From: Bacteroidota bacterium
GTDB lineage: Bacteria > Bacteroidota > Bacteroidia > Bacteroidales > JAAUTT01
Assembly (NCBI GenBank): GCA_030706405.1
Contig: JAUZOO010000018.1
Location: 1-64,000 of the forward strand
Direction: 5' to 3'
Length of the DNA: 64,000 bases
In this document: positions 1 to 64,000 of the stretch, in pieces
How the letters are laid out: each line of letters begins with the position of its first letter
Position numbering within the stretch: position 1 is the stretch's first letter
Position numbers and translations under genes: made by a program
Notes under the pieces: model-generated
Databases searched by the model: none
Seen by the model: the letters and a program-made list of their open reading frames with translations, nothing else
What the model was told of the DNA's origin: nothing

Positions 1-100
<100 letters not shown>

Positions 101-109
101 TTTTTTTAT

Positions 110-138
110 AAGCCTCAACATTTTGTTGGGGCTTTTTT
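110..138 (+). terminator. Rho-independent terminator of the rRNA operon
   Basis: aagcctcaaca / tgttggggctt stem followed by T-run. Confidence 0.8.
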
Positions 139-205
139 GTTTCTAAAAGTTTTTGGGAATTTTAAGAATTATATTTGAACAAGCCTAATTTTTCAAATCG
201 AAGAG

Positions 206-3127
206 TTACAGGGAATGGTTTAATTGTGAATCAATTTTGGATATTAGTTCATCAATTTTGATAGGTTTGGTGACATAATCGTCAAATCCTTTTTCAATAC
301 ATTTTTTTTGTTCCTCAAGCATGGCAAATGCGGTTTGAGCAATCACCGGAAGGTTGGGGTATAATCGTTTAATTCTTACCATCGCTTCATATCCATCCAT
401 TATGGGCATTTGAATATCCATAAGAATTGCACAAATGTCAGGATTCATTTTTACTACTTCAATAGCTTCGCTTCCGTCGTGAGCCCTTAGTATTTCTGCT
501 CCCGTCTTTTTTAATGCAATTTGTAAAACTTTAAAATTAAGTTCTTCGTCTTCGGCAATCAAGAGCTTTCGCCCTTTCCAATTGCTTTGATGTTTTTTAT
601 CCTGATTTTTGAGACTAGTTGTAACCGTTATGGGTAAATCGGAATGTAGGTAGGGCAATTGTAAATAAAATGTAGTACCAATACCTTCTTTTGATTCTAA
701 CCATAATGAGCCATTAAGCAGCGTAGAAAGTTGTTGAGAAATGGCAAGTCCTAATCCTGTTCCGCTTAAATTGCGGTTTGAATGTTCTATTTTCCCAAAT
801 CGTTGAAAGATTAGCTTCTTTTTATCATCAGGGATACCAATGCCTGTATCTTTAACAAAAAATTCGATATTGTTGTCGATTAATTGGTATCCAAATTTGA
901 TGTATCCCTTGTCTGTGAATTTTAATGCATTGTCGAGAAGGTTAGATAGAATTTGTTTAAGCCGGTATGGATCTGTATTTATGTTTGTATTATCAGAATT
1001 TTCGGGGATTGATATTAATATTTGAACATCAGGTTTTTGTACCCTTTTCAAGGCTTCGGTAAAGAGTTTATACAATTCATCCAAAAGGGAATTAACCTGA
1101 CAATAATTCTTTTGGACAGGAAGCTGCCCTGATTCTATTTTTGAAATGTCGATAATGTCATTGATAAGATTAAGGAGAGACTGCCCGCTAGATTGTACAT
1201 AGTTAAGGTATTCCTCCCGTTGTTTTTGAGGAAGTTCAGGGTCCTTCAGGAAGTTTGAAAAAGATATAATCGCATTCATCGGAGTTCGGATTTCATGCGA
1301 CATATTCGACAGAAAAGCGGTTTTCAGACGATCAGATTCTTCGGCTATCTTTCTCTCAGTAATTTCTTTTTGAAGTTGAAGCGTACGTTGTTTTATAATC
1401 TCTTCGAGATGATTCCGATAACGTTCGAGTTCTTCTTCATTTTTTCTTTTTTGAGAAATGTCCCTGGCTATAATCATCGCGGCAGGCTTATCTTCATATA
1501 TAATTCGGCCTACGCTAATGGAAACAGGGATGAGTTGGCCATTGCGATGGATAAGTTCAGTTTCGTAAATCCATGGATGTTCTTCTCCTGTCATCCATTT
1601 TGCATAAAATCCTTTCAGGCGTTTTAGTTCCGAAGGAATGATAAAACTATCCAGATCCTTACCAAGAATTTCTCCGGCATCATATCCCAAAACAGTATAG
1701 ACTCTTGAATTTATGAATTTTAATTCGTGGCCTTGGTAGACTATGATCAGGTCACTGGCCAAGTTTATCAGGTTACGATATTTGTCTTCGCTTTCAATAA
1801 GTTTTTGGGCATGTTTAGTTTTTTCACGAATAATTTCTTTAAAATCGTAAAAAAGTACTGAAAGCGAGTTAAATATTTCGTTAAAAGGAGAATTGTATTC
1901 GGGGGTTATTTCCGGAGGCGAAAACGATTCATCCCAAGTCATCCGACCTGCGATTTCGACTATTTTTTGAATCTGGTCGTGCTGTTGATTTTTAAGATTG
2001 ACTAATTCTTCATGTTGTTTGCGAATGAGTCGAATCATCTCGGAACGGGTAGAAGGTATAGATAACGGAGTTTCCGTTTTGGTCATTTTTTGAGTTGCCG
2101 GCTCATTAAACATAATCCCTTTGCGGTGTTCCATTATTTTTTTTACAGCATCGTCAACGGTTGCTATTGTTTGCCAATGTGAGATTTCATCATTGCTAAT
2201 CCTGAATACAATTTTAAAAAGAAATTGAAGAATAGGGGATGGCACCATTATTACCATGAATGAGCGGTGTCCGTAAAGTTTTTCGTAATATAAAGCCCGT
2301 TTTCGCGAGGCTAAGCTCATTCCTTTAGTTTTTTTAAGGTTTACAACCGTATAAAACTTGTTATCGGTTTCGTTAAAACCGAGTTCTCGCATTATATCCT
2401 CGAGAATTGAGTATGTTGCATCGATGCCGGATGTTTTTGCAAATCCTTCGCATTCAACATAAACAATATTACCTTCAATAACGCTCATTTGTACTTTAAA
2501 GCTATTATCGACAGCAATGTATTGCCAGTTTGTTCGGGAGGTTATCTTATATTGCTGATTGTTGATTTTTAAGAAAAGCGGATTTTCTTGCCACAGATCG
2601 ATAAAGTGTCCATAAGAATCTCTTTGTATAGACGAGAAGTTGTTGCTGTTTTTTTCTGTAAGAGCTATCAGGTCTGGTTCAATTTTAAGTTTGTGAAGAG
2701 CTTCTTCCTTGGATCGAAAAAAGAGAAATTTAATATTAGGAATGAGAATGCTAAGTATTCGGGCAAAATTTATAACCCGGTTATTCCCATTAATAATTGA
2801 GACACTCCCGAAATTGTCGGTCGCTCTGATTTTGGTAAAAATTAAATGCCTCGATAATAAAGAAGCTCCGCTTACTTCCGACAGGTCCCAAACAATGTGA
2901 TATTTTTTGTCAGGAGATAGCGCTTCCAACCTTTTGCGTGCAATATCGCCAAATGCTAATTGTTTTTTTATGCCATTCTCATCAACATGACCTTTGGATG
3001 ATAAAAAAAACAGTCCATTGCCCAAATAGCTAAATTGAAATGAATATTTGCCATCGGGGCTGGTGTGAGCCAGATCGTTGGTATTTATATAATCGTTAGC
3101 GAAAGTTTGAAGAGGGGCTATACTCAT
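206..3127 (-). CDS. Hybrid sensor histidine kinase/response regulator (PAS, HisKA, HATPase, REC) with duplicated N-terminal domain
   Basis: SHEIRTPMNAI H-box, GTGLGLAIS G2 box, PAS region, C-terminal REC (MDIQMPIMDGYEA, K in YVTKPI). Confidence 0.93.
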   Translation of the reverse strand: MSIAPLQTFANDYINTNDLAHTSPDGKYSFQFSYLGNGLFFLSSKGHVDENGIKKQLAFGDIARKRLEALSPDKKYHIVWDLSEVSGASLLSRHLIFTKIRATDNFGSVSIINGNNRVINFARILSILIPNIKFLFFRSKEEALHKLKIEPDLIALTEKNSNNFSSIQRDSYGHFIDLWQENPLFLKINNQQYKITSRTNWQYIAVDNSFKVQMSVIEGNIVYVECEGFAKTSGIDATYSILEDIMRELGFNETDNKFYTVVNLKKTKGMSLASRKRALYYEKLYGHRSFMVIMVPSPILQFLFKIVFRISNDEISHWQTIATVDDAVKKIMEHRKGIMFNEPATQKMTKTETPLSIPSTRSEMIRLIRKQHEELVNLKNQQHDQIQKIVEIAGRMTWDESFSPPEITPEYNSPFNEIFNSLSVLFYDFKEIIREKTKHAQKLIESEDKYRNLINLASDLIIVYQGHELKFINSRVYTVLGYDAGEILGKDLDSFIIPSELKRLKGFYAKWMTGEEHPWIYETELIHRNGQLIPVSISVGRIIYEDKPAAMIIARDISQKRKNEEELERYRNHLEEIIKQRTLQLQKEITERKIAEESDRLKTAFLSNMSHEIRTPMNAIISFSNFLKDPELPQKQREEYLNYVQSSGQSLLNLINDIIDISKIESGQLPVQKNYCQVNSLLDELYKLFTEALKRVQKPDVQILISIPENSDNTNINTDPYRLKQILSNLLDNALKFTDKGYIKFGYQLIDNNIEFFVKDTGIGIPDDKKKLIFQRFGKIEHSNRNLSGTGLGLAISQQLSTLLNGSLWLESKEGIGTTFYLQLPYLHSDLPITVTTSLKNQDKKHQSNWKGRKLLIAEDEELNFKVLQIALKKTGAEILRAHDGSEAIEVVKMNPDICAILMDIQMPIMDGYEAMVRIKRLYPNLPVIAQTAFAMLEEQKKCIEKGFDDYVTKPIKIDELISKIDSQLNHSL

Positions 3128-3195
3128 ATATTGGGGAAACCTGTGATTTTTTAAATTATGACTCGGACTTTCAAATATAACAAATGGGAAAAAGA

Positions 3196-3222
3196 AAAGT
3201 CAGCCCGGAGGCTGACTTTTTT
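3196..3222 (-). terminator. Terminator downstream of transketolase
   Basis: aaagtcagcc-cgga-ggctgacttt hairpin with flanking A/T runs. Confidence 0.75.
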
Positions 3223-3246
3223 TGATATTTAAAAAACAAGTATTCT

Positions 3247-5295
3247 TTATTTTTTGAAGTCGGCCAAGTAAGAAACAACTTGGTTAAACACGTTGTCGGC
3301 AGAGAATCCCAGCTTTTCGTCGAGGACTTTGAATGGAGCCGAGAAACCAAAGCTTTCCATGCCAAAAACTTTACCGAAAGGACCAACCAAACCTTTAAGG
3401 GTAACAGGTAAGCCTGCAGTTAATCCAAAAGTTGGGATGGTCGGGTCTAAAATCGATTTCTGATATTCTGCGGGCTGGTTGCGGAACAAGCCTTCGGAGA
3501 TTGCCGATACTATACGAACCTTTAGTCCCTTTTCGGCGGTAAGTTTTTCAGCACCGGCCAATAAAGTAGCAACTTCAGAACCGTTAGCCACAAGAATTAC
3601 ATCAGGAGTTCCTTTGCAATCTTTAGCAATATAAGCTCCTTTTTCAGCTTCAAGAGCATCCTGGTAACGGGTTGATCCATCTTTAACAGGGATGTCAACT
3701 ATATTCTGACGTGAAAGGATAAGCGCCGAAGGAGTGTCGGTGTTTTCCATGGCCATTTTCCATGCAACAGTAGTTTCATTTACGTCGGCGGGACGAAGAA
3801 CAAGCGTACTATTTTGTCCATGGTGGTTTTTGAGTTGTTCCATCAGGCGGAGTTGAGCTTCCTGCTCAACAGGCTGGTGAGTTGGTCCGTCTTCTCCTAC
3901 GCGGAAAGCATCATGTGTCCAGATGAATTTAACAGGCAACTGCATGAGCGCGGAAAGACGAAGGGCAGGTTTCATGTAATCGGAGAATACAAAGAAGGTA
4001 GCAGCAGCTACGATAACACCACCGTGAAGTGCGATACCGTTGGCAATAGCAGCCATGGTAAGCTCGCTAACACCTGCCTGAAGGAATGCTCCACTAAAAT
4101 CGCCTTTGCGGAAAGCCTTGGTGTTCTTGAGGAACCCGTCTGTTTTGTCGCTATTGGAAAGGTCGGCAGAGGTAACAATCATATTTTCTACATTCTTGGC
4201 AAAAAAACCGAGAACTGTGGCAGAAGCGGCACGAGTAGCCTGGCCCGGTTTCTGTTCAATTTTAGAGTAGTCGATAACCGGAGTTTTTCCCGAAAGGAAA
4301 GTTTCGAGTTTGGCAGCTAACCCAGGATTAGCTTTAACCCATTCGGCATAAGCTTTTTTCTTTTCAGCGGCAGCCTTAATTTTTTTCTCACGAATTTTGG
4401 CATAGTATTCGGAAACCTCGGGGAAAATCTGGAATGGATCTTCGGGGTTACCACCAAGATTGGCAATGGATTTTTCGAATGAAGCGCCGGCTTCTCCCAA
4501 TGGCATACCGTGAGTTGCACATTTACGTTCGAAACTGTTGCCGGAAGCATCGAGGGCACCTTTACCCATGATGGTCTTCCCAATAATAATTACCGGTTTC
4601 CCGGTCACTGCGTTGGCTTTGGTAAGTGCTTCGCGGATTGCATCAGGATTGTTGCCTTCGATGGTAAATACTTCCCATCCCCAAGCTTTATATTTCATCT
4701 CGGTGTTTTCTACGGTAACTTCCCATGTTTCGGTCGAAAGCTGGATATCGTTCGAGTCGTAGAACATTATAAAGTTGTCGAGGCCGAGGGTTCCGGCAAT
4801 ACGTCCGGCAGCTTGAGAAATTTCTTCTTGAACGCCTCCGTCGGAAATGAATGAATAGATTTTATGATCCATCCAATGTCCAAAACGTGCCGCAAGGAAT
4901 TTGGCGGCGATAGCAGCACCAATACCCATTACGTGTCCCTGACCCAGAGGCCCGGAAGTATTTTCAATACCGCGTTTTGCATCAACTTCGGGGTGACCGG
5001 GAGTTGGGCTACCCCATTGACGAAAACCTTTAATATCTTCGATAGAGAAGTTTCCGGTTAAGGTTAATTGCGAATACAACATAGGCGACATATGTCCGGG
5101 ATCAAGGAAAAACCTGTCACGGAAAGGCCATGCCATGTCGGATGGATCGTAATTAAGAAATTCGGTATAAAGGATATTGATGAAGTCGGCTCCGCCCATT
5201 GCTCCACCTGGATGGCCCGATTTGGCCTTTTCTACCATGGAAGCCGAAAGGATACGAATGTTATCGGCTGCCTTGTTTACTATAGTATTGTTCAT
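3247..5295 (-). CDS. tkt: Transketolase
   Basis: TPP-binding region, GHPGGAMGGAD, GPLGQGHVMGIG, GEDGPTHQPVEQ motifs. Confidence 0.96.
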   Translation of the reverse strand: MNNTIVNKAADNIRILSASMVEKAKSGHPGGAMGGADFINILYTEFLNYDPSDMAWPFRDRFFLDPGHMSPMLYSQLTLTGNFSIEDIKGFRQWGSPTPGHPEVDAKRGIENTSGPLGQGHVMGIGAAIAAKFLAARFGHWMDHKIYSFISDGGVQEEISQAAGRIAGTLGLDNFIMFYDSNDIQLSTETWEVTVENTEMKYKAWGWEVFTIEGNNPDAIREALTKANAVTGKPVIIIGKTIMGKGALDASGNSFERKCATHGMPLGEAGASFEKSIANLGGNPEDPFQIFPEVSEYYAKIREKKIKAAAEKKKAYAEWVKANPGLAAKLETFLSGKTPVIDYSKIEQKPGQATRAASATVLGFFAKNVENMIVTSADLSNSDKTDGFLKNTKAFRKGDFSGAFLQAGVSELTMAAIANGIALHGGVIVAAATFFVFSDYMKPALRLSALMQLPVKFIWTHDAFRVGEDGPTHQPVEQEAQLRLMEQLKNHHGQNSTLVLRPADVNETTVAWKMAMENTDTPSALILSRQNIVDIPVKDGSTRYQDALEAEKGAYIAKDCKGTPDVILVANGSEVATLLAGAEKLTAEKGLKVRIVSAISEGLFRNQPAEYQKSILDPTIPTFGLTAGLPVTLKGLVGPFGKVFGMESFGFSAPFKVLDEKLGFSADNVFNQVVSYLADFKK

Positions 5296-5334
5296 AAAAA
5301 TTAGTGATATTTAATGATATGTGTTTAATCGGTT

Positions 5335-5343
5335 GCAAATATA
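5335..5343 (-). promoter_or_regulatory. Bacteroidetes -7 element (TATATTTGC) upstream of tkt
   Basis: Reverse-strand TATATTTGC matches TAnnTTTG; -33 box weak. Confidence 0.5.
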
Positions 5344-5603
5344 GTATAAATAGATAATTTAAAGGACGATATAAAAAGTTTAACGGTAAGATATTAATAA
5401 AAAACGAGGGTATATTTATCAATTTTGCAGGTATAATATATCTATTTGGGGGGAGGTAAGTGTTTATTTTGGTGTTTCTCAGAACAAGGAATAAAATGCA
5501 AATATGTTATAAACCAAATTTATAATACCTAATTAAATTAAGGGTTTGTGTTTTATACAAACAAGGATTAACCGGTGTTATGAAAAATATATAAATGGTT
5601 TTT

Positions 5604-6962
5604 TTAAACCGCCGGAAACGAAATTCCTTTTATTTTTCGGAATAATTCTACGGCATAAAGATCGGTCATGCCGGAAACGAAGTCGAGTACCGACTGGATT
5701 CGCGAATAAGGGGATTTGTCGAGTGCGGTAAACTGTGAAGGGATTAATGCCCGGAGCTTTTCGTGGTAATGGCCGTTGCCTTCCATCACGGCAGGGATAA
5801 ACTCTTCGAGCAGTCCGCTCATCACCTTATACCCTGCAATTTCCTTTTCAACCACACTGCGAAAATTATAAACTTTCGAAACCGATATCTCGTCAATCTT
5901 TTTAAGCGCCGATTGATAAGGCTCGGGAAGGCTTCCGATGAGGCTGGCATTAAATTCGCCCCGCATGATGGACGGAAGGTTTTCCTGAAAGATAGCCGAA
6001 CATTCGGTAATTAAAGTATTGATGCACTTTGCACGCAAAAATGAAATTTTATCGTTTGAGTCATTGATGGCTTGGTACCGCGTCAATGTTTCGTCGTTAT
6101 TGCCAAGCAAGTCTTTCATCAGCTCCCACACATCATTGTCGTTGAAAATGCCGAGGCGATGGGCATCTTCCAGGTCGATGATGTAATAGCAGATGTCGTC
6201 GGCGGCTTCCACCAAAAACGTTAGCGGATGACGGTAGCAACTAAACGGTAGTTCCTGAAGGGTAAGGATACCGAGCTTTTCGGCGATCTTTCGGTATGTT
6301 TCGGTTTCTGACGCGAAAAAACCATATTTTTTCTGGCAGATGTTAGCTTTATTTCCCCCGATGATGGATTCGCAGGGATATTTGACTAACGCCGAAAGCG
6401 TGGAGTAGGTGAGGGCGAACAGGCTTTCGGTCTTTCCGTGAAAGATGTGGGTGAGGATGCGGAAGGCGTTGGCATTCCCTTCAAAATTGGTAAGGTCGCG
6501 CCATTGCATTTCCGAAACTTTATCCTGATATATTTTTCCTGCGCCATCAGTGAAGTAGCGCGAAATGGCTTTCTCTCCCGAATGCCCGAACGACGGGTTG
6601 CCCAGATCGTGCGCCAGACATGCTGCCGAAACAATGTTGCCAATTTCGGGCAGAAGATAGAAATCTTTTAAGTCGGGATCTTTACGCAGATGGGTGTACA
6701 GTATCGAACCCAGCGAACGGCCAACGCTGGCAACTTCAAGGCTGTGCGTTAAACGGTTGTGAACAAAAATACTTCCTGGCAAAGGAAATACCTGTGTTTT
6801 ATTTTGTAGCCTCCGGAACGGTGACGAGAAGATGATGCGGTCGTAATCGCGTTGAAACTGGGACCGCGCATAGTCTTCGTTTTCATATAATTTAGTGTCG
6901 CCTTCCTTGCCAAGGCGCTCGGCCGACAACAGTTGCCGCCAGTTCATAATTTTGTTTTCCAC
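5604..6962 (-). CDS. dgt: Deoxyguanosinetriphosphate triphosphohydrolase
   Basis: HD domain: RLTHSLEVA, AACLAHDLGNPSFGHSGE. Confidence 0.93.
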   Translation of the reverse strand: MENKIMNWRQLLSAERLGKEGDTKLYENEDYARSQFQRDYDRIIFSSPFRRLQNKTQVFPLPGSIFVHNRLTHSLEVASVGRSLGSILYTHLRKDPDLKDFYLLPEIGNIVSAACLAHDLGNPSFGHSGEKAISRYFTDGAGKIYQDKVSEMQWRDLTNFEGNANAFRILTHIFHGKTESLFALTYSTLSALVKYPCESIIGGNKANICQKKYGFFASETETYRKIAEKLGILTLQELPFSCYRHPLTFLVEAADDICYYIIDLEDAHRLGIFNDNDVWELMKDLLGNNDETLTRYQAINDSNDKISFLRAKCINTLITECSAIFQENLPSIMRGEFNASLIGSLPEPYQSALKKIDEISVSKVYNFRSVVEKEIAGYKVMSGLLEEFIPAVMEGNGHYHEKLRALIPSQFTALDKSPYSRIQSVLDFVSGMTDLYAVELFRKIKGISFPAV

Positions 6963-7038
6963 CTTTTGATTCGTTTATTCCGCAAATAACGCGAAGTTTT
7001 TGCAAACTGGCTAACCTATGCCAGTTAATCCGGGAATT

Positions 7039-7149
7039 TCATTCATTCCACCGTTTTTCGAATTTTACGAGCAGGCATTTCACCGCATAGTGAGTTATGA
7101 TTATAAGTGCAGGCCACGCCAGAAGCCAAAAAATTGACGAGCTGTACAT
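7039..7149 (-). CDS. Small single-pass membrane protein (36 aa), candidate cytochrome bd accessory subunit
   Basis: MYSSSIFWLLAWPALIIITHYAVKCLLVKFEKRWNE; ATG lies 5 nt after the cydB stop on the same strand; absent from supplied ORF track (below size cutoff). Confidence 0.72.
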   Translation of the reverse strand: MYSSSIFWLLAWPALIIITHYAVKCLLVKFEKRWNE

Positions 7150-7154
7150 AGGAT

Positions 7155-8285
7155 TTAATATTTATGAGATTCGTTTTTTAATTCTTCCGAAGATATCTGT
7201 TTCTTATTGATAGCCTTCCATGCATAAAAAATATATGCCAGGACGAATGGCACTAACAATGAAACATAGCTCATAGCTGTGAGTGTGTAATGGCTGGACG
7301 AACTGTTTTCGATGGTTAGCGAACTCTGTAAATCGAACGTTGATGGATAAAAGGCGGTATTTTTAAATCCAGACAGGAAGAAGATCCCCATTACCGTTAA
7401 AATAGTACCAATCCCGGAAGCCCAGATCCCAGCTTTAGAAGACTTGAATAAGGTGATAAAAATGCCATATAACACCAACAGTACGCCAACCAGAAAAATA
7501 GCTGTTGTTAAAGGGCTGTTAATCATGTTGTGCAGGTATTTAAAATCTTCCATAAATACCTTTTTATTGATAACATCGTAGGCAAAACCTTTGGAGACTA
7601 GAAGTGCAACGACAAATGACAAAAAGAAAATCACGAAAACAGGAGCATTGTACCATAGCTGTTTTCGGGCCCTTTCGACAATAGGCGTATCTTTAATATT
7701 ATTAATGAAATAAAGCAGAGCCAAGGTTCGGGCAAGGAAGAATACTGTTAACCCAAGGGCGAGATTTTGAAGATTTAGTGCCGCTTCGAGTCCGTGATAC
7801 GGAGTTTCCCAGCGCGATTGGTTCATCTCGTTTACCGAAAATTGAGAGCCGGTGAAGAATGTTCCTACGGCAGTTCCAATCAGGATGGAGCCAAGCGCTC
7901 CGTTTATCAGCAGAAAAGCTTCGTACGTCTTATGTCCGAAAACATTATTGGGTTTCGAACGGTATTCGTACGCAATGGCTTGAATGATAAAACAAAATAA
8001 GATAAGCATCCAAACCCAGTAAGCACCTCCAAAGCTGGTGGAGTAAAACAACGGGAAAGAAGCGAAGAAAGCTCCGCCAAAGGTAACGAGCGTTGTAAAG
8101 GTGAATTCCCACTTACGACCCAGCGAGTTGATGATGACGGTTCGTTCGTCTTCGGTTTTGCCCAAGCTGTAAATGAGCGTTTGTCCGCCTTGTACGAACA
8201 TTAAGAAAACAAGAATGCCTCCGAGAAGTGAGATAATTACCCACCAGTATTGTTGAAGTGCGAGATGCGATAGTGTTTCAAACAT
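7155..8285 (-). CDS. cydB: Cytochrome bd ubiquinol oxidase subunit II
   Basis: CydB-like polytopic protein immediately downstream of cydA. Confidence 0.92.
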   Translation of the reverse strand: MFETLSHLALQQYWWVIISLLGGILVFLMFVQGGQTLIYSLGKTEDERTVIINSLGRKWEFTFTTLVTFGGAFFASFPLFYSTSFGGAYWVWMLILFCFIIQAIAYEYRSKPNNVFGHKTYEAFLLINGALGSILIGTAVGTFFTGSQFSVNEMNQSRWETPYHGLEAALNLQNLALGLTVFFLARTLALLYFINNIKDTPIVERARKQLWYNAPVFVIFFLSFVVALLVSKGFAYDVINKKVFMEDFKYLHNMINSPLTTAIFLVGVLLVLYGIFITLFKSSKAGIWASGIGTILTVMGIFFLSGFKNTAFYPSTFDLQSSLTIENSSSSHYTLTAMSYVSLLVPFVLAYIFYAWKAINKKQISSEELKNESHKY

Positions 8286-8287
8286 GA

Positions 8288-9862
8288 TTAGTTTCCTCCT
8301 TCTTCTTTAGGTCCAATTTTTATTTGTTTGGTCATGATGGATACTTCGGCGATTGCCAATGCTGTAAATACAGCCGTAAACAGCCAGAAGGTGATTTGTA
8401 CCGCACTCGCATCGATTTGAGAAACTGCGGCTACTGCCGGTAAATAGTCCTGTATAACCCAAGGCTGCCGGCCTACTTCGGCAACTATCCATCCGGCCTG
8501 ACCGGCAATGTACGGTAACGGCAGGGTCAAAACGGCAAGCCATAGGAACTTTCGCTTTTGTTCGATATTCCCTTTGTACAGAAAATATAACACAAGGCCA
8601 AACAGAAGGATGAAGTAAAATCCGAGAAATACCATGATATGAAAGCTGTAAAAACTCATCGGTACGTTTGGTATCAGACTTTTGGGGTCGTTTAAAAATC
8701 CATAACCGAAGTATTGAAAATATTCAGACTTAAATTTGGCGTCGTCAAACTGAGCACGTAGTGTCTGGGCTACAGCCTCATCGCCTTTTTCTTTGGCTTC
8801 TTTATAAGCCTTAAGTACGTTGCGGGCTACTTTTCCTCGTTCTATTTTTTCGCTAGCTGGAAGAAGCGAATGATCTGCATTTCCGTAAACCAGATCATTG
8901 ATGCCGGGAACAAAAGCTTTCGGATCGAGGTATGCCAGGTACGAAAGGAGGTTCGGAACTTCCAGCTTCACTTTAATATCCGGCAGATAATTTTTAGAGG
9001 TGTCGGGCTGATTGGATACTACGCCGAAAGCCATCAGTGGCGCTCCGTGCGATCCGGTGTACAGACCTTCGAATGCTGCAAATTTCATGGGTTGTTTCTG
9101 AGCAATAAGCCGTGCCGAACTATCTCCCGTAAAAGCCGTAAATATCGAAGCTAAAAGTCCAAAAACTGCGGCAACCAACATGCTGCGCCGGGCAAAGAGG
9201 GTACTTCGTTTTTTTAATAAAAACCAAGCACTGATGCCGATTACAAAGATGGCGGCAAGGGTGAAACCCGATGTTATAGTATGTAAGAATTTATCGACAG
9301 CAAACGGAGAAAACAACACTTCCCAGAAATTAACCATTTCGTTGCGGGCTGTGTCGGGGTTAAAGTGCATTCCTACCGGGTTTTGCATCCAGGCATTGGC
9401 AACGAGTATCCATAAGGCCGAAAGGTTTGCACCAATAGCTACCAGCCAGGTAGAGGTAAGGTGAAATTTCGGGCTTACTTTATTCCATCCAAAAAACATG
9501 ACGGCAATGAAGGTCGATTCCATAAAAAAAGCCATGATTCCTTCGATGGCTAATGGAGCCCCAAAAATATCGCCCACAAACCATGAGTAGTTCGACCAGT
9601 TCGTTCCAAATTCGAATTCAAGAATGATACCGGTTGCTACTCCAATGGCGAAGTTAATTCCAAAAAGCGTCATCCAGAATTTGGTGATGCGTTTCCATTC
9701 CGGGTTGCCGGTTCTGACATAAATTGTCTCCATAAAGGCAACGATGAATGAAAGCCCCAACGTTAACGGGACAAAGAGCCAATGATACATAGCCGTAAGA
9801 GCGAATTGGGCCCTCGACCAGTTTACTAAGGAAAGATCAATGTTTGCAAGCATGTATAGCAA
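8288..9862 (-). CDS. cydA: Cytochrome bd ubiquinol oxidase subunit I
   Basis: SRAQFALTAMYHWLFVPLTLGLS N-terminus, GRQPWVIQ motif. Confidence 0.96.
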   Translation of the reverse strand: MLYMLANIDLSLVNWSRAQFALTAMYHWLFVPLTLGLSFIVAFMETIYVRTGNPEWKRITKFWMTLFGINFAIGVATGIILEFEFGTNWSNYSWFVGDIFGAPLAIEGIMAFFMESTFIAVMFFGWNKVSPKFHLTSTWLVAIGANLSALWILVANAWMQNPVGMHFNPDTARNEMVNFWEVLFSPFAVDKFLHTITSGFTLAAIFVIGISAWFLLKKRSTLFARRSMLVAAVFGLLASIFTAFTGDSSARLIAQKQPMKFAAFEGLYTGSHGAPLMAFGVVSNQPDTSKNYLPDIKVKLEVPNLLSYLAYLDPKAFVPGINDLVYGNADHSLLPASEKIERGKVARNVLKAYKEAKEKGDEAVAQTLRAQFDDAKFKSEYFQYFGYGFLNDPKSLIPNVPMSFYSFHIMVFLGFYFILLFGLVLYFLYKGNIEQKRKFLWLAVLTLPLPYIAGQAGWIVAEVGRQPWVIQDYLPAVAAVSQIDASAVQITFWLFTAVFTALAIAEVSIMTKQIKIGPKEEGGN

Positions 9863-9864
9863 TT

Positions 9865-10080
9865 TTATCGGGTTAGTTGTTCTATTACGTAGTTGGAGCG
9901 GGCTTTCTCAGTATTAAAACGGTTTTTCAGAAAGTCGTGAAAAAAGAATACTTTCAGTATGGCAAACATCACAAAAAGCTTTATGAAAATAATCAGCCAC
10001 AGCTTCTTACCAATGGCCATTTGACGAAAGCCATCGTAATAAAAATAGAAGATACGCTTAAATACTTGTTTCATAAGCAT
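9865..10080 (-). CDS. DUF4492 domain-containing small protein of the cyd operon
   Basis: FYYDGFRQMAIGKKLWLIIFIKLFVMFAILKVFFF; located directly upstream of cydA. Confidence 0.85.
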   Translation of the reverse strand: MLMKQVFKRIFYFYYDGFRQMAIGKKLWLIIFIKLFVMFAILKVFFFHDFLKNRFNTEKARSNYVIEQLTR

Positions 10081-10224
10081 TCGAAAAATGAATAGAAAAC
10101 GAAGAACGTTTCAATTTGTTTAAAAGTAGAAATTTTTTGTTAAATTACTATTTGGTAAAACATATAATTATATAAGTACTTGGTTTAATTTCGTTGGCTT
10201 ATTTTTGTTGCAAAATTTCGGGGC

Positions 10225-11517
10225 ATGCCATTATCAATGAATTTCGGGAAAATACACCATATCTTTTCGTCCCTGCAATCGCGGAATTATCGCCTGTATT
10301 TTATCGGGCAGAGCATTTCACTGATTGGTACTTGGATGCAGTCGTTGGCTATGAGTTGGTTGGTATACCGTTTAACAGGTTCGGTATTTTTACTGGGTGT
10401 TATTGGGTTTACCAGTCAGGCTCCAAGTTTTGTTCTATCTCCGTTTGCCGGAGTTTTTACCGACCGATTTAGCAGACATCGTATCATGCTGATAACCCAA
10501 GTGTTATTTATGCTCCAGGCTCTGATGATGACCGCTTTGGTGATGACCCATACCGTTGATGTCTGGCATATTGTTGCATTAAGCCTTGTTTTTGGACTCA
10601 TCACTGCTTTTGACGCACCTGCTCGTCAGTCGATGGTGATTGATTTAATTGATAATCCTGAAAATCTAGGGAATGCCATTGCCCTTAATTCAGCTATGTT
10701 TAATGGCGCCCGACTTTTTGGGCCAGCTATTGCCGGGATACTGATAGCTGTGGTGGGCGAAGGAATGTGTTTTTTAATTAATGCACTAAGCTATTTTTCA
10801 GTGATTTACGCCCTCGTTAAAATGAAGGTTAGAACCAAACAGAAAATTCTCAAAACAGAGAATTTTAAAGAAGGTTTTATGGACGGGGCCCGGTATACAT
10901 TTGGATTTCCGCCAATCCGATCGTTGTTGTTACTTCTTGCCGTACTTAGTCTGGTAGGTTTGCCGTATTTAACGCTGCTGCCAGCTTATACAGGTGGAGT
11001 TTTGAAAGGCGGAAGCAATATCCTGGGTTTTTTGATGTCGGCTACCGGGGCAGGGGCTTTGTTGGGTGCAATATACCTGGCTTCCCGCAAATCGGTGCTG
11101 GGATTGGGAAAGATCATCGTTTTTAGTTCCCTGTTCTTTGGGCTGTTCCTGATTGGTTTTTCTCTTCTGAATATTCTTTGGATTTCGTTAATAATCATGT
11201 TCTTTACTGGACTTTGCATGATTGTTTCCATTGCGTCTATAAACACGTTGGTACAAACCCTGGCCGACGAAGACAAGCGTGGCAGGGTAATGAGCTTTTA
11301 CGCGATGGCCCTGATGGGCATGAACCCTATTGGTAACCTATGTGCAGGCTCCATTGCGAGTATTATTGGCATTTCGCATACCGTACTCCTTAGCGGAATT
11401 ATAACATTACTGGCCGGAATTTGGTTTGCCCGGATACGTCCATCGTTAAAGATATATTCGCATCCGGTTTTTGTTCGCAAAGGGATTATTCCGAAAAATG
11501 AAATCAATAAAAGTTAG
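10225..11517 (+). CDS. MFS transporter (drug-exporter-like)
   Basis: NYRLYFIGQSISLIGTWMQ...PFAGVFTDRFSRHR and repeated TM segments. Confidence 0.9.
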   Translation: MPLSMNFGKIHHIFSSLQSRNYRLYFIGQSISLIGTWMQSLAMSWLVYRLTGSVFLLGVIGFTSQAPSFVLSPFAGVFTDRFSRHRIMLITQVLFMLQALMMTALVMTHTVDVWHIVALSLVFGLITAFDAPARQSMVIDLIDNPENLGNAIALNSAMFNGARLFGPAIAGILIAVVGEGMCFLINALSYFSVIYALVKMKVRTKQKILKTENFKEGFMDGARYTFGFPPIRSLLLLLAVLSLVGLPYLTLLPAYTGGVLKGGSNILGFLMSATGAGALLGAIYLASRKSVLGLGKIIVFSSLFFGLFLIGFSLLNILWISLIIMFFTGLCMIVSIASINTLVQTLADEDKRGRVMSFYAMALMGMNPIGNLCAGSIASIIGISHTVLLSGIITLLAGIWFARIRPSLKIYSHPVFVRKGIIPKNEINKS

Positions 11518-11585
11518 TTGAAATAAATCGTTAAAAAGTTCTTCAAAATAAATGGACTATTTCTGGGCACTCTTAATTTTTTGTT

Positions 11586-11593
11586 TATATTTG
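11586..11593 (+). promoter_or_regulatory. -7 promoter element (TATATTTG) ahead of the Fe-S/NrfD/caa3 cluster
   Basis: TATATTTG 30 nt before the likely ATG at 11623. Confidence 0.5.
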
Positions 11594-11622
11594 AGAGTGC
11601 AGGAAATAAAACGCAGATATCC

Positions 11623-12564
11623 ATGGAGGACAAGGAAAAACCAAAGACTTCGCGCCGTAAATTTCTGGAAAACCTCGGATTGCTGGGTACGGGGGCTCTG
11701 GCAGCAAGTGCCGCAGTTTATTCGGGCTATCATTACGAACATTCCAAAAATAAGACAGGAAGGAAAATAAAAGTTCTTACGGCAGATAATCAATTGGCTG
11801 AAGTAGATGCCGGTTCGCTTACCATATCCGGTAAACCTACATTAACGGCATTGCAAATGCGTGGTCGCGAAGGAATTAAACATCGTCGATGGGTAATGAT
11901 TATAGATCTGTCGAAATGTAGGAATGCCCGCAAATGTATAGCAGCATGTCAGGAGGCTCATCATCTGCGTCCTGAACAGTACCATATTAATACGCTGCAA
12001 ATGCAGGAGTCGGAAAAGACGGCCCCGTTTTTTATGCCCAAACCTTGTCAGCATTGCGACAATCCTCCTTGTGTTTCGGTTTGCCCGGTCGATGCTACGT
12101 TTAAGCGCCCCGACGGACCCGTACTTATTGATAATGAACGTTGCATAGGTTGTCGGTTTTGCATCGCTGCCTGCCCCTATTCGGCACGATCGTTTAACTG
12201 GATTGAACCAAAATTTGCCAATCAGGACAAAGGTAAAACCTACGATGTTGAACTTAATGTTCCTCAAAAGAAAGGCACCATTACCAAATGCCTATTTAGC
12301 TCAGACCGTATTCGGGAAGGAAAATTGCCGTATTGTGTATCTGCTTGTCCAAATGGGGTTTATTATTTTGGAGATGAGAATGAAGATGCTGTAACTAATG
12401 GCACAACTAAAGAAACAGTGCGTCTCAGCAAACTTCTCCGCGATAATGGCGGCTATCGTCTCATGGAGGAGCTTGGAACCAAACCTCGGGTATATTATCT
12501 TCCTCCTAAAAATAGACTTTTCCCATTTCCAGAGGAAGGAAATATTATTGAGAAGGAAGGATAA
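11623..12564 (+). CDS. Tat-exported 4Fe-4S-type ferredoxin subunit (HybA/DsrO/ActB-like)
   Basis: SRRKFLENLGLLGTGALA Tat signal; four Cys motifs, two intact (CQHCDNPPCVSVCP, CIGCRFCIAACP) and two lacking the second Cys. Start chosen at ATG 11623 rather than the track's 11581. Confidence 0.9.
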   Translation: MEDKEKPKTSRRKFLENLGLLGTGALAASAAVYSGYHYEHSKNKTGRKIKVLTADNQLAEVDAGSLTISGKPTLTALQMRGREGIKHRRWVMIIDLSKCRNARKCIAACQEAHHLRPEQYHINTLQMQESEKTAPFFMPKPCQHCDNPPCVSVCPVDATFKRPDGPVLIDNERCIGCRFCIAACPYSARSFNWIEPKFANQDKGKTYDVELNVPQKKGTITKCLFSSDRIREGKLPYCVSACPNGVYYFGDENEDAVTNGTTKETVRLSKLLRDNGGYRLMEELGTKPRVYYLPPKNRLFPFPEEGNIIEKEG

Positions 12565-12652
12565 GAAATTTCGAAATAGCTTTATCTCTATACATACGCC
12601 AAATGATGGCGGGTGTTTTAACGAATAAACCGGATAAATTCCATCATAAATT

Positions 12653-13960
12653 ATGGAACCAATCAATCTTTCCGAAAAAATAACCACCGATATTCTTCGT
12701 CCGGTAGGTATTACTAAAAGCTTTAAAATCTGGATGACTGCTTTGCTTGTAGCGTTTGGCATTTGTATTTATGCTTATACGTTACAGTTAAGGAATGGAT
12801 TAGGAGTTACCGGCCTTCGTGATTATATTTCGTGGGGAATGTACATTGCCAATTTTGTATTTTTTGTGGCCTCGAGCCTTATCGGGATGCTTATCAGCGC
12901 GGTATTAGGATTGTCGGGGGCGAAATGGATTACACCTATTGCCCGAATCGCTGAAATTATCGCTTTGGCCTTTGCTTCTGTGGCCGGACTGGTTATTATT
13001 TCGGACATGGGTAGGCCGGAGCGGCTTCCGAACGTTTTTATCTACGGACGAATTCAGTCGCCTATTCTTTGGGATGTTACCGTAGTTACTACTTATGTTG
13101 TAATCAGTGCGTTGCTTTTGTATCTCCCATTAATCCCCGACTTGGCTATTTGTAGTCGTAGGATGGACACTCCCCCGTGGTTAAGAAAAATATACAGACT
13201 GATGTCGTTGGGGTGGTCCGGCACGCCAGAGCAAACGGCGATGATTCAAAAGTGCACCCGGATATTATTAATATTAATTGTTCCTGTGGCTTTGGCTATT
13301 CACACTGTAACATCGTGGCTGTTTGCCGCAACGCCCAGAGCCGGATGGAACAGTTCTGTATTCGGGCCTTATTTTGTGAGCGGGGCTTTTGTGGCTGGTG
13401 CAGCTGCCGTTATTATTGCTATGTATTTTTTTCGAAGGAATTATAAACTTCACGATTATATCACCGACAGTCATTTTGATAAAATGGGGAAGTTGCTGGT
13501 GCTGGTTTCTTTGGTTTATCTGTACTTCAACATAAATGAGTTTTTGGTACCCGGGTATAAACTTGAAAAGGCCGAAGCCAAGTATTTGCATGAAATATTT
13601 GCGGGTAGGTACGCTGTCTTATTCTGGAGTGCCCAGCTTTTGGGGGTAATTATTCCTATCATATTATTATTGATTAAATCCGTGCGGAAACCTTTGCCAA
13701 TGATGATTATCGCGGCATTTGTTCTGGCGGCCTCCTGGATTAAACGGTTATTAATCGTTGTCCCTACCCAGGAACATCCGTTTCTCCCAATTCAGTACGT
13801 ACCTCAGAATTTTAAATTTTATACACCAACTCTTACTGAAACCCTGATAACTCTGGCTTCGATTATTTTGGTATTGATTATTGTGACAATACTTTCTAAA
13901 TTTTTTCCGGTAATTCCTATTGAGGAGACTATTAATGAATTAAAACACGGAGATAAATAA
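12653..13960 (+). CDS. NrfD/PsrC-family integral membrane subunit (ActC-like)
   Basis: Polytopic; AIHTVTSWLFAATPRAGWNSSVFGPYFVSGAFVAG resembles ActC/NrfD-family signature. Confidence 0.9.
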   Translation: MEPINLSEKITTDILRPVGITKSFKIWMTALLVAFGICIYAYTLQLRNGLGVTGLRDYISWGMYIANFVFFVASSLIGMLISAVLGLSGAKWITPIARIAEIIALAFASVAGLVIISDMGRPERLPNVFIYGRIQSPILWDVTVVTTYVVISALLLYLPLIPDLAICSRRMDTPPWLRKIYRLMSLGWSGTPEQTAMIQKCTRILLILIVPVALAIHTVTSWLFAATPRAGWNSSVFGPYFVSGAFVAGAAAVIIAMYFFRRNYKLHDYITDSHFDKMGKLLVLVSLVYLYFNINEFLVPGYKLEKAEAKYLHEIFAGRYAVLFWSAQLLGVIIPIILLLIKSVRKPLPMMIIAAFVLAASWIKRLLIVVPTQEHPFLPIQYVPQNFKFYTPTLTETLITLASIILVLIIVTILSKFFPVIPIEETINELKHGDK

Positions 13961-13964
13961 TGTC

Positions 13965-14843
13965 ATGAAGAAATACGGCTTATTAATATTACTTCTGATT
14001 ATAGTTGTCCGGTTAAATGCCCAATCTTGGGAAGTTCCTGATGATAAAAAGGCGAAGGTTAGTCCTGTTCAGTTTTCATCTGAGACTGCTAAAAAAGGAG
14101 AAGTTATCTTTTTACGGAACTGTCAGAGTTGTCATGGCAATCCAACTAAAGGAAACTTTGCCAACCTGATACCATCGCCCGGAGACCCTGCTACCGATAA
14201 ATTTCAAAAGCAAACCGACGGAGCCTTATTTTATAAGATTACTACCGGACGAAGTCCCATGCCCCAGTTTAAGGACGTTTTAACAGAAGAGGAACGCTGG
14301 CAGGTGATTTCATATTTCCGCAGCTTTAATAAAAATTATGTTCAACCGCCCGTAGCATCTGCCAGTAAAGTTGCAGCCAAACAAGCCGCCCTGACCGTTG
14401 TATGGGAGGCTGCTTCCCGAAAACTTAAGGTAACAGCATCAGATACCTTAAAAAGATCGCTTAAAGGAGTTGGCGTTTTACTATTTGTGAAACGATACTT
14501 TGGGAATATGCAGATTGGCGAAGAAATGACTACCAACGACAGTGGCATTGTCCGATTTGACTTTCCAAAAGATATTCCGGGCGACAAAACGGGAAATCTC
14601 GACCTGATTATAAGGATTAACAGTGAAAAAGGGGATGACGTTCAAAAGACAGTCCGCCTTCCGCTTGGCGTTATTGTAGATAAGCCGCCGCTTACTCTGC
14701 CGCGAGCCATGTGGAACGTGGTATGGAAAAGCCCGGTATGGCTTTTATTGGCTTATTTTTTGGTTGTAATTGGAGTGTGGAGCTTTCTAATTTATATTAT
14801 TTATCAGTTGGTTAAAATGAAAAGAAGAGCAGGTAACGTTTAA
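13965..14843 (+). CDS. Monoheme cytochrome c with beta-rich domain and C-terminal TM helix
   Basis: Signal peptide, CQSCH heme site, GRSPMPQF Met ligand region, C-terminal hydrophobic helix. Confidence 0.85.
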   Translation: MKKYGLLILLLIIVVRLNAQSWEVPDDKKAKVSPVQFSSETAKKGEVIFLRNCQSCHGNPTKGNFANLIPSPGDPATDKFQKQTDGALFYKITTGRSPMPQFKDVLTEEERWQVISYFRSFNKNYVQPPVASASKVAAKQAALTVVWEAASRKLKVTASDTLKRSLKGVGVLLFVKRYFGNMQIGEEMTTNDSGIVRFDFPKDIPGDKTGNLDLIIRINSEKGDDVQKTVRLPLGVIVDKPPLTLPRAMWNVVWKSPVWLLLAYFLVVIGVWSFLIYIIYQLVKMKRRAGNV

Positions 14844-14856
14844 TAACATAACGATT

Positions 14857-15636
14857 ATGAATAGATTGTATTCAGTTTTGATGTTTTTGTTTTTTGTTGC
14901 AGTTTCTTTTGGACAAACACCGGTACAGCAGGGCGATGACGTAGAAGTTGGTATTGTTGAACATCTGGGCGATACGATTCCTCTTGATTTGAAGTTTAGC
15001 AACGAGAAAGATCAGTTGGTTTCGCTTCGGAGTTTGGTTAACAAGCCTACGGTACTTTCGTTTGTGTATTTTGATTGCCCCGGTTTGTGTAGTCCGCTGC
15101 TCAATGGAATCTCGTCGGTAATTGAAAAAAGCGATATGCAGCTTGGAAAGGATTATCAGGTTATTACCGTTAGTTTTAATTTCAGGGATAACCCTGAAAA
15201 AGGGCGTCAAAAAAAGGAAAAGTTTTTGCAAACGCACAGTAAAAGTCATGCGGCATCGTGGATATACCTTACCGGCGACAGTACTTCAATCTATAAATTG
15301 TCCAATGCGGTTGGGTTTAAATTTAAACGTGCCGGAGTAGATTTTATTCATCCCGCGGCCATTATGGTGCTTAGCCCTTCAGGTAAGATAACTCGCTATT
15401 TATACGGATTAACTTTTTTGCCGTTTGACTTGAAAATGGCTGTAGTTGAGGCGCGCAAAGGTTTAGCCCGGCCTACCATTAATAAAGTGCTTGAGTTCTG
15501 TTTTGCGTACGACCCTGCCGGAAAACGCTATGCTCTTGAGGTTACCAAAATCTCAGGTGTCATAATTTTATTTATACTTATATTGTTTGGATTGGGGCTA
15601 TTAGTAAAAGCCAAAAAACGCAAGGCTCGCTCTTAA
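14857..15636 (+). CDS. SCO1/SenC family copper chaperone
   Basis: FDCPGLCSPLLNG CxxxC copper motif, thioredoxin-like pattern. Confidence 0.92.
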   Translation: MNRLYSVLMFLFFVAVSFGQTPVQQGDDVEVGIVEHLGDTIPLDLKFSNEKDQLVSLRSLVNKPTVLSFVYFDCPGLCSPLLNGISSVIEKSDMQLGKDYQVITVSFNFRDNPEKGRQKKEKFLQTHSKSHAASWIYLTGDSTSIYKLSNAVGFKFKRAGVDFIHPAAIMVLSPSGKITRYLYGLTFLPFDLKMAVVEARKGLARPTINKVLEFCFAYDPAGKRYALEVTKISGVIILFILILFGLGLLVKAKKRKARS

Positions 15637-15687
15637 TTCAATTTACCAGGTCATTAAAATTTTAACATATCTGTAAAAATATAAATA

Positions 15688-17298
15688 ATGCCGGAACCAA
15701 ATGTAAATAATAAACAACCGAGCTATCTCGAATTTCAAGGACGATTTAAGGGCCTTGCCGGATGGATTTTTTCGACCGACCATAAACGGATTGGCCTGCT
15801 TTATCTGTATGCTATCATGACGTTTTTTTTGGTTGGAGCTATTCTGGGTGTTCTTATGCGTATCGAGCTTATAAGTCCCGGCGAAACCATTATGAAGGCA
15901 CAAACCTACAACGGGGTTTTCACGCTTCATGGGATTATCATGATATTCTTAGTGGTAATTCCCGGACTGGCTGCTGTTTTTGGAAATTTTTTTCTTCCCA
16001 TTATGATAGGTGCTAAAGACGTAGCTTTTCCGCGTCTTAATCTGTTATCGTGGTGGATTTATTTTTTTGGAGCTGTTTTGGCGGTTATGTCTCAATTTGT
16101 TGGAAATGGCCCACCCGATACCGGCTGGACTTTTTATGCTCCATATAGTACCCAAACCGGAACTAACGTTGTGGCAGCGGTTACAGCAGCTTTTGTGCTG
16201 GGTTTCTCATCCATCCTTACCGGTATAAATTTTATTGTTACAATACATAGAATGCGGGCTCCCGGGATGACTTGGTTTCGGATGCCATTGTTTCCCTGGT
16301 CCCTATATGCTACTGCTTGGATTCAGGTGCTGGCAACCCCTATCATCGGAATAACCTTGTTGATGGTGGTGGCTGAGCGGGTATTACGGATTGGGTTTTT
16401 CGACCCGTCATTGGGCGGCGATCCTATTCTTTACCAACATTTGTTCTGGATTTATTCGCACCCGGCAGTTTATATCATGATTCTTCCTGCCATGGGTGTA
16501 ATTACAGAGATTATACCAACTTTTTGTCGACAAAAAGTGTATGGTTATAAGGCAATTGCTTTATCGAGCCTTGCAATTGCTGGAGTTGGCTATCTGGTTT
16601 GGGGGCATCATATGTTTACTTCGGGCATGAGTGTTACTGCCCGGTGGATATTTTCGTTGCTTACTTTTATTGTTGCTGTGCCTAGTGCAATTAAAGTTTT
16701 TAACTGGATTGCTACCATGTATAAGGGCTCTATCGACCTTCAGCCTCCGTTTCTTTTTGCCCTTGCCTTTATCTTTCTTTTTATGATTGGAGGTATGACT
16801 GGATTGCTTTTGGGTTCATTGGCCGTTAATGTTCAGGTTCACGACACCTCGTTTGTTGTGGCGCATTTTCATTATATTATATTCGGAGGAATGGGCTTTG
16901 CCTTTTTTGCTGGCATTCATTATTGGTTTCCAAAAATGTATGGGCGGATGTTCAATATTAAACTGGCCAATATCGGGATTGCGATACTTTTTGTTGGATT
17001 TAATGTGCTGTATTTTCCGCTTTTTGTGATTGGAGTACAGGGGATGCCCCGTCGTTACTACGATTATCTGCCGCAGTTTCATACTGGTCATTTTATATCA
17101 ACAATTGGGTCGTTTATTCTTGCAATCGGCTTGATTGTGATGCTCTATAATCTTTTTTATTCGGCACGTAAAGGTGCAATTGCTCCTGCAAATCCGTGGG
17201 GAAGTCAATCGCTCGAATGGACTATACCTTCGCCGCCTCCGGTTGAGAATTTCGAAGAAATACCGGTGATTACAGAAGATCCGTACAATTATAAATGA
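15688..17298 (+). CDS. ctaD: Cytochrome c oxidase subunit I (A2-type heme-copper oxidase)
   Basis: FSTDHKRIGLLYLY, YSHPAVYIMILPAMG, WGHHMFTSGM, HDTSFVVAHFHYI. Confidence 0.97.
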   Translation: MPEPNVNNKQPSYLEFQGRFKGLAGWIFSTDHKRIGLLYLYAIMTFFLVGAILGVLMRIELISPGETIMKAQTYNGVFTLHGIIMIFLVVIPGLAAVFGNFFLPIMIGAKDVAFPRLNLLSWWIYFFGAVLAVMSQFVGNGPPDTGWTFYAPYSTQTGTNVVAAVTAAFVLGFSSILTGINFIVTIHRMRAPGMTWFRMPLFPWSLYATAWIQVLATPIIGITLLMVVAERVLRIGFFDPSLGGDPILYQHLFWIYSHPAVYIMILPAMGVITEIIPTFCRQKVYGYKAIALSSLAIAGVGYLVWGHHMFTSGMSVTARWIFSLLTFIVAVPSAIKVFNWIATMYKGSIDLQPPFLFALAFIFLFMIGGMTGLLLGSLAVNVQVHDTSFVVAHFHYIIFGGMGFAFFAGIHYWFPKMYGRMFNIKLANIGIAILFVGFNVLYFPLFVIGVQGMPRRYYDYLPQFHTGHFISTIGSFILAIGLIVMLYNLFYSARKGAIAPANPWGSQSLEWTIPSPPPVENFEEIPVITEDPYNYK

Positions 17299-17325
17299 TT
17301 GAAAATTGAATATTAAATCTGCTTT

Positions 17326-17943
17326 GTGATGGAAAGTGTAGTTACCCATGCGGAACATCGTGACGACTTTGGGGCAAAGCTGGGAATGTGGATTTTTATC
17401 TTCACCGAATTGTTGCTTTTTGGAGGATTGTTCCTAGTATATGCTGTTTATCGGCGGCTTTATCCGGCCGATTTTCACGATGCAGCCCTCGAACTGAATG
17501 CTTTTTTAGGAACTCTCAATACCGTTGCTCTCCTGATTAGCAGTATGACGGTGGCCATGTCGCTTACAGCCGTTCAGAAAGGAAATCAAAAACTGGCTGC
17601 CAGGCTCATCCTGGTAACTATACTGATGGGCGTGTTTTTTCTTTTTAACAAGTACCATGAGTGGGGAACTGAGATTCGCGATGGGCTTTATCCTGGCTCC
17701 GAAAACCTGATGGGACAGGCTCACGGGGTGACATTATTTTTTGGTCTGTATTTTTTTATGACAGGGTTACACATGCTTCATATGTTGGTAGGCATGATCT
17801 TGTTGATCGTCACTTGGGTAAAGATAAAAAGCGGAGCGATTAACTCCGAGCGTTATGTCTTGCTCGAAAATGGTTCGTTATACTGGTGTCTGGTCGATTT
17901 AATATGGATTTTTCTTTTTCCTCTGCTTTATCTGATACCTTAA
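17326..17943 (+). CDS. ctaE: Cytochrome c oxidase subunit III
   Basis: LGMWIFIFTELLLFGGLF, GLHMLHMLVGM, WCLVDLIWIFLFPLLYLI. Confidence 0.94.
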   Translation: MMESVVTHAEHRDDFGAKLGMWIFIFTELLLFGGLFLVYAVYRRLYPADFHDAALELNAFLGTLNTVALLISSMTVAMSLTAVQKGNQKLAARLILVTILMGVFFLFNKYHEWGTEIRDGLYPGSENLMGQAHGVTLFFGLYFFMTGLHMLHMLVGMILLIVTWVKIKSGAINSERYVLLENGSLYWCLVDLIWIFLFPLLYLIP

Positions 17944-17968
17944 AATGATTTTAATAAACAAATAGTAA

Positions 17969-18259
17969 TTGCTTATGGAATCCGAAAAACATCATATTAC
18001 AAGTTACAGGACTTATGTCCTAGTGCTGATAGTGCTGTTGTTACTGGTGTCGATTTCTGTTGGGGTAACACATATGGGGTTAAAAACGTGGACTGTGGGT
18101 GTGGCATTACTTATTATGTGTGCCATGGCCTCCATTATCCTGATTTATTTTATGCACTTGAAGTTCGACCATATTCTGCTTAAAGTATTGGTGGTTGGAG
18201 TGTTTTTGTTGTTTGCCACGTTCATAGGGATTACGCTGCTCGAATATTTGACCCGATAG
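17969..18259 (+). CDS. Cytochrome c oxidase subunit IV-like small membrane protein
   Basis: Three TM segments, YFMHLKFD motif, position in oxidase operon. Confidence 0.88.
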   Translation: MLMESEKHHITSYRTYVLVLIVLLLLVSISVGVTHMGLKTWTVGVALLIMCAMASIILIYFMHLKFDHILLKVLVVGVFLLFATFIGITLLEYLTR

Positions 18260-18289
18260 TTTTATCGGATAATTATACCGGAATTAAAA

Positions 18290-19216
18290 TTGAACATTAT
18301 GTTTACCGAAGCTTCTAATTTTGTTGAAGGTGTTGACTTTGCGTTTAAGTTCATTTTCGGCATCGCTATGTTTTTTTTGGTAGGGCTTACAACGGTTATG
18401 ATCGTTTTTATAATTAAATACAATCGGAAGAAACATCCGAATGCCGTACAAATTCCGAGTAATAACACCCTCGAAATTACCTGGACAGCAATTCCTTTAG
18501 CCCTTGTTTTGCTAATGTTTTATTATGGATATGTGGCTTTTATGCCAATGCGTAATCCGCCTAAAGATGCGATGATTGTTAAAACTACGGGTCGTATGTG
18601 GGCATGGGACTTTGAATATGCCAACGGTAAGCACTCTCAGGAACTGGTAGTTCCGTTAAAAAAGCCGGTTCGTCTGAATATGACATCCAAAGATGTAGTG
18701 CATAGCCTGTATATTCCTTCCTTTAGGGTGAAAGAAGACGTAGTTCCCGGTAGACAAACAGTTTTGTGGTTTATCGCGGAGGAAGAAGGCACTTATGAGA
18801 TATTCTGTACGGCATATTGCGGGTTAGGGCATTCGGGGATGGGTTCAGTGGTCAAAGTTGTGTCTCAGAAAGCGTTTGATAAGTGGTTCGCTGAAATTCC
18901 AAAGCCAGCGGCAGGCGCTGCCCAGGGGCTCGAAATTATTAAACGAAATGCGTGTACTTCCTGTCATTCGGTGGACGGGTCAAAGCTAATCGGACCATCA
19001 TTTAAAGGACTATATAATTCAAAGCATGTTGTTATTAGTAATGGGAAAGAACATGAGATAACTGCTGATTCTGCATATGTGCGAACGTCTGTTCTCGAAC
19101 CGGATAAAGACGTGGTTAAAGGCTTCAATAAGGGGCTGATGAGAAGTTATAAAGGCACAGTTAGTGAGACCGATATAAAAAATATTATCGAATATTTTAA
19201 GAGTATAAGCAGATAA
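18290..19216 (+). CDS. ctaC: Cytochrome c oxidase subunit II with fused C-terminal cytochrome c domain (caa3-type)
   Basis: CuA site EIFCTAYCGLGHSGM plus C-terminal CTSCH heme domain. Confidence 0.96.
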   Translation: MNIMFTEASNFVEGVDFAFKFIFGIAMFFLVGLTTVMIVFIIKYNRKKHPNAVQIPSNNTLEITWTAIPLALVLLMFYYGYVAFMPMRNPPKDAMIVKTTGRMWAWDFEYANGKHSQELVVPLKKPVRLNMTSKDVVHSLYIPSFRVKEDVVPGRQTVLWFIAEEEGTYEIFCTAYCGLGHSGMGSVVKVVSQKAFDKWFAEIPKPAAGAAQGLEIIKRNACTSCHSVDGSKLIGPSFKGLYNSKHVVISNGKEHEITADSAYVRTSVLEPDKDVVKGFNKGLMRSYKGTVSETDIKNIIEYFKSISR

Positions 19217-19221
19217 TATTT

Positions 19222-20067
19222 ATGACAAACGTCCGGATATTTTTACGGTTAACCCGGTTTCCTCTTTCGCTGGCTATATCTTTTTCGGCTTTGGTGGGAG
19301 CCATGCTTGGCTGTGGGACGTTTAATCATACATGTGCTTCAACGTTTATGGGAGTGTGGTTACTTTCCGGGGCAGCTTCAGCCTTTAACCAATATCAGGA
19401 AAGAGAGGCGGATGCCCTTATGGAACGGACTAAAAACAGACCTCTGCCATCTAGACAAATACCACCGGTTACTGTCGTTCGCATAGCGTTGATTTTGGGA
19501 TTTTTGGGAACCGCATTGCTCTTTAGTTGTGCAACGCCATTAGCTTCAGCACTGGCTGTCTTTAACCTTTTATGGTATAATCTGGTATATACCCCTTTAA
19601 AGAAACGATCGTCGCTGGCATTGCTTGCCGGAGCCTTAACCGGAGCATTGCCTCCGATGATAGGTTGGTCTGCAACTGGTGGAAACTCGTTTAGTCCGAC
19701 TATTTTGTTGATAGCTTTATTCATGTATCTGTGGCAAATACCTCATTTTTGGCTTTTGCTGAAAACCTATGGGAAGGAATACGAAAAAGCCGGCTTCTGT
19801 ACATTACATTGGCCGGCTGATAGTTTTTTCGGGAAATATATCCTTTTAATATGGATGACCAGTACTTCTGTTTGTTCTTTGTTTTTTCCTCTTTTCGGAA
19901 TTGTTACAAATATCTATCTGATTGTTTTTTTGTTAATTATAAATGTTTGGCTGATATATAGTTTTGTAAGCATTATTTTTTTGCATCAGCCGGTTTTAAA
20001 AATGCCCCGAATATATTTTTATCAGGCAGTAGTTCTGTTAATCCTGCTGGCGGATCTTATTTTTTAA
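19222..20067 (+). CDS. cyoE: Protoheme IX farnesyltransferase
   Basis: UbiA family: [49 protein letters not shown]. Confidence 0.95.
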
Positions 20068-21214
20068 AGAATCCAATGGTGTTTACTAATACATTCGAAT
20101 GCGATTTAAGTGTGCTGGCAGCTTCAACCAGTTCATCCGCAGTTGATGCAGTGTTTTGCGTCTGTTGGTTTAAATCCTGAATAGCATTGTTGATAAGCGT
20201 AGTCCCCCCATTCTGTTCGATGCTTGCAGAAGTAATTTCCTGAACAAGTCTGGAGGTGCGTTCTATTTCAGGAACTACCTTTGAGAGGTTTTTCCCGGCG
20301 ATTTCAGAGTTCTTTAAGCTTTCTACTGAAAGGGACATTATATCTTCGGCGGCTAATTTGCTGTTTTCTGCTAATTTGCGCACCTCGGCGGCAACAACGG
20401 CAAATCCTTTTCCGTATTCTCCGGCCCGTGCGGCTTCTACGGCGGCATTTAAAGCTAAAATATTGGTTTGAAATGAAATATCGTTGATGACGGAAATCCT
20501 GTCGGAGATTTTTCGGATAGAATGGAGGGCTTGATTCATAGAGTCGTTGCTCTCGACTATGCCTTTGGACGAGGTAACTGCAATATGCTCTGTTTCGCGT
20601 GCATTGGTGGCATTCTGAGTTATATTGGCAGCCATCTCTTCCATGCTCGACGATAGTTCTTCTACAGACGAGGCTTGGCTATTTGCCCCATTGGCGAGGG
20701 TTACAGCCGCTTCATTCAAAAGAGAACTCATGCGGGCAACATCTTCTGCGCTTGTATTGATGTTGTCCACTACGGTTTGCAATTTATTTACCAAATATTG
20801 GATTGAAGCCGCAATCTCCCCGATTTCATTGTTCTGGGAAATAGTATTTGGATCGATGGTAATATTTAACTGGCCATTGGATAACTCCCGGATTTTTCTG
20901 TTTAAATCATTTATAGGTTTTCTGACAACCCGTTTGGTCACAAAATTTGCGCTGACCAGCCAAACCAAACAAACCGGAACTGCCCAAGCGACATGGATAA
21001 ACCCTTTGTTTCCAACAATAAATGCAACAATGCCAACACCCATTGAAGCGATAAAAACTGTCATTGCAGTGGAAAAGATGATGCTTTTACGGTATAAGAA
21101 CCAAACGACACCATACCCAAAAGGAATGAGCGCAAACACAACGAATAATGAAAAAATAACAACCGGATCCATAATGAAATTAGATTTAGATTTCGAAAAT
21201 AGACTATTTGCCAT
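20057..21214 (-). CDS. Methyl-accepting chemotaxis protein without a large extracytoplasmic sensor domain
   Basis: MCP signalling core [50 protein letters not shown]; short multi-TM N-terminus and HAMP-like region. Confidence 0.92.
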
Positions 21215-21524
21215 AATTTGACAATTCGGGCAAAAAAGTCTAAAAAGTAGTGGAATTAGGGCGTGTTGAAAATCAATGAAATACTAAAGCAATAAACAGA
21301 ATGATCCATTAATTAAACAAAGGATAAGGGTAGTTAACCGGGAAAAAGATACATTTGGACATTCTAAAATAGGTTTTAGTCAAAAAAATAATTTTTTACT
21401 AAACAATTTCAATTTGTAACGTACAAATGATAACTTAGCTTTAAATTGAAAACTAACTTAAAAATTAACTAAAATAGTTACTATGAGAACAATTTTACAT
21501 TTGTCGGGGAGCAATGTATTTAAA

Positions 21525-22124
21525 ATGAGTAGAATGAAATGGGGTTTGTCACTTTTGACGATGGTTTGCGGGCTGAATCTTTCTTTCGCACAAACGCAAA
21601 CTCCGGAGAGCAAAAAGGAAGCAGATATAAAGCGGTTTGAAGCAACTTATAACACCGCTAAAGCCGGTCTGGCCATGGCCGAAAAGCAAGCCGCTGCTGC
21701 CGATTCATTGCTTTCGGTAGGACCGGATATGATTAAAGAAGGCAATGCAACCCTTAAAGAAGTGGATGCCGAAAGAGCTGCGAAGGCAAAGGAATATAAA
21801 CTCCAAACAAAACCATTAAACAAACGCTTAGGTTCGAAAGATAAGGACGACGCTACCGATGCAAAAAATGAACTTAAAAAGATTGATGCCCAGTTTAAGG
21901 CCGACATGAAGGCTTTGGATAAAAAAGAAAAAGATGCAGAAAAGAAAATAACCACCGGAGAGAATAACAAAATCAAAGGGAAAATGAATAAGAAAACTTC
22001 TGCAGAGAAGTTGAAGAATGCCCAGGCTAAATTTGACGATGCCGAAGCCAAACTCGATGCTGCCAAGGGTGGCGACGAACCTGTAAAAGGCATGGATAAA
22101 AATAAGAAAAGCAAGAAAAAGTAA
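21525..22124 (+). CDS. Secreted Lys/Ala-rich coiled-coil protein, unknown function
   Basis: Signal peptide MSRMKWGLSLLTMVCGLNLSFAQ then charged coiled coil; track start at 21483. Confidence 0.7.
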   Translation: MSRMKWGLSLLTMVCGLNLSFAQTQTPESKKEADIKRFEATYNTAKAGLAMAEKQAAAADSLLSVGPDMIKEGNATLKEVDAERAAKAKEYKLQTKPLNKRLGSKDKDDATDAKNELKKIDAQFKADMKALDKKEKDAEKKITTGENNKIKGKMNKKTSAEKLKNAQAKFDDAEAKLDAAKGGDEPVKGMDKNKKSKKK

Positions 22125-22136
22125 ATTTTAGAAAAG

Positions 22137-22171
22137 AAAAGCCCTCAGATTCTGAATCTGAGGGCTTTTTT
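22137..22171. terminator. Bidirectional Rho-independent terminator
   Basis: aaaagccctcagattc-tgaatctgagggctttttt between convergent genes. Confidence 0.9.
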
Positions 22172-22182
22172 CGTATATAAAC

Positions 22183-23538
22183 TTAGGAAAGTTGTTCAAT
22201 CAGTTCGGTAAAGGAGACCTTGGATTGCTCGCCGGTTTGCATATTCTTAAGCGTAATAAGCTGCTGTTGGATTTCTTCTTCACCAACTAAAGCAACAAAT
22301 GGAATTTTACGTGCATCGGCATAACTCATCTGCTTTTTCATTTTGGCGCTTCCCGGAAAAAGTTCAGCTTTGATGCCTGCCTGACGAAGTTTCTGTACCA
22401 ACGGAAGGCAATACATTTCTTCTTTAGTTCCAAAATTCATAAACAGAATCTTAGTCGATTGGGCGGTATCGATGGGGTAGGCGTTAAGCTGATTAAGTAC
22501 GTCGTAAATACGATCGGCACCAAACGAAATTCCAACTCCCGACACATCGGGCAACCCAAAAATGCCGGTAAGGTTATCGTAGCGGCCACCACCACAGATG
22601 CTGCCGATTTCAACATCGAGGGCTTTTACTTCGAAGATGGCTCCGGTATAATAATTTAAGCCGCGCGCCAAGGTAAGGTCAAGTTCTATCGGGGTAGAAA
22701 TCTCCAATGTTTTTACATAATCGAAAACCGATTGAAGTTCCTCGATGCCTTTAACGCCAATCTCTGAAGTTGAAATCCATGCTTTGAGTTTGTCGAGTTT
22801 TTCCTGGTTATTGCCGGAAAGCTCAAACAAAGGTTGAAGTTTAACAATGGCTTCGTCGGAAACACCCCGCTCGCGGAGTTCTTCATTCACCTTGTGCAAA
22901 CCTATCTTTTCGAGTTTGTCGATAGCAACCGTGATGTCTACGATTTTATCGGGCTGACCGATGATTTCGGCTATCCCGCTAAGGATTTTGCGGTTGTTAA
23001 GTTTAATAATGGTACGGACGCCAAGACGTTTAAAGCCTTCGTCGATAATCTGAATCAGTTCAACTTCGTTAAGCAGCGAGTCGGAGCCAACCACATCAAC
23101 GTCGCACTGATAAAATTCGCGGTAACGGCCTTTTTGTGGACGGTCGGCACGCCAAACCGGCTGCATCTGGTAACGTTTAAAAGGAAAGGTTATGGTTCCG
23201 CGATTTTGTACTACGTAACGTGCAAACGGAACGGTAAGGTCGTAGCGTAGGCCTTTTTCGCACATCGCGTACGAAAGCTGCGGAAGATTTTTTTCGCGAA
23301 GGTTATCCTCGGTAACGCCCGAAAGAAAGTCGCCTGAATTCAGTATACGGAATAAAAGTTTATCCCCTTCTTCTCCATATTTTCCAAGCAGTGTTGAAAG
23401 ATTCTCCATAGCAGGAGTTTCTATCTGTTGGTAGCCGTGAAGCTGAAAAACACCCTTTAAGGTATCGAAGATAAAGTTTCGTTTACGCATTTCCTCAGGG
23501 GAAAAATCGCGTGTGCCCTTTGGTATTGAAGGTCTCAT
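22183..23538 (-). CDS. hisS: Histidyl-tRNA synthetase
   Basis: [47 protein letters not shown]. Confidence 0.97.
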
Positions 23539-23544
23539 AGTATG

Positions 23545-23557
23545 AATTACGAATTAC
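23545..23557 (+). repeat. Left arm AATTACGAATTAC of inverted repeat flanking four-helix-bundle gene
   Basis: Exact 13-nt match to reverse complement of 24016..24028. Confidence 0.8.
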
Positions 23558-23627
23558 TGATTACTAACTACAAATTACTGATTACTTGCTACGAGTTGTG
23601 GTTTGAGCTGTATATAAATGTGAAAAA

Positions 23628-23999
23628 TTACTTAGATAGCGACTGTTTGGTTGTTGTAATTATTCGGCTTAAAACTTTCTTAATGGCAAGAATATCTGTT
23701 AAAAGTTTTTCTTCAAAAGGAAAGTTTTGGGATTGCTTACACAACATTAACCAATATTCAGTTTCATTAGCCTCTTTCTCTGCAATTTTAAGTTTATGGA
23801 TAAAATCCACTTTACTTTCGGCATATTGAGCTTCTCTTACATTGGCTCCAACTGACGTACCCGAACGAAAGAGTTGCTTAGCTATAACATATTTTTTAGC
23901 GCTTTCCAGTTGCTCGGTGTAAGCTATAACTTGGAGGGCGTAATTAAATGTCATATCTAAAATGATGTTTGACTTTTCCTGTCTTATCTCCTCTTCCAT
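23628..23999 (-). CDS. Four helix bundle protein (23S rRNA-intervening-sequence protein-like family)
   Basis: LFRSGTSVGANVREAQYAESKVDFIHKLKIAEKEANETEYWL is the family signature. Confidence 0.92.
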   Translation of the reverse strand: MEEEIRQEKSNIILDMTFNYALQVIAYTEQLESAKKYVIAKQLFRSGTSVGANVREAQYAESKVDFIHKLKIAEKEANETEYWLMLCKQSQNFPFEEKLLTDILAIKKVLSRIITTTKQSLSK

Positions 24000-24015
24000 T
24001 AGTAATCGGTCATTT

Positions 24016-24028
24016 GTAATTCGTAATT
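24016..24028 (-). repeat. Right arm of inverted repeat (GTAATTCGTAATT)
   Basis: Reverse complement of 23545..23557. Confidence 0.8.
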
Positions 24029-24034
24029 GATTTA

Positions 24035-25711
24035 TTATTTAATAAGTTTTTTGTATTTAATCCTGTGCGGGGTGTCGTCGCCGAGGCGTTTCTTTTTGTT
24101 CTCCTCGTATTCGGTGAACGAACCTTCGAAGAAAACAACTTTAGAGTCGCCTTCGAAAGCGAGGATGTGCGTTGCAATACGGTCGAGGAACCAACGGTCG
24201 TGCGAGATGACCACGGCGCAACCGGCAAAGTTTTCCAAACCTTCTTCCAAAGCACGAAGCGTGTTAACATCGATGTCGTTGGTAGGCTCATCGAGGAGCA
24301 GTACGTTTCCTTCCTGCTTTAAAGCAATGGCCAGGTGCAGACGGTTACGTTCACCACCCGATAGCGCTTCGCATTTCTTTTCCTGGTCGGCGCCGCCGAA
24401 GTTAAAACGCGAAACATAGGCACGTGCATTGACCAGCTTGCCTCCCAGTTGAATTTGTTCGGCGTCGTTCGATACTACCTGGTATACGGTTTTCTCCGGA
24501 ATAATGTCCTTGTGAGTTTGGTCAACGTATCCGAGTTTTACGGTGTCGCCAACTTCGAACGTTCCGGCATCGGGTTTTTCGAGGCCCATGATAAGGCGGA
24601 ACAACGTGGTTTTACCGGCGCCGTTTGGCCCGATTACACCAACAATACCGGCAGGCGGAAGTTTAAACGTAAGGTCTTCGAACAGGATGCGGTCGCCATA
24701 CGCTTTGGATACGTTGTTTACCTCAATAACCTTCTCGCCAAGGCGCGGACCGTTGGGGATATATATTTCGAGTTTATCTTCCTTCTGTTTTACATCCTCG
24801 TTCATCATTTTTTCGTAGGCTGCCAAACGGGCTTTACCTTTAGCCTGACGCGCTTTGGGGGCCATGCGTACCCATTCGAGCTCGCGTTCGAGGGTTTTGC
24901 GGCGCTTGCTTTCGGTTTTTTCCTCCTGCGCAAGACGGGCCGACTTCTGTTCGAGCCATGATGAATAGTTTCCTTTCCATGGAATACCTTCGCCGCGGTC
25001 GAGTTCGAGAATCCATCCGGCAACATTGTCGAGGAAATAACGATCGTGGGTTACGGCGATAACCGTTCCCTTGTATTGTTGAAGGTGCATTTCCAACCAT
25101 TGCACCGATTCGGCGTCGAGGTGGTTGGTAGGCTCATCAAGAAGAAGAACATCCGGCTCCTGTAACAAAAGACGGCACAGGGCAACACGGCGACGCTCAC
25201 CTCCGGAACAAACATTGATTGGCGTGTCGCCATCCGGGCAACGAAGTGCATCCATCGCGCGGTCGAGTTTGCTGTCGAGGTCCCAGCCTCCCACATTATC
25301 GATCTTCTCGGTAAGTTCGCCCTGACGTTCGATGAGTTGGTTCATCTCATCGTCGCTCATTGGCTCAGCAAATTTGTTGTTTACCTCTTCGTATTCTTTA
25401 AGTAAGGAAGCTACTTCGTGAGCGCCTTCCATTACAATCTCTTTTACCGTTTTGGTTTCGTCGAGTTTGGGCTCTTGTTCGAGATAACCTACAGTATATC
25501 CGGGCGAGAACACCACATCGCCCTGAAAAGACTTGTCGAGTCCGGCAATAATCTTTAAAAGTGACGATTTGCCCGAACCGTTAAGACCGATGATACCGAT
25601 TTTGGCCCCATAGAAAAAGGACAGGTAGATATTATTTAATACTTTTTTTTGAGGCGGATAGGTTTTGCTAACCCCCACCATCGAAAAAATAATCTTGTTG
25701 TCTTCTGCCAT
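24035..25711 (-). CDS. ettA: ABC-F protein, energy-dependent translational throttle EttA
   Basis: Two ABC domains (GLNGSGKSSLLKI, GPNGAGKTTLFRLI), LSGGERNR, EttA-like length and linker. Confidence 0.95.
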   Translation of the reverse strand: MAEDNKIIFSMVGVSKTYPPQKKVLNNIYLSFFYGAKIGIIGLNGSGKSSLLKIIAGLDKSFQGDVVFSPGYTVGYLEQEPKLDETKTVKEIVMEGAHEVASLLKEYEEVNNKFAEPMSDDEMNQLIERQGELTEKIDNVGGWDLDSKLDRAMDALRCPDGDTPINVCSGGERRRVALCRLLLQEPDVLLLDEPTNHLDAESVQWLEMHLQQYKGTVIAVTHDRYFLDNVAGWILELDRGEGIPWKGNYSSWLEQKSARLAQEEKTESKRRKTLERELEWVRMAPKARQAKGKARLAAYEKMMNEDVKQKEDKLEIYIPNGPRLGEKVIEVNNVSKAYGDRILFEDLTFKLPPAGIVGVIGPNGAGKTTLFRLIMGLEKPDAGTFEVGDTVKLGYVDQTHKDIIPEKTVYQVVSNDAEQIQLGGKLVNARAYVSRFNFGGADQEKKCEALSGGERNRLHLAIALKQEGNVLLLDEPTNDIDVNTLRALEEGLENFAGCAVVISHDRWFLDRIATHILAFEGDSKVVFFEGSFTEYEENKKKRLGDDTPHRIKYKKLIK

Positions 25712-25919
25712 AATTTATATCCTTAAAATAAAGCACAAACCTACAAGATTTTTTGAAACTGTGAAAACCGCGAGAGAACAGAAATCAAACAAATCAGATT
25801 ACGTCAACCGATATTCTCCGGTTCGCTTTGTTATAAAAAGATATGGAGAAGCTTTAACGGTAATTCTTTTTTGCGTAACTTATATTGATAATTAAAAAAT
25901 AAACTATAAAAGGTCGGGA

Positions 25920-26042
25920 AATGCCGTTAGGCATTAAATATTGGTAGAACAGGGCAATGATCGATCGGCTGTCCCGTCCCATCCGGGACGGAATTTCTGT
26001 CCGTCGTCAATTGGCTACCCATATTGAATCCCTGATGGGATT
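25920..26042. repeat. Palindromic interspersed-repeat candidate (nested hairpins)
   Basis: aatgcc-gtta-ggcatt at left, aatccc-tgat-gggatt at right, inner inverted arms aatattggtag/ctacccatatt, central cgtcccatccgggacg. Confidence 0.75.
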
Positions 26043-26119
26043 TTCTTCCGGATAAATAATCATTTGAATAACTTGTTTGGTAATTTATTGTATTTCAACT
26101 GAAAATAAAACTTGCACGT

Positions 26120-27040
26120 ATGAAAAGAGTATTTGTTTTAATATCAATTTGGACAATGACGGTTGCTTTGTTTGGTCAGGTTACGGACAAGGAGAGCTCA
26201 TTGCGAACGGTAAATGCCGATACTACCAATGGCTGGAAAAAAGGAGGTGTTGTTATGATTAATTTTAGTCAGACATCCCTTTCAAACTGGGCCTCGGGGG
26301 GCGAAAATTCCTTGTCAGGTAATGGACTGATCAAGGTTTTTGCCAACTATAAAAAAGGAGTGTTATCATGGGATAATAACATTGATTTGGGTTATGGCTT
26401 AATGCGACAAGGGGCACAGAGCCGCAAAACCGACGATAAGATAGACCTTTCCACAAAACTGGGTAAGGGAGTATCGAAAAGCTGGTATTTAGCCGGTCTT
26501 CTGAATTTTAAAACCCAGTTCGGGCCAGGTTATAATTATCCTAACGATTCGGTAAAAATATCCGGTCTTTTGGCTCCGGCATATCTGGTTGCGGCTGTGG
26601 GTATGGATTATCGGACTAAGAATTTTTTGAGTGTTTTTATTTCTCCCCTTTCCGGCAGGATGACGATTGTGAAGGATCAGAAACTGGCCGACGCCGGTGC
26701 TTTTGGTGTTGACCCTGCCCAATATTCGGGAGGGGTAAAAGTTAAAGATGGTAAAAAAACGCGAGAGGAATTTGGCGGATATGTTAAAGTTTCGTTCCAA
26801 AAGGATATAATGCCTAACGTAAACCTGTCTTCGAAAGTGGAAACCTTTTCTAATTATTTAAAAAATCCGCAGAATATTGCCGTAAACTGGGAAATGCTCC
26901 TATCGTTAAAAGTTAATAAATACATTGGGGCTTCCATAGGAACACAGCTTATTTATGACGATGCCGTAAAGTATCAGGATAAAGGCCCGCGACTACAGTT
27001 TAAGGAAATATTGGGAATTGGATTCTCCTATAAGTTTTGA
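26120..27040 (+). CDS. DUF3078-like outer membrane/secreted protein
   Basis: Signal peptide; WKKGGVVMINFSQTSLSNWASGGENSLSGNG pattern. Confidence 0.82.
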   Translation: MKRVFVLISIWTMTVALFGQVTDKESSLRTVNADTTNGWKKGGVVMINFSQTSLSNWASGGENSLSGNGLIKVFANYKKGVLSWDNNIDLGYGLMRQGAQSRKTDDKIDLSTKLGKGVSKSWYLAGLLNFKTQFGPGYNYPNDSVKISGLLAPAYLVAAVGMDYRTKNFLSVFISPLSGRMTIVKDQKLADAGAFGVDPAQYSGGVKVKDGKKTREEFGGYVKVSFQKDIMPNVNLSSKVETFSNYLKNPQNIAVNWEMLLSLKVNKYIGASIGTQLIYDDAVKYQDKGPRLQFKEILGIGFSYKF

Positions 27041-27077
27041 TTTGGAGGGAGATACAATTTATAATTTCAGGATCACT

Positions 27078-27113
27078 CAGTTCCGGTTTACCATACCGGT
27101 TTTACCGGAACTG
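27078..27113 (+). terminator. Hairpin downstream of DUF3078-like gene
   Basis: cagttccggt...accggaactg stem; no strong T-run. Confidence 0.55.
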
Positions 27114-27195
27114 TACAATAATAAAAATACAACCAATTACAGTTAGTGGTAAATACATACGTTTATGGGCATTGCCAATATGAACTATAAATTGC

Positions 27196-27400
27196 CCGTG
27201 GGATAAATCGGGGAGGCTGATCTGAACCTTAAAATGCAAATGTTGAAGTATAAATCGTGTGTGGGATAAATCAGGATGCACAGTTTGAATGTTAAAACGA
27301 AAAAAGTCAAAGTTAAAACCGTTGTGGTAAAAAACAGGGAGGCTGTGCGATAAATCAGGATTGAAGAGTTACAAAAACTAAAGGTAAAAAGAAAAACCCC
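27196..27400. repeat. Degenerate tandem repeat region
   Basis: GTGGGATAAATC(A/G)GG at 27198 and 27261, GCGATAAATCAGGA near 27347, GGAGGCTG-like motifs recurring. Confidence 0.5.
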
Positions 27401-27460
27401 GGAGGCTAATCGAAAAATCAAGGTTCAATTTTTCGATTTGTTAAGCCTTCGGGGTTTGTT
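27394..27460 (-). terminator. Long nested hairpin terminator for the 27503 gene
   Basis: aaccccggaggct...aatcgaaaaat / atttttcgatt...aagccttcggggtt. Confidence 0.75.
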
Positions 27461-27502
27461 GTGTTTATTTGAGCCAAAAGTGCAGACGCGCTGATGGCAT
27501 TA

Positions 27503-28246
27503 TCAGTTCATCCGCGTGAATTTTATGCTGCTTATTTGTTTGTACTCGGCGCTTTGCGAACCAAAAGCAGATTTTACGTAGAGTTTAACGTCAAAGGCAA
27601 TATCAACCAGGCCAATATTCTCAGCATATAATATTTTATTGCGGGCAATACGGGCTTTGGAAAGAGGTGCTTCGGTGGCAATCACAGCCTTGTTGAGGTT
27701 ATTAAGATTGTCGTAGTACGCAATGAGCGAAGCCAGCGTTAAATCTTCTTCGTTAGGGGAGTATTCGGGAATAGTACCCAACAGTTTAAGCAGTTTATCC
27801 AAGTTTTCGATGCGACTGTCGAAACTGCGTTGTGAACTCGAAATTTCAACAATCTCTTTGCCACTGGCTGCGGCGGCTTTTTTCTCTTCCTCGGTTTTCT
27901 TGGGGCTTACCCGCTCACCTTTCAGCTTGCGTATGATGGTATGCACCATCTCATCCATTTCGGTCGATGAGCCCGAAGCCCTCAGCGCATTGTAAACGCG
28001 GGTAATAAGGGCATCAAAATTACCAAAGCCCATTTTACGTGCAACAATAGCGTTGCGGTTTTCGGCTATGGCAGCGTTTAATACGGTAAAACTATCGAAC
28101 GCCGACTGTTTTATCGCCAGCAATGCCATTAACGAGAGGCATTCTCTCGAAGGTTTGTACACATCCTCGAACGAATGGCAGGCCGATACCAATTGCTCAA
28201 AGTTCATTACATTGCTTTTGTGTCCTGAATCTGATGAATTTCCCAT
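27503..28246 (-). CDS. Hypothetical helical protein (Bacteroidetes-type)
   Basis: Long ORF with coding-like composition; no family recognised. Confidence 0.7.
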   Translation of the reverse strand: MGNSSDSGHKSNVMNFEQLVSACHSFEDVYKPSRECLSLMALLAIKQSAFDSFTVLNAAIAENRNAIVARKMGFGNFDALITRVYNALRASGSSTEMDEMVHTIIRKLKGERVSPKKTEEEKKAAAASGKEIVEISSSQRSFDSRIENLDKLLKLLGTIPEYSPNEEDLTLASLIAYYDNLNNLNKAVIATEAPLSKARIARNKILYAENIGLVDIAFDVKLYVKSAFGSQSAEYKQISSIKFTRMN

Positions 28247-28328
28247 AATTGCGGTATTTAAATATTAGTAAATAAGTTGATTGTACAACTAAAATTAAAA
28301 GTTTTACTTAAAACTACAACACTACTAC

Positions 28329-28520
28329 CTGTATGTTTTACAACATATTGACAAGGATGAAGTTATAGACCATGATGTTTTAAAAAGGCTGGAACATCCG
28401 AAATTAGAGGGATTGAGATTGGTTGCGCGAACTTATTTTTTGTGCGTAATTAGGGGTAAAAAAGTTAAAGCGAAAAGTTTGAGGGATAAAATTTTGTTTA
28501 ACTTTCGGAAGAGGAAATGA
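28329..28520 (+). pseudogene. Possible ORF remnant lacking an ATG
   Basis: LYVLQHIDKDEVIDHDVLKRLEHPKLEGLRLVARTYFLCVIRGKKVKAKSLRDKILFNFRKRK*; only CTG/other near-cognate starts upstream. Confidence 0.35.
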
Positions 28521-28663
28521 GAGGGATGTTTAAGGGAAGTTAATGAACTAATTAAGGGTTATCGGGTAGATGCATTAAAACCATAGTCATGCAATTGCAA
28601 ACGGAGCAAAGTTCCCTTTGTTGAGAGTAATACTAAAAAGGACAATTATCAAAAGCTTGCGGT

Positions 28664-29362
28664 ATGGAATATTTAGATAAAACCAGTCTTTTTAAAACAA
28701 TTGATAACGTATCAGAAGCTTTTCTTTTTGGATTAGCGATTAAGGAAGATGAAAAGCTTGAGATAGCCGATTTTATTATTAATCAGCAACACCCGGGTGC
28801 TTATGCTGGAACGTTTGCTCCGACGGATGTTGATTTAGCGCGGGATTTAGTATTGTTTACCGGCGATAAAATAACATCGCGTGTAGGAAAATGTCATGTG
28901 ATTGGAGAGGAAGCAAGCCGGGCTTTGCGTAAGTTAAACCTGCCGACAGAAAAAGTTAAATCAGCGCTTCAGAGGGCTGATAGCGGATTACAAAGTCGTG
29001 TTAATGATTGCCTCGCTAAGCAACGATATAATTATGGTATGTATTGTTGCAAATCGTGTTCGTGCGCATTGTGGATAAATCTGGCCTCTGGCGGGTTAAA
29101 TAATAATATAGCGCTTTTGGTTGCCGGGCTGGACAATCTTAAGCAATACCGGGATACTAAAGGAGGTTGGACTGGTTTTCCGTTTTCTTATACAGTTTAT
29201 GTTCTTAATGAGATTAATCCGGATATGGCAATTAATGAAATGAGATATGTTGCAAAGTTTTTGGAGGTTAGGCTTAAACGAAAAAAGAATAACCCAACCA
29301 AGTACGATTTGAGACGGGATTATATTTACGAGCAGATACTTACTAAAGTGAATAGTTATTAA
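28664..29362 (+). CDS. Hypothetical protein with CCxxCxC cluster
   Basis: 232-aa ORF; MYCCKSCSCALWINLASGG motif; no family recognised. Confidence 0.7.
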   Translation: MEYLDKTSLFKTIDNVSEAFLFGLAIKEDEKLEIADFIINQQHPGAYAGTFAPTDVDLARDLVLFTGDKITSRVGKCHVIGEEASRALRKLNLPTEKVKSALQRADSGLQSRVNDCLAKQRYNYGMYCCKSCSCALWINLASGGLNNNIALLVAGLDNLKQYRDTKGGWTGFPFSYTVYVLNEINPDMAINEMRYVAKFLEVRLKRKKNNPTKYDLRRDYIYEQILTKVNSY

Positions 29363-29479
29363 AAATAACAGATGGGTTAAACATTAGGTGAGACATTGCC
29401 GAAACATAGTATTTATGCCGGATAAGGACATTAAAGAATTGATAAAGAATAAATAATCTTACAACTACTTTTTATTATT

Positions 29480-29809
29480 ATGCGAATTATTATTGTCATA
29501 GGATTAATGTTGAATTGCTTTATACTGAATGCCCAAAAGAACGATGTAATAAATGGTATTGTTAGGGATAGTAATAAAGTGCCGTTAGCGGGAGTTTTGA
29601 TTTCAATTAAAAGTAATAATAAAGTACTGTCATCAACCATTAGTAATAAAGAAGGGAAATATATATTGAATGTATCCGATACGTTAAAGGATTTTACGAT
29701 TGAATATAAGGGCGTAGGGCTACAAAATAGAATAATTAAAATTAAACGGACTAACCAACAAACTACCAATGAAAAAACAAAAAATATTATTCTTCAATAT
29801 TCTCTATAA
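29480..29809 (+). CDS. Secreted CarboxypepD_reg-like domain protein
   Basis: Signal peptide; INGIVRDSNKVPLAGVLISIKSNNKVLSSTISNKEGKYILNVSDT. Confidence 0.78.
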   Translation: MRIIIVIGLMLNCFILNAQKNDVINGIVRDSNKVPLAGVLISIKSNNKVLSSTISNKEGKYILNVSDTLKDFTIEYKGVGLQNRIIKIKRTNQQTTNEKTKNIILQYSL

Positions 29810-30338
29810 TATATTAGCTGTACTTTCTAAACATATCCGTAATAGAAGCTTAATAAAGTGGAAATTAGCGCTTGGACTATTTATCATTACCAATAAATCG
29901 ATAAAAGGGCAGGAAGTCAACTTTCCTAATAAGGAAAAACAAGCAGATACTCTCACATTAAATATAGAAATGAAAGAAGAACCTGTAACATTGTGTTATG
30001 AGGTAGTTGTAGTTAATTATAAACATACAAAAAAAGGACCTGAGTTTGTTGGAGGGCAACGGAAACTGAACCGGTTTGTACAGAAAAATGTAATTTATCC
30101 TAAACTGGCAAGGGAGAAAAGAATATCCGGGGACGTAGCTGTAAATGTTTATATTCAGGAGGACGGACAAGTTTTTAATGCTGAAATAGTAAAGGGCTTA
30201 GGTTCTGGATTGGATGAGGAAGCTTTACGTTTGGCTAAGCTTTTACCCAAATTCAAGCCCGGAAAAATAAATAATAAGGCTTCCGAATCGGAAAAAATAG
30301 TGATTATTCATTTTGAATTGCCCCAAAATGCAAAATAG
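29769..30338 (+). CDS. TonB C-terminal (TonB_C) domain protein
   Basis: EFVGGQRKLNRFVQKNVIYPKLAREKRISGDVAVNVYIQEDGQVFNAEIVKGLGSGLDEEALRLAKLLPKFKPG. Confidence 0.85.
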   Translation: MKKQKILFFNILYNILAVLSKHIRNRSLIKWKLALGLFIITNKSIKGQEVNFPNKEKQADTLTLNIEMKEEPVTLCYEVVVVNYKHTKKGPEFVGGQRKLNRFVQKNVIYPKLAREKRISGDVAVNVYIQEDGQVFNAEIVKGLGSGLDEEALRLAKLLPKFKPGKINNKASESEKIVIIHFELPQNAK

Positions 30339-31326
30339 CATTGTAAATATAAACTTCGAAATAACCTATCTGTGCAATCAGCAATGTTTATATTGTTATA
30401 ATGCAACGACCGTCAACGGAAATTCAAGAACATCTGGCGGGAATGTTATCAAGGTTTTGGATAAGCTTATTGGAAATATAGATTTTACACAATTAACCTT
30501 AACAGGTGGAGAGCCTTTATTATCAGCGGAGATAGAGGAGGTTATTATTCATGCTATTGTTCATAACAAAAAGGTGTCGGTTATATCGAATGGATCATCA
30601 AATCAACATTTTAGATATAAAAAGCTTATTGATTATGGTGTAGAGACGTTTCAGCTAACAATAAATTCAGCATCGTCGGCGATCCATGACAATCTTTCTC
30701 AAACAACCGGAGCTTGGGAAAGAACTGTTAAAACCATTGAATTTATTTTAGCAAATAATGGAAAGATAGTTCCAACCATTATTTTGACTAAAGAAAATAT
30801 TGCAGAAATAGATAAAGTTATGGGTTTTCTGCAAGATTATGGATTTCAAACAATAATGATAAACCGATTCAATGTAGTTTCTAACAAGCCTAATTCAATA
30901 AGCCTTTTACCTTCGCATAATGAGTTAAAAAAGGCATTTGAACTAATAAATAATTTTGCAATAAGTTCGGGTATTAGAATTACATCTAATGTTTGTTCTC
31001 CGCATTGCATTTTAGATCCGCAGGATTATAGCAGTATAATATTTGGAACATGCCCGGATAATCATTATTTAAAGCCTATAACTGTTGATATGTTTGGAGG
31101 GGTAAGATTATGTAATCATTCCACCAAGATTATAGGGAACATATTTAACCATAAACTTGATGATATATTATTGTCAGAATATGCTTTAGGATGGAATTCG
31201 ACAATCCCGGAATATTGTGCGAATTGTATTGTTTATGATTCTTGCAGGGGAGGGTGCAGGGCTGCTTCGGAACAATTCTATAATAATCATTTAATAGTTG
31301 ATCCTATCGTTGAATTGTTAAAATAA
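30328..31326 (+). CDS. Radical SAM/SPASM domain protein (peptide maturase-like)
   Basis: CNQQCLYC [4Fe-4S]-SAM motif, LTGGEPLL, SPASM CANCIVYDSCRGGC; start could also be 30313. Confidence 0.92.
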   Translation: MQNSIVNINFEITYLCNQQCLYCYNATTVNGNSRTSGGNVIKVLDKLIGNIDFTQLTLTGGEPLLSAEIEEVIIHAIVHNKKVSVISNGSSNQHFRYKKLIDYGVETFQLTINSASSAIHDNLSQTTGAWERTVKTIEFILANNGKIVPTIILTKENIAEIDKVMGFLQDYGFQTIMINRFNVVSNKPNSISLLPSHNELKKAFELINNFAISSGIRITSNVCSPHCILDPQDYSSIIFGTCPDNHYLKPITVDMFGGVRLCNHSTKIIGNIFNHKLDDILLSEYALGWNSTIPEYCANCIVYDSCRGGCRAASEQFYNNHLIVDPIVELLK

Positions 31327-31474
31327 AGATATGTTTTGAAGAATTATTATTTGTAAAATGGAAATTAGAACGGTTAAATGAGGGGAGAGGGTGAAAAATA
31401 CTTACCGTAGCAAGATTTAAAGGCAAAAAATAGGGTCATTCCTATTTTTCCTATATTGGGCGGTATCTATAGCG

Positions 31475-31708
31475 TTGGGTGTTTTTGTATGCACAATGAA
31501 TGTAATAATGGCAATATCGTTAAGAAAAGAAACTGATTCTAATCCGGGAGTTGGCTTGTATTATCTTATAATATTCCCAATGATGTGTGCATTAATAATA
31601 TCAGGTGTTATTTGTTCTTATCAATATATTAAGTATATCAATGCATTTAAATTGTCATTAATCCCTTTAGGTTTATGGTTATTGAGCTTTGTGTTTTTAT
31701 GTTTTTAA
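31475..31708 (+). CDS. Small membrane protein, hypothetical
   Basis: 77-aa ORF with two to three TM segments; non-ATG start (TTG) or internal ATG. Confidence 0.4.
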   Translation: MGVFVCTMNVIMAISLRKETDSNPGVGLYYLIIFPMMCALIISGVICSYQYIKYINAFKLSLIPLGLWLLSFVFLCF

Positions 31709-31935
31709 AAGTTGATAAAATAATAAGCTGCAATAACTATAAAAGGCAACTCTCCTGTTAAAGTAACATGCATTAAACTAGAGTTGTGGATTGAAATAGG
31801 TACTTAACAGGTTTATTTTTAAAAGATATAGAAGCATCGAAGGATTTTTGTGTAGACATATAATGATAGTGGTTCGTTAATCAAGAGTTAAGTGTTTAAT
31901 AATTTCAATAATTAGTAACTTAAAATCAATTTATT

Positions 31936-32415
31936 ATGAAAAAGGTGTTATTTTTTAGTGTTTTAATTTTTGCTATGACAAAGGTGGGATATTCCCAAGT
32001 AAAATGTGATTCTTTGGAAGCAGAGAATAAATATTTGAAAAAAGTTATAGGATTAAATCAGCCTATTAAAGTAGCGGAAGCTGATAAAGTAGAATACAAG
32101 CTGGTTAGTTGCGAAGGGAATAAGAAAGCTCAGACGGTAACTCTCGAATTTTTAATCATTAATAAGCAAGCAAATTCGGGATTTGTTCTAGAACGCTTGG
32201 CAATTATTGATTTAAATGGTAATTCATTTGATGCTGGTTATGATAATATTAATACTACCGTTTATACAGATGTGCCATTAAAGGGGAAACAGTCATTTTC
32301 TGGCATTCTGCCTGAAGTCCAATATATCAAGTTGTTTAAATTTCATACTTTTTTAGTGCAAACAAAGCAGCATAATGATATTGAATTTAGAGATATAAAA
32401 ATTTCTTGGAAATGA
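31936..32415 (+). CDS. Secreted hypothetical protein
   Basis: Signal peptide MKKVLFFSVLIFAMTKVGYSQ; beta-rich remainder. Confidence 0.68.
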   Translation: MKKVLFFSVLIFAMTKVGYSQVKCDSLEAENKYLKKVIGLNQPIKVAEADKVEYKLVSCEGNKKAQTVTLEFLIINKQANSGFVLERLAIIDLNGNSFDAGYDNINTTVYTDVPLKGKQSFSGILPEVQYIKLFKFHTFLVQTKQHNDIEFRDIKISWK

Positions 32416-32517
32416 TAAATAACTATATTGTTGGGATTTATTTACAACCAGCATTGTCATATCTTTTTTGTAGACGTATATTATAAATGTGTACAGTAAA
32501 AAGGATGGAGCAACAAC

Positions 32518-32565
32518 AAACCGGGTGTATGAGACAGAAAATAAGTTGTCTCGTACGCCCGGTTT
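32518..32565. terminator. Strong hairpin terminator between convergent genes
   Basis: aaaccgggtgtatgagacag / ttgtctcgtacgcccggttt. Confidence 0.85.
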
Positions 32566-32583
32566 CGTTTTAATGTTTAAAGA

Positions 32584-35028
32584 CTACTGAAAGTCGATAT
32601 CCAGAGCGGAAAAAGCGGTGCTTAACTGAAGCATTGCCTGGCTTTTTACATTGTCGGCGTTGCTGATGGTGCTCCAAAAGCGCACGGTAATGGCGCACGA
32701 TTCGGGAGTTACGCGGGTATATAAAATTACGGGCTTTTTAGCGGCAACAACTCCGGCAATCTCTTTGATTGTATTGTTTATAACATCGTTAATAACGTTG
32801 GCATCCATCTCTTTTCCGGAGAGCGAAAACCAAATCATAACCCGTTTTTGGTCGTTGCTGAAAGTCCAGTTAACAATATTTTGCGACAAGATATTTCCGT
32901 TAGGGATAATCACTTCGGCACCATCGGAAGTGTTGAGCGTGCTGGCCCGCAAGCCAATTTCTTTTACTTTTCCGGCTTGACCGCTAACTTCAATTTCGTC
33001 GCCAATCTGTAACGAGCCGTCAAATATCAGGATAATACCCGACACAAAGTTGTTGACTATATTTTGTAAGCCCATACCAATACCAACACCTAACGCGCCG
33101 AGAACAAAGGTAAGCTTGTCGATGGGCAGCCCCGAAGCCGCAATGGCCAGCAGGTAGCCTCCGATAAGAACCAGCAACCGGGTAATGAGCAGGCGGGAGT
33201 GTTGCCCTTTGGAAACGGTGACTAAATCCTCGGTATCGGAACCTGTTTCGCCAAAGAAAAAGCTCACGAGTCGTTGCAGGATATGCGCGAACCAGATGAT
33301 TACGAAAAACATCAGCACACTAATCAGTTTAAACGAAATGCTGCCGATCGTTCTTACCGAAGTGAGTAAATCGACTACGCTGTTGCTGATACTGTGATAA
33401 ATATTCAGGTTGGATGTGAGCATGATAAGCCATAATATCGAGGCAACGATAATCAACGGCATTTTAATCTTTTTAATTACAAAGGAACAGTCGAAAGGTT
33501 TGTCAACGCCTTTTTTCATGCGGCTGCTTTGCAGTTGCAAAAGAATAAATTCGATAAACGTTTCGATAAAGATGGGCAATATAACAGCCTGCGTAATGGC
33601 AAAAACTGCAGCCAGGCCAAATATGCCCGACAATGAGAAGCGTCCGAAAAGATTACAGAAGATGCCCAGTCCGGCCAAAATCATACTTATTATTGCCGCC
33701 TTTTTTATCCATTTATACCAGGCCTTTTTTTTGTCGAACTTCTGGTAAAAACGGAATGCGAAGATGATGATACCCACGTGCAGAGCCAGCATCCACAATC
33801 GTGTAAGTAAAGTTGGTTCTACCAGCAAATACGTAAGCACGTCGGCAACGAATAATATGACCAGAGCCATCCAGTTGAATCGGAAGTGGCTGTCCTGATT
33901 TTTGAAGAAGATGATGGATGCGGCTGTAAGCAACAAAATGTATTCGATGGCAATATAGGATGTTGGTGCATAAGCATCAAAAAATGGCATGAGCGACAGC
34001 AGTAACACAAAGAGGGATAAAACGGGATGATTATTTAAAAAATGTAGCCCCAAAAAGTTAAAGGATTCTTTTTGTGCGCGTATAGTGCGTAACAATTTTC
34101 GTTTCACAAATAGCCAGATGAAAAGCAAAATGCCAAGAATAAGGATAAAGGTGCGTTGCCCCGATGTTTGACTGAAATAATAGCCAATGGCTTTTTGTTC
34201 GCTGCCCAGCATACTTATTACCCTCTTGGAAGTATCGTTGACGATGGCTTGTGTTTTAGGTTTTTGCCACAGACAATTTACTTCGGGGCCGAAAAGTTGC
34301 CTGTCGGCTTTATCCAACCGGGTGTCGAACATGTTCAGCATATTCGAGAGGCTCATCGAGTTATCGGCCACCTTAATTTTCATTGCATTAAGGGTGTCAA
34401 TATTGGCTTTTGTAGTGCTGTCGGTGCGGTTCCATTTCCGTTCCAGACGAACCAGCCTTGTGTCGAATTTATTGCGGAGGGTACTGTCGGCATATACCCT
34501 GCGGAAAATGGTGTCGGACAATGCTTTTTTAAGGTGAAGCTTAGCGTGATATACGCGGTTATACAGTTTAAAGAGATGCATTTTAATCCGGTCATTTTCG
34601 TCATCCAAGTTCGATACAAAGCTCTGATAAAGGTACAGGTTCTTGATGTTGATAACCGAATGCTTGTCTCTTATGTTCAAGCGGATTAGTTTAATATCGT
34701 TCATAATATCGTTAACCCGTCGGCTCATGCCGTTAACTTCAAAATTTAACTTCGCACTATCGCCAATGGAATTTAAATTATCGTTAACCCGTTCAATGCT
34801 CATCATATAATCGCTCGGCGTGAGCGTGTCGGCGGTCATCATTATTTTTTTACGCATCGCCCGCCGGTTGAGACCGTTCTCAGCGCCGGATTTGTTTTTG
34901 GCACTATCGGGAGTTATTGAATGTGAGGAGTGTTTGGGGGATGCTGTTAAGGTTTGCAGGGAGCCGGATTGGGCATAAACACCCATAACAATAAAAAGAA
35001 TACTGCAGAAAAGGACTAATCGTCTCAT
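32584..35028 (-). CDS. MscS-family mechanosensitive ion channel, large N-terminal extension
   Basis: GALGVGIGMGLQNIVNNFVSGIILIFDGSLQIGDEIEVSGQAGKVKEIGLRAST. Confidence 0.93.
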   Translation of the reverse strand: MRRLVLFCSILFIVMGVYAQSGSLQTLTASPKHSSHSITPDSAKNKSGAENGLNRRAMRKKIMMTADTLTPSDYMMSIERVNDNLNSIGDSAKLNFEVNGMSRRVNDIMNDIKLIRLNIRDKHSVINIKNLYLYQSFVSNLDDENDRIKMHLFKLYNRVYHAKLHLKKALSDTIFRRVYADSTLRNKFDTRLVRLERKWNRTDSTTKANIDTLNAMKIKVADNSMSLSNMLNMFDTRLDKADRQLFGPEVNCLWQKPKTQAIVNDTSKRVISMLGSEQKAIGYYFSQTSGQRTFILILGILLFIWLFVKRKLLRTIRAQKESFNFLGLHFLNNHPVLSLFVLLLSLMPFFDAYAPTSYIAIEYILLLTAASIIFFKNQDSHFRFNWMALVILFVADVLTYLLVEPTLLTRLWMLALHVGIIIFAFRFYQKFDKKKAWYKWIKKAAIISMILAGLGIFCNLFGRFSLSGIFGLAAVFAITQAVILPIFIETFIEFILLQLQSSRMKKGVDKPFDCSFVIKKIKMPLIIVASILWLIMLTSNLNIYHSISNSVVDLLTSVRTIGSISFKLISVLMFFVIIWFAHILQRLVSFFFGETGSDTEDLVTVSKGQHSRLLITRLLVLIGGYLLAIAASGLPIDKLTFVLGALGVGIGMGLQNIVNNFVSGIILIFDGSLQIGDEIEVSGQAGKVKEIGLRASTLNTSDGAEVIIPNGNILSQNIVNWTFSNDQKRVMIWFSLSGKEMDANVINDVINNTIKEIAGVVAAKKPVILYTRVTPESCAITVRFWSTISNADNVKSQAMLQLSTAFSALDIDFQ

Positions 35029-35337
35029 AAAATGCGTTTATAGTAATACAATGAGATGTTGAATAATGATTCCGGCGGTTTATAGGAGTCCCGTCGGAAT
35101 TATTATAACGGTCAAAGTTACTATTTTATGATTATCGGGTGAATGATAAAAAGGGCAGGGTAGTTAATTTATCAGCACTTTCAGATTTCTGAGCGCTGAG
35201 ATACTTTGTTGTAACACATTTTCCGACGTCGTCTAACCTGGGGATATTAATTCCTTTTTGCGGGAGCATCTGGCTTCAATTTAAACGACATAAAACCTGG
35301 ATAATTTAAATGTATAAAGACAACATATAACTTTAAC

Positions 35338-35368
35338 AAAAAAGGCTTTCCAAACCGGAAAGCCTTTT
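35338..35368 (-). terminator. Terminator downstream of der
   Basis: aaaggctttcc-aaacc-ggaaagccttt. Confidence 0.85.
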
Positions 35369-35372
35369 ACTT

Positions 35373-36680
35373 TTATTTTTCCCTGAAATATATCTGAATG
35401 GGAACACCTTTAAAATCAAAGTTTTCGCGCATGCGATTTTCCAAAAACCGTTTGTAGGGATCCTTCACGTATTGCGGGAGGTTGCAGAAAAAGGCAAACT
35501 GTGGCGTTGGTGTTGGAAGCTGGGTTACAAACTTAATCTTTACATATTTTCCTTTGAGTGCCGGCGGCTCGTTATTTTCGATAATCGGCAGCATGATGTC
35601 GTTCAGCTTGGATGTGGGAATACGCTGTTTGCGGTTAGCAGCCACTTCAACGGCGATATCGAGCACTTTTTGCAAGCGTTGTTTGGTAACGGTTGAGGTA
35701 AAGATGATGGGTATATCGGTAAAAGGCGAGATGCGTTCGAAGATAGATTTTTCGACTTCGCGTGTGGTATGTGTATCCTTTTCCACAAGGTCCCATTTGT
35801 TTACCAATATAACAATGCCTTTACGGTTTTTCTGGATGAGCTGGAAGATATTCAAATCCTGGGCTTCGATGCCGCGGGTTGCGTCGATCATCAGCAAGCA
35901 TACGTCCGAATCTTCGATGGTGCGCACGGCACGGAGTACGGAGTAGAACTCAATATCTTCGGATACTTTTCCTTTTTTGCGGAGCCCGGCAGTGTCGATG
36001 AGAAAAAAGTCGTGGTTAAACTTGCGGTAGCGCGTGTGAACCGAGTCGCGGGTTGTGCCGGCTACGGGTGTAACAATGTTTCGTTCTTCGCCAAGCAGTG
36101 CGTTAACGAGCGACGACTTCCCTACGTTAGGACGGCCCACAATGGCAATTTTAGGGATGTCTGCATCATCTTCCTTCTCGGGAGCCGGAGGCAGTGCCTT
36201 AATCACCAAGTCGAGCAGGTCGCCAGTGCCGCTTCCGCTCATGGAAGAGATGAGGTTTAATTCGCCAAGTCCAAGTTTGTGAAATAACTGGGCGTCATAT
36301 TGAAGTTCGTTGTTGTCCACTTTATTCACTACCATCAATACCTTTTTGCGCGAACGGCGCAGGATATCGGCAATGCCTTCATCCCAATCGGTAATTCCGC
36401 CGAAAACGTCCACCAGGAAGAGTATCACGTCGGATTCTTCGACGGCAAGTAACACCTGTTTGCGAATTTCTTCTTCAAAAACGTCATCGGAATTGGTTAC
36501 ATAACCGCCGGTGTCGATTACGGTAAATTCACGTCCACTCCATTCGGATTTGCCGTAATGGCGGTCGCGGGTTACGCCAGCCTGTTCGTCAACGATGGCT
36601 TCTTTACGGCCAACCAGACGGTTAAACAGGGTCGATTTCCCTACGTTGGGACGACCTACAATTGCTACAATATTGCTCAT
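35373..36680 (-). CDS. der: Ribosome biogenesis GTPase Der
   Basis: Two tandem G domains ([24 protein letters not shown]), KH-like C-terminus. Confidence 0.97.
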
Positions 36681-36704
36681 TTGGGAATTATTTGTTGGTA
36701 GTTT

Positions 36705-36795
36705 GAGATTGGGGAATTGACAAATTTAAAGATTCAGTAATTCGGGGATTCAAATAATTTACATACACCCCTTCTTACCTTAATTCCCTAATCTC
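36705..36795. repeat. Inverted-repeat-bounded intergenic element (91 bp)
   Basis: gagattggggaatt ... aattccctaatctc (one mismatch in 14). Confidence 0.5.
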
Positions 36796-36807
36796 TTGAT
36801 CACTTTA

Positions 36808-37689
36808 CTAATTATTATATCCGAATTCTCTCAGCAGACGATCGCTGTCGCGCCAGTCTTTTTCAACTTTAACAAAAACTTCGAGAAACACTTTCTTGCC
36901 GAAGAAGGTTTCGATGTCGAGACGGGCACGGGTAGCCACTTTTTTAAGGGCTTCGCCGCCTTTGCCGATGATAATACCTTTTTGCGTTGGCCGCGAAACA
37001 ATAATCACGGCTTTAATGCGGATGATGTTCGGCTCTTCGATAAATTCTTCGATACCAACTTCAACGGAATAAGGAACTTCTTTTTTGTAGTTGCGGAAAA
37101 TTTTTTCGCGGATGATTTCGGAAACAAAAAAACGTTCTGTCTTATCGGTAAGGGCATCCTTATCGTAAAAGGCGGGGCCTTCGGGCAGCGCTTCGAGGAT
37201 GCGGGTAAGCACGCTGTGAATATTAAACTTATCCTGGGCGGAAATGGGAATAATTTCGGCGCGGGGCAGCAGTTCCTTCCATTGGGCATTAAGCTGAACG
37301 ATTTCGTCGCTTTTGCACAGGTCAATCTTGTTGATAACGAGGATTACCGGAACGTTGCTGTTGTTTACTTTTTGAATGTATTCACTGTTTTTATCGATGG
37401 TTTCTTTTACGTCGGTAACGTAAAGGATAACATCGGCATCGTTAATAGCCGACTGCACAAACCCCATCATGGCTTCGTGCATCTTATAATGCGGTTTCAG
37501 GATTCCGGGAGTGTCGGAAAATACCACCTGGTAATCGTCGTCGTTGAGAATGCCCAGTATCCGATGGCGCGTGGTTTGTGCCTTGGATGTTACGATGGAA
37601 AGTTTTTCGTTCAGCAGAACATTCATTAACGTTGATTTCCCAACGTTGGGATTACCGATAATATTAACAAAACCCGATTTATGCGTCAT
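36808..37689 (-). CDS. era: GTPase Era
   Basis: [18 protein letters not shown] domain GIIIGKGGEALKKV. Confidence 0.97.
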   Translation of the reverse strand: MTHKSGFVNIIGNPNVGKSTLMNVLLNEKLSIVTSKAQTTRHRILGILNDDDYQVVFSDTPGILKPHYKMHEAMMGFVQSAINDADVILYVTDVKETIDKNSEYIQKVNNSNVPVILVINKIDLCKSDEIVQLNAQWKELLPRAEIIPISAQDKFNIHSVLTRILEALPEGPAFYDKDALTDKTERFFVSEIIREKIFRNYKKEVPYSVEVGIEEFIEEPNIIRIKAVIIVSRPTQKGIIIGKGGEALKKVATRARLDIETFFGKKVFLEVFVKVEKDWRDSDRLLREFGYNN

Positions 37690-37815
37690 ACTTAATTGGT
37701 TTAACGGCGCAAAGATAAGACAATAATTTGAAGTTGCTCAATGCGTTTTTTATAGTCAAGTTTGTATATCTTTGATGGCTTAAATCGAATTTGTACAATT
37801 TTAAATCGAATTATT

Positions 37816-38268
37816 ATGATTATCGATCAACTCGAAAACGCCAGCCTCTACTACGGCATCGGCGAACGTTTTGCAAAAGGATTAGAGTATCTGAAAAATA
37901 CCGATTTCTCGAAAGTAGAAGCCGGCAAATATGAAATTGACGGAAAGAACGTGTTTGCTTCGGTTAGCGAATACGATAGCAAACAACCGGATGCGGCCAA
38001 GTGGGAAGCTCACGAAAATTATGCAGATATTCAGTTTCTTGTTTCAGGTAAAGAAAAGATGGGATATGCCCCTCTTGAAACTACTACCGTAAAAGAAGCT
38101 TACAATGCAGAAAAAGATATTGTAATCCTTAACGCTTCGGGCGATTATGTAACCGCTACTCCCGGCACATTTATCATCTTTTTCCCGAAAGATGCTCATG
38201 CTCCCTGCATTGCTATCGGCAAAAGCGCTCCGGTTAAAAAGGTAGTGATAAAGGTAAAAGTAGCGTAA
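37816..38268 (+). CDS. YhcH/YjgK/YiaL family protein
   Basis: WEAHENYADIQFLVSGKEKMGYAP, FFPKDAHAPC; start chosen at ATG 37816. Confidence 0.9.
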   Translation: MIIDQLENASLYYGIGERFAKGLEYLKNTDFSKVEAGKYEIDGKNVFASVSEYDSKQPDAAKWEAHENYADIQFLVSGKEKMGYAPLETTTVKEAYNAEKDIVILNASGDYVTATPGTFIIFFPKDAHAPCIAIGKSAPVKKVVIKVKVA

Positions 38269-38288
38269 TCGGATTTCTATTATAATAT

Positions 38289-38330
38289 AGGTAAAAGCCC
38301 TGCGATATTCTTATTGTGGGGCTTTTACCT
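38289..38330 (+). terminator. Terminator-like 12-bp hairpin downstream of YhcH-like gene
   Basis: aggtaaaagccc ... gggcttttacct. Confidence 0.7.
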
Positions 38331-38345
38331 ATTTATGCGAATAAT

Positions 38346-38648
38346 ATGTTGTTCTCGTGGGTGGCAAATTGGATTGACAAGCATTCGTTGCATTGTTTTT
38401 ATCGTAGCCATTTTGGAGTTTATTGTCCCGGATGCGGTATGCAGCGTTCGTTTTCCGAATTATTGCGCGGCAATATTCAAAATAGTTTTGAGTTATTCCC
38501 GGCCTTGCTGCCCATGCTGCTGATGCTGGTTTATTTATCGCTTCACCTGTATTTCAAATTTAAAGACGGACCCGAAAACCTAAAACTGTTGTTTATTTTG
38601 AATGTTGTAATTATCGTTTTTAGCTATATTTATAAACTAATAAACTAA
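38346..38648 (+). CDS. DUF2752 domain-containing membrane protein
   Basis: YCPGCGMQRSFSELLRG motif; start moved to ATG 38346 because the track start lies inside the hairpin. Confidence 0.85.
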   Translation: MLFSWVANWIDKHSLHCFYRSHFGVYCPGCGMQRSFSELLRGNIQNSFELFPALLPMLLMLVYLSLHLYFKFKDGPENLKLLFILNVVIIVFSYIYKLIN

Positions 38649-38658
38649 ACAATTTACA

Positions 38659-39021
38659 ATGGAAATTATTGACCCCAATCCAAACTTTTCACAAAACGAA
38701 CCACCTCGTTATTTACAGACAGTTCCGTATTCAACGGCTGTGCTTGTTTTAGGTATATTGTCTATCGTTATTTGCTGCGGCTTTGTCGGCTTAATTTTGG
38801 GTATAATTGCCCTGGTGCTGGCCAACAGCGGCGAACAGGCATATCTTGCCAACCCGCAGGCTTATGCCGAAACCTCGTATAAAAATCTCAGAGCTGGTAA
38901 AATATGTGCCATCATAGGGATATGTCTTGGAGCTCTTTCGTTTGTAGTGATTTTAATCAAGGGACTTGCTATTGGGACATTATTTAACTTTTTCCCTTGG
39001 CACGAATTTAGAAATTGGTAG
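38659..39021 (+). CDS. CCC-motif/DUF4190-like membrane protein, copy 1
   Basis: VLGILSIVICCGFVGLILGIIALVLA ... RAGKICAIIGICLGAL. Confidence 0.8.
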   Translation: MEIIDPNPNFSQNEPPRYLQTVPYSTAVLVLGILSIVICCGFVGLILGIIALVLANSGEQAYLANPQAYAETSYKNLRAGKICAIIGICLGALSFVVILIKGLAIGTLFNFFPWHEFRNW

Positions 39022-39058
39022 TTTTCGATAGAATAATCAAAATTAAGAACTATTTACC

Positions 39059-39439
39059 ATGGAAATTATTGAACCAGATCAGACTTTTTCTCAACCTACC
39101 CCTGCATATTTACAGCCGGTGCCGTATTTTAAGGCAGTGTTATTTTGGGGAATCTCTTCGTTATTGGTTTGCTGGTGGTTTGTTGGGCTAGGACTGGTTT
39201 TAGAAATAATAACTTTGGTACTGGCTGGTAAAGGTAAAGGCATATATCAGGCCCAGCCTTTGGGCTATATAAAAGGCTCTTACCGAAAGCTCAAAATTGG
39301 CGAAATCTGTGCTATTGCAGGAATTGGCCTGAGTATTTTGTCGCTTGTGTTTCTTTTGATTCGGAGAATTCTCGTTGGGGCATTCTTTAGTCTGTTTTCC
39401 GGGTATGACTTTATAAGCAGTTTATTTCCACGATGGTGA
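39059..39439 (+). CDS. CCC-motif-like membrane protein, divergent tandem copy 2
   Basis: Same N-terminal pattern MEIIEPDQTFSQ...YLQPVPYFKAVL as preceding ORF. Confidence 0.78.
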   Translation: MEIIEPDQTFSQPTPAYLQPVPYFKAVLFWGISSLLVCWWFVGLGLVLEIITLVLAGKGKGIYQAQPLGYIKGSYRKLKIGEICAIAGIGLSILSLVFLLIRRILVGAFFSLFSGYDFISSLFPRW

Positions 39440-40482
39440 ATATGCAAAAACGAATTGAGGCGTTCGTCCGTTTAGGACAATGGTTTGGCAATTTCTGCAA
39501 AATGTGGCCTTTGGTTGATTCTGCGGAATTTCGGGAGTTGAAATTGGCTGTTGTTAACCAGCATGGTTTTGATGGCTGGATGACAGAACCATTTTTGTTA
39601 AAAGCCTTGAAATTATGGAGTAAAAGGCTTTCAATCGAATCGCTCGAAACCTTTGTTAACCGGTTCCCTGAACTTAAAAAGTTGCATGAAGCACAAAAGT
39701 TTGCCGTTTTGCCGGCAGCCCATATCCCGATGGCTGGTTTTCAAGATATTGTATGTGCGGTACTTGCTGGGCAGGAGGTGTATTGCCGCAACATTAACCA
39801 AACCGAAAACCTGACAGAAATCATAACCCATCGGTTAATCGAGTTTGAACCCGAACTTTCCGGGTATATCCATTGGGGCGACTCTCTTCCGAAAAACATC
39901 GATAATTACCTTGTAAATCTCAAGGATGAAAATGAATCGGCTCAATTACAGTATTTTGGAAAAAAGCATAGCCTCGTCCGGCAGAAACGAATTTCTGTGG
40001 CTGTCATCGCCCGAGCCGATACCAAAGACGATTTCCGGAAGTTGGGAAGCGATATATTTACCTTCTTCGGGTTGAGCTGCCGCAATGTTCGCAAACTTTA
40101 TGTTCCGTCTGATTTCAAATTCGACCCGTTTTTTGAAGCGATGGAAGAATACGCATTTGTCTATCAGTCCAATCGCTACGCTAACAATTACGATTATAAC
40201 CGCTCTGTTTTTTTGATGGATAGCAAACCATTTCTGGATAATGGGTTTCTGATGATACATGAGTCGTCTGAACTTCATGTACCCATTGGATGCCTGTTTG
40301 TGGAGTATTACTATTCGTCCGAAGACTTGTTGCATAAACTAAAACTTGCCGAGCCGCATATTCAGCAAATTGTCACTAATTTTGCCGGCATTAAAAACCG
40401 TGTCAGTCCCGGTCAAGCGCACGCCTGGCCTTTATGGGATTTTGATGACCATAAAAATGTGGTGAAATTTTTAACGGAATAG
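39433..40482 (+). CDS. Acyl-CoA reductase (LuxC-like)
   Basis: Acyl-CoA reductase pattern: FLLKALKLWSKRLS, GRNVRKLYVP-like SCRNVRKLYVPSDF. Confidence 0.8.
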   Translation: MVNMQKRIEAFVRLGQWFGNFCKMWPLVDSAEFRELKLAVVNQHGFDGWMTEPFLLKALKLWSKRLSIESLETFVNRFPELKKLHEAQKFAVLPAAHIPMAGFQDIVCAVLAGQEVYCRNINQTENLTEIITHRLIEFEPELSGYIHWGDSLPKNIDNYLVNLKDENESAQLQYFGKKHSLVRQKRISVAVIARADTKDDFRKLGSDIFTFFGLSCRNVRKLYVPSDFKFDPFFEAMEEYAFVYQSNRYANNYDYNRSVFLMDSKPFLDNGFLMIHESSELHVPIGCLFVEYYYSSEDLLHKLKLAEPHIQQIVTNFAGIKNRVSPGQAHAWPLWDFDDHKNVVKFLTE

Positions 40483-40633
40483 CAATTTTCATTACAATAC
40501 CTGTCAGATTTTTGCAACCAGACAGGTATTGTTTCTATATATGAACCGAGCATGCTTACAAAAAAATACAAACACGCATGAACAAAACCAGCATGCGAGC
40601 TGCATCCGGCCTTTAAAAAACAATTTTGTACGG

Positions 40634-41533
40634 ATGAAATCAAATCTCATTGTAATTGTAGGCCCCACGGCCGTGGGAAAAACTGCTCTCGGAATTGCAC
40701 TTGCGCACCATTTTGGCACGGAAATCATTTCGTCCGATTCGCGTCAGATGTTTCGTGAGATGCATATTGGAACTGCCGCACCTACGGAAGAAGAGCTTTC
40801 GCAGGCTGTACATCATTTCGTAAAAAATAAGTCGTTATCCGATTATTATAATGCCAGCATGTTCGAGTTCGACGTCATGGATTTGCTGGTTAATTTATTC
40901 AGGACTAACGATAAAGTGTTGATGGTTGGCGGTTCTACGCTTTACGTTGATGCAGTATGCTATGGCATTGACGATCTTCCGTCAGTTGACCACGAACTGC
41001 GCAAGCAAATTATGGAACGTTTTAAGGAGGAAGGAATCGAATACCTTCGCCAGCAATTAAAGCAGCTTGATCCGGAGCATTACCTGAAGGTCGATTTAAA
41101 GAATCCTAACCGGATGATGAAAGCAATCGAAATAAGCCTGATGACAGGGAAGCCATACTCGTCTCACCTTACAGCTTCACGAAAAGAACGGGATTTTAAT
41201 ATTATTAAACTGGGGATTAACCGTCCGCGGGCCGAACTTTTTGACCGGATTAATCGCCGAGTTGAACAAATGGTTACCGATGGACTTATCGGTGAGGTTA
41301 AAAGTCTCATCCATCTTCGAGAAACCAATGGGCTGAAGACTGTGGGCTACCGCGAAATTTTTGATTATCTTGATGGAACAATCTCACTCGAACAGGCTAT
41401 CGAAAATATTAAGACTAATACCCGGCGGTATGCCAAGCGTCAGATTACATGGTTTTCGCGCGACAAAGAAATGGTGTGGTTTCATCCCGACAATACCAGT
41501 GATATTATCAGTTATATAGAATCGAAGTTATGA
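40634..41533 (+). CDS. miaA: tRNA dimethylallyltransferase
   Basis: VGPTAVGKTALGIALA, EIISSDSRQMF, GYREIFDYLDG; start chosen at ATG 40634. Confidence 0.95.
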   Translation: MKSNLIVIVGPTAVGKTALGIALAHHFGTEIISSDSRQMFREMHIGTAAPTEEELSQAVHHFVKNKSLSDYYNASMFEFDVMDLLVNLFRTNDKVLMVGGSTLYVDAVCYGIDDLPSVDHELRKQIMERFKEEGIEYLRQQLKQLDPEHYLKVDLKNPNRMMKAIEISLMTGKPYSSHLTASRKERDFNIIKLGINRPRAELFDRINRRVEQMVTDGLIGEVKSLIHLRETNGLKTVGYREIFDYLDGTISLEQAIENIKTNTRRYAKRQITWFSRDKEMVWFHPDNTSDIISYIESKL

Positions 41534-41979
41534 CAAATGCACGTTTCACCATAAGGGTTTATGCCATCATTATTAATGAGCGGCGTGAAGTGTTGTTGAG
41601 CGATGAATATATGCTCGATACGCTTATGACCAAGTTTCCGGGCGGCGGACTGGAATACGGTGAAGGACCTGTAGATTGTCTAAAGCGTGAGGCTATGGAA
41701 GAATTTGGGCAGTCGCTCGAAATCATTTCACATTTTTACACTACCGATTTTTTTCAACCGGCACTATTTTACGACGACACCCAGTTATTAAGCATTTATT
41801 ACAGGGCGAGGTTTACCAGTCCTATCCGGTTTAAAATCTCCGATAAACCCTATGATTTTCCGCCCAAGGTTAACGGAAGTCAGTCTTTCCGGTGGAAATC
41901 GATCGAGAGTTTAGTCTCGGAAGATTTAACATTTCCTATTGACAGGAGAGTAGGGGAGATGTTGAAAAACATTAAATAG
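41530..41979 (+). CDS. NUDIX hydrolase
   Basis: GGGLEYGEGPVDCLKREAMEEFG Nudix box. Confidence 0.92.
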   Translation: MTNARFTIRVYAIIINERREVLLSDEYMLDTLMTKFPGGGLEYGEGPVDCLKREAMEEFGQSLEIISHFYTTDFFQPALFYDDTQLLSIYYRARFTSPIRFKISDKPYDFPPKVNGSQSFRWKSIESLVSEDLTFPIDRRVGEMLKNIK

Positions 41980-42092
41980 ATTTTGGGAAGTCATTTCATT
42001 TTAAGATTTATTTGTTATTGCAATAACAAAGGTTGCTTTGTTTTCTATATATTTGCGTTCAGCAATTTTTCAACCAATTAAAACAATAAAAG

Positions 42093-43385
42093 ATGGACGC
42101 TCAAGCACTTTCGCTGAACAATATTATTGAAAAGCAAAATCCCGCAGTGTTAGATATGCTTTCCTACAAAGGGAAAAATATCTTCTTCCCGAAACTTGGA
42201 ATTCTTTCCCAATCGGCACAAGCAAAAGGAAAAGACATTAACGCCACCATAGGTGAAGCCATTGAAGATAATGGAACATCCATGCACCTCCCCGAGTTTG
42301 ATGCGCTCATTAATTTACCGGGAAACAATGTATTCCCTTATGCTCCAAGTTTTGGTAAACCCGAATTAAGAGACCTGTGGAAACAACTTATCCATACTAA
42401 AAATCCTTCGTTAAAGGACATTATCATTAGTCATCCCATTGCAACCTGCGGACTTACTCACGGAATCAGCATTGCCGGGTATCTCTTTGCTGGCGAAGGT
42501 GATACCGTTATCCTTTCCGACCTGTACTGGGAAAATTACAACCTTATTTTTGAAAATGCATATAAAGCAAAGGTTGATACATTTCAGCTTTTTAAAGATG
42601 GCGGTTTTAATGTCGATGCTTTTTCGCAAAAGCTCAACGAAGTAAAACAGGAAAAGATTGTACTGCTGCTGAACTTTCCTAATAATCCGTCGGGCTATAC
42701 TCCGCTGACTTTGGAAATAGAACTTATCGTAAACGAAATAAAGAAACAGGCCGAAGCCGGCAAAAAGCTTGTGGTTCTTATTGACGATGCTTATTTTGGT
42801 TTGGTTTACGAACAAAATGTTTACACCGAATCTATTTTTGTAAAACTTGCCACTCTTCACGAAAATGTATTAGCCGTAAAACTCGATGGTGCCACCAAAG
42901 AAGATTACGTTTGGGGGTTTCGTGTAGGTTTTATCACTTACGGAATTAAGAACGGGTCGCTCGAATTATACGGAGCTCTGGAAAATAAAACAGCAGGAGC
43001 TGTTCGCGGAAACATTTCGAATATCAGTCAGTTATCGCAGTCGTTGTTGCAAAAGGCTTATTCAAGTTCGGAATATCAAAATTCCAAAAAGCAGAAATTT
43101 GATATCCTGAAATCGCGCTACAATGCGTTGAAGGATGCATTTAAGGACTCTAAATATGCTGAGTATTTTGAGCCGCTGCCATTCAACTCGGGCTATTTTA
43201 TGTGCGTAAGCCTAAAAAAAGGACTTGATGCCGAACAAGTACGTCTGCACTTGCTTCACCAATATAGCACCGGTGTTATTGTTTTGGGAGATGTGATCCG
43301 TTTGGCATTCTCTGCCGTTCCCCAAGCCAAAATCCCGACATTGGTTGAAAACCTTTACCTTGCCTGCAAGGATTTGGATAAATAA
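42093..43385 (+). CDS. Class I/II PLP-dependent aminotransferase
   Basis: LLNFPNNPSGYTPL, DDAYFGLVYE, KLDGATKEDYVWGFRVGF. Confidence 0.92.
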   Translation: MDAQALSLNNIIEKQNPAVLDMLSYKGKNIFFPKLGILSQSAQAKGKDINATIGEAIEDNGTSMHLPEFDALINLPGNNVFPYAPSFGKPELRDLWKQLIHTKNPSLKDIIISHPIATCGLTHGISIAGYLFAGEGDTVILSDLYWENYNLIFENAYKAKVDTFQLFKDGGFNVDAFSQKLNEVKQEKIVLLLNFPNNPSGYTPLTLEIELIVNEIKKQAEAGKKLVVLIDDAYFGLVYEQNVYTESIFVKLATLHENVLAVKLDGATKEDYVWGFRVGFITYGIKNGSLELYGALENKTAGAVRGNISNISQLSQSLLQKAYSSSEYQNSKKQKFDILKSRYNALKDAFKDSKYAEYFEPLPFNSGYFMCVSLKKGLDAEQVRLHLLHQYSTGVIVLGDVIRLAFSAVPQAKIPTLVENLYLACKDLDK

Positions 43386-43403
43386 ACCCATCTGAGATAT
43401 AAT

Positions 43404-43440
43404 AAAAATGCTGCCAGCTTTAAAAACTGGCAGCATTTTT
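43404..43440. terminator. Bidirectional terminator
   Basis: aaaaatgctgccag...ctggcagcattttt. Confidence 0.92.
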
Positions 43441-43466
43441 ATTATGGAGCAATCTCTGTTTGATGA

Positions 43467-44420
43467 TTATAATCTCTGTTTATCTATAAGGTAATTATTC
43501 CTGTCTGTGGAATTTCGAGAGATAAGTTCTCCCAAGAATCCTGCCAGAAAAAGTTGGGAACCAATAATCATGGTAGTTAATGCAATGTAAAAATAAGGAC
43601 TGTCGGTAATCAATCCGTATTTAATATGTTGGCTTAAGCAGTATAATTTATATCCGCCAAGGTAGATTGAAACGCAGAGTCCGAGAAAAAACATCAGCGT
43701 GCCCAATGAACCGAAGAAGTGCATAGGCCGTTTCCCGAATTTGGAAATGAACATGATGCTTAACAAGTCGAGTGGCCCGTTGATGAAACGTTCGAGTCCG
43801 AATTTGGTAACACCGTACTTGCGTTTTTGGTGCTGAACAACCTTTTCACCAATCCTCCGGAACCCGGCCTTCTTGGCCATGTAAGGAATATAACGATGCA
43901 TTTCGCCATAAACCTCTACACATTTTATCACTTCGTTGCGATAAGCTTTTAGTCCGCAGTTAAAATCATGAAGTTTAATGCCGCTCATAGCGCGGAGCGT
44001 GGCATTATATAGCTTGGTTGGAATGGTTTTGGAGAGCGGGTCGTGGCGTTTCTTCTTCCAGCCCGAAACTAAGTCGAGACCGTCTTGGGTAATCATTCGG
44101 TACATCTCGGGCAGTTCGTCGGGACTATCCTGCAAATCAGCGTCCATGGTAACCACCACATCTCCTTTGGCTACTTTGAATCCACAAAATAATGCAGCCG
44201 ATTTGCCATAATTACGACGTAAATGAATGGCTTTTATATTTGTATTAGCTGCCGAAAGTTGTTCCACCACTTTCCAAGAATTGTCTGAACTCCCGTCGTC
44301 AACCATGATAACTTCGTAGGTAAACCGGTTTTCCTGCATCACTTTGTCAATCCATGAAGCCAGTTCCGGCAACGATTCCTCTTCGTTAAAAAGAGGCACT
44401 ACAATTGAAATATCCATCAA
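43467..44420 (-). CDS. Family 2 glycosyltransferase (DPM1-like) with C-terminal TM segments
   Basis: ISIVVPLFNEEESL, MDADLQDSPDELP, two C-terminal TM. Confidence 0.93.
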   Translation of the reverse strand: MMDISIVVPLFNEEESLPELASWIDKVMQENRFTYEVIMVDDGSSDNSWKVVEQLSAANTNIKAIHLRRNYGKSAALFCGFKVAKGDVVVTMDADLQDSPDELPEMYRMITQDGLDLVSGWKKKRHDPLSKTIPTKLYNATLRAMSGIKLHDFNCGLKAYRNEVIKCVEVYGEMHRYIPYMAKKAGFRRIGEKVVQHQKRKYGVTKFGLERFINGPLDLLSIMFISKFGKRPMHFFGSLGTLMFFLGLCVSIYLGGYKLYCLSQHIKYGLITDSPYFYIALTTMIIGSQLFLAGFLGELISRNSTDRNNYLIDKQRL

Positions 44421-44432
44421 AAAATATAAAAA

Positions 44433-44981
44433 TTATTGTTCTTCAGTAGAATTGGAAACTTCGGCAAACGGGTCGCCTTCCTTTTTCATAAAGGCAGCAA
44501 TGATAAGCGAAAAAAGTGTACCAATGAATACGTATGCAAAGATTGTAGAAATAACCATAAATCCGGGAGTTATCCACTTTTGGGTAAATTTCATGGCCAT
44601 TTCAATTTCGGCGTCAGACTTGCCACTTTCTGCAAGTTGTTGCTGAGTTAAGTTAAGTATTTTGTCCAGCATGCTAGGATCAATAAATTTCACTTGGATA
44701 TAAGTGAAAAACGAAGCTATAAAAGCAGCAAATGCTACGGTAAGTACGCCAACGCCGAGAGCCCGTCCGTAAGAAATTACGCCACCCTGAACATTATCAC
44801 GAAAACTTTTTATTCCATAGTAAATACCTCCAAGGATAATAAGGTAACTGATGTATCCTAACGATTTAACCAGTAAAAGGTTGCCGACGTATAAAAGGAT
44901 TGAATAAATGACAAGTGCAATCCCTAAAATTGCGCCTGAAGTCATTGTGCTTTTCCATATCTGATTGCTGGAACGTTCCAT
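44433..44981 (-). CDS. DUF4199 domain-containing membrane protein
   Basis: GGIYYGIKSFRDNVQGGVISYGRALGVGVLTVAFAAFI. Confidence 0.85.
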   Translation of the reverse strand: MERSSNQIWKSTMTSGAILGIALVIYSILLYVGNLLLVKSLGYISYLIILGGIYYGIKSFRDNVQGGVISYGRALGVGVLTVAFAAFIASFFTYIQVKFIDPSMLDKILNLTQQQLAESGKSDAEIEMAMKFTQKWITPGFMVISTIFAYVFIGTLFSLIIAAFMKKEGDPFAEVSNSTEEQ

Positions 44982-45064
44982 AGTTTTGGTTTTAGCTTAA
45001 AATGTTGAAGCAAAGATATTAGTTTTTTAATTTTAAACTTGGCGTGCATAAAAAGTTTTCTTTT

Positions 45065-45095
45065 TTTGTTTTATACCGAAAAATATATACTTTTG
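45065..45095 (+). promoter_or_regulatory. Bacteroidetes sigma promoter of SRP RNA (TTTG-N19-TACTTTTG)
   Basis: TTTG 45065..45068, 19-nt spacer, TACTTTTG 45088..45095. Confidence 0.8.
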
Positions 45096-45099
45096 CGCC

Positions 45100-45195
45100 G
45101 GGTAAGTCCTATACGACCAGCTCCTGCTGAACTCCCCCAGGTTCGGAAGGAAGCAAGGGTAGGCGGTTGAGCGGTGCGATATAGGTAGCTTACCC
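45100..45195 (+). ncRNA. ffs: Signal recognition particle RNA (bacterial small type)
   Basis: gggtaagtcctat...ataggtagcttaccc closing stem and CCCCCAGGTTCGGAAGGAAGCAAGGGTA core. Confidence 0.93.
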
Positions 45196-45367
45196 ACTTT
45201 TTTTGAATATTCCTTCCTTAAGATAAAATCATTTAAACTTCCGGACAATCATTATTAAGTTGGTAATCAAGGCTAATTGGCTTTTATCGATTTAAATAAA
45301 CAATTACTTAACCCGCGTGGCTTATTAATTTACTAATATTGTCGCCGGAATTTAGCAATTGATAATT

Positions 45368-46369
45368 ATGCCCGAAGACGCAATTAACAAGAAATATACG
45401 CGCTCGCAGGCCATCGAAACCATGAACCAATGGGGAAGGGAGAGAACTCCATTCCTGTTTGTGATCGATTTTGAAATGCAGCAGATTTTGCTTTATCGTA
45501 TGGATAAGCCGCTTCCTTCCAATATTAAATTTTTGTTTCCGAGGGTCGAACGCAATGTAAATGCAGCGCATAGTAATAAACAGGGCTACTTGCGGAAAGA
45601 ACCTATGCCTTTTAATCAGTATCGCGAGGCCTTTAATGAAGTCCGGCGACAAATCATATCCGGCAACTCGTTCCTGCTGAATTTGACCTTTCCAACTCGC
45701 CTCGAAACTAATCTTACCCTTGGCGGAATTTTTGAAAACAGCCAATCGAAATACAAATTGATGGTCGACGGCATGTTTGTATGCTTTTCTCCCGAAACGT
45801 TTATCAGCATCCACAAAGGAAAAATATCTACTTATCCCATGAAAGGGACAATAAAAGCCGATATACCGAATGCTTGCGAAATCATTCTCTCCAATCCGAA
45901 AGAATCGGCAGAACATTATACTATTGTTGATCTTCTGCGGAATGACCTGAGTCTCGTGGCAACCGACATCTCAGTCGAGCGGTTTCGTTATATTGAGCGG
46001 ATACCTACCGGAAAAGGCAATATTTTACAGGTTTCGTCTGAAATATCAGGCGTATTAACTGCGAATTATCATGAACATTTGGGAGATATTCTTTTCAAAA
46101 TGCTTCCAGCTGGTTCTGTAACCGGTGCCCCCAAACGCAAAACGTTGGAAATTATCCGGGAGGCAGAAACTCTTCCACGAGGATATTATACCGGTGTTTG
46201 TGGGCATTTCGACGGAAATGACTTGGATAGCGCGGTTATGATTCGGTTTATCGAGAAACGCGAAAACGGTGAGTTGTATTTCCGTAGCGGAGGGGGCATC
46301 ACCCATAACAGTAATGCGGAGTCAGAATATCAGGAATTAATCGATAAGGTATATGTACCGTTTGTTTGA
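45368..46369 (+). CDS. pabB: Aminodeoxychorismate synthase component I-like chorismate-binding enzyme
   Basis: MLPAGSVTGAPKRKTLEIIREAE, YYTGVCGHFDG, RSGGGITHNSNAESEYQE. Confidence 0.92.
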   Translation: MPEDAINKKYTRSQAIETMNQWGRERTPFLFVIDFEMQQILLYRMDKPLPSNIKFLFPRVERNVNAAHSNKQGYLRKEPMPFNQYREAFNEVRRQIISGNSFLLNLTFPTRLETNLTLGGIFENSQSKYKLMVDGMFVCFSPETFISIHKGKISTYPMKGTIKADIPNACEIILSNPKESAEHYTIVDLLRNDLSLVATDISVERFRYIERIPTGKGNILQVSSEISGVLTANYHEHLGDILFKMLPAGSVTGAPKRKTLEIIREAETLPRGYYTGVCGHFDGNDLDSAVMIRFIEKRENGELYFRSGGGITHNSNAESEYQELIDKVYVPFV

Positions 46370-46961
46370 AACCATAAAAGTAGTTAACGGTAAACTGGAA
46401 AATATTGAATATCATAATGTCCGGGTTAACCGGTCGAGGTGGCAACTGCTCCATGCCTCTGCGGAATGGGATTTGACACAACTCATTAAACTTCCGGAAC
46501 TGAACCCCGAGCAGGTTTATAAATGTCGTTTTGTATATGACGAAACTCCTGGGATAGCAGAGTTTACACCTTATTCTATTAAACCATTGAGAAAGTTAAC
46601 TTTGACTAAATGTGAGGTTATTATTTATAATCACAAGTTTACCGATAGATCACTTTTAGAGCGACTAAAACAGAACAATCCTCAATACGACGATGTTATT
46701 ATTGCTCAAAACGGACGGATAACAGACTTGTCGTATGCTAACCTCGTTTTCTGGGACGGAAAAAGTTGGATCACGCCATCAACTCCTTTATTAAACGGAA
46801 CAAAGCGACAGCAATATCTCAATGCGGGTTCTATTTTGGAACGTGAAATAAAGGTACTTGATCTTCCTCATTTCGAAAAACTCAGGATAATCAATGCAAT
46901 GATTGATCTGGATGAAAGTCCGGATATCTTTGTGAAGGATATAAACAGTTATATTGATTAG
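46353..46961 (+). CDS. pabC: Class IV aminotransferase (aminodeoxychorismate lyase-like)
   Basis: Overlaps pabB; class IV aminotransferase pattern ITDLSYANLVFWDGKSWITPSTPLLNGTKRQ. Confidence 0.85.
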   Translation: MYRLFETIKVVNGKLENIEYHNVRVNRSRWQLLHASAEWDLTQLIKLPELNPEQVYKCRFVYDETPGIAEFTPYSIKPLRKLTLTKCEVIIYNHKFTDRSLLERLKQNNPQYDDVIIAQNGRITDLSYANLVFWDGKSWITPSTPLLNGTKRQQYLNAGSILEREIKVLDLPHFEKLRIINAMIDLDESPDIFVKDINSYID

Positions 46962-46963
46962 TT

Positions 46964-47776
46964 ATGTTAGTAAGGATTAGTTTATTATTTACGATTTTGG
47001 CTTGCTCGTTTTTAGGGGTTAAGGCTCAGGTTACCAAACCGGTTAAAGCATTTAAGGTTGGTGAAAAACTGACCTATCAGGCTTATTATAATTGGGGATT
47101 GATTTGGGTGCATGCGGGCGATGTGCAGTTCACGGTTAATCATAAATTGTATCGTAATCAATCTGTTTACAACCTGGAGGCTACCGGGAACAGCCTAAAA
47201 ACTTACGACTGGATGTATAAGGTGAGGGAACGATTTCAGTCGCTGGCCGACCCGGAATCGATGCTTCCTCTCTGGTACGAACGTAATTCGCAGGAAGGTA
47301 GTTATAAAGCTTATGAAAATTACGTATTTGCAAATAAACACGTTTGCACTACCGTTGAAAATTCTGAAAAAAAACGGACCCGCGATACCATTTCGGCTTC
47401 AGGCAGTGTATTTGATGTGCTTTCGGCCATTTACTATTGTCGTAATATCGACTTTGAAAAATATAAGCTGAAAGAAAAAATTCCGGTACGCACGGTCATG
47501 GATGGTAAGATCTACCCTTTGTATCTGCGTTATTTGGGAAAAGAAACGATTAAAGTCCATCAGGATAAAAAACAGCAATATCGGTGTATCAAATTTTCGG
47601 CATTGGTGGTAGAAGGGACAATCTTTAAGGGGGGGGAAGATATTTATGTTTGGGTTACTGATGATGATAATCGTATTCCAGTCTTGGTGCAGGCCAAAAT
47701 TTTGGTCGGTTCGGTAAAAGCCTATCTAAATTCTATGGAAGGGGTTAAGAATGAAATCCGGGCTCGTGTCGATTAA
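46964..47776 (+). CDS. DUF3108 domain-containing protein
   Basis: FKVGEKLTYQAYYNWGLIWVHAGDVQF pattern; signal peptide. Confidence 0.85.
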   Translation: MLVRISLLFTILACSFLGVKAQVTKPVKAFKVGEKLTYQAYYNWGLIWVHAGDVQFTVNHKLYRNQSVYNLEATGNSLKTYDWMYKVRERFQSLADPESMLPLWYERNSQEGSYKAYENYVFANKHVCTTVENSEKKRTRDTISASGSVFDVLSAIYYCRNIDFEKYKLKEKIPVRTVMDGKIYPLYLRYLGKETIKVHQDKKQQYRCIKFSALVVEGTIFKGGEDIYVWVTDDDNRIPVLVQAKILVGSVKAYLNSMEGVKNEIRARVD

Positions 47777-47781
47777 ATAAA

Positions 47782-48582
47782 TCAATGCCCTGTTCTTCGT
47801 CTGAATTCGGAGCAGACAATGGCGGTAGCCACGCCGACATTTAACGATTCCGACCGTTTTTGATCCTCCGGAAAGAATGGGATGAACAACTGCTGGTTTA
47901 AATAAGGCATTAACTCGGAATTTATACCCTTCGATTCATTTCCCATCATGATTATGCCGTTCGATGTAAGCTCCGAAGCATAGATATTTTCACCATTCAG
48001 TGTTGTCCCATAAATGGGAATTCCGCAATTTTTAATCTCAGGCAGTATTTCTTCCAGGTTTTCGTAATAAACTTTTACGCGGGTAATGGCTCCCATGGTC
48101 GATTGAACGACTTTGGGATTAAACGCATCGGCCGTTTCGTGGCTGCATATCACATCCTCAATTCCGAACCAGTCGGCTATTCTTAGAATGGTACCCAGGT
48201 TGCCCGGGTCCTGAACCGTGTCGAGGAACAGAGATAATTTGTTGGTTAATTCCGAAACCCGTAGTGGGTAAGTGGGGATTTTGGCCACACAAACCACTTG
48301 TTGGGGCGTTTTCAGAAAGCTGATCTTTTTAAGTTCATCGTAACTGACAATATCTGTTTCAGCGCAACGAGTCAGCGGGAGGTGCGCATTTTGTTCCATC
48401 CATATACTGGTAGCTGCCAGATATGTAACATCTAAGCTTGAAAGAAGTAATTCCGGAACGATCTTTTCTCCCTCTGCAACAAAAAGCCCGGTTTCAGTTC
48501 GGTTTTTTTTCAGTTCCAGCGACTTTACAAACTTAATTTTATTCTTACTTAGCATGTTTTTTGATAAACTTTTATCGAGCAT
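47782..48582 (-). CDS. TrmH/SpoU family RNA methyltransferase
   Basis: LDTVQDPGNLGTILRIADWFGI, MGNESKGI, IPFFPEDQKRSESLNVGVATAI. Confidence 0.95.
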   Translation of the reverse strand: MLDKSLSKNMLSKNKIKFVKSLELKKNRTETGLFVAEGEKIVPELLLSSLDVTYLAATSIWMEQNAHLPLTRCAETDIVSYDELKKISFLKTPQQVVCVAKIPTYPLRVSELTNKLSLFLDTVQDPGNLGTILRIADWFGIEDVICSHETADAFNPKVVQSTMGAITRVKVYYENLEEILPEIKNCGIPIYGTTLNGENIYASELTSNGIIMMGNESKGINSELMPYLNQQLFIPFFPEDQKRSESLNVGVATAIVCSEFRRRTGH

Positions 48583-48641
48583 GTTTTTTACTTTTGCTCA
48601 TTATATAGAATTTCAAACAAAAGTATTTAAAATTCCGAAAT

Positions 48642-50942
48642 TTGGTTAATTCACAAAAATACCGTGCCCTGCGTTTCATTTGTAGCATAACGATTGTTGT
48701 TTTTATGTTCTGGGGGTGTAATCCCACTCGACATATCCCCGCCGACAAATATCTTTTGAATACAAGCCGCATTCAAATTGACAATAAAAAGATTAATCTG
48801 CAGGAACTTGAAAGTAACATCCGGCAAAAGGCTAATAAGCGCATACTCGGACTTCGGTTTCACCTATGGCTTTATAATATATCCAATATTAAAAAGGAGA
48901 CGGGAATACATAAATTTCTTCGTAAAACGGGTGAAGAACCGGTAATTTGGGATCCGGTGGCCACGGCGCAATCTGTAAATCTGCTTCGTAGGTATCTGGA
49001 CAGACGAGGGTATTATAACGCCATGATTTTTGATACTATCATATTCAAAAAACAAAAAGCTAATGTGTTGTATAAGATCAGGACTAATGCCCCGTATACC
49101 ATCCGAAATATCAAATATGCTATTGAGGATACTGCTATTCAAAGAATTGTGCTCCCCGATACAATAAACTCACTTTTTAAACGAGGACAGATTTATGATC
49201 AGGATATTCTTGGAACTGAACGTATAAGAATTGAATATTGGTTAAGAGATAGAGGTTATTATAATTTTACCCGTTATTTTATTTATTATGATGCAGATAC
49301 AAGCCTAAATCGCAAGCAAGTAGATTTGGTTTTAAATATTCAAAACAACGAAATAAAGCAGCCAAACGGTCAATCTATTTTTGCCCCGCATAAAATATAC
49401 AAAATAAAGCAAGTGACAATTCGGACAGAACCCGACAAAACTTTGTTAACTAAAGATTTATCTTCTGAACTTCGTCAAGATACAGTTAATAAATTCGGTA
49501 TCCGGTTCATTTATCAGAATAACAATTGGGTAAAGCCCAATATTATTCAGCAGTCTAACTTCATAGCTCCTGATAATATTTTTCGTATTTCGGATGTCGA
49601 AAATACCAAGAAACACCTTTCTTCGCTTGGGGTTTTTAGAACGGTTAATACCAATCAATTTACGGAGCTTCCGTCCAACGATTCCTCCCAATTTAATTAT
49701 TTAAATGCCGAAATTCATCTTAGCCCACTTGATATTCAGTCGTATACTTGGGAATTGGAAGGCACTAATTCCTCTGGCAATTTTGGGGGTGCTTTAAGTC
49801 TGATTTATGAACACCGAAGTTTATTTGGGAATGCCGAAAATTTGAATCTGCGGTTAAAAGGTGCATTGGAATCAGTAAGTAAAAGTGGAATTATTTATAA
49901 GGCCGTAGAATACGGAACAGAAGCTACCGTAAAAATTCCCAAATTTCTCATCCCGTTTAATAGCATGGGGTTTAAAAAGAAGTACAATCCCCAAACCAAT
50001 ATAACCTTTGCCTACAATTATAAGAAAAGTCCTGATCTTACAAGTACAGTAGCCAATGCATCATTCGGATACAGTTGGAAAGGAAACAGATACTTAACTC
50101 ATATAGTTAATCCTTTGGATTTGAGCTTGGTAAACATCCAAAGCATTTCAGACTACCTTAAGGGGAGAATTGCCAATACATATTTGGTTAATAGTTATAT
50201 AGATCACGTAGTATCTGCTACCAGTTATAGCCTTGTTTTTAATAATCAAAATTTAAAAAAGGCGGGTAACTATCAATATTTACGATGGAACCTGGAATCC
50301 TCAGGCAATTTGCTAACCCTTTATAATAAATTGTTTAGTCCTTCAAAATCAGACACATCTTATTATACCTTGTTTAAGATAAGATATTCTCAATTTGCCA
50401 AAACCGACGTTGATTGTCGTTTATATACGGTAATCAATAACGATAATAGCCTTGTTTACCGGTTTTTTGCAGGCGTGGCATATCCTTACGGTAACGCACG
50501 GTCCATACCTTTTGAAAAACAATATTTTTCAGGAGGGGCTAATAGTGTTCGGGGATGGCCGGTTCGCACCTTAGGCCCTGGCTCTTTTAGAGATACCATC
50601 TATTCTCAAGGAGATATTAAACTTGAAGCCAATATTGAATATCGGTTTAAACTGATTAGTGTATTGGAAGGGGCATTGTTTACGGATGTTGGTAATGTAT
50701 GGGCGATATTTAAAGATAGCCATCGTCCGGGGGCTGAATTTCTTCTGGATAAATTCTATAAGGATCTTGCCGTTGGCTCAGGACTAGGGCTTCGTTTAAA
50801 TTTTGGGTTTGCTTTGCTCCGGTTCGACCTCGGTGCTAAAGTATATAATCCAATGCGTCGTTACAATCGCTGGATATTTAACAACGGTGGACTGACTATG
50901 AATAATCTGGCATTAAGCATGGCTATCGGCTATCCTTTTTAA
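48642..50942 (+). CDS. Lipidated TamA/BamA-family (Omp85) outer membrane protein, TamL-like
   Basis: Lipobox-like FMFWGCN at N-terminus, POTRA-like region, C-terminal barrel with GGANSVRGWPVRTLGPG. Confidence 0.88.
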   Translation: MVNSQKYRALRFICSITIVVFMFWGCNPTRHIPADKYLLNTSRIQIDNKKINLQELESNIRQKANKRILGLRFHLWLYNISNIKKETGIHKFLRKTGEEPVIWDPVATAQSVNLLRRYLDRRGYYNAMIFDTIIFKKQKANVLYKIRTNAPYTIRNIKYAIEDTAIQRIVLPDTINSLFKRGQIYDQDILGTERIRIEYWLRDRGYYNFTRYFIYYDADTSLNRKQVDLVLNIQNNEIKQPNGQSIFAPHKIYKIKQVTIRTEPDKTLLTKDLSSELRQDTVNKFGIRFIYQNNNWVKPNIIQQSNFIAPDNIFRISDVENTKKHLSSLGVFRTVNTNQFTELPSNDSSQFNYLNAEIHLSPLDIQSYTWELEGTNSSGNFGGALSLIYEHRSLFGNAENLNLRLKGALESVSKSGIIYKAVEYGTEATVKIPKFLIPFNSMGFKKKYNPQTNITFAYNYKKSPDLTSTVANASFGYSWKGNRYLTHIVNPLDLSLVNIQSISDYLKGRIANTYLVNSYIDHVVSATSYSLVFNNQNLKKAGNYQYLRWNLESSGNLLTLYNKLFSPSKSDTSYYTLFKIRYSQFAKTDVDCRLYTVINNDNSLVYRFFAGVAYPYGNARSIPFEKQYFSGGANSVRGWPVRTLGPGSFRDTIYSQGDIKLEANIEYRFKLISVLEGALFTDVGNVWAIFKDSHRPGAEFLLDKFYKDLAVGSGLGLRLNFGFALLRFDLGAKVYNPMRRYNRWIFNNGGLTMNNLALSMAIGYPF

Positions 50943-51005
50943 TTTTGATCCTTTCGTTTTTTTTATTTTCTTTGGATAAGTAAGTTTGCTTATCATCAAA
51001 AAGTT

Positions 51006-51695
51006 ATGGCTAAACGAAAACTAAAAATAAATTTCAAAGATTACTTTTCGTTCTCAAATGGAGAAAGAACCGGCTTGATAGTATTGATATTGCTTATTGC
51101 ATTAACAGTACTCGTAAAATTTGTCGTTCATTATGCAGTCCCACCCCAACCTAAGATTGATGTCTCAAAATTTGAAAAAGAAATTGCCAGATTCGAAAAG
51201 GTATCCGATTCTCTAACAAGTTCTGTCAACAGAAGATACATTACCAATGATTCTTTTTCTCATAAAAGAGTCTCCAATACTTTTACCCCAAAAACTAAAG
51301 TCCGAATTGAAATCAACACAGCCGACTCCGCAGCTCTCGAAAGGTTACCTGGAATAGGCAAAATTTTGGCTAGTCGCATTATAAAATACAGAAACAAACT
51401 CGGAGGCTTTTATTCTCTAGATCAATTAAACGAGGTGTACAATCTTAAATCCGAGACAATCAGGTTAATTGAGCCGTTTTTATTAGCTGACACTACCAAA
51501 ATTAAGAAGATTGCGATTAATTCGGCCTCCTTTAAAGAAGTCAATGCTCATCCATATTTGTCATTTGAACAAACCCGACTCATCTTTAAAATCAGGACCC
51601 GAAAAAGGTTTAGTTCATTAGCTCAACTTGTACAAGCCTCCATATTAACCGACAAAGAGTTGGCTAATATAAAACCATACCTATCTCTCGAATAA
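51006..51695 (+). CDS. Helix-hairpin-helix (ComEA-like) membrane-anchored protein
   Basis: EINTADSAALERLPGIGKILASRIIKYRNKLGGF. Confidence 0.88.
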   Translation: MAKRKLKINFKDYFSFSNGERTGLIVLILLIALTVLVKFVVHYAVPPQPKIDVSKFEKEIARFEKVSDSLTSSVNRRYITNDSFSHKRVSNTFTPKTKVRIEINTADSAALERLPGIGKILASRIIKYRNKLGGFYSLDQLNEVYNLKSETIRLIEPFLLADTTKIKKIAINSASFKEVNAHPYLSFEQTRLIFKIRTRKRFSSLAQLVQASILTDKELANIKPYLSLE

Positions 51696-51780
51696 CCTTA
51701 TATATTAGGGGATACAATCTAATTTATATTGCTGCCAAACTTTTAAATGATCAGGATTTTAGTTAAATTTGTAAAGAATG

Positions 51781-51811
51781 TTTGAATAATAGCATACAAT
51801 TAATAAATTTG
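51781..51811 (+). promoter_or_regulatory. Promoter of rpsU (TTTG-N19-TAAATTTG)
   Basis: TTTG 51781..51784, 19-nt spacer, TAAATTTG 51804..51811. Confidence 0.8.
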
Positions 51812-51837
51812 CGGCTCATTTTAAATTTGGCAGAACT

Positions 51838-52029
51838 ATGATTATCGTACCAGTAAAAGAAGGTGAAAACATCGAAAGAGCTTTAAAGAAATTCAAAAGA
51901 AAATTTGAAAAAACCGGAACCATTAAGGAACTGAGAAGTCGTCAGGAATTTACTAAACCTTCGGTAAGACGTAGAGAGATGGTAAAAAAAGCAATCTACG
52001 TTCAAAAACTTCATCAGACCGAAGAATAG
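51838..52029 (+). CDS. rpsU: 30S ribosomal protein bS21
   Basis: MIIVPVKEGENIERALKKFKRKFEKTGTIKELRSRQEFTKPSVRRR. Confidence 0.97.
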   Translation: MIIVPVKEGENIERALKKFKRKFEKTGTIKELRSRQEFTKPSVRRREMVKKAIYVQKLHQTEE

Positions 52030-52079
52030 TTTTTAGTTGGGCTTCTGTTTGTCATTGATTTAATTTACATCGTGGGTTT

Positions 52080-52961
52080 ATGGAACTTATCCATTCGTTT
52101 CTAAACTATCTGGAATTCGAAAAAAGATATTCAAAACGCACGATTAACTCGTACCAGACCGACTTGTTTCAGTTTAGCCAATTTTGCAGTAGCAGAGGCA
52201 TTGAGCAGTTGTCTGAAGTCGATTCAAAAATTGTGAGAAACTGGGTCGTAGTTTTATTGGAAGATAGTTGTTCCAATAGATCTGTCAACAGGAAGCTATC
52301 CACGCTAAAGTCGTTTTATAAGTTTCTTTTAAAACAAAGCTTTACCGAAGTCAATCCTCTGAATAAAATTGATTCGCTCAAAATCCGGAAAAAGCTTCCG
52401 GTTTTTGTGACGTCAAATCAGATAAATCAACTTCTTGATGAAGTTACGTTCAATTCCGATTTTTCGGGAATTCGAAACAAACTTATCATACAGGTGCTTT
52501 ATAATACAGGTATACGACTCTCTGAGCTGATTGCTTTAAAAGAAGCAGATGTCGACAAAGACAACCTCACAATTAAAGTTTTGGGCAAACGAAACAAAGA
52601 AAGAATTATTCCCATTACGTTGCCTTTATTTAACGCCATTGAGCATTATCGAATTTTTAAACATCAGGAATTCGGTAATGGTTGTGCGTTTTTATTTGTA
52701 TCTGACAGCGGTACTGCTCTATATCCAAAGTTGGTTTATCGAATTACCACATCGGCATTAAACCATGTGACAACAATGGACAAGAGAAGCCCGCATGTAT
52801 TAAGGCATACTTTTGCAACTCATTTATTAAATAATGGGGCGCAAATAAGCGCTATTAAAGAGATATTAGGGCACACAAGCTTGGCTGCAACCCAAGTTTA
52901 CACCCATAACTCGTTTGAGAAATTGAAAAGGATTTACAAACAAGCTCATCCGCGAGCATAA
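52080..52961 (+). CDS. Tyrosine recombinase XerC/XerD family
   Basis: YNTGIRLSELIAL, SPHVLRHTFATHLLNNGA, LGHTSLAATQVYTH. Confidence 0.94.
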   Translation: MELIHSFLNYLEFEKRYSKRTINSYQTDLFQFSQFCSSRGIEQLSEVDSKIVRNWVVVLLEDSCSNRSVNRKLSTLKSFYKFLLKQSFTEVNPLNKIDSLKIRKKLPVFVTSNQINQLLDEVTFNSDFSGIRNKLIIQVLYNTGIRLSELIALKEADVDKDNLTIKVLGKRNKERIIPITLPLFNAIEHYRIFKHQEFGNGCAFLFVSDSGTALYPKLVYRITTSALNHVTTMDKRSPHVLRHTFATHLLNNGAQISAIKEILGHTSLAATQVYTHNSFEKLKRIYKQAHPRA

Positions 52962-52977
52962 AAACAAGGAGGTAATT

Positions 52978-53277
52978 ATGAATATCAAGATTAGTTCGGT
53001 GCATTTCGATGCAGATAAAAAGCTTCTTGATTTTATTGACACAAAAATTAACAAGCTGGTTAAGTTCTATGAAGATATTATCGGAGCCGAAGTCTTTCTT
53101 CGCTTAGAAAATACTCAACACCCCGAGAATAAAGTGACAGAAATAAAGTTAACTATTCCAGGAAACGAATTATTTGCTAAAAAACAGTCCCAATCATTTG
53201 AGGAATCGACTGATACTGCGATAGAAGCATTGCGTCAGCAAATCATCAAACACAAAGAAAAGATTAAAGGGATTTAA
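52978..53277 (+). CDS. hpf: Ribosome hibernation-promoting factor, short form
   Basis: MNIKISSVHFDADKKLLDFIDTKINKLVKFYEDIIGAEVFLRLEN. Confidence 0.9.
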   Translation: MNIKISSVHFDADKKLLDFIDTKINKLVKFYEDIIGAEVFLRLENTQHPENKVTEIKLTIPGNELFAKKQSQSFEESTDTAIEALRQQIIKHKEKIKGI

Positions 53278-53304
53278 ATTTTTTCTAAAAAAATCTCTAA
53301 AGAG

Positions 53305-53335
53305 TTTGTTCGAATCTAAAAAATGTCTACATTTG
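53305..53335 (+). promoter_or_regulatory. Promoter of tRNA-Thr (TTTG-N19-TACATTTG)
   Basis: TTTG 53305..53308, 19-nt spacer, TACATTTG 53328..53335. Confidence 0.8.
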
Positions 53336-53388
53336 CACACCCAAAAAACAAGGGGGTACAACAAAACAAACGTTCTTTATAGATTTTT

Positions 53389-53462
53389 GCCGATGTAGCT
53401 CAGTTGGCCAGAGCAGCTGATTTGTAATCAGCTGGTCGGGGGTTCGAATCCCTCCATCGGCT
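53389..53462 (+). tRNA. tRNA-Thr (anticodon TGT)
   Basis: Cloverleaf GCCGATG...CATCGGC, GGTTCGAATCC T-arm. Confidence 0.95.
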
Positions 53463-53528
53463 CTTAGTTCTTGTTGACATTTCAAAAAATAAGAATTTAA
53501 CAAAAATCACGTTCTTTAAAACTTTTTG

Positions 53529-53559
53529 CTTGTAATATCAAAAAATGATATTACTTTCG
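53529..53559 (+). promoter_or_regulatory. Probable promoter of tRNA-Tyr (CTTG-N19-TACTTTCG)
   Basis: Near-consensus boxes with same 19-nt spacer. Confidence 0.6.
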
Positions 53560-53576
53560 CAGCAAATTTAGCAAAT

Positions 53577-53659
53577 GGGGAGATTCCAGAGCGGCCAAAT
53601 GGGGCAGACTGTAAATCTGTTGTCTTACGACTTCGGAGGTTCGAATCCTCCTCTCCCCA
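53577..53659 (+). tRNA. tRNA-Tyr (anticodon GTA)
   Basis: GGGGAGA...TCTCCCC, class II long variable arm. Confidence 0.95.
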
Positions 53660-53735
53660 CTAAACAACGCCGGTGTAAGACTACCCAGTTTACAAAATAC
53701 CGGACAAAGCAAAAAGATAGCTGATTTCAGCTTAT

Positions 53736-53808
53736 GCGGGAGTAGCTCAGTTGGTAGAGCATAACCCTTCCAAGGTTAGGGTCGCGGGTTCGAGCCTCGT
53801 CTCCCGCT
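53736..53808 (+). tRNA. tRNA-Gly (anticodon TCC)
   Basis: GCGGGAG...CTCCCGC cloverleaf. Confidence 0.95.
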
Positions 53809-53816
53809 CATTTTTT

Positions 53817-53888
<72 letters not shown>

Positions 53889-53951
53889 CTAAGGCTTGCT
53901 TATTATTAACCAGTAAATAATTAATCATCAACAACATCTAATACTAGTGTT

Positions 53952-55139
53952 ATGGCTAAAGAAAAATTTGACAGGTCTAAACCTCACGTCAATATTGGAA
54001 CAATCGGTCACGTTGACCATGGAAAAACCACTTTGACCGCAGCTATTACCACGGTTCTCGCTAAGAAAGGTCTTTCTGAAATGAGATCTTTTGATTCTAT
54101 CGACAATGCTCCAGAAGAAAAAGAACGCGGTATCACTATTAACACCGCTCACGTAGAATACCAAACAGCTAAGCGTCACTATGCTCACGTTGACTGTCCT
54201 GGTCACGCTGACTACGTTAAGAACATGGTTACTGGTGCTGCCCAGATGGACGGTGCTATCCTCGTTGTAGCGGCAACTGATGGTCCAATGCCTCAAACTC
54301 GTGAACATATCCTTTTGGCTCGTCAGGTAAACGTGCCGAAAGTTGTAGTTTTCATGAACAAGGTTGACATGGTTGAAGACCCTGAATTACTTGACCTCGT
54401 TGAAATGGAAGTACGTGAATTACTTAGCTTCTATGAATATGATGGTGACAATGCTCCTATTATTCGTGGTTCGGCCTTAGGCGGTTTGAATGGCGAAGCT
54501 CAATGGGAAGATAAAATTATGGAACTCATGGACGCTGTTGATGAATATATTCCTATTCCTCCTCGCGAAAATGAGAAACCATTCCTTATGCCTGTTGAAG
54601 ATGTATTCTCGATCACTGGTCGTGGTACTGTTGCAACTGGTCGTATTGAAACTGGTGTTGTAAACACTGGTGATGAAATGCAGCTTGTAGGTTTGGGTGC
54701 TGAAGGCAAAAAGACAGTAGTTACCGGTGTTGAAATGTTCCGTAAGATCCTTGATCGCGGTGAAGCTGGTGATAACGTGGGTCTTCTCCTTCGTGGTGTT
54801 GACAAAAAAGAAATCAAACGTGGTATGGTTATCGCTAAACCAGGTTCGATTACTCCTCATACTGTATTCAAAGCTGAAGTTTACGTATTGAAGAAAGAAG
54901 AAGGAGGTCGTCATACCCCATTTCACAATAATTACCGTCCTCAGTTCTACCTTCGTACGCTTGACGTAACAGGTGAAATTGAATTGCCGGAAGGTCGTGA
55001 AATGGTAATGCCTGGAGATAACATCACGATTACTGTAAAACTTATCTATCCAGTAGCTATCAACCAAGGTTTGCGTTTTGCAATCCGCGAAGGTGGTCGT
55101 ACTGTAGGTGCAGGGCAGGTAACTGAAATTGTAGAGTAA
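53952..55139 (+). CDS. tuf: Elongation factor Tu
   Basis: [30 protein letters not shown]. Confidence 0.99.
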
Positions 55140-55153
55140 TTTCTCTTAAAATA

Positions 55154-55187
55154 ACATAGAGTTCGGAGAACTCTCCGGACTCTATGT
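55154..55187 (+). terminator. Long hairpin between tuf and tRNA-Trp (terminator or processing site)
   Basis: acatagagttcgga / tccggactctatgt stem; no T-run. Confidence 0.55.
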
Positions 55188-55198
55188 GTTTAACAAAC

Positions 55199-55271
55199 AC
55201 GGGTGTAGCTCAATTGGTAGAGTAGTGGTCTCCAAAACCATTGGCTGGGAGTTCGAGTCTCTCCACCCGTG
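55199..55271 (+). tRNA. tRNA-Trp (anticodon CCA)
   Basis: ACGGGTG...CACCCGT cloverleaf, CTCCAAA anticodon loop. Confidence 0.95.
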
Positions 55272-55286
55272 CAAAGTACTATACAC

Positions 55287-55478
55287 ATGAAACTTAGAGC
55301 ATATTTAAAAGAATCGTTTAACGAGCTATTTCATAAAGTTTCATGGCCAACATGGGCTGATCTTCAAGGAAGTGCTATTGTAGTGATGGTTGCATCGCTT
55401 ATAATAGCGCTTGTCGTGTTTGTCATGGACTTTGCGTTTGAGAATTTGCTGAAAGCTATCTACGGATTGTTTTATTAA
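55287..55478 (+). CDS. secE: Preprotein translocase subunit SecE
   Basis: [32 protein letters not shown]; start at ATG 55287. Confidence 0.94.
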
Positions 55479-55495
55479 TACCCTGTGATATTATC

Positions 55496-56041
55496 ATGAA
55501 CGAATCGGAAAAAAAATGGTATGTTCTCAGGGCGGTTGGCGGCAAAGAAAAAAAGGTTAAGGAATATATTGAGAATGAAATAGCCTCGCTGAATATGCAG
55601 GACTATGTTTCTCAGGTATTAATTCCTACTGAAAAGGTATATCAAATCCGTAAAGGGAAAAAAATTAGCAAAGAGCGTGTTTTTTTCCCGGGTTATATCC
55701 TTATTGAGGCTATTTTAATTGGGGAAATTCCGCATATTCTTAGGAATGTTCCTAATGTAGTTGGCTTTCTAGGAGGGAAAAATGATGAACCTGTTCCTCT
55801 CCGTCAGTCCGAAGTAAATCGTATACTTGGAAAAGTTGATGAACTTTCGGCTAATGATGAAGAATTAAATATTCCTTTTGTTGTTGGAGAATCGGTAAAA
55901 GTTATTGATGGACCATTTAACAGTTTTACTGGAATTATTGAGGAAGTCAATGAAGAAAAGAAAAAACTGAAGGTAATGGTGAAGATTTTCGGTCGAAAGA
56001 CTCCATTAGAACTCAGTTTTATGCAGGTCGAAAAAGAATAA
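55496..56041 (+). CDS. nusG: Transcription termination/antitermination protein NusG
   Basis: [61 protein letters not shown]. Confidence 0.97.
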
Positions 56042-56089
56042 ATTTTCGTCCTGTTTTAACATTTTGAATGTTACGCACTTAAAATAATC

Positions 56090-56119
56090 TGGTAGTTATT
56101 GCTTCCACTTTAACTACCA
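56090..56119 (+). promoter_or_regulatory. Leader hairpin upstream of rplK
   Basis: tggtagtt...aactacca 8-bp stem in nusG-rplK intergenic. Confidence 0.5.
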
Positions 56120-56138
56120 ACAAACGTATCTAATTAAC

Positions 56139-56582
56139 ATGGCAAAAGAAGTTGTTGGATTAATTAAATTGCAGATCAAAGGAGGTGCAGCAAACCCATC
56201 TCCCCCGGTTGGACCCGCATTAGGTTCTAAAGGGGTGAACATTATGGAGTTTTGCAAGCAATTCAACGCTCGTACCCAGGATAAAGCTGGCAAAGTAATT
56301 CCAGTGGTTATTACTGTTTACGCCGATAAATCGTTCGACTTTGTAACTAAAACCCCACCCGTAGCAATTCAATTACTTGAGGTTGCTAAGGTGAAGGCTG
56401 GGTCTGCTGAACCTAACCGTAAAAAGGCAGGTTCTGTAACTTGGGATCAAGTACAAAGCATCGCCCAGGATAAAATGCAGGATATGAATGCATTTACCTT
56501 GGAATCGGCTATGAGCATGGTTGCCGGAACTGCCCGCAGTATGGGGATAACCGTTGAAGGTACTTCTCCTTTCAGTAAATAA
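56139..56582 (+). CDS. rplK: 50S ribosomal protein uL11
   Basis: [35 protein letters not shown]. Confidence 0.98.
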
Positions 56583-56601
56583 ATAAAATTGTTCGCACAA
56601 A

Positions 56602-57297
56602 ATGGCAAAACTGACTAAGAACAGGAAGTTAGCATTACAGAAGATAGAAGCTAATAAAGCATATAAGTTGGGAGAAGCTGCTTCGGTGTTGAAAGAAATT
56701 TCGACAACCAAGTTTGATGGCTCTATCGACTTAGATGTTCGTCTTGGTGTAGATCCAAGAAAGGCCAATCAAATGGTTCGTGGCGTTGTTACCTTGCCTC
56801 ATGGTACAGGTAAGACTGTTCGCGTTCTTGTGCTTTGCACTCCTGACAAAGAAGCCGAAGCTAAAGAAGCCGGAGCTGACTTTGTAGGTCTTGACGACTA
56901 TATTGAGAAGATCAAAGGCGGATGGACTGATGTTGATGTTATCATTACCATGCCTTCGGTTATGGCTAAGATTGGAGCACTCGGACGTGTCCTTGGCCCC
57001 CGTGGTTTAATGCCGAACCCTAAGAGTGGAACTGTTACCCTCGAAGTAGGTAAAGCGGTGAAAGAAGTGAAGATGGGTAAAATCGACTTTAAAGTCGATA
57101 AATTTGGGATTGTACACTCTTCAATAGGTAAAGTTTCCTTTACCCCTGAACAGCTTGTTGATAATGCCAAGGAATTCATCAACATGATCATCAAATTAAA
57201 ACCTTCGGCCGCTAAAGGGCAATACATTAAGAGTGTTTATTTGTCCAGTACCATGAGTCCAGGCTTGAAAATCGACAGCAAGTCGGTTGAGGCTTAA
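56602..57297 (+). CDS. rplA: 50S ribosomal protein uL1
   Basis: [19 protein letters not shown]. Confidence 0.98.
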
Positions 57298-57323
57298 TAC
57301 TAATTTTCTGAATGACTTGAATC

Positions 57324-57842
57324 ATGAAAAAAGAGGACAAAGATCAAATTATTGAAAGCCTGGTCGAAAAGATCGATGCTTATAAAAACTTCTATCTTGC
57401 TGATATATCTGAGCTTAATGCAGAAGATACTACAGCATTGAGAAGAAAATGCTTCGAAAAGGAAATCAAACTTGAAGTTGTAAAAAATACTCTTTTGCGT
57501 AAAGCTTTGGAGCGTAGCAGCGGAGATTATGAAGAACTTTACGATGTACTCAAGAATCCTACATCAATCATGTTTACCGAAGCGGCTAATGTGCCCGCGA
57601 AACTTATTAAAGATTTTCGCAAGACTCACAAAAAACCCGTTTTAAAAGCAGCTTATGTAGAGGAGTCTGTTTATGTTGGCGAAAATCAACTCGACGCTCT
57701 GGTTAACATCAAATCTAAATACGAACTCATTGGAGATGTTATCGGAATGTTGCAGTCGCCTGCTAAAAATGTTATTTCAGCTTTACAATCCGGAGGAGGA
57801 ACTATCGCTGGCATCGTGAAGACATTATCAGAAAAAGAATAA
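57324..57842 (+). CDS. rplJ: 50S ribosomal protein uL10
   Basis: L10 pattern and gene order L1-L10-L7/L12. Confidence 0.96.
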   Translation: MKKEDKDQIIESLVEKIDAYKNFYLADISELNAEDTTALRRKCFEKEIKLEVVKNTLLRKALERSSGDYEELYDVLKNPTSIMFTEAANVPAKLIKDFRKTHKKPVLKAAYVEESVYVGENQLDALVNIKSKYELIGDVIGMLQSPAKNVISALQSGGGTIAGIVKTLSEKE

Positions 57843-57880
57843 ATAAAATAGTAAATTAATTTTTTAAATAAATAGGTAAA

Positions 57881-58255
57881 ATGGCAGATTTAAAAGCTTT
57901 TGCAGAACAACTGGTTAACTTAACAGTTAAAGAAGTTAATGAATTAGCAAAAATCTTAAAAGACGAATACGGAATTGAGCCTGCTGCTGCTGCAGTTGTT
58001 GCTGCTCCAGCCGCTGCTGAAGCTGCTGCTGCTCCTGCTGAAAAAACATCTTTCGATGTAATTCTTAAAGCAGCTGGTGGTGCAAAATTACAGATCGTGA
58101 AGCTCGTTAAAGAACTTTCTGGTCTTGGTTTGAAAGAAGCTAAAGAATTAGTTGATGCTGCTCCAAAACCAGTAAAAGAAGGCGTTTCTAAAGAAGAAGC
58201 CGAATCTATCAAAGCTCAATTAGTAGAAGCTGGAGCTGAAGTTGAACTTAAATAA
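57881..58255 (+). CDS. rplL: 50S ribosomal protein bL12
   Basis: Ala-rich hinge, [28 protein letters not shown]. Confidence 0.98.
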
Positions 58256-58282
58256 CTTTGACCTTAGGTCAAAATGAATTTA

Positions 58283-58322
58283 TAGGTTTAGGATCCTACG
58301 CTGTGGGGTTCTAAGCCTTTTT
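58283..58322 (+). promoter_or_regulatory. rplL-rpoB intergenic attenuator-like hairpin
   Basis: ggtttag...ctaagcc stem followed by T-run (ctttttatt). Confidence 0.55.
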
Positions 58323-58360
58323 ATTATTGTTGGTTAAAGTTCAATTAATCCTTTACTTAG

Positions 58361-61300
58361 ATGTCGTCCAATACTGTTGAAAGAATTAGTTTCACTTCCA
58401 CGAAAAAGCCTTTGGCGTATCCAGATTTTCTGGAAGTTCAGTTGAAGTCTTTCTATGACTTTTTCCAAATCGATACAAGTCCTGAAAATCGTAAAAACGA
58501 AGGCTTGTATAAAGTTTTTGCCGAAAATTTCCCAATTACCGATACCCGCAATAATTTTGTTTTAGAATTTATCGATTATTTTATCGATCCCCCGCGATAT
58601 TCCATTGAGGAATGTATCGACAGGGGCTTAACTTATTCTGTACCCTTAAAAGCCAAGTTAAAGCTTTACTGTACAGACCCGGAACACGAAGATTTTGACA
58701 CAGTGATCCAGGATGTTTATCTTGGAACTGTTCCCTATATGACCCCACGGGCTTCGTTTGTGGTCAATGGGGCCGAGCGGGTTATTGTATCTCAATTACA
58801 CCGTTCGCCAGGCGTATTCTTCGGACAGAGTGTACATGCAAATGGTACCAAACTTTATTCTGCGCGTATTATACCTTTTAAAGGTTCGTGGATTGAATTT
58901 GCTACCGACATTAATAATGTGATGTATGCTTACATCGACCGTAAGAAAAAGTTACCTGTAACTACCTTACTTCGTGCCATTGGTTATGAAAGTGATAAAG
59001 ATATTTTGGAAATTTTCGGATTAGCCGACGAATTCAAAGTATCAAAAACTGGTCTTAAAAAAGTTGTTGGACGTAAATTAGCTGCCCGCGTACTTAAATC
59101 GTGGGTTGAAGATTTTGTAGATGAAGATACCGGAGAAGTAGTTTCAATCGAACGTAACGAAGTGGTTATTGATCGCGAAACCGTGATTGAAAATGACCAT
59201 ATCGACATGATTGTTGATTCGGGAGCTCCAACTATTCTGCTTCATAAGGAAAACCAGAATCTTTCAGATTTTGCTATTATCTACAATACTCTTCAGAAGG
59301 ATCCTTGTAACTCGGAAAAAGAAGCCGTATTACATATTTATCGCCAGTTGCGTAATTCTGAACCACCTGACGAAGCTACAGCTCGCGATGTAATCGACAA
59401 GTTGTTCTTCTCAGATAAACGTTACGATCTAGGCGATGTTGGCCGTTACCGTATCAATAAAAAGCTTGGGCTTGATATTGCTATGGATACTAAGGTGCTG
59501 ACCAAAGAGGACATGATTGAAATTATCAAGTACCTCATTCAATTAATAAATTCAAAAACTGACGTTGACGATATCGACCACTTAAGTAACCGTCGTGTTC
59601 GTACCGTTGGAGAACAGCTGGGTAACCAGTTTAGTGTTGGTTTAGCCCGTATGGCCCGTACCATTCGTGAGCGTATGAATGTACGCGATAACGAGGTATT
59701 TACGCCTATTGACCTGATCAATTCTAAAACATTATCGTCAGTAATCAATTCGTTCTTTGGAACTAACCAGTTATCTCAGTTCATGGATCAAACCAATCCG
59801 TTGAGTGAGATGACCCACAAACGTCGTCTTTCAGCGCTCGGGCCTGGTGGTTTGTCAAGAGAACGTGCAGGTTTCGAGGTTCGTGACGTTCACTTCACGC
59901 ATTATGGACGTCTTTGCCCGATTGAAACTCCGGAAGGCCCGAATATCGGTCTTATTTCTTCGCTTTGCGTATTTGCTAAAATTAATAAACTCGGCTTTAT
60001 CGAAACTCCTTATCGTAAGGTTGATAATGGTAAGGTTAATGTTACAGAAGAAGGCGTTATTTATTTAAGTGCAGAGGAAGAAGAATCGAAAATTATCGGT
60101 CAAGCTAATGCCCCGATGAATGATGATGGTGAATTTGTTGAATCTAGGGTAAAAGCAAGGTTCAATGGCGATTTCCCTTTTGCAGAGAAGGAAACAGTAG
60201 AATTGATCGACGTTGCTCCTAACCAGATTTCGTCGATTGCGGCGTCGTTGATTCCTTTCCTGGAACATGATGATGCTAACCGTGCGCTCATGGGATCAAA
60301 CATGATGCGTCAGGCTGTACCACTTCTTCGTCCTGAATCTCCAATTGTGGGAACTGGGATTGAAGCTTCTGTGGTTCAAGATTCCCGCCTGATGGTTACT
60401 GCTGAAGGTGACGGAGTTATTAAATTTGTTGATGCCAGTGAGATTGTTGTTGAATACGATCGTACTGAGGAACAAAAATTCCTGAGCTTCGAAGACGATA
60501 TCAGACGTTATAAATTACCTAAATATAAAAAGACCAACCAGAGTACCAGTGTTAACCTGCGGCCGATCGTTAAGAAAGGCCAACGCGTTAGCAAGGGAGA
60601 TATTCTTACCGAAGGGTATGCGACTCAATTAGGCGAGCTTGCCTTGGGACGTAACTTACGCGTGGCATTCATGCCTTGGAAAGGATACAACTTTGAGGAT
60701 GCTATCGTAATCTCAGAACGTGTAGTACGTGAAGATATCTTTACATCTGTTCACATTGACGAGTATTTGCTTGAAGTTCGTGATACCAAACGTGGTTTGG
60801 AAGAACTTACTTCCGATATTCCAAATGTAAGCGAAGAAGCTACTCGTAATCTCGATGAAAATGGACTCATCCGTGTTGGAGCTCACGTTGAACCCGGGGA
60901 CATCCTGATTGGTAAAATTACGCCAAAGGGAGAGTCCGACCCATCACCTGAAGAGAAACTTCTAAGGGCGATTTTTGGGGACAAAGCCGGCGACGTGAAA
61001 GATGCTTCGCTTAAAGCTCCACCATCATTACATGGTGTGGTTGTTGATAAGATGCTTTTTTCCCGTGCGGTGAAAGATAAAAAGGGCAAGACTTCGGAAA
61101 AGGTTCTTCTTCAGAAAATCGAAGATGAATTCACTAAAAATTACGATGATCTCAAGGCTCGTCTTATCGACAAATTGTTTGTTCTTGTAAATGGTAAAAC
61201 TTCGCAAGGTGTAAAAGATTACAACGGCGTTGAAGTGATTGCCAAGGGTGCTAAATTCACACTTAAGCAATTACAAGAACTGGATTATGAAAATATTAAT

Positions 61301-62170
61301 CCGGGCAAGTGGACTACGGATAAACAGAAAAACGATCAGATCAGAGAGTTGTTAAACAACTTCATGGTTAAATTTAAAGACATCGATGCTGTTTATAAAC
61401 GTAAGAAATATAACATCACCATTGGGGATGAGTTACCTGCCGGTATCATTCAGTTAGCCAAGGTGTATATTGCCAAAAAGCGTAAAGTTAAAGTTGGTGA
61501 TAAAATGGCAGGACGACATGGTAACAAAGGTATCGTTTCAAGAATTGTGCGAGCCGAAGACATGCCGTTCCTCGAAGACGGAAGTCCGGTTGACATTGTT
61601 CTGAACCCGTTGGGTGTACCTTCCCGTATGAACCTTGGGCAGATTTATGAAACTGTTCTTGGTTGGGCGGGTCAGGTGTTGGGCTGCAAATTTGCGACCC
61701 CGATCTTTGACGGTGCTTCGATCAACGATATCAACAGCTGGACCGACAAAGCCGGATTACCTCGCTATGGTAGGACATACCTCCACGATGGCGGAACCGG
61801 TGAACGTTTTGACCAACCTGCTACGGTAGGGGTTATCTATATGTTGAAACTGGGACACATGGTTGATGATAAGATGCATGCCCGTTCTATTGGGCCATAC
61901 TCACTCATTACCCAACAGCCTCTTGGAGGTAAAGCCCAGTTTGGTGGTCAGCGTTTCGGGGAAATGGAAGTTTGGGCACTGGAAGCTTTCGGTGCTGCTA
62001 ATATCCTTCAGGAAATCCTCACCGTTAAATCGGATGACGTAATCGGTAGGGCCAAAACTTACGAGGCCATTGTAAAAGGAGAACCGATGCCGACCCCAGG
62101 AGTTCCGGAATCGTTCAATGTATTATTGCACGAATTGCGAGGCTTGGGCTTAAGCATAAATCTTCAATAG
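58361..62170 (+). CDS. rpoB: DNA-directed RNA polymerase subunit beta
   Basis: Full Rpo[37 protein letters not shown]. Confidence 0.99.
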
Positions 62171-62267
62171 AATCAGGAACCGGGAGATGGGAAACAAGAA
62201 TTATCTTGAGTCCTGCCTCCCGGCTTCTTAGTTCCCTGTTCTACAATTACACACAGAAAAAAAATAG

Positions 62268-64000
<1,733 letters not shown>

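Follow-up and report, generated by a model that had tools for sequence, protein, structure and literature searches.

A radical SAM/SPASM enzyme and its leader-bearing exported partner as a putative protein-maturation pair in Bacteroidales

Introduction

What does a radical SAM (rSAM) enzyme of the SPASM type act on when it is encoded in one overlapping operon with two exported proteins? The question is raised by a locus in the window, by which we mean the whole 64,000-nucleotide stretch of DNA analysed here, which comes from a Bacteroidales genome of 4.9 Mb. Three successively overlapping open reading frames (ORFs) were confirmed on the plus strand: an exported CarboxypepD_reg-like accessory protein of 109 aa (29480..29809), an exported protein of 189 aa composed of a leader, a linker, and a TonB_C domain (29769..30338), and a rSAM/SPASM enzyme of 332 aa (30328..31326), the last assigned from a homologue alignment, its domains, and an AlphaFold2 model. 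The initial annotation of this DNA had described the same three ORFs, with exactly these overlaps (41 nt between the first two, 11 nt between the second and third), had proposed that one of the coupled secreted proteins is the substrate, and had reported that there is no GG-leader precursor near the operon, which is upheld. We consider it likely that the enzyme and a leader-bearing exported partner form a dedicated protein-maturation pair, in which a Cys-Tyr motif is putatively modified before export.

Results

The rSAM ORF may begin at ATG 30328 or TTG 30313, and the ATG agrees with the starts of the orthologues. The enzyme belongs to the radical SAM superfamily, as it has a Radical_SAM domain (67 bits) and the CX3CX2C SAM-cluster motif, CNQQCLYC, at residues 16–23 (30373..30396, plus strand), whose cysteines are invariant in 28 homologues. 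The SPASM match is weak (17.3 bits vs. a cut-off of 21.5). In the homologue alignment the SPASM region holds Cys223, 227, 242, 262, 297, 300, 306, and 310 (30994..31257, plus strand), of which seven are invariant in the 28 homologues and Cys223 is nearly so. Two of the cysteines of this region are extra and lie upstream (SNVCTPxC), and the canonical eighth, C-terminal SPASM cysteine is missing both in the window enzyme and as a conserved column across the family. The set expected for two auxiliary clusters is thus incomplete, and of the previously described CNQQCLYC with a “full” SPASM motif, the former stands and the word “full” does not. The family signature reads CNxxCxYCYN ... SNVCTPxC ... 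CNHSPxxxGNI ... CxxCx5CxGGCRAASEQ...DP.

The AlphaFold2 model of the enzyme (pLDDT 89.9) is closest among PDB folds to anSMEcpe, an anaerobic-type sulfatase maturase (anSME) with bound peptide, to PqqE, and to SuiB. There is no RRE domain at the N-terminus, where only 15 residues stand before the first cysteine of CX3CX2C at residue 16. Many rSAM models of NCBIfam match it, the best at 74 bits and all far below their cut-offs, and no equivalog for the enzyme family scores above cut-off. A strong match to a family with a known unrelated substrate, such as a sulfatase maturase, had been named at the outset as an argument against a role in modifying the coupled proteins; none exceeds its NCBIfam cut-off. 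The anSME family TIGR03942 (cut-off 349 bits) is outside the best 25 families of the window enzyme, and a homologue (L039) scores 53 bits against it.

A search of GTDB genome contigs returned 80 loci with enzymes of 28–45% identity, nearly all from Bacteroidales, with a few others from Kapaibacterium and Candidatus Mcinerneyibacteriota. One locus labeled “proteobacterium” (L086, 28% identity), which has no partner, was left out as doubtful. About 20 of 393 Bacteroidales genomes (~5%) carry the enzyme, two of these copies being partial. In the tree, the window enzyme groups with that of Puteibacter (L021) within a clade supported at 100/99; the TIGR04133 enzymes fall outside this clade, as does a sister group (L121–L126). 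The sister enzymes are 311–316 aa long and score ~200 bits to A2; their neighbours are larger exported proteins (313–490 aa) with no Cys-Tyr in the leader-proximal parts seen, several of which begin with a hydrophobic segment and a lipobox-like cysteine.

In nearly all loci, the gene adjoining the enzyme encodes an exported protein of 75–410 aa, most partners having 160–390 aa. Scored by script over loci with sufficient flank, a partner lies within 1 kb of the enzyme in 72 of 76. Two of the four misses are methodological: the partner of L024 overlaps the 3′ end of the enzyme gene, and that of L064 had been dropped as a duplicate of L057. Loci L031 and L040 are solo enzymes with no adjacent partner, and the same genomes hold unlinked partners, each having [VT]-T-C-Y as well as the leader. 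Start/stop overlap is common to the family (of 70 pairs measured, 59 overlap or are separated by ≤4 nt); because it recurs in this way, the overlap with the partner is not attributable to chance, in keeping with the translational coupling first suggested by the window operon.

The partners share an N-terminal leader resembling KxKxxxGxx[LI], usually a lipoprotein signal, followed by [TSML]-Cys-Tyr-[DE]. Their C-terminal parts vary, and may be TonB_C, CarboxypepD_reg, regions with no Pfam match, or, in lipopeptides of 75 aa, almost nothing. In the window partner, alignments, the structure model, and the genome-wide profile place the leader/signal segment at residues 1–43 (29769..29897, plus strand), modeled as two helices, with the core KWKLALGLFII at residues 30–40, in which K32 and G36 are conserved. 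The proposed modification site, TLCYEVVVVNY (29988..30020, plus strand; Cys76-Tyr77 at 29994–29999), is drawn from the alignment, the motif table, and the model, and falls in a linker predicted to be disordered (pLDDT <50). The CYEVVVVNY segment had been singled out early as a notable element, and its Cys-Tyr is indeed conserved across partners. The EVVVV that follows is similar to the segment after CarboxypepD_reg in SusC-type transporters. The TonB_C domain, found in TonB energy-transducing proteins, spans residues 107–184 (30087..30320, plus strand; Pfam PF03544, 60 bits), and a domain scan of the genes flanking the operon gave no match to ExbB/ExbD.

The 109 aa protein falls marginally below the Pfam cut-offs for CarboxypepD_reg (32.0 vs. 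32.3 bits) and CarbopepD_reg_2 (31.3 vs. 32.2 bits), and weakly matches the part of TIGR04056 that follows CarboxypepD_reg. It has no Cys-Tyr. The early guess that one of the coupled secreted proteins is the substrate is supported for the TonB_C protein, the likely substrate, which has both the conserved leader and the motif. A separate neighbouring CarboxypepD_reg gene was otherwise observed in Puteibacter (L021) alone, the nearest relative; in Dysgonomonas a domain of this type is fused into the Cys-Tyr partner. The initial annotation had expected TonB_C and CarboxypepD_reg proteins to be the conserved partners, and regarded homologues lacking these neighbours as evidence against its proposal. 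A neighbourhood survey found such homologues, yet these keep a leader-Cys-Tyr protein in the same place. Neither domain therefore defines the partner, as both are missing from most homologues. Just 5′ of the operon (28664–29362) lies an ORF of 232 aa with no Pfam or NCBIfam match.

A leader HMM matched 123 ORFs in the loci, and Cys-Tyr follows the leader in 118 of these; the profile spans the leader region alone and does not model the motif, and the partners used for training had been picked for Cys-Tyr. At loci outside the training set (L103–L118 and L156–L168), the motif is present in 31 of 36 ORFs. The five exceptions are the same in both counts and all have Cys-His, being tandem paralogues of a single locus, L116 (G690:C210), where five lipopeptides of 70–75 aa are encoded in tandem at 342–1504 with Cys-His replacing Cys-Tyr. 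Over 174 occurrences the consensus is [VIT]-[TSML]-C-Y-[DE]-[PV]-[AV], with one to four copies per protein, and Cys-Tyr is invariant in an alignment of 13 TonB-type partners. All 64 small exported ORFs immediately upstream of the enzyme contain Cys-Tyr, compared with 7 of 78 (~9%) small exported ORFs at distances above 2.5 kb. Distant exported ORFs were chosen as the control because an expectation from each protein’s own composition would be circular, the motif itself adding to the cysteine count. The motif was also considered as a lipobox and rejected: it lies at a variable distance (3–147 residues) past the end of the matched leader, and 93 of the 123 ORFs have a separate lipobox-like cysteine by regular expression.

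Co-occurrence across genomes is nearly exclusive. The 393 Bacteroidales genomes divide into 18 with both a leader match and the enzyme, two with the enzyme only, and 373 lacking both; no genome has a leader match alone (Fisher p = 3.6e-29, with no correction for phylogeny). The two enzyme-only genomes are defined at the leader-match threshold used; one (G583) has a weaker leader match, and in the other (G519) the enzyme stands at a contig end. One of the 18 double-positive genomes (G463) has only a partial, degenerate enzyme copy that has lost Cys262. This copy (L123, G463:C277) reads IRINSHSP in place of RxCNHSP, a conserved SPASM cysteine being lost, and G463 retains a Cys-Tyr partner (L175) despite it. 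In 41 near relatives, leader proteins are confined to the three enzyme-carrying genomes.

Enzyme-positive genomes often also have unlinked leader-Cys-Tyr genes, including clusters of lipopeptides of 75–100 aa. One such tandem cluster of short lipopeptides (L161, G537:C13, 4853–7317) has no adjacent rSAM gene. At L156 (G030:C326, 7012–8818), another rSAM-like gene adjoins one for an exported protein of 224 aa that contains CYSMAMPPE, and an unlinked leader-Cys-Tyr gene lies a few kb away. The TIGR04133/TIGR04134 genes occur at nine loci; any further gene family is shared by six loci at most.

Discussion

From the pairing of the genes and the conservation of leader and motif, we infer that the enzyme acts on the partner, at its Cys-Tyr, and does so before export. 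The cytoplasmic enzyme would recognize a leader that doubles as the signal sequence, and would then modify the Cys-Tyr just downstream of it (Cys-His in one variant) while the partner is still unfolded. The partner would subsequently be exported, mostly as a lipoprotein and, for the window partner, probably via a Sec type I signal. One enzyme may serve several substrates with varying C-terminal parts, encoded adjacently or elsewhere in the genome, and translational coupling may help the enzyme to meet its substrate. The putative chemistry with the most precedent is a thioether formed from the Cys sulfur, and a Tyr-centred change or Cys oxidation is possible. The joint change from Cys-Tyr to Cys-His at L116 suggests that the Cys cannot be replaced, and that an aromatic or heteroaromatic side chain is required at the second position. 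Counting against this view of the pair, the enzyme lacks an RRE domain, and a Cys-Tyr close to the membrane could instead serve as a metal or redox site with no need of modification.

Enzymes of this superfamily that act on proteins offer precedents by analogy. anSME acts on a Cys or Ser of a protein still awaiting export, and is the best fold match to our enzyme, yet the identity is only 14–16%, the substrates here are not sulfatases, and one canonical SPASM cysteine is missing here. QhpD, the maturase of quinohemoprotein amine dehydrogenase, makes Cys thioethers on a protein rather than on a released peptide (PMC8326336), and its likeness to the present enzyme is by analogy alone. The GeoRSP rSAM (TIGR04303) is the NCBIfam model that scores best against the five relatives scanned, at 91–102 bits vs. 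a cut-off of 400, and no GeoRSP partner genes were seen at the present loci.

It is improbable that the Cys-Tyr partner is instead a helper or receptor, such as a TonB-linked uptake protein acting downstream, with the enzyme modifying a small molecule or another peptide. The TonB_C and CarboxypepD_reg domains of some partners do belong to transport systems, and the nearest NCBIfam families by score include some that act on small molecules or peptides, but partners of ~75 aa consist of only a leader and C[YH] (L116, L161), five paralogues have changed from Cys-Tyr to Cys-His together, and biosynthetic, protease, and transporter genes do not recur in the loci.

A conventional thioether RiPP cluster of the sactipeptide or ranthipeptide type, with a released peptide as its product, is very unlikely. 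Maturases such as SkfB, PapB, and CteB are likewise SPASM or twitch enzymes that make leader-guided changes to a Cys-containing core, and the tandem short precursors of L116 and L161 would fit such a cluster. The present enzyme differs in having no RRE region, in its substrates, which would be folded exported proteins, and in scores far below the equivalog cut-offs. Across the loci there is no recurring RRE, whether as part of the enzyme or encoded separately, and no recurring protease or dedicated transporter. Most of the “precursors” are exported proteins of 160–390 aa rather than short peptides, and each motif has a single Cys.

Strict membership of the TIGR04133/TIGR04134 system, which is annotated as hypothetical in NCBIfam, is less tenable still. 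The logic is the same, namely a rSAM/SPASM enzyme encoded with exported lipoprotein families in Bacteroidales, and at five Alistipes loci (L050, L052, L060, L063, and L084) the pair described here lies inside a TIGR04133/TIGR04134 locus, so that two rSAM systems stand side by side. The scores separate them: the window enzyme reaches 52.6 bits vs. the TIGR04133 cut-off of 425, while the neighbouring enzymes of L060 and L084, as controls, reach 569 and 576. Against TIGR04134 (cut-off 39.8 bits), the window partner gives no match and the other leader-Cys-Tyr partners scanned give at most 15.2 bits, compared with 88 bits for the L050 lipoprotein. The two enzyme groups are apart in the tree, nothing in the window genome exceeds the TIGR04133 cut-off, and the TIGR04134 proteins seen at the present loci carry Y-G-[CVTA]-P near the lipid-modified end (e.g., AEYGCPHMNF) where the partners here have the leader plus C-Y.

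That the operon is a chance assembly of unrelated genes, with Cys-Tyr a common dipeptide or lipobox feature, is scarcely conceivable. The dipeptide does occur in ~9% of control exported ORFs, but it is conserved after the leader in 118 of 123, enzyme and leader co-occur across genomes, unlinked partners exist where the enzyme stands alone, and many partners have a separate lipobox-like Cys before the motif.

Returning to the maturation pair, we lean toward a broader interpretation, that this is a new class of envelope-protein modification in Bacteroidota, in which one rSAM enzyme would use a signal-sequence “leader” as a tag for Cys-Tyr/Cys-His sites across the genome, on lipoproteins, TonB_C proteins, and very short lipopeptides that are otherwise unrelated. 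No described enzyme-partner pair of this kind was found in the literature searched, in which subscription journals are thinly covered, in agreement with the earlier statement that no described system pairing SPASM maturases with TonB_C in this way was known. If this is correct, a radical enzyme recognizes its substrates by their signal sequence, and gut and environmental Bacteroidales have envelope proteins with a so far undescribed residue. Predicted substrates can be listed directly from the leader profile and Cys-Tyr motif, and the naturally occurring swap between Cys-Tyr and Cys-His offers a ready handle on the chemistry. It would also shed light on the uncharacterised TIGR04133/TIGR04134 system, its neighbour in Alistipes. 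Short lipoproteins that have CVACYG[TV] at their lipobox are also encoded at the five Alistipes loci in which the two systems adjoin; where scanned, they fall below the TIGR04134 cut-off.
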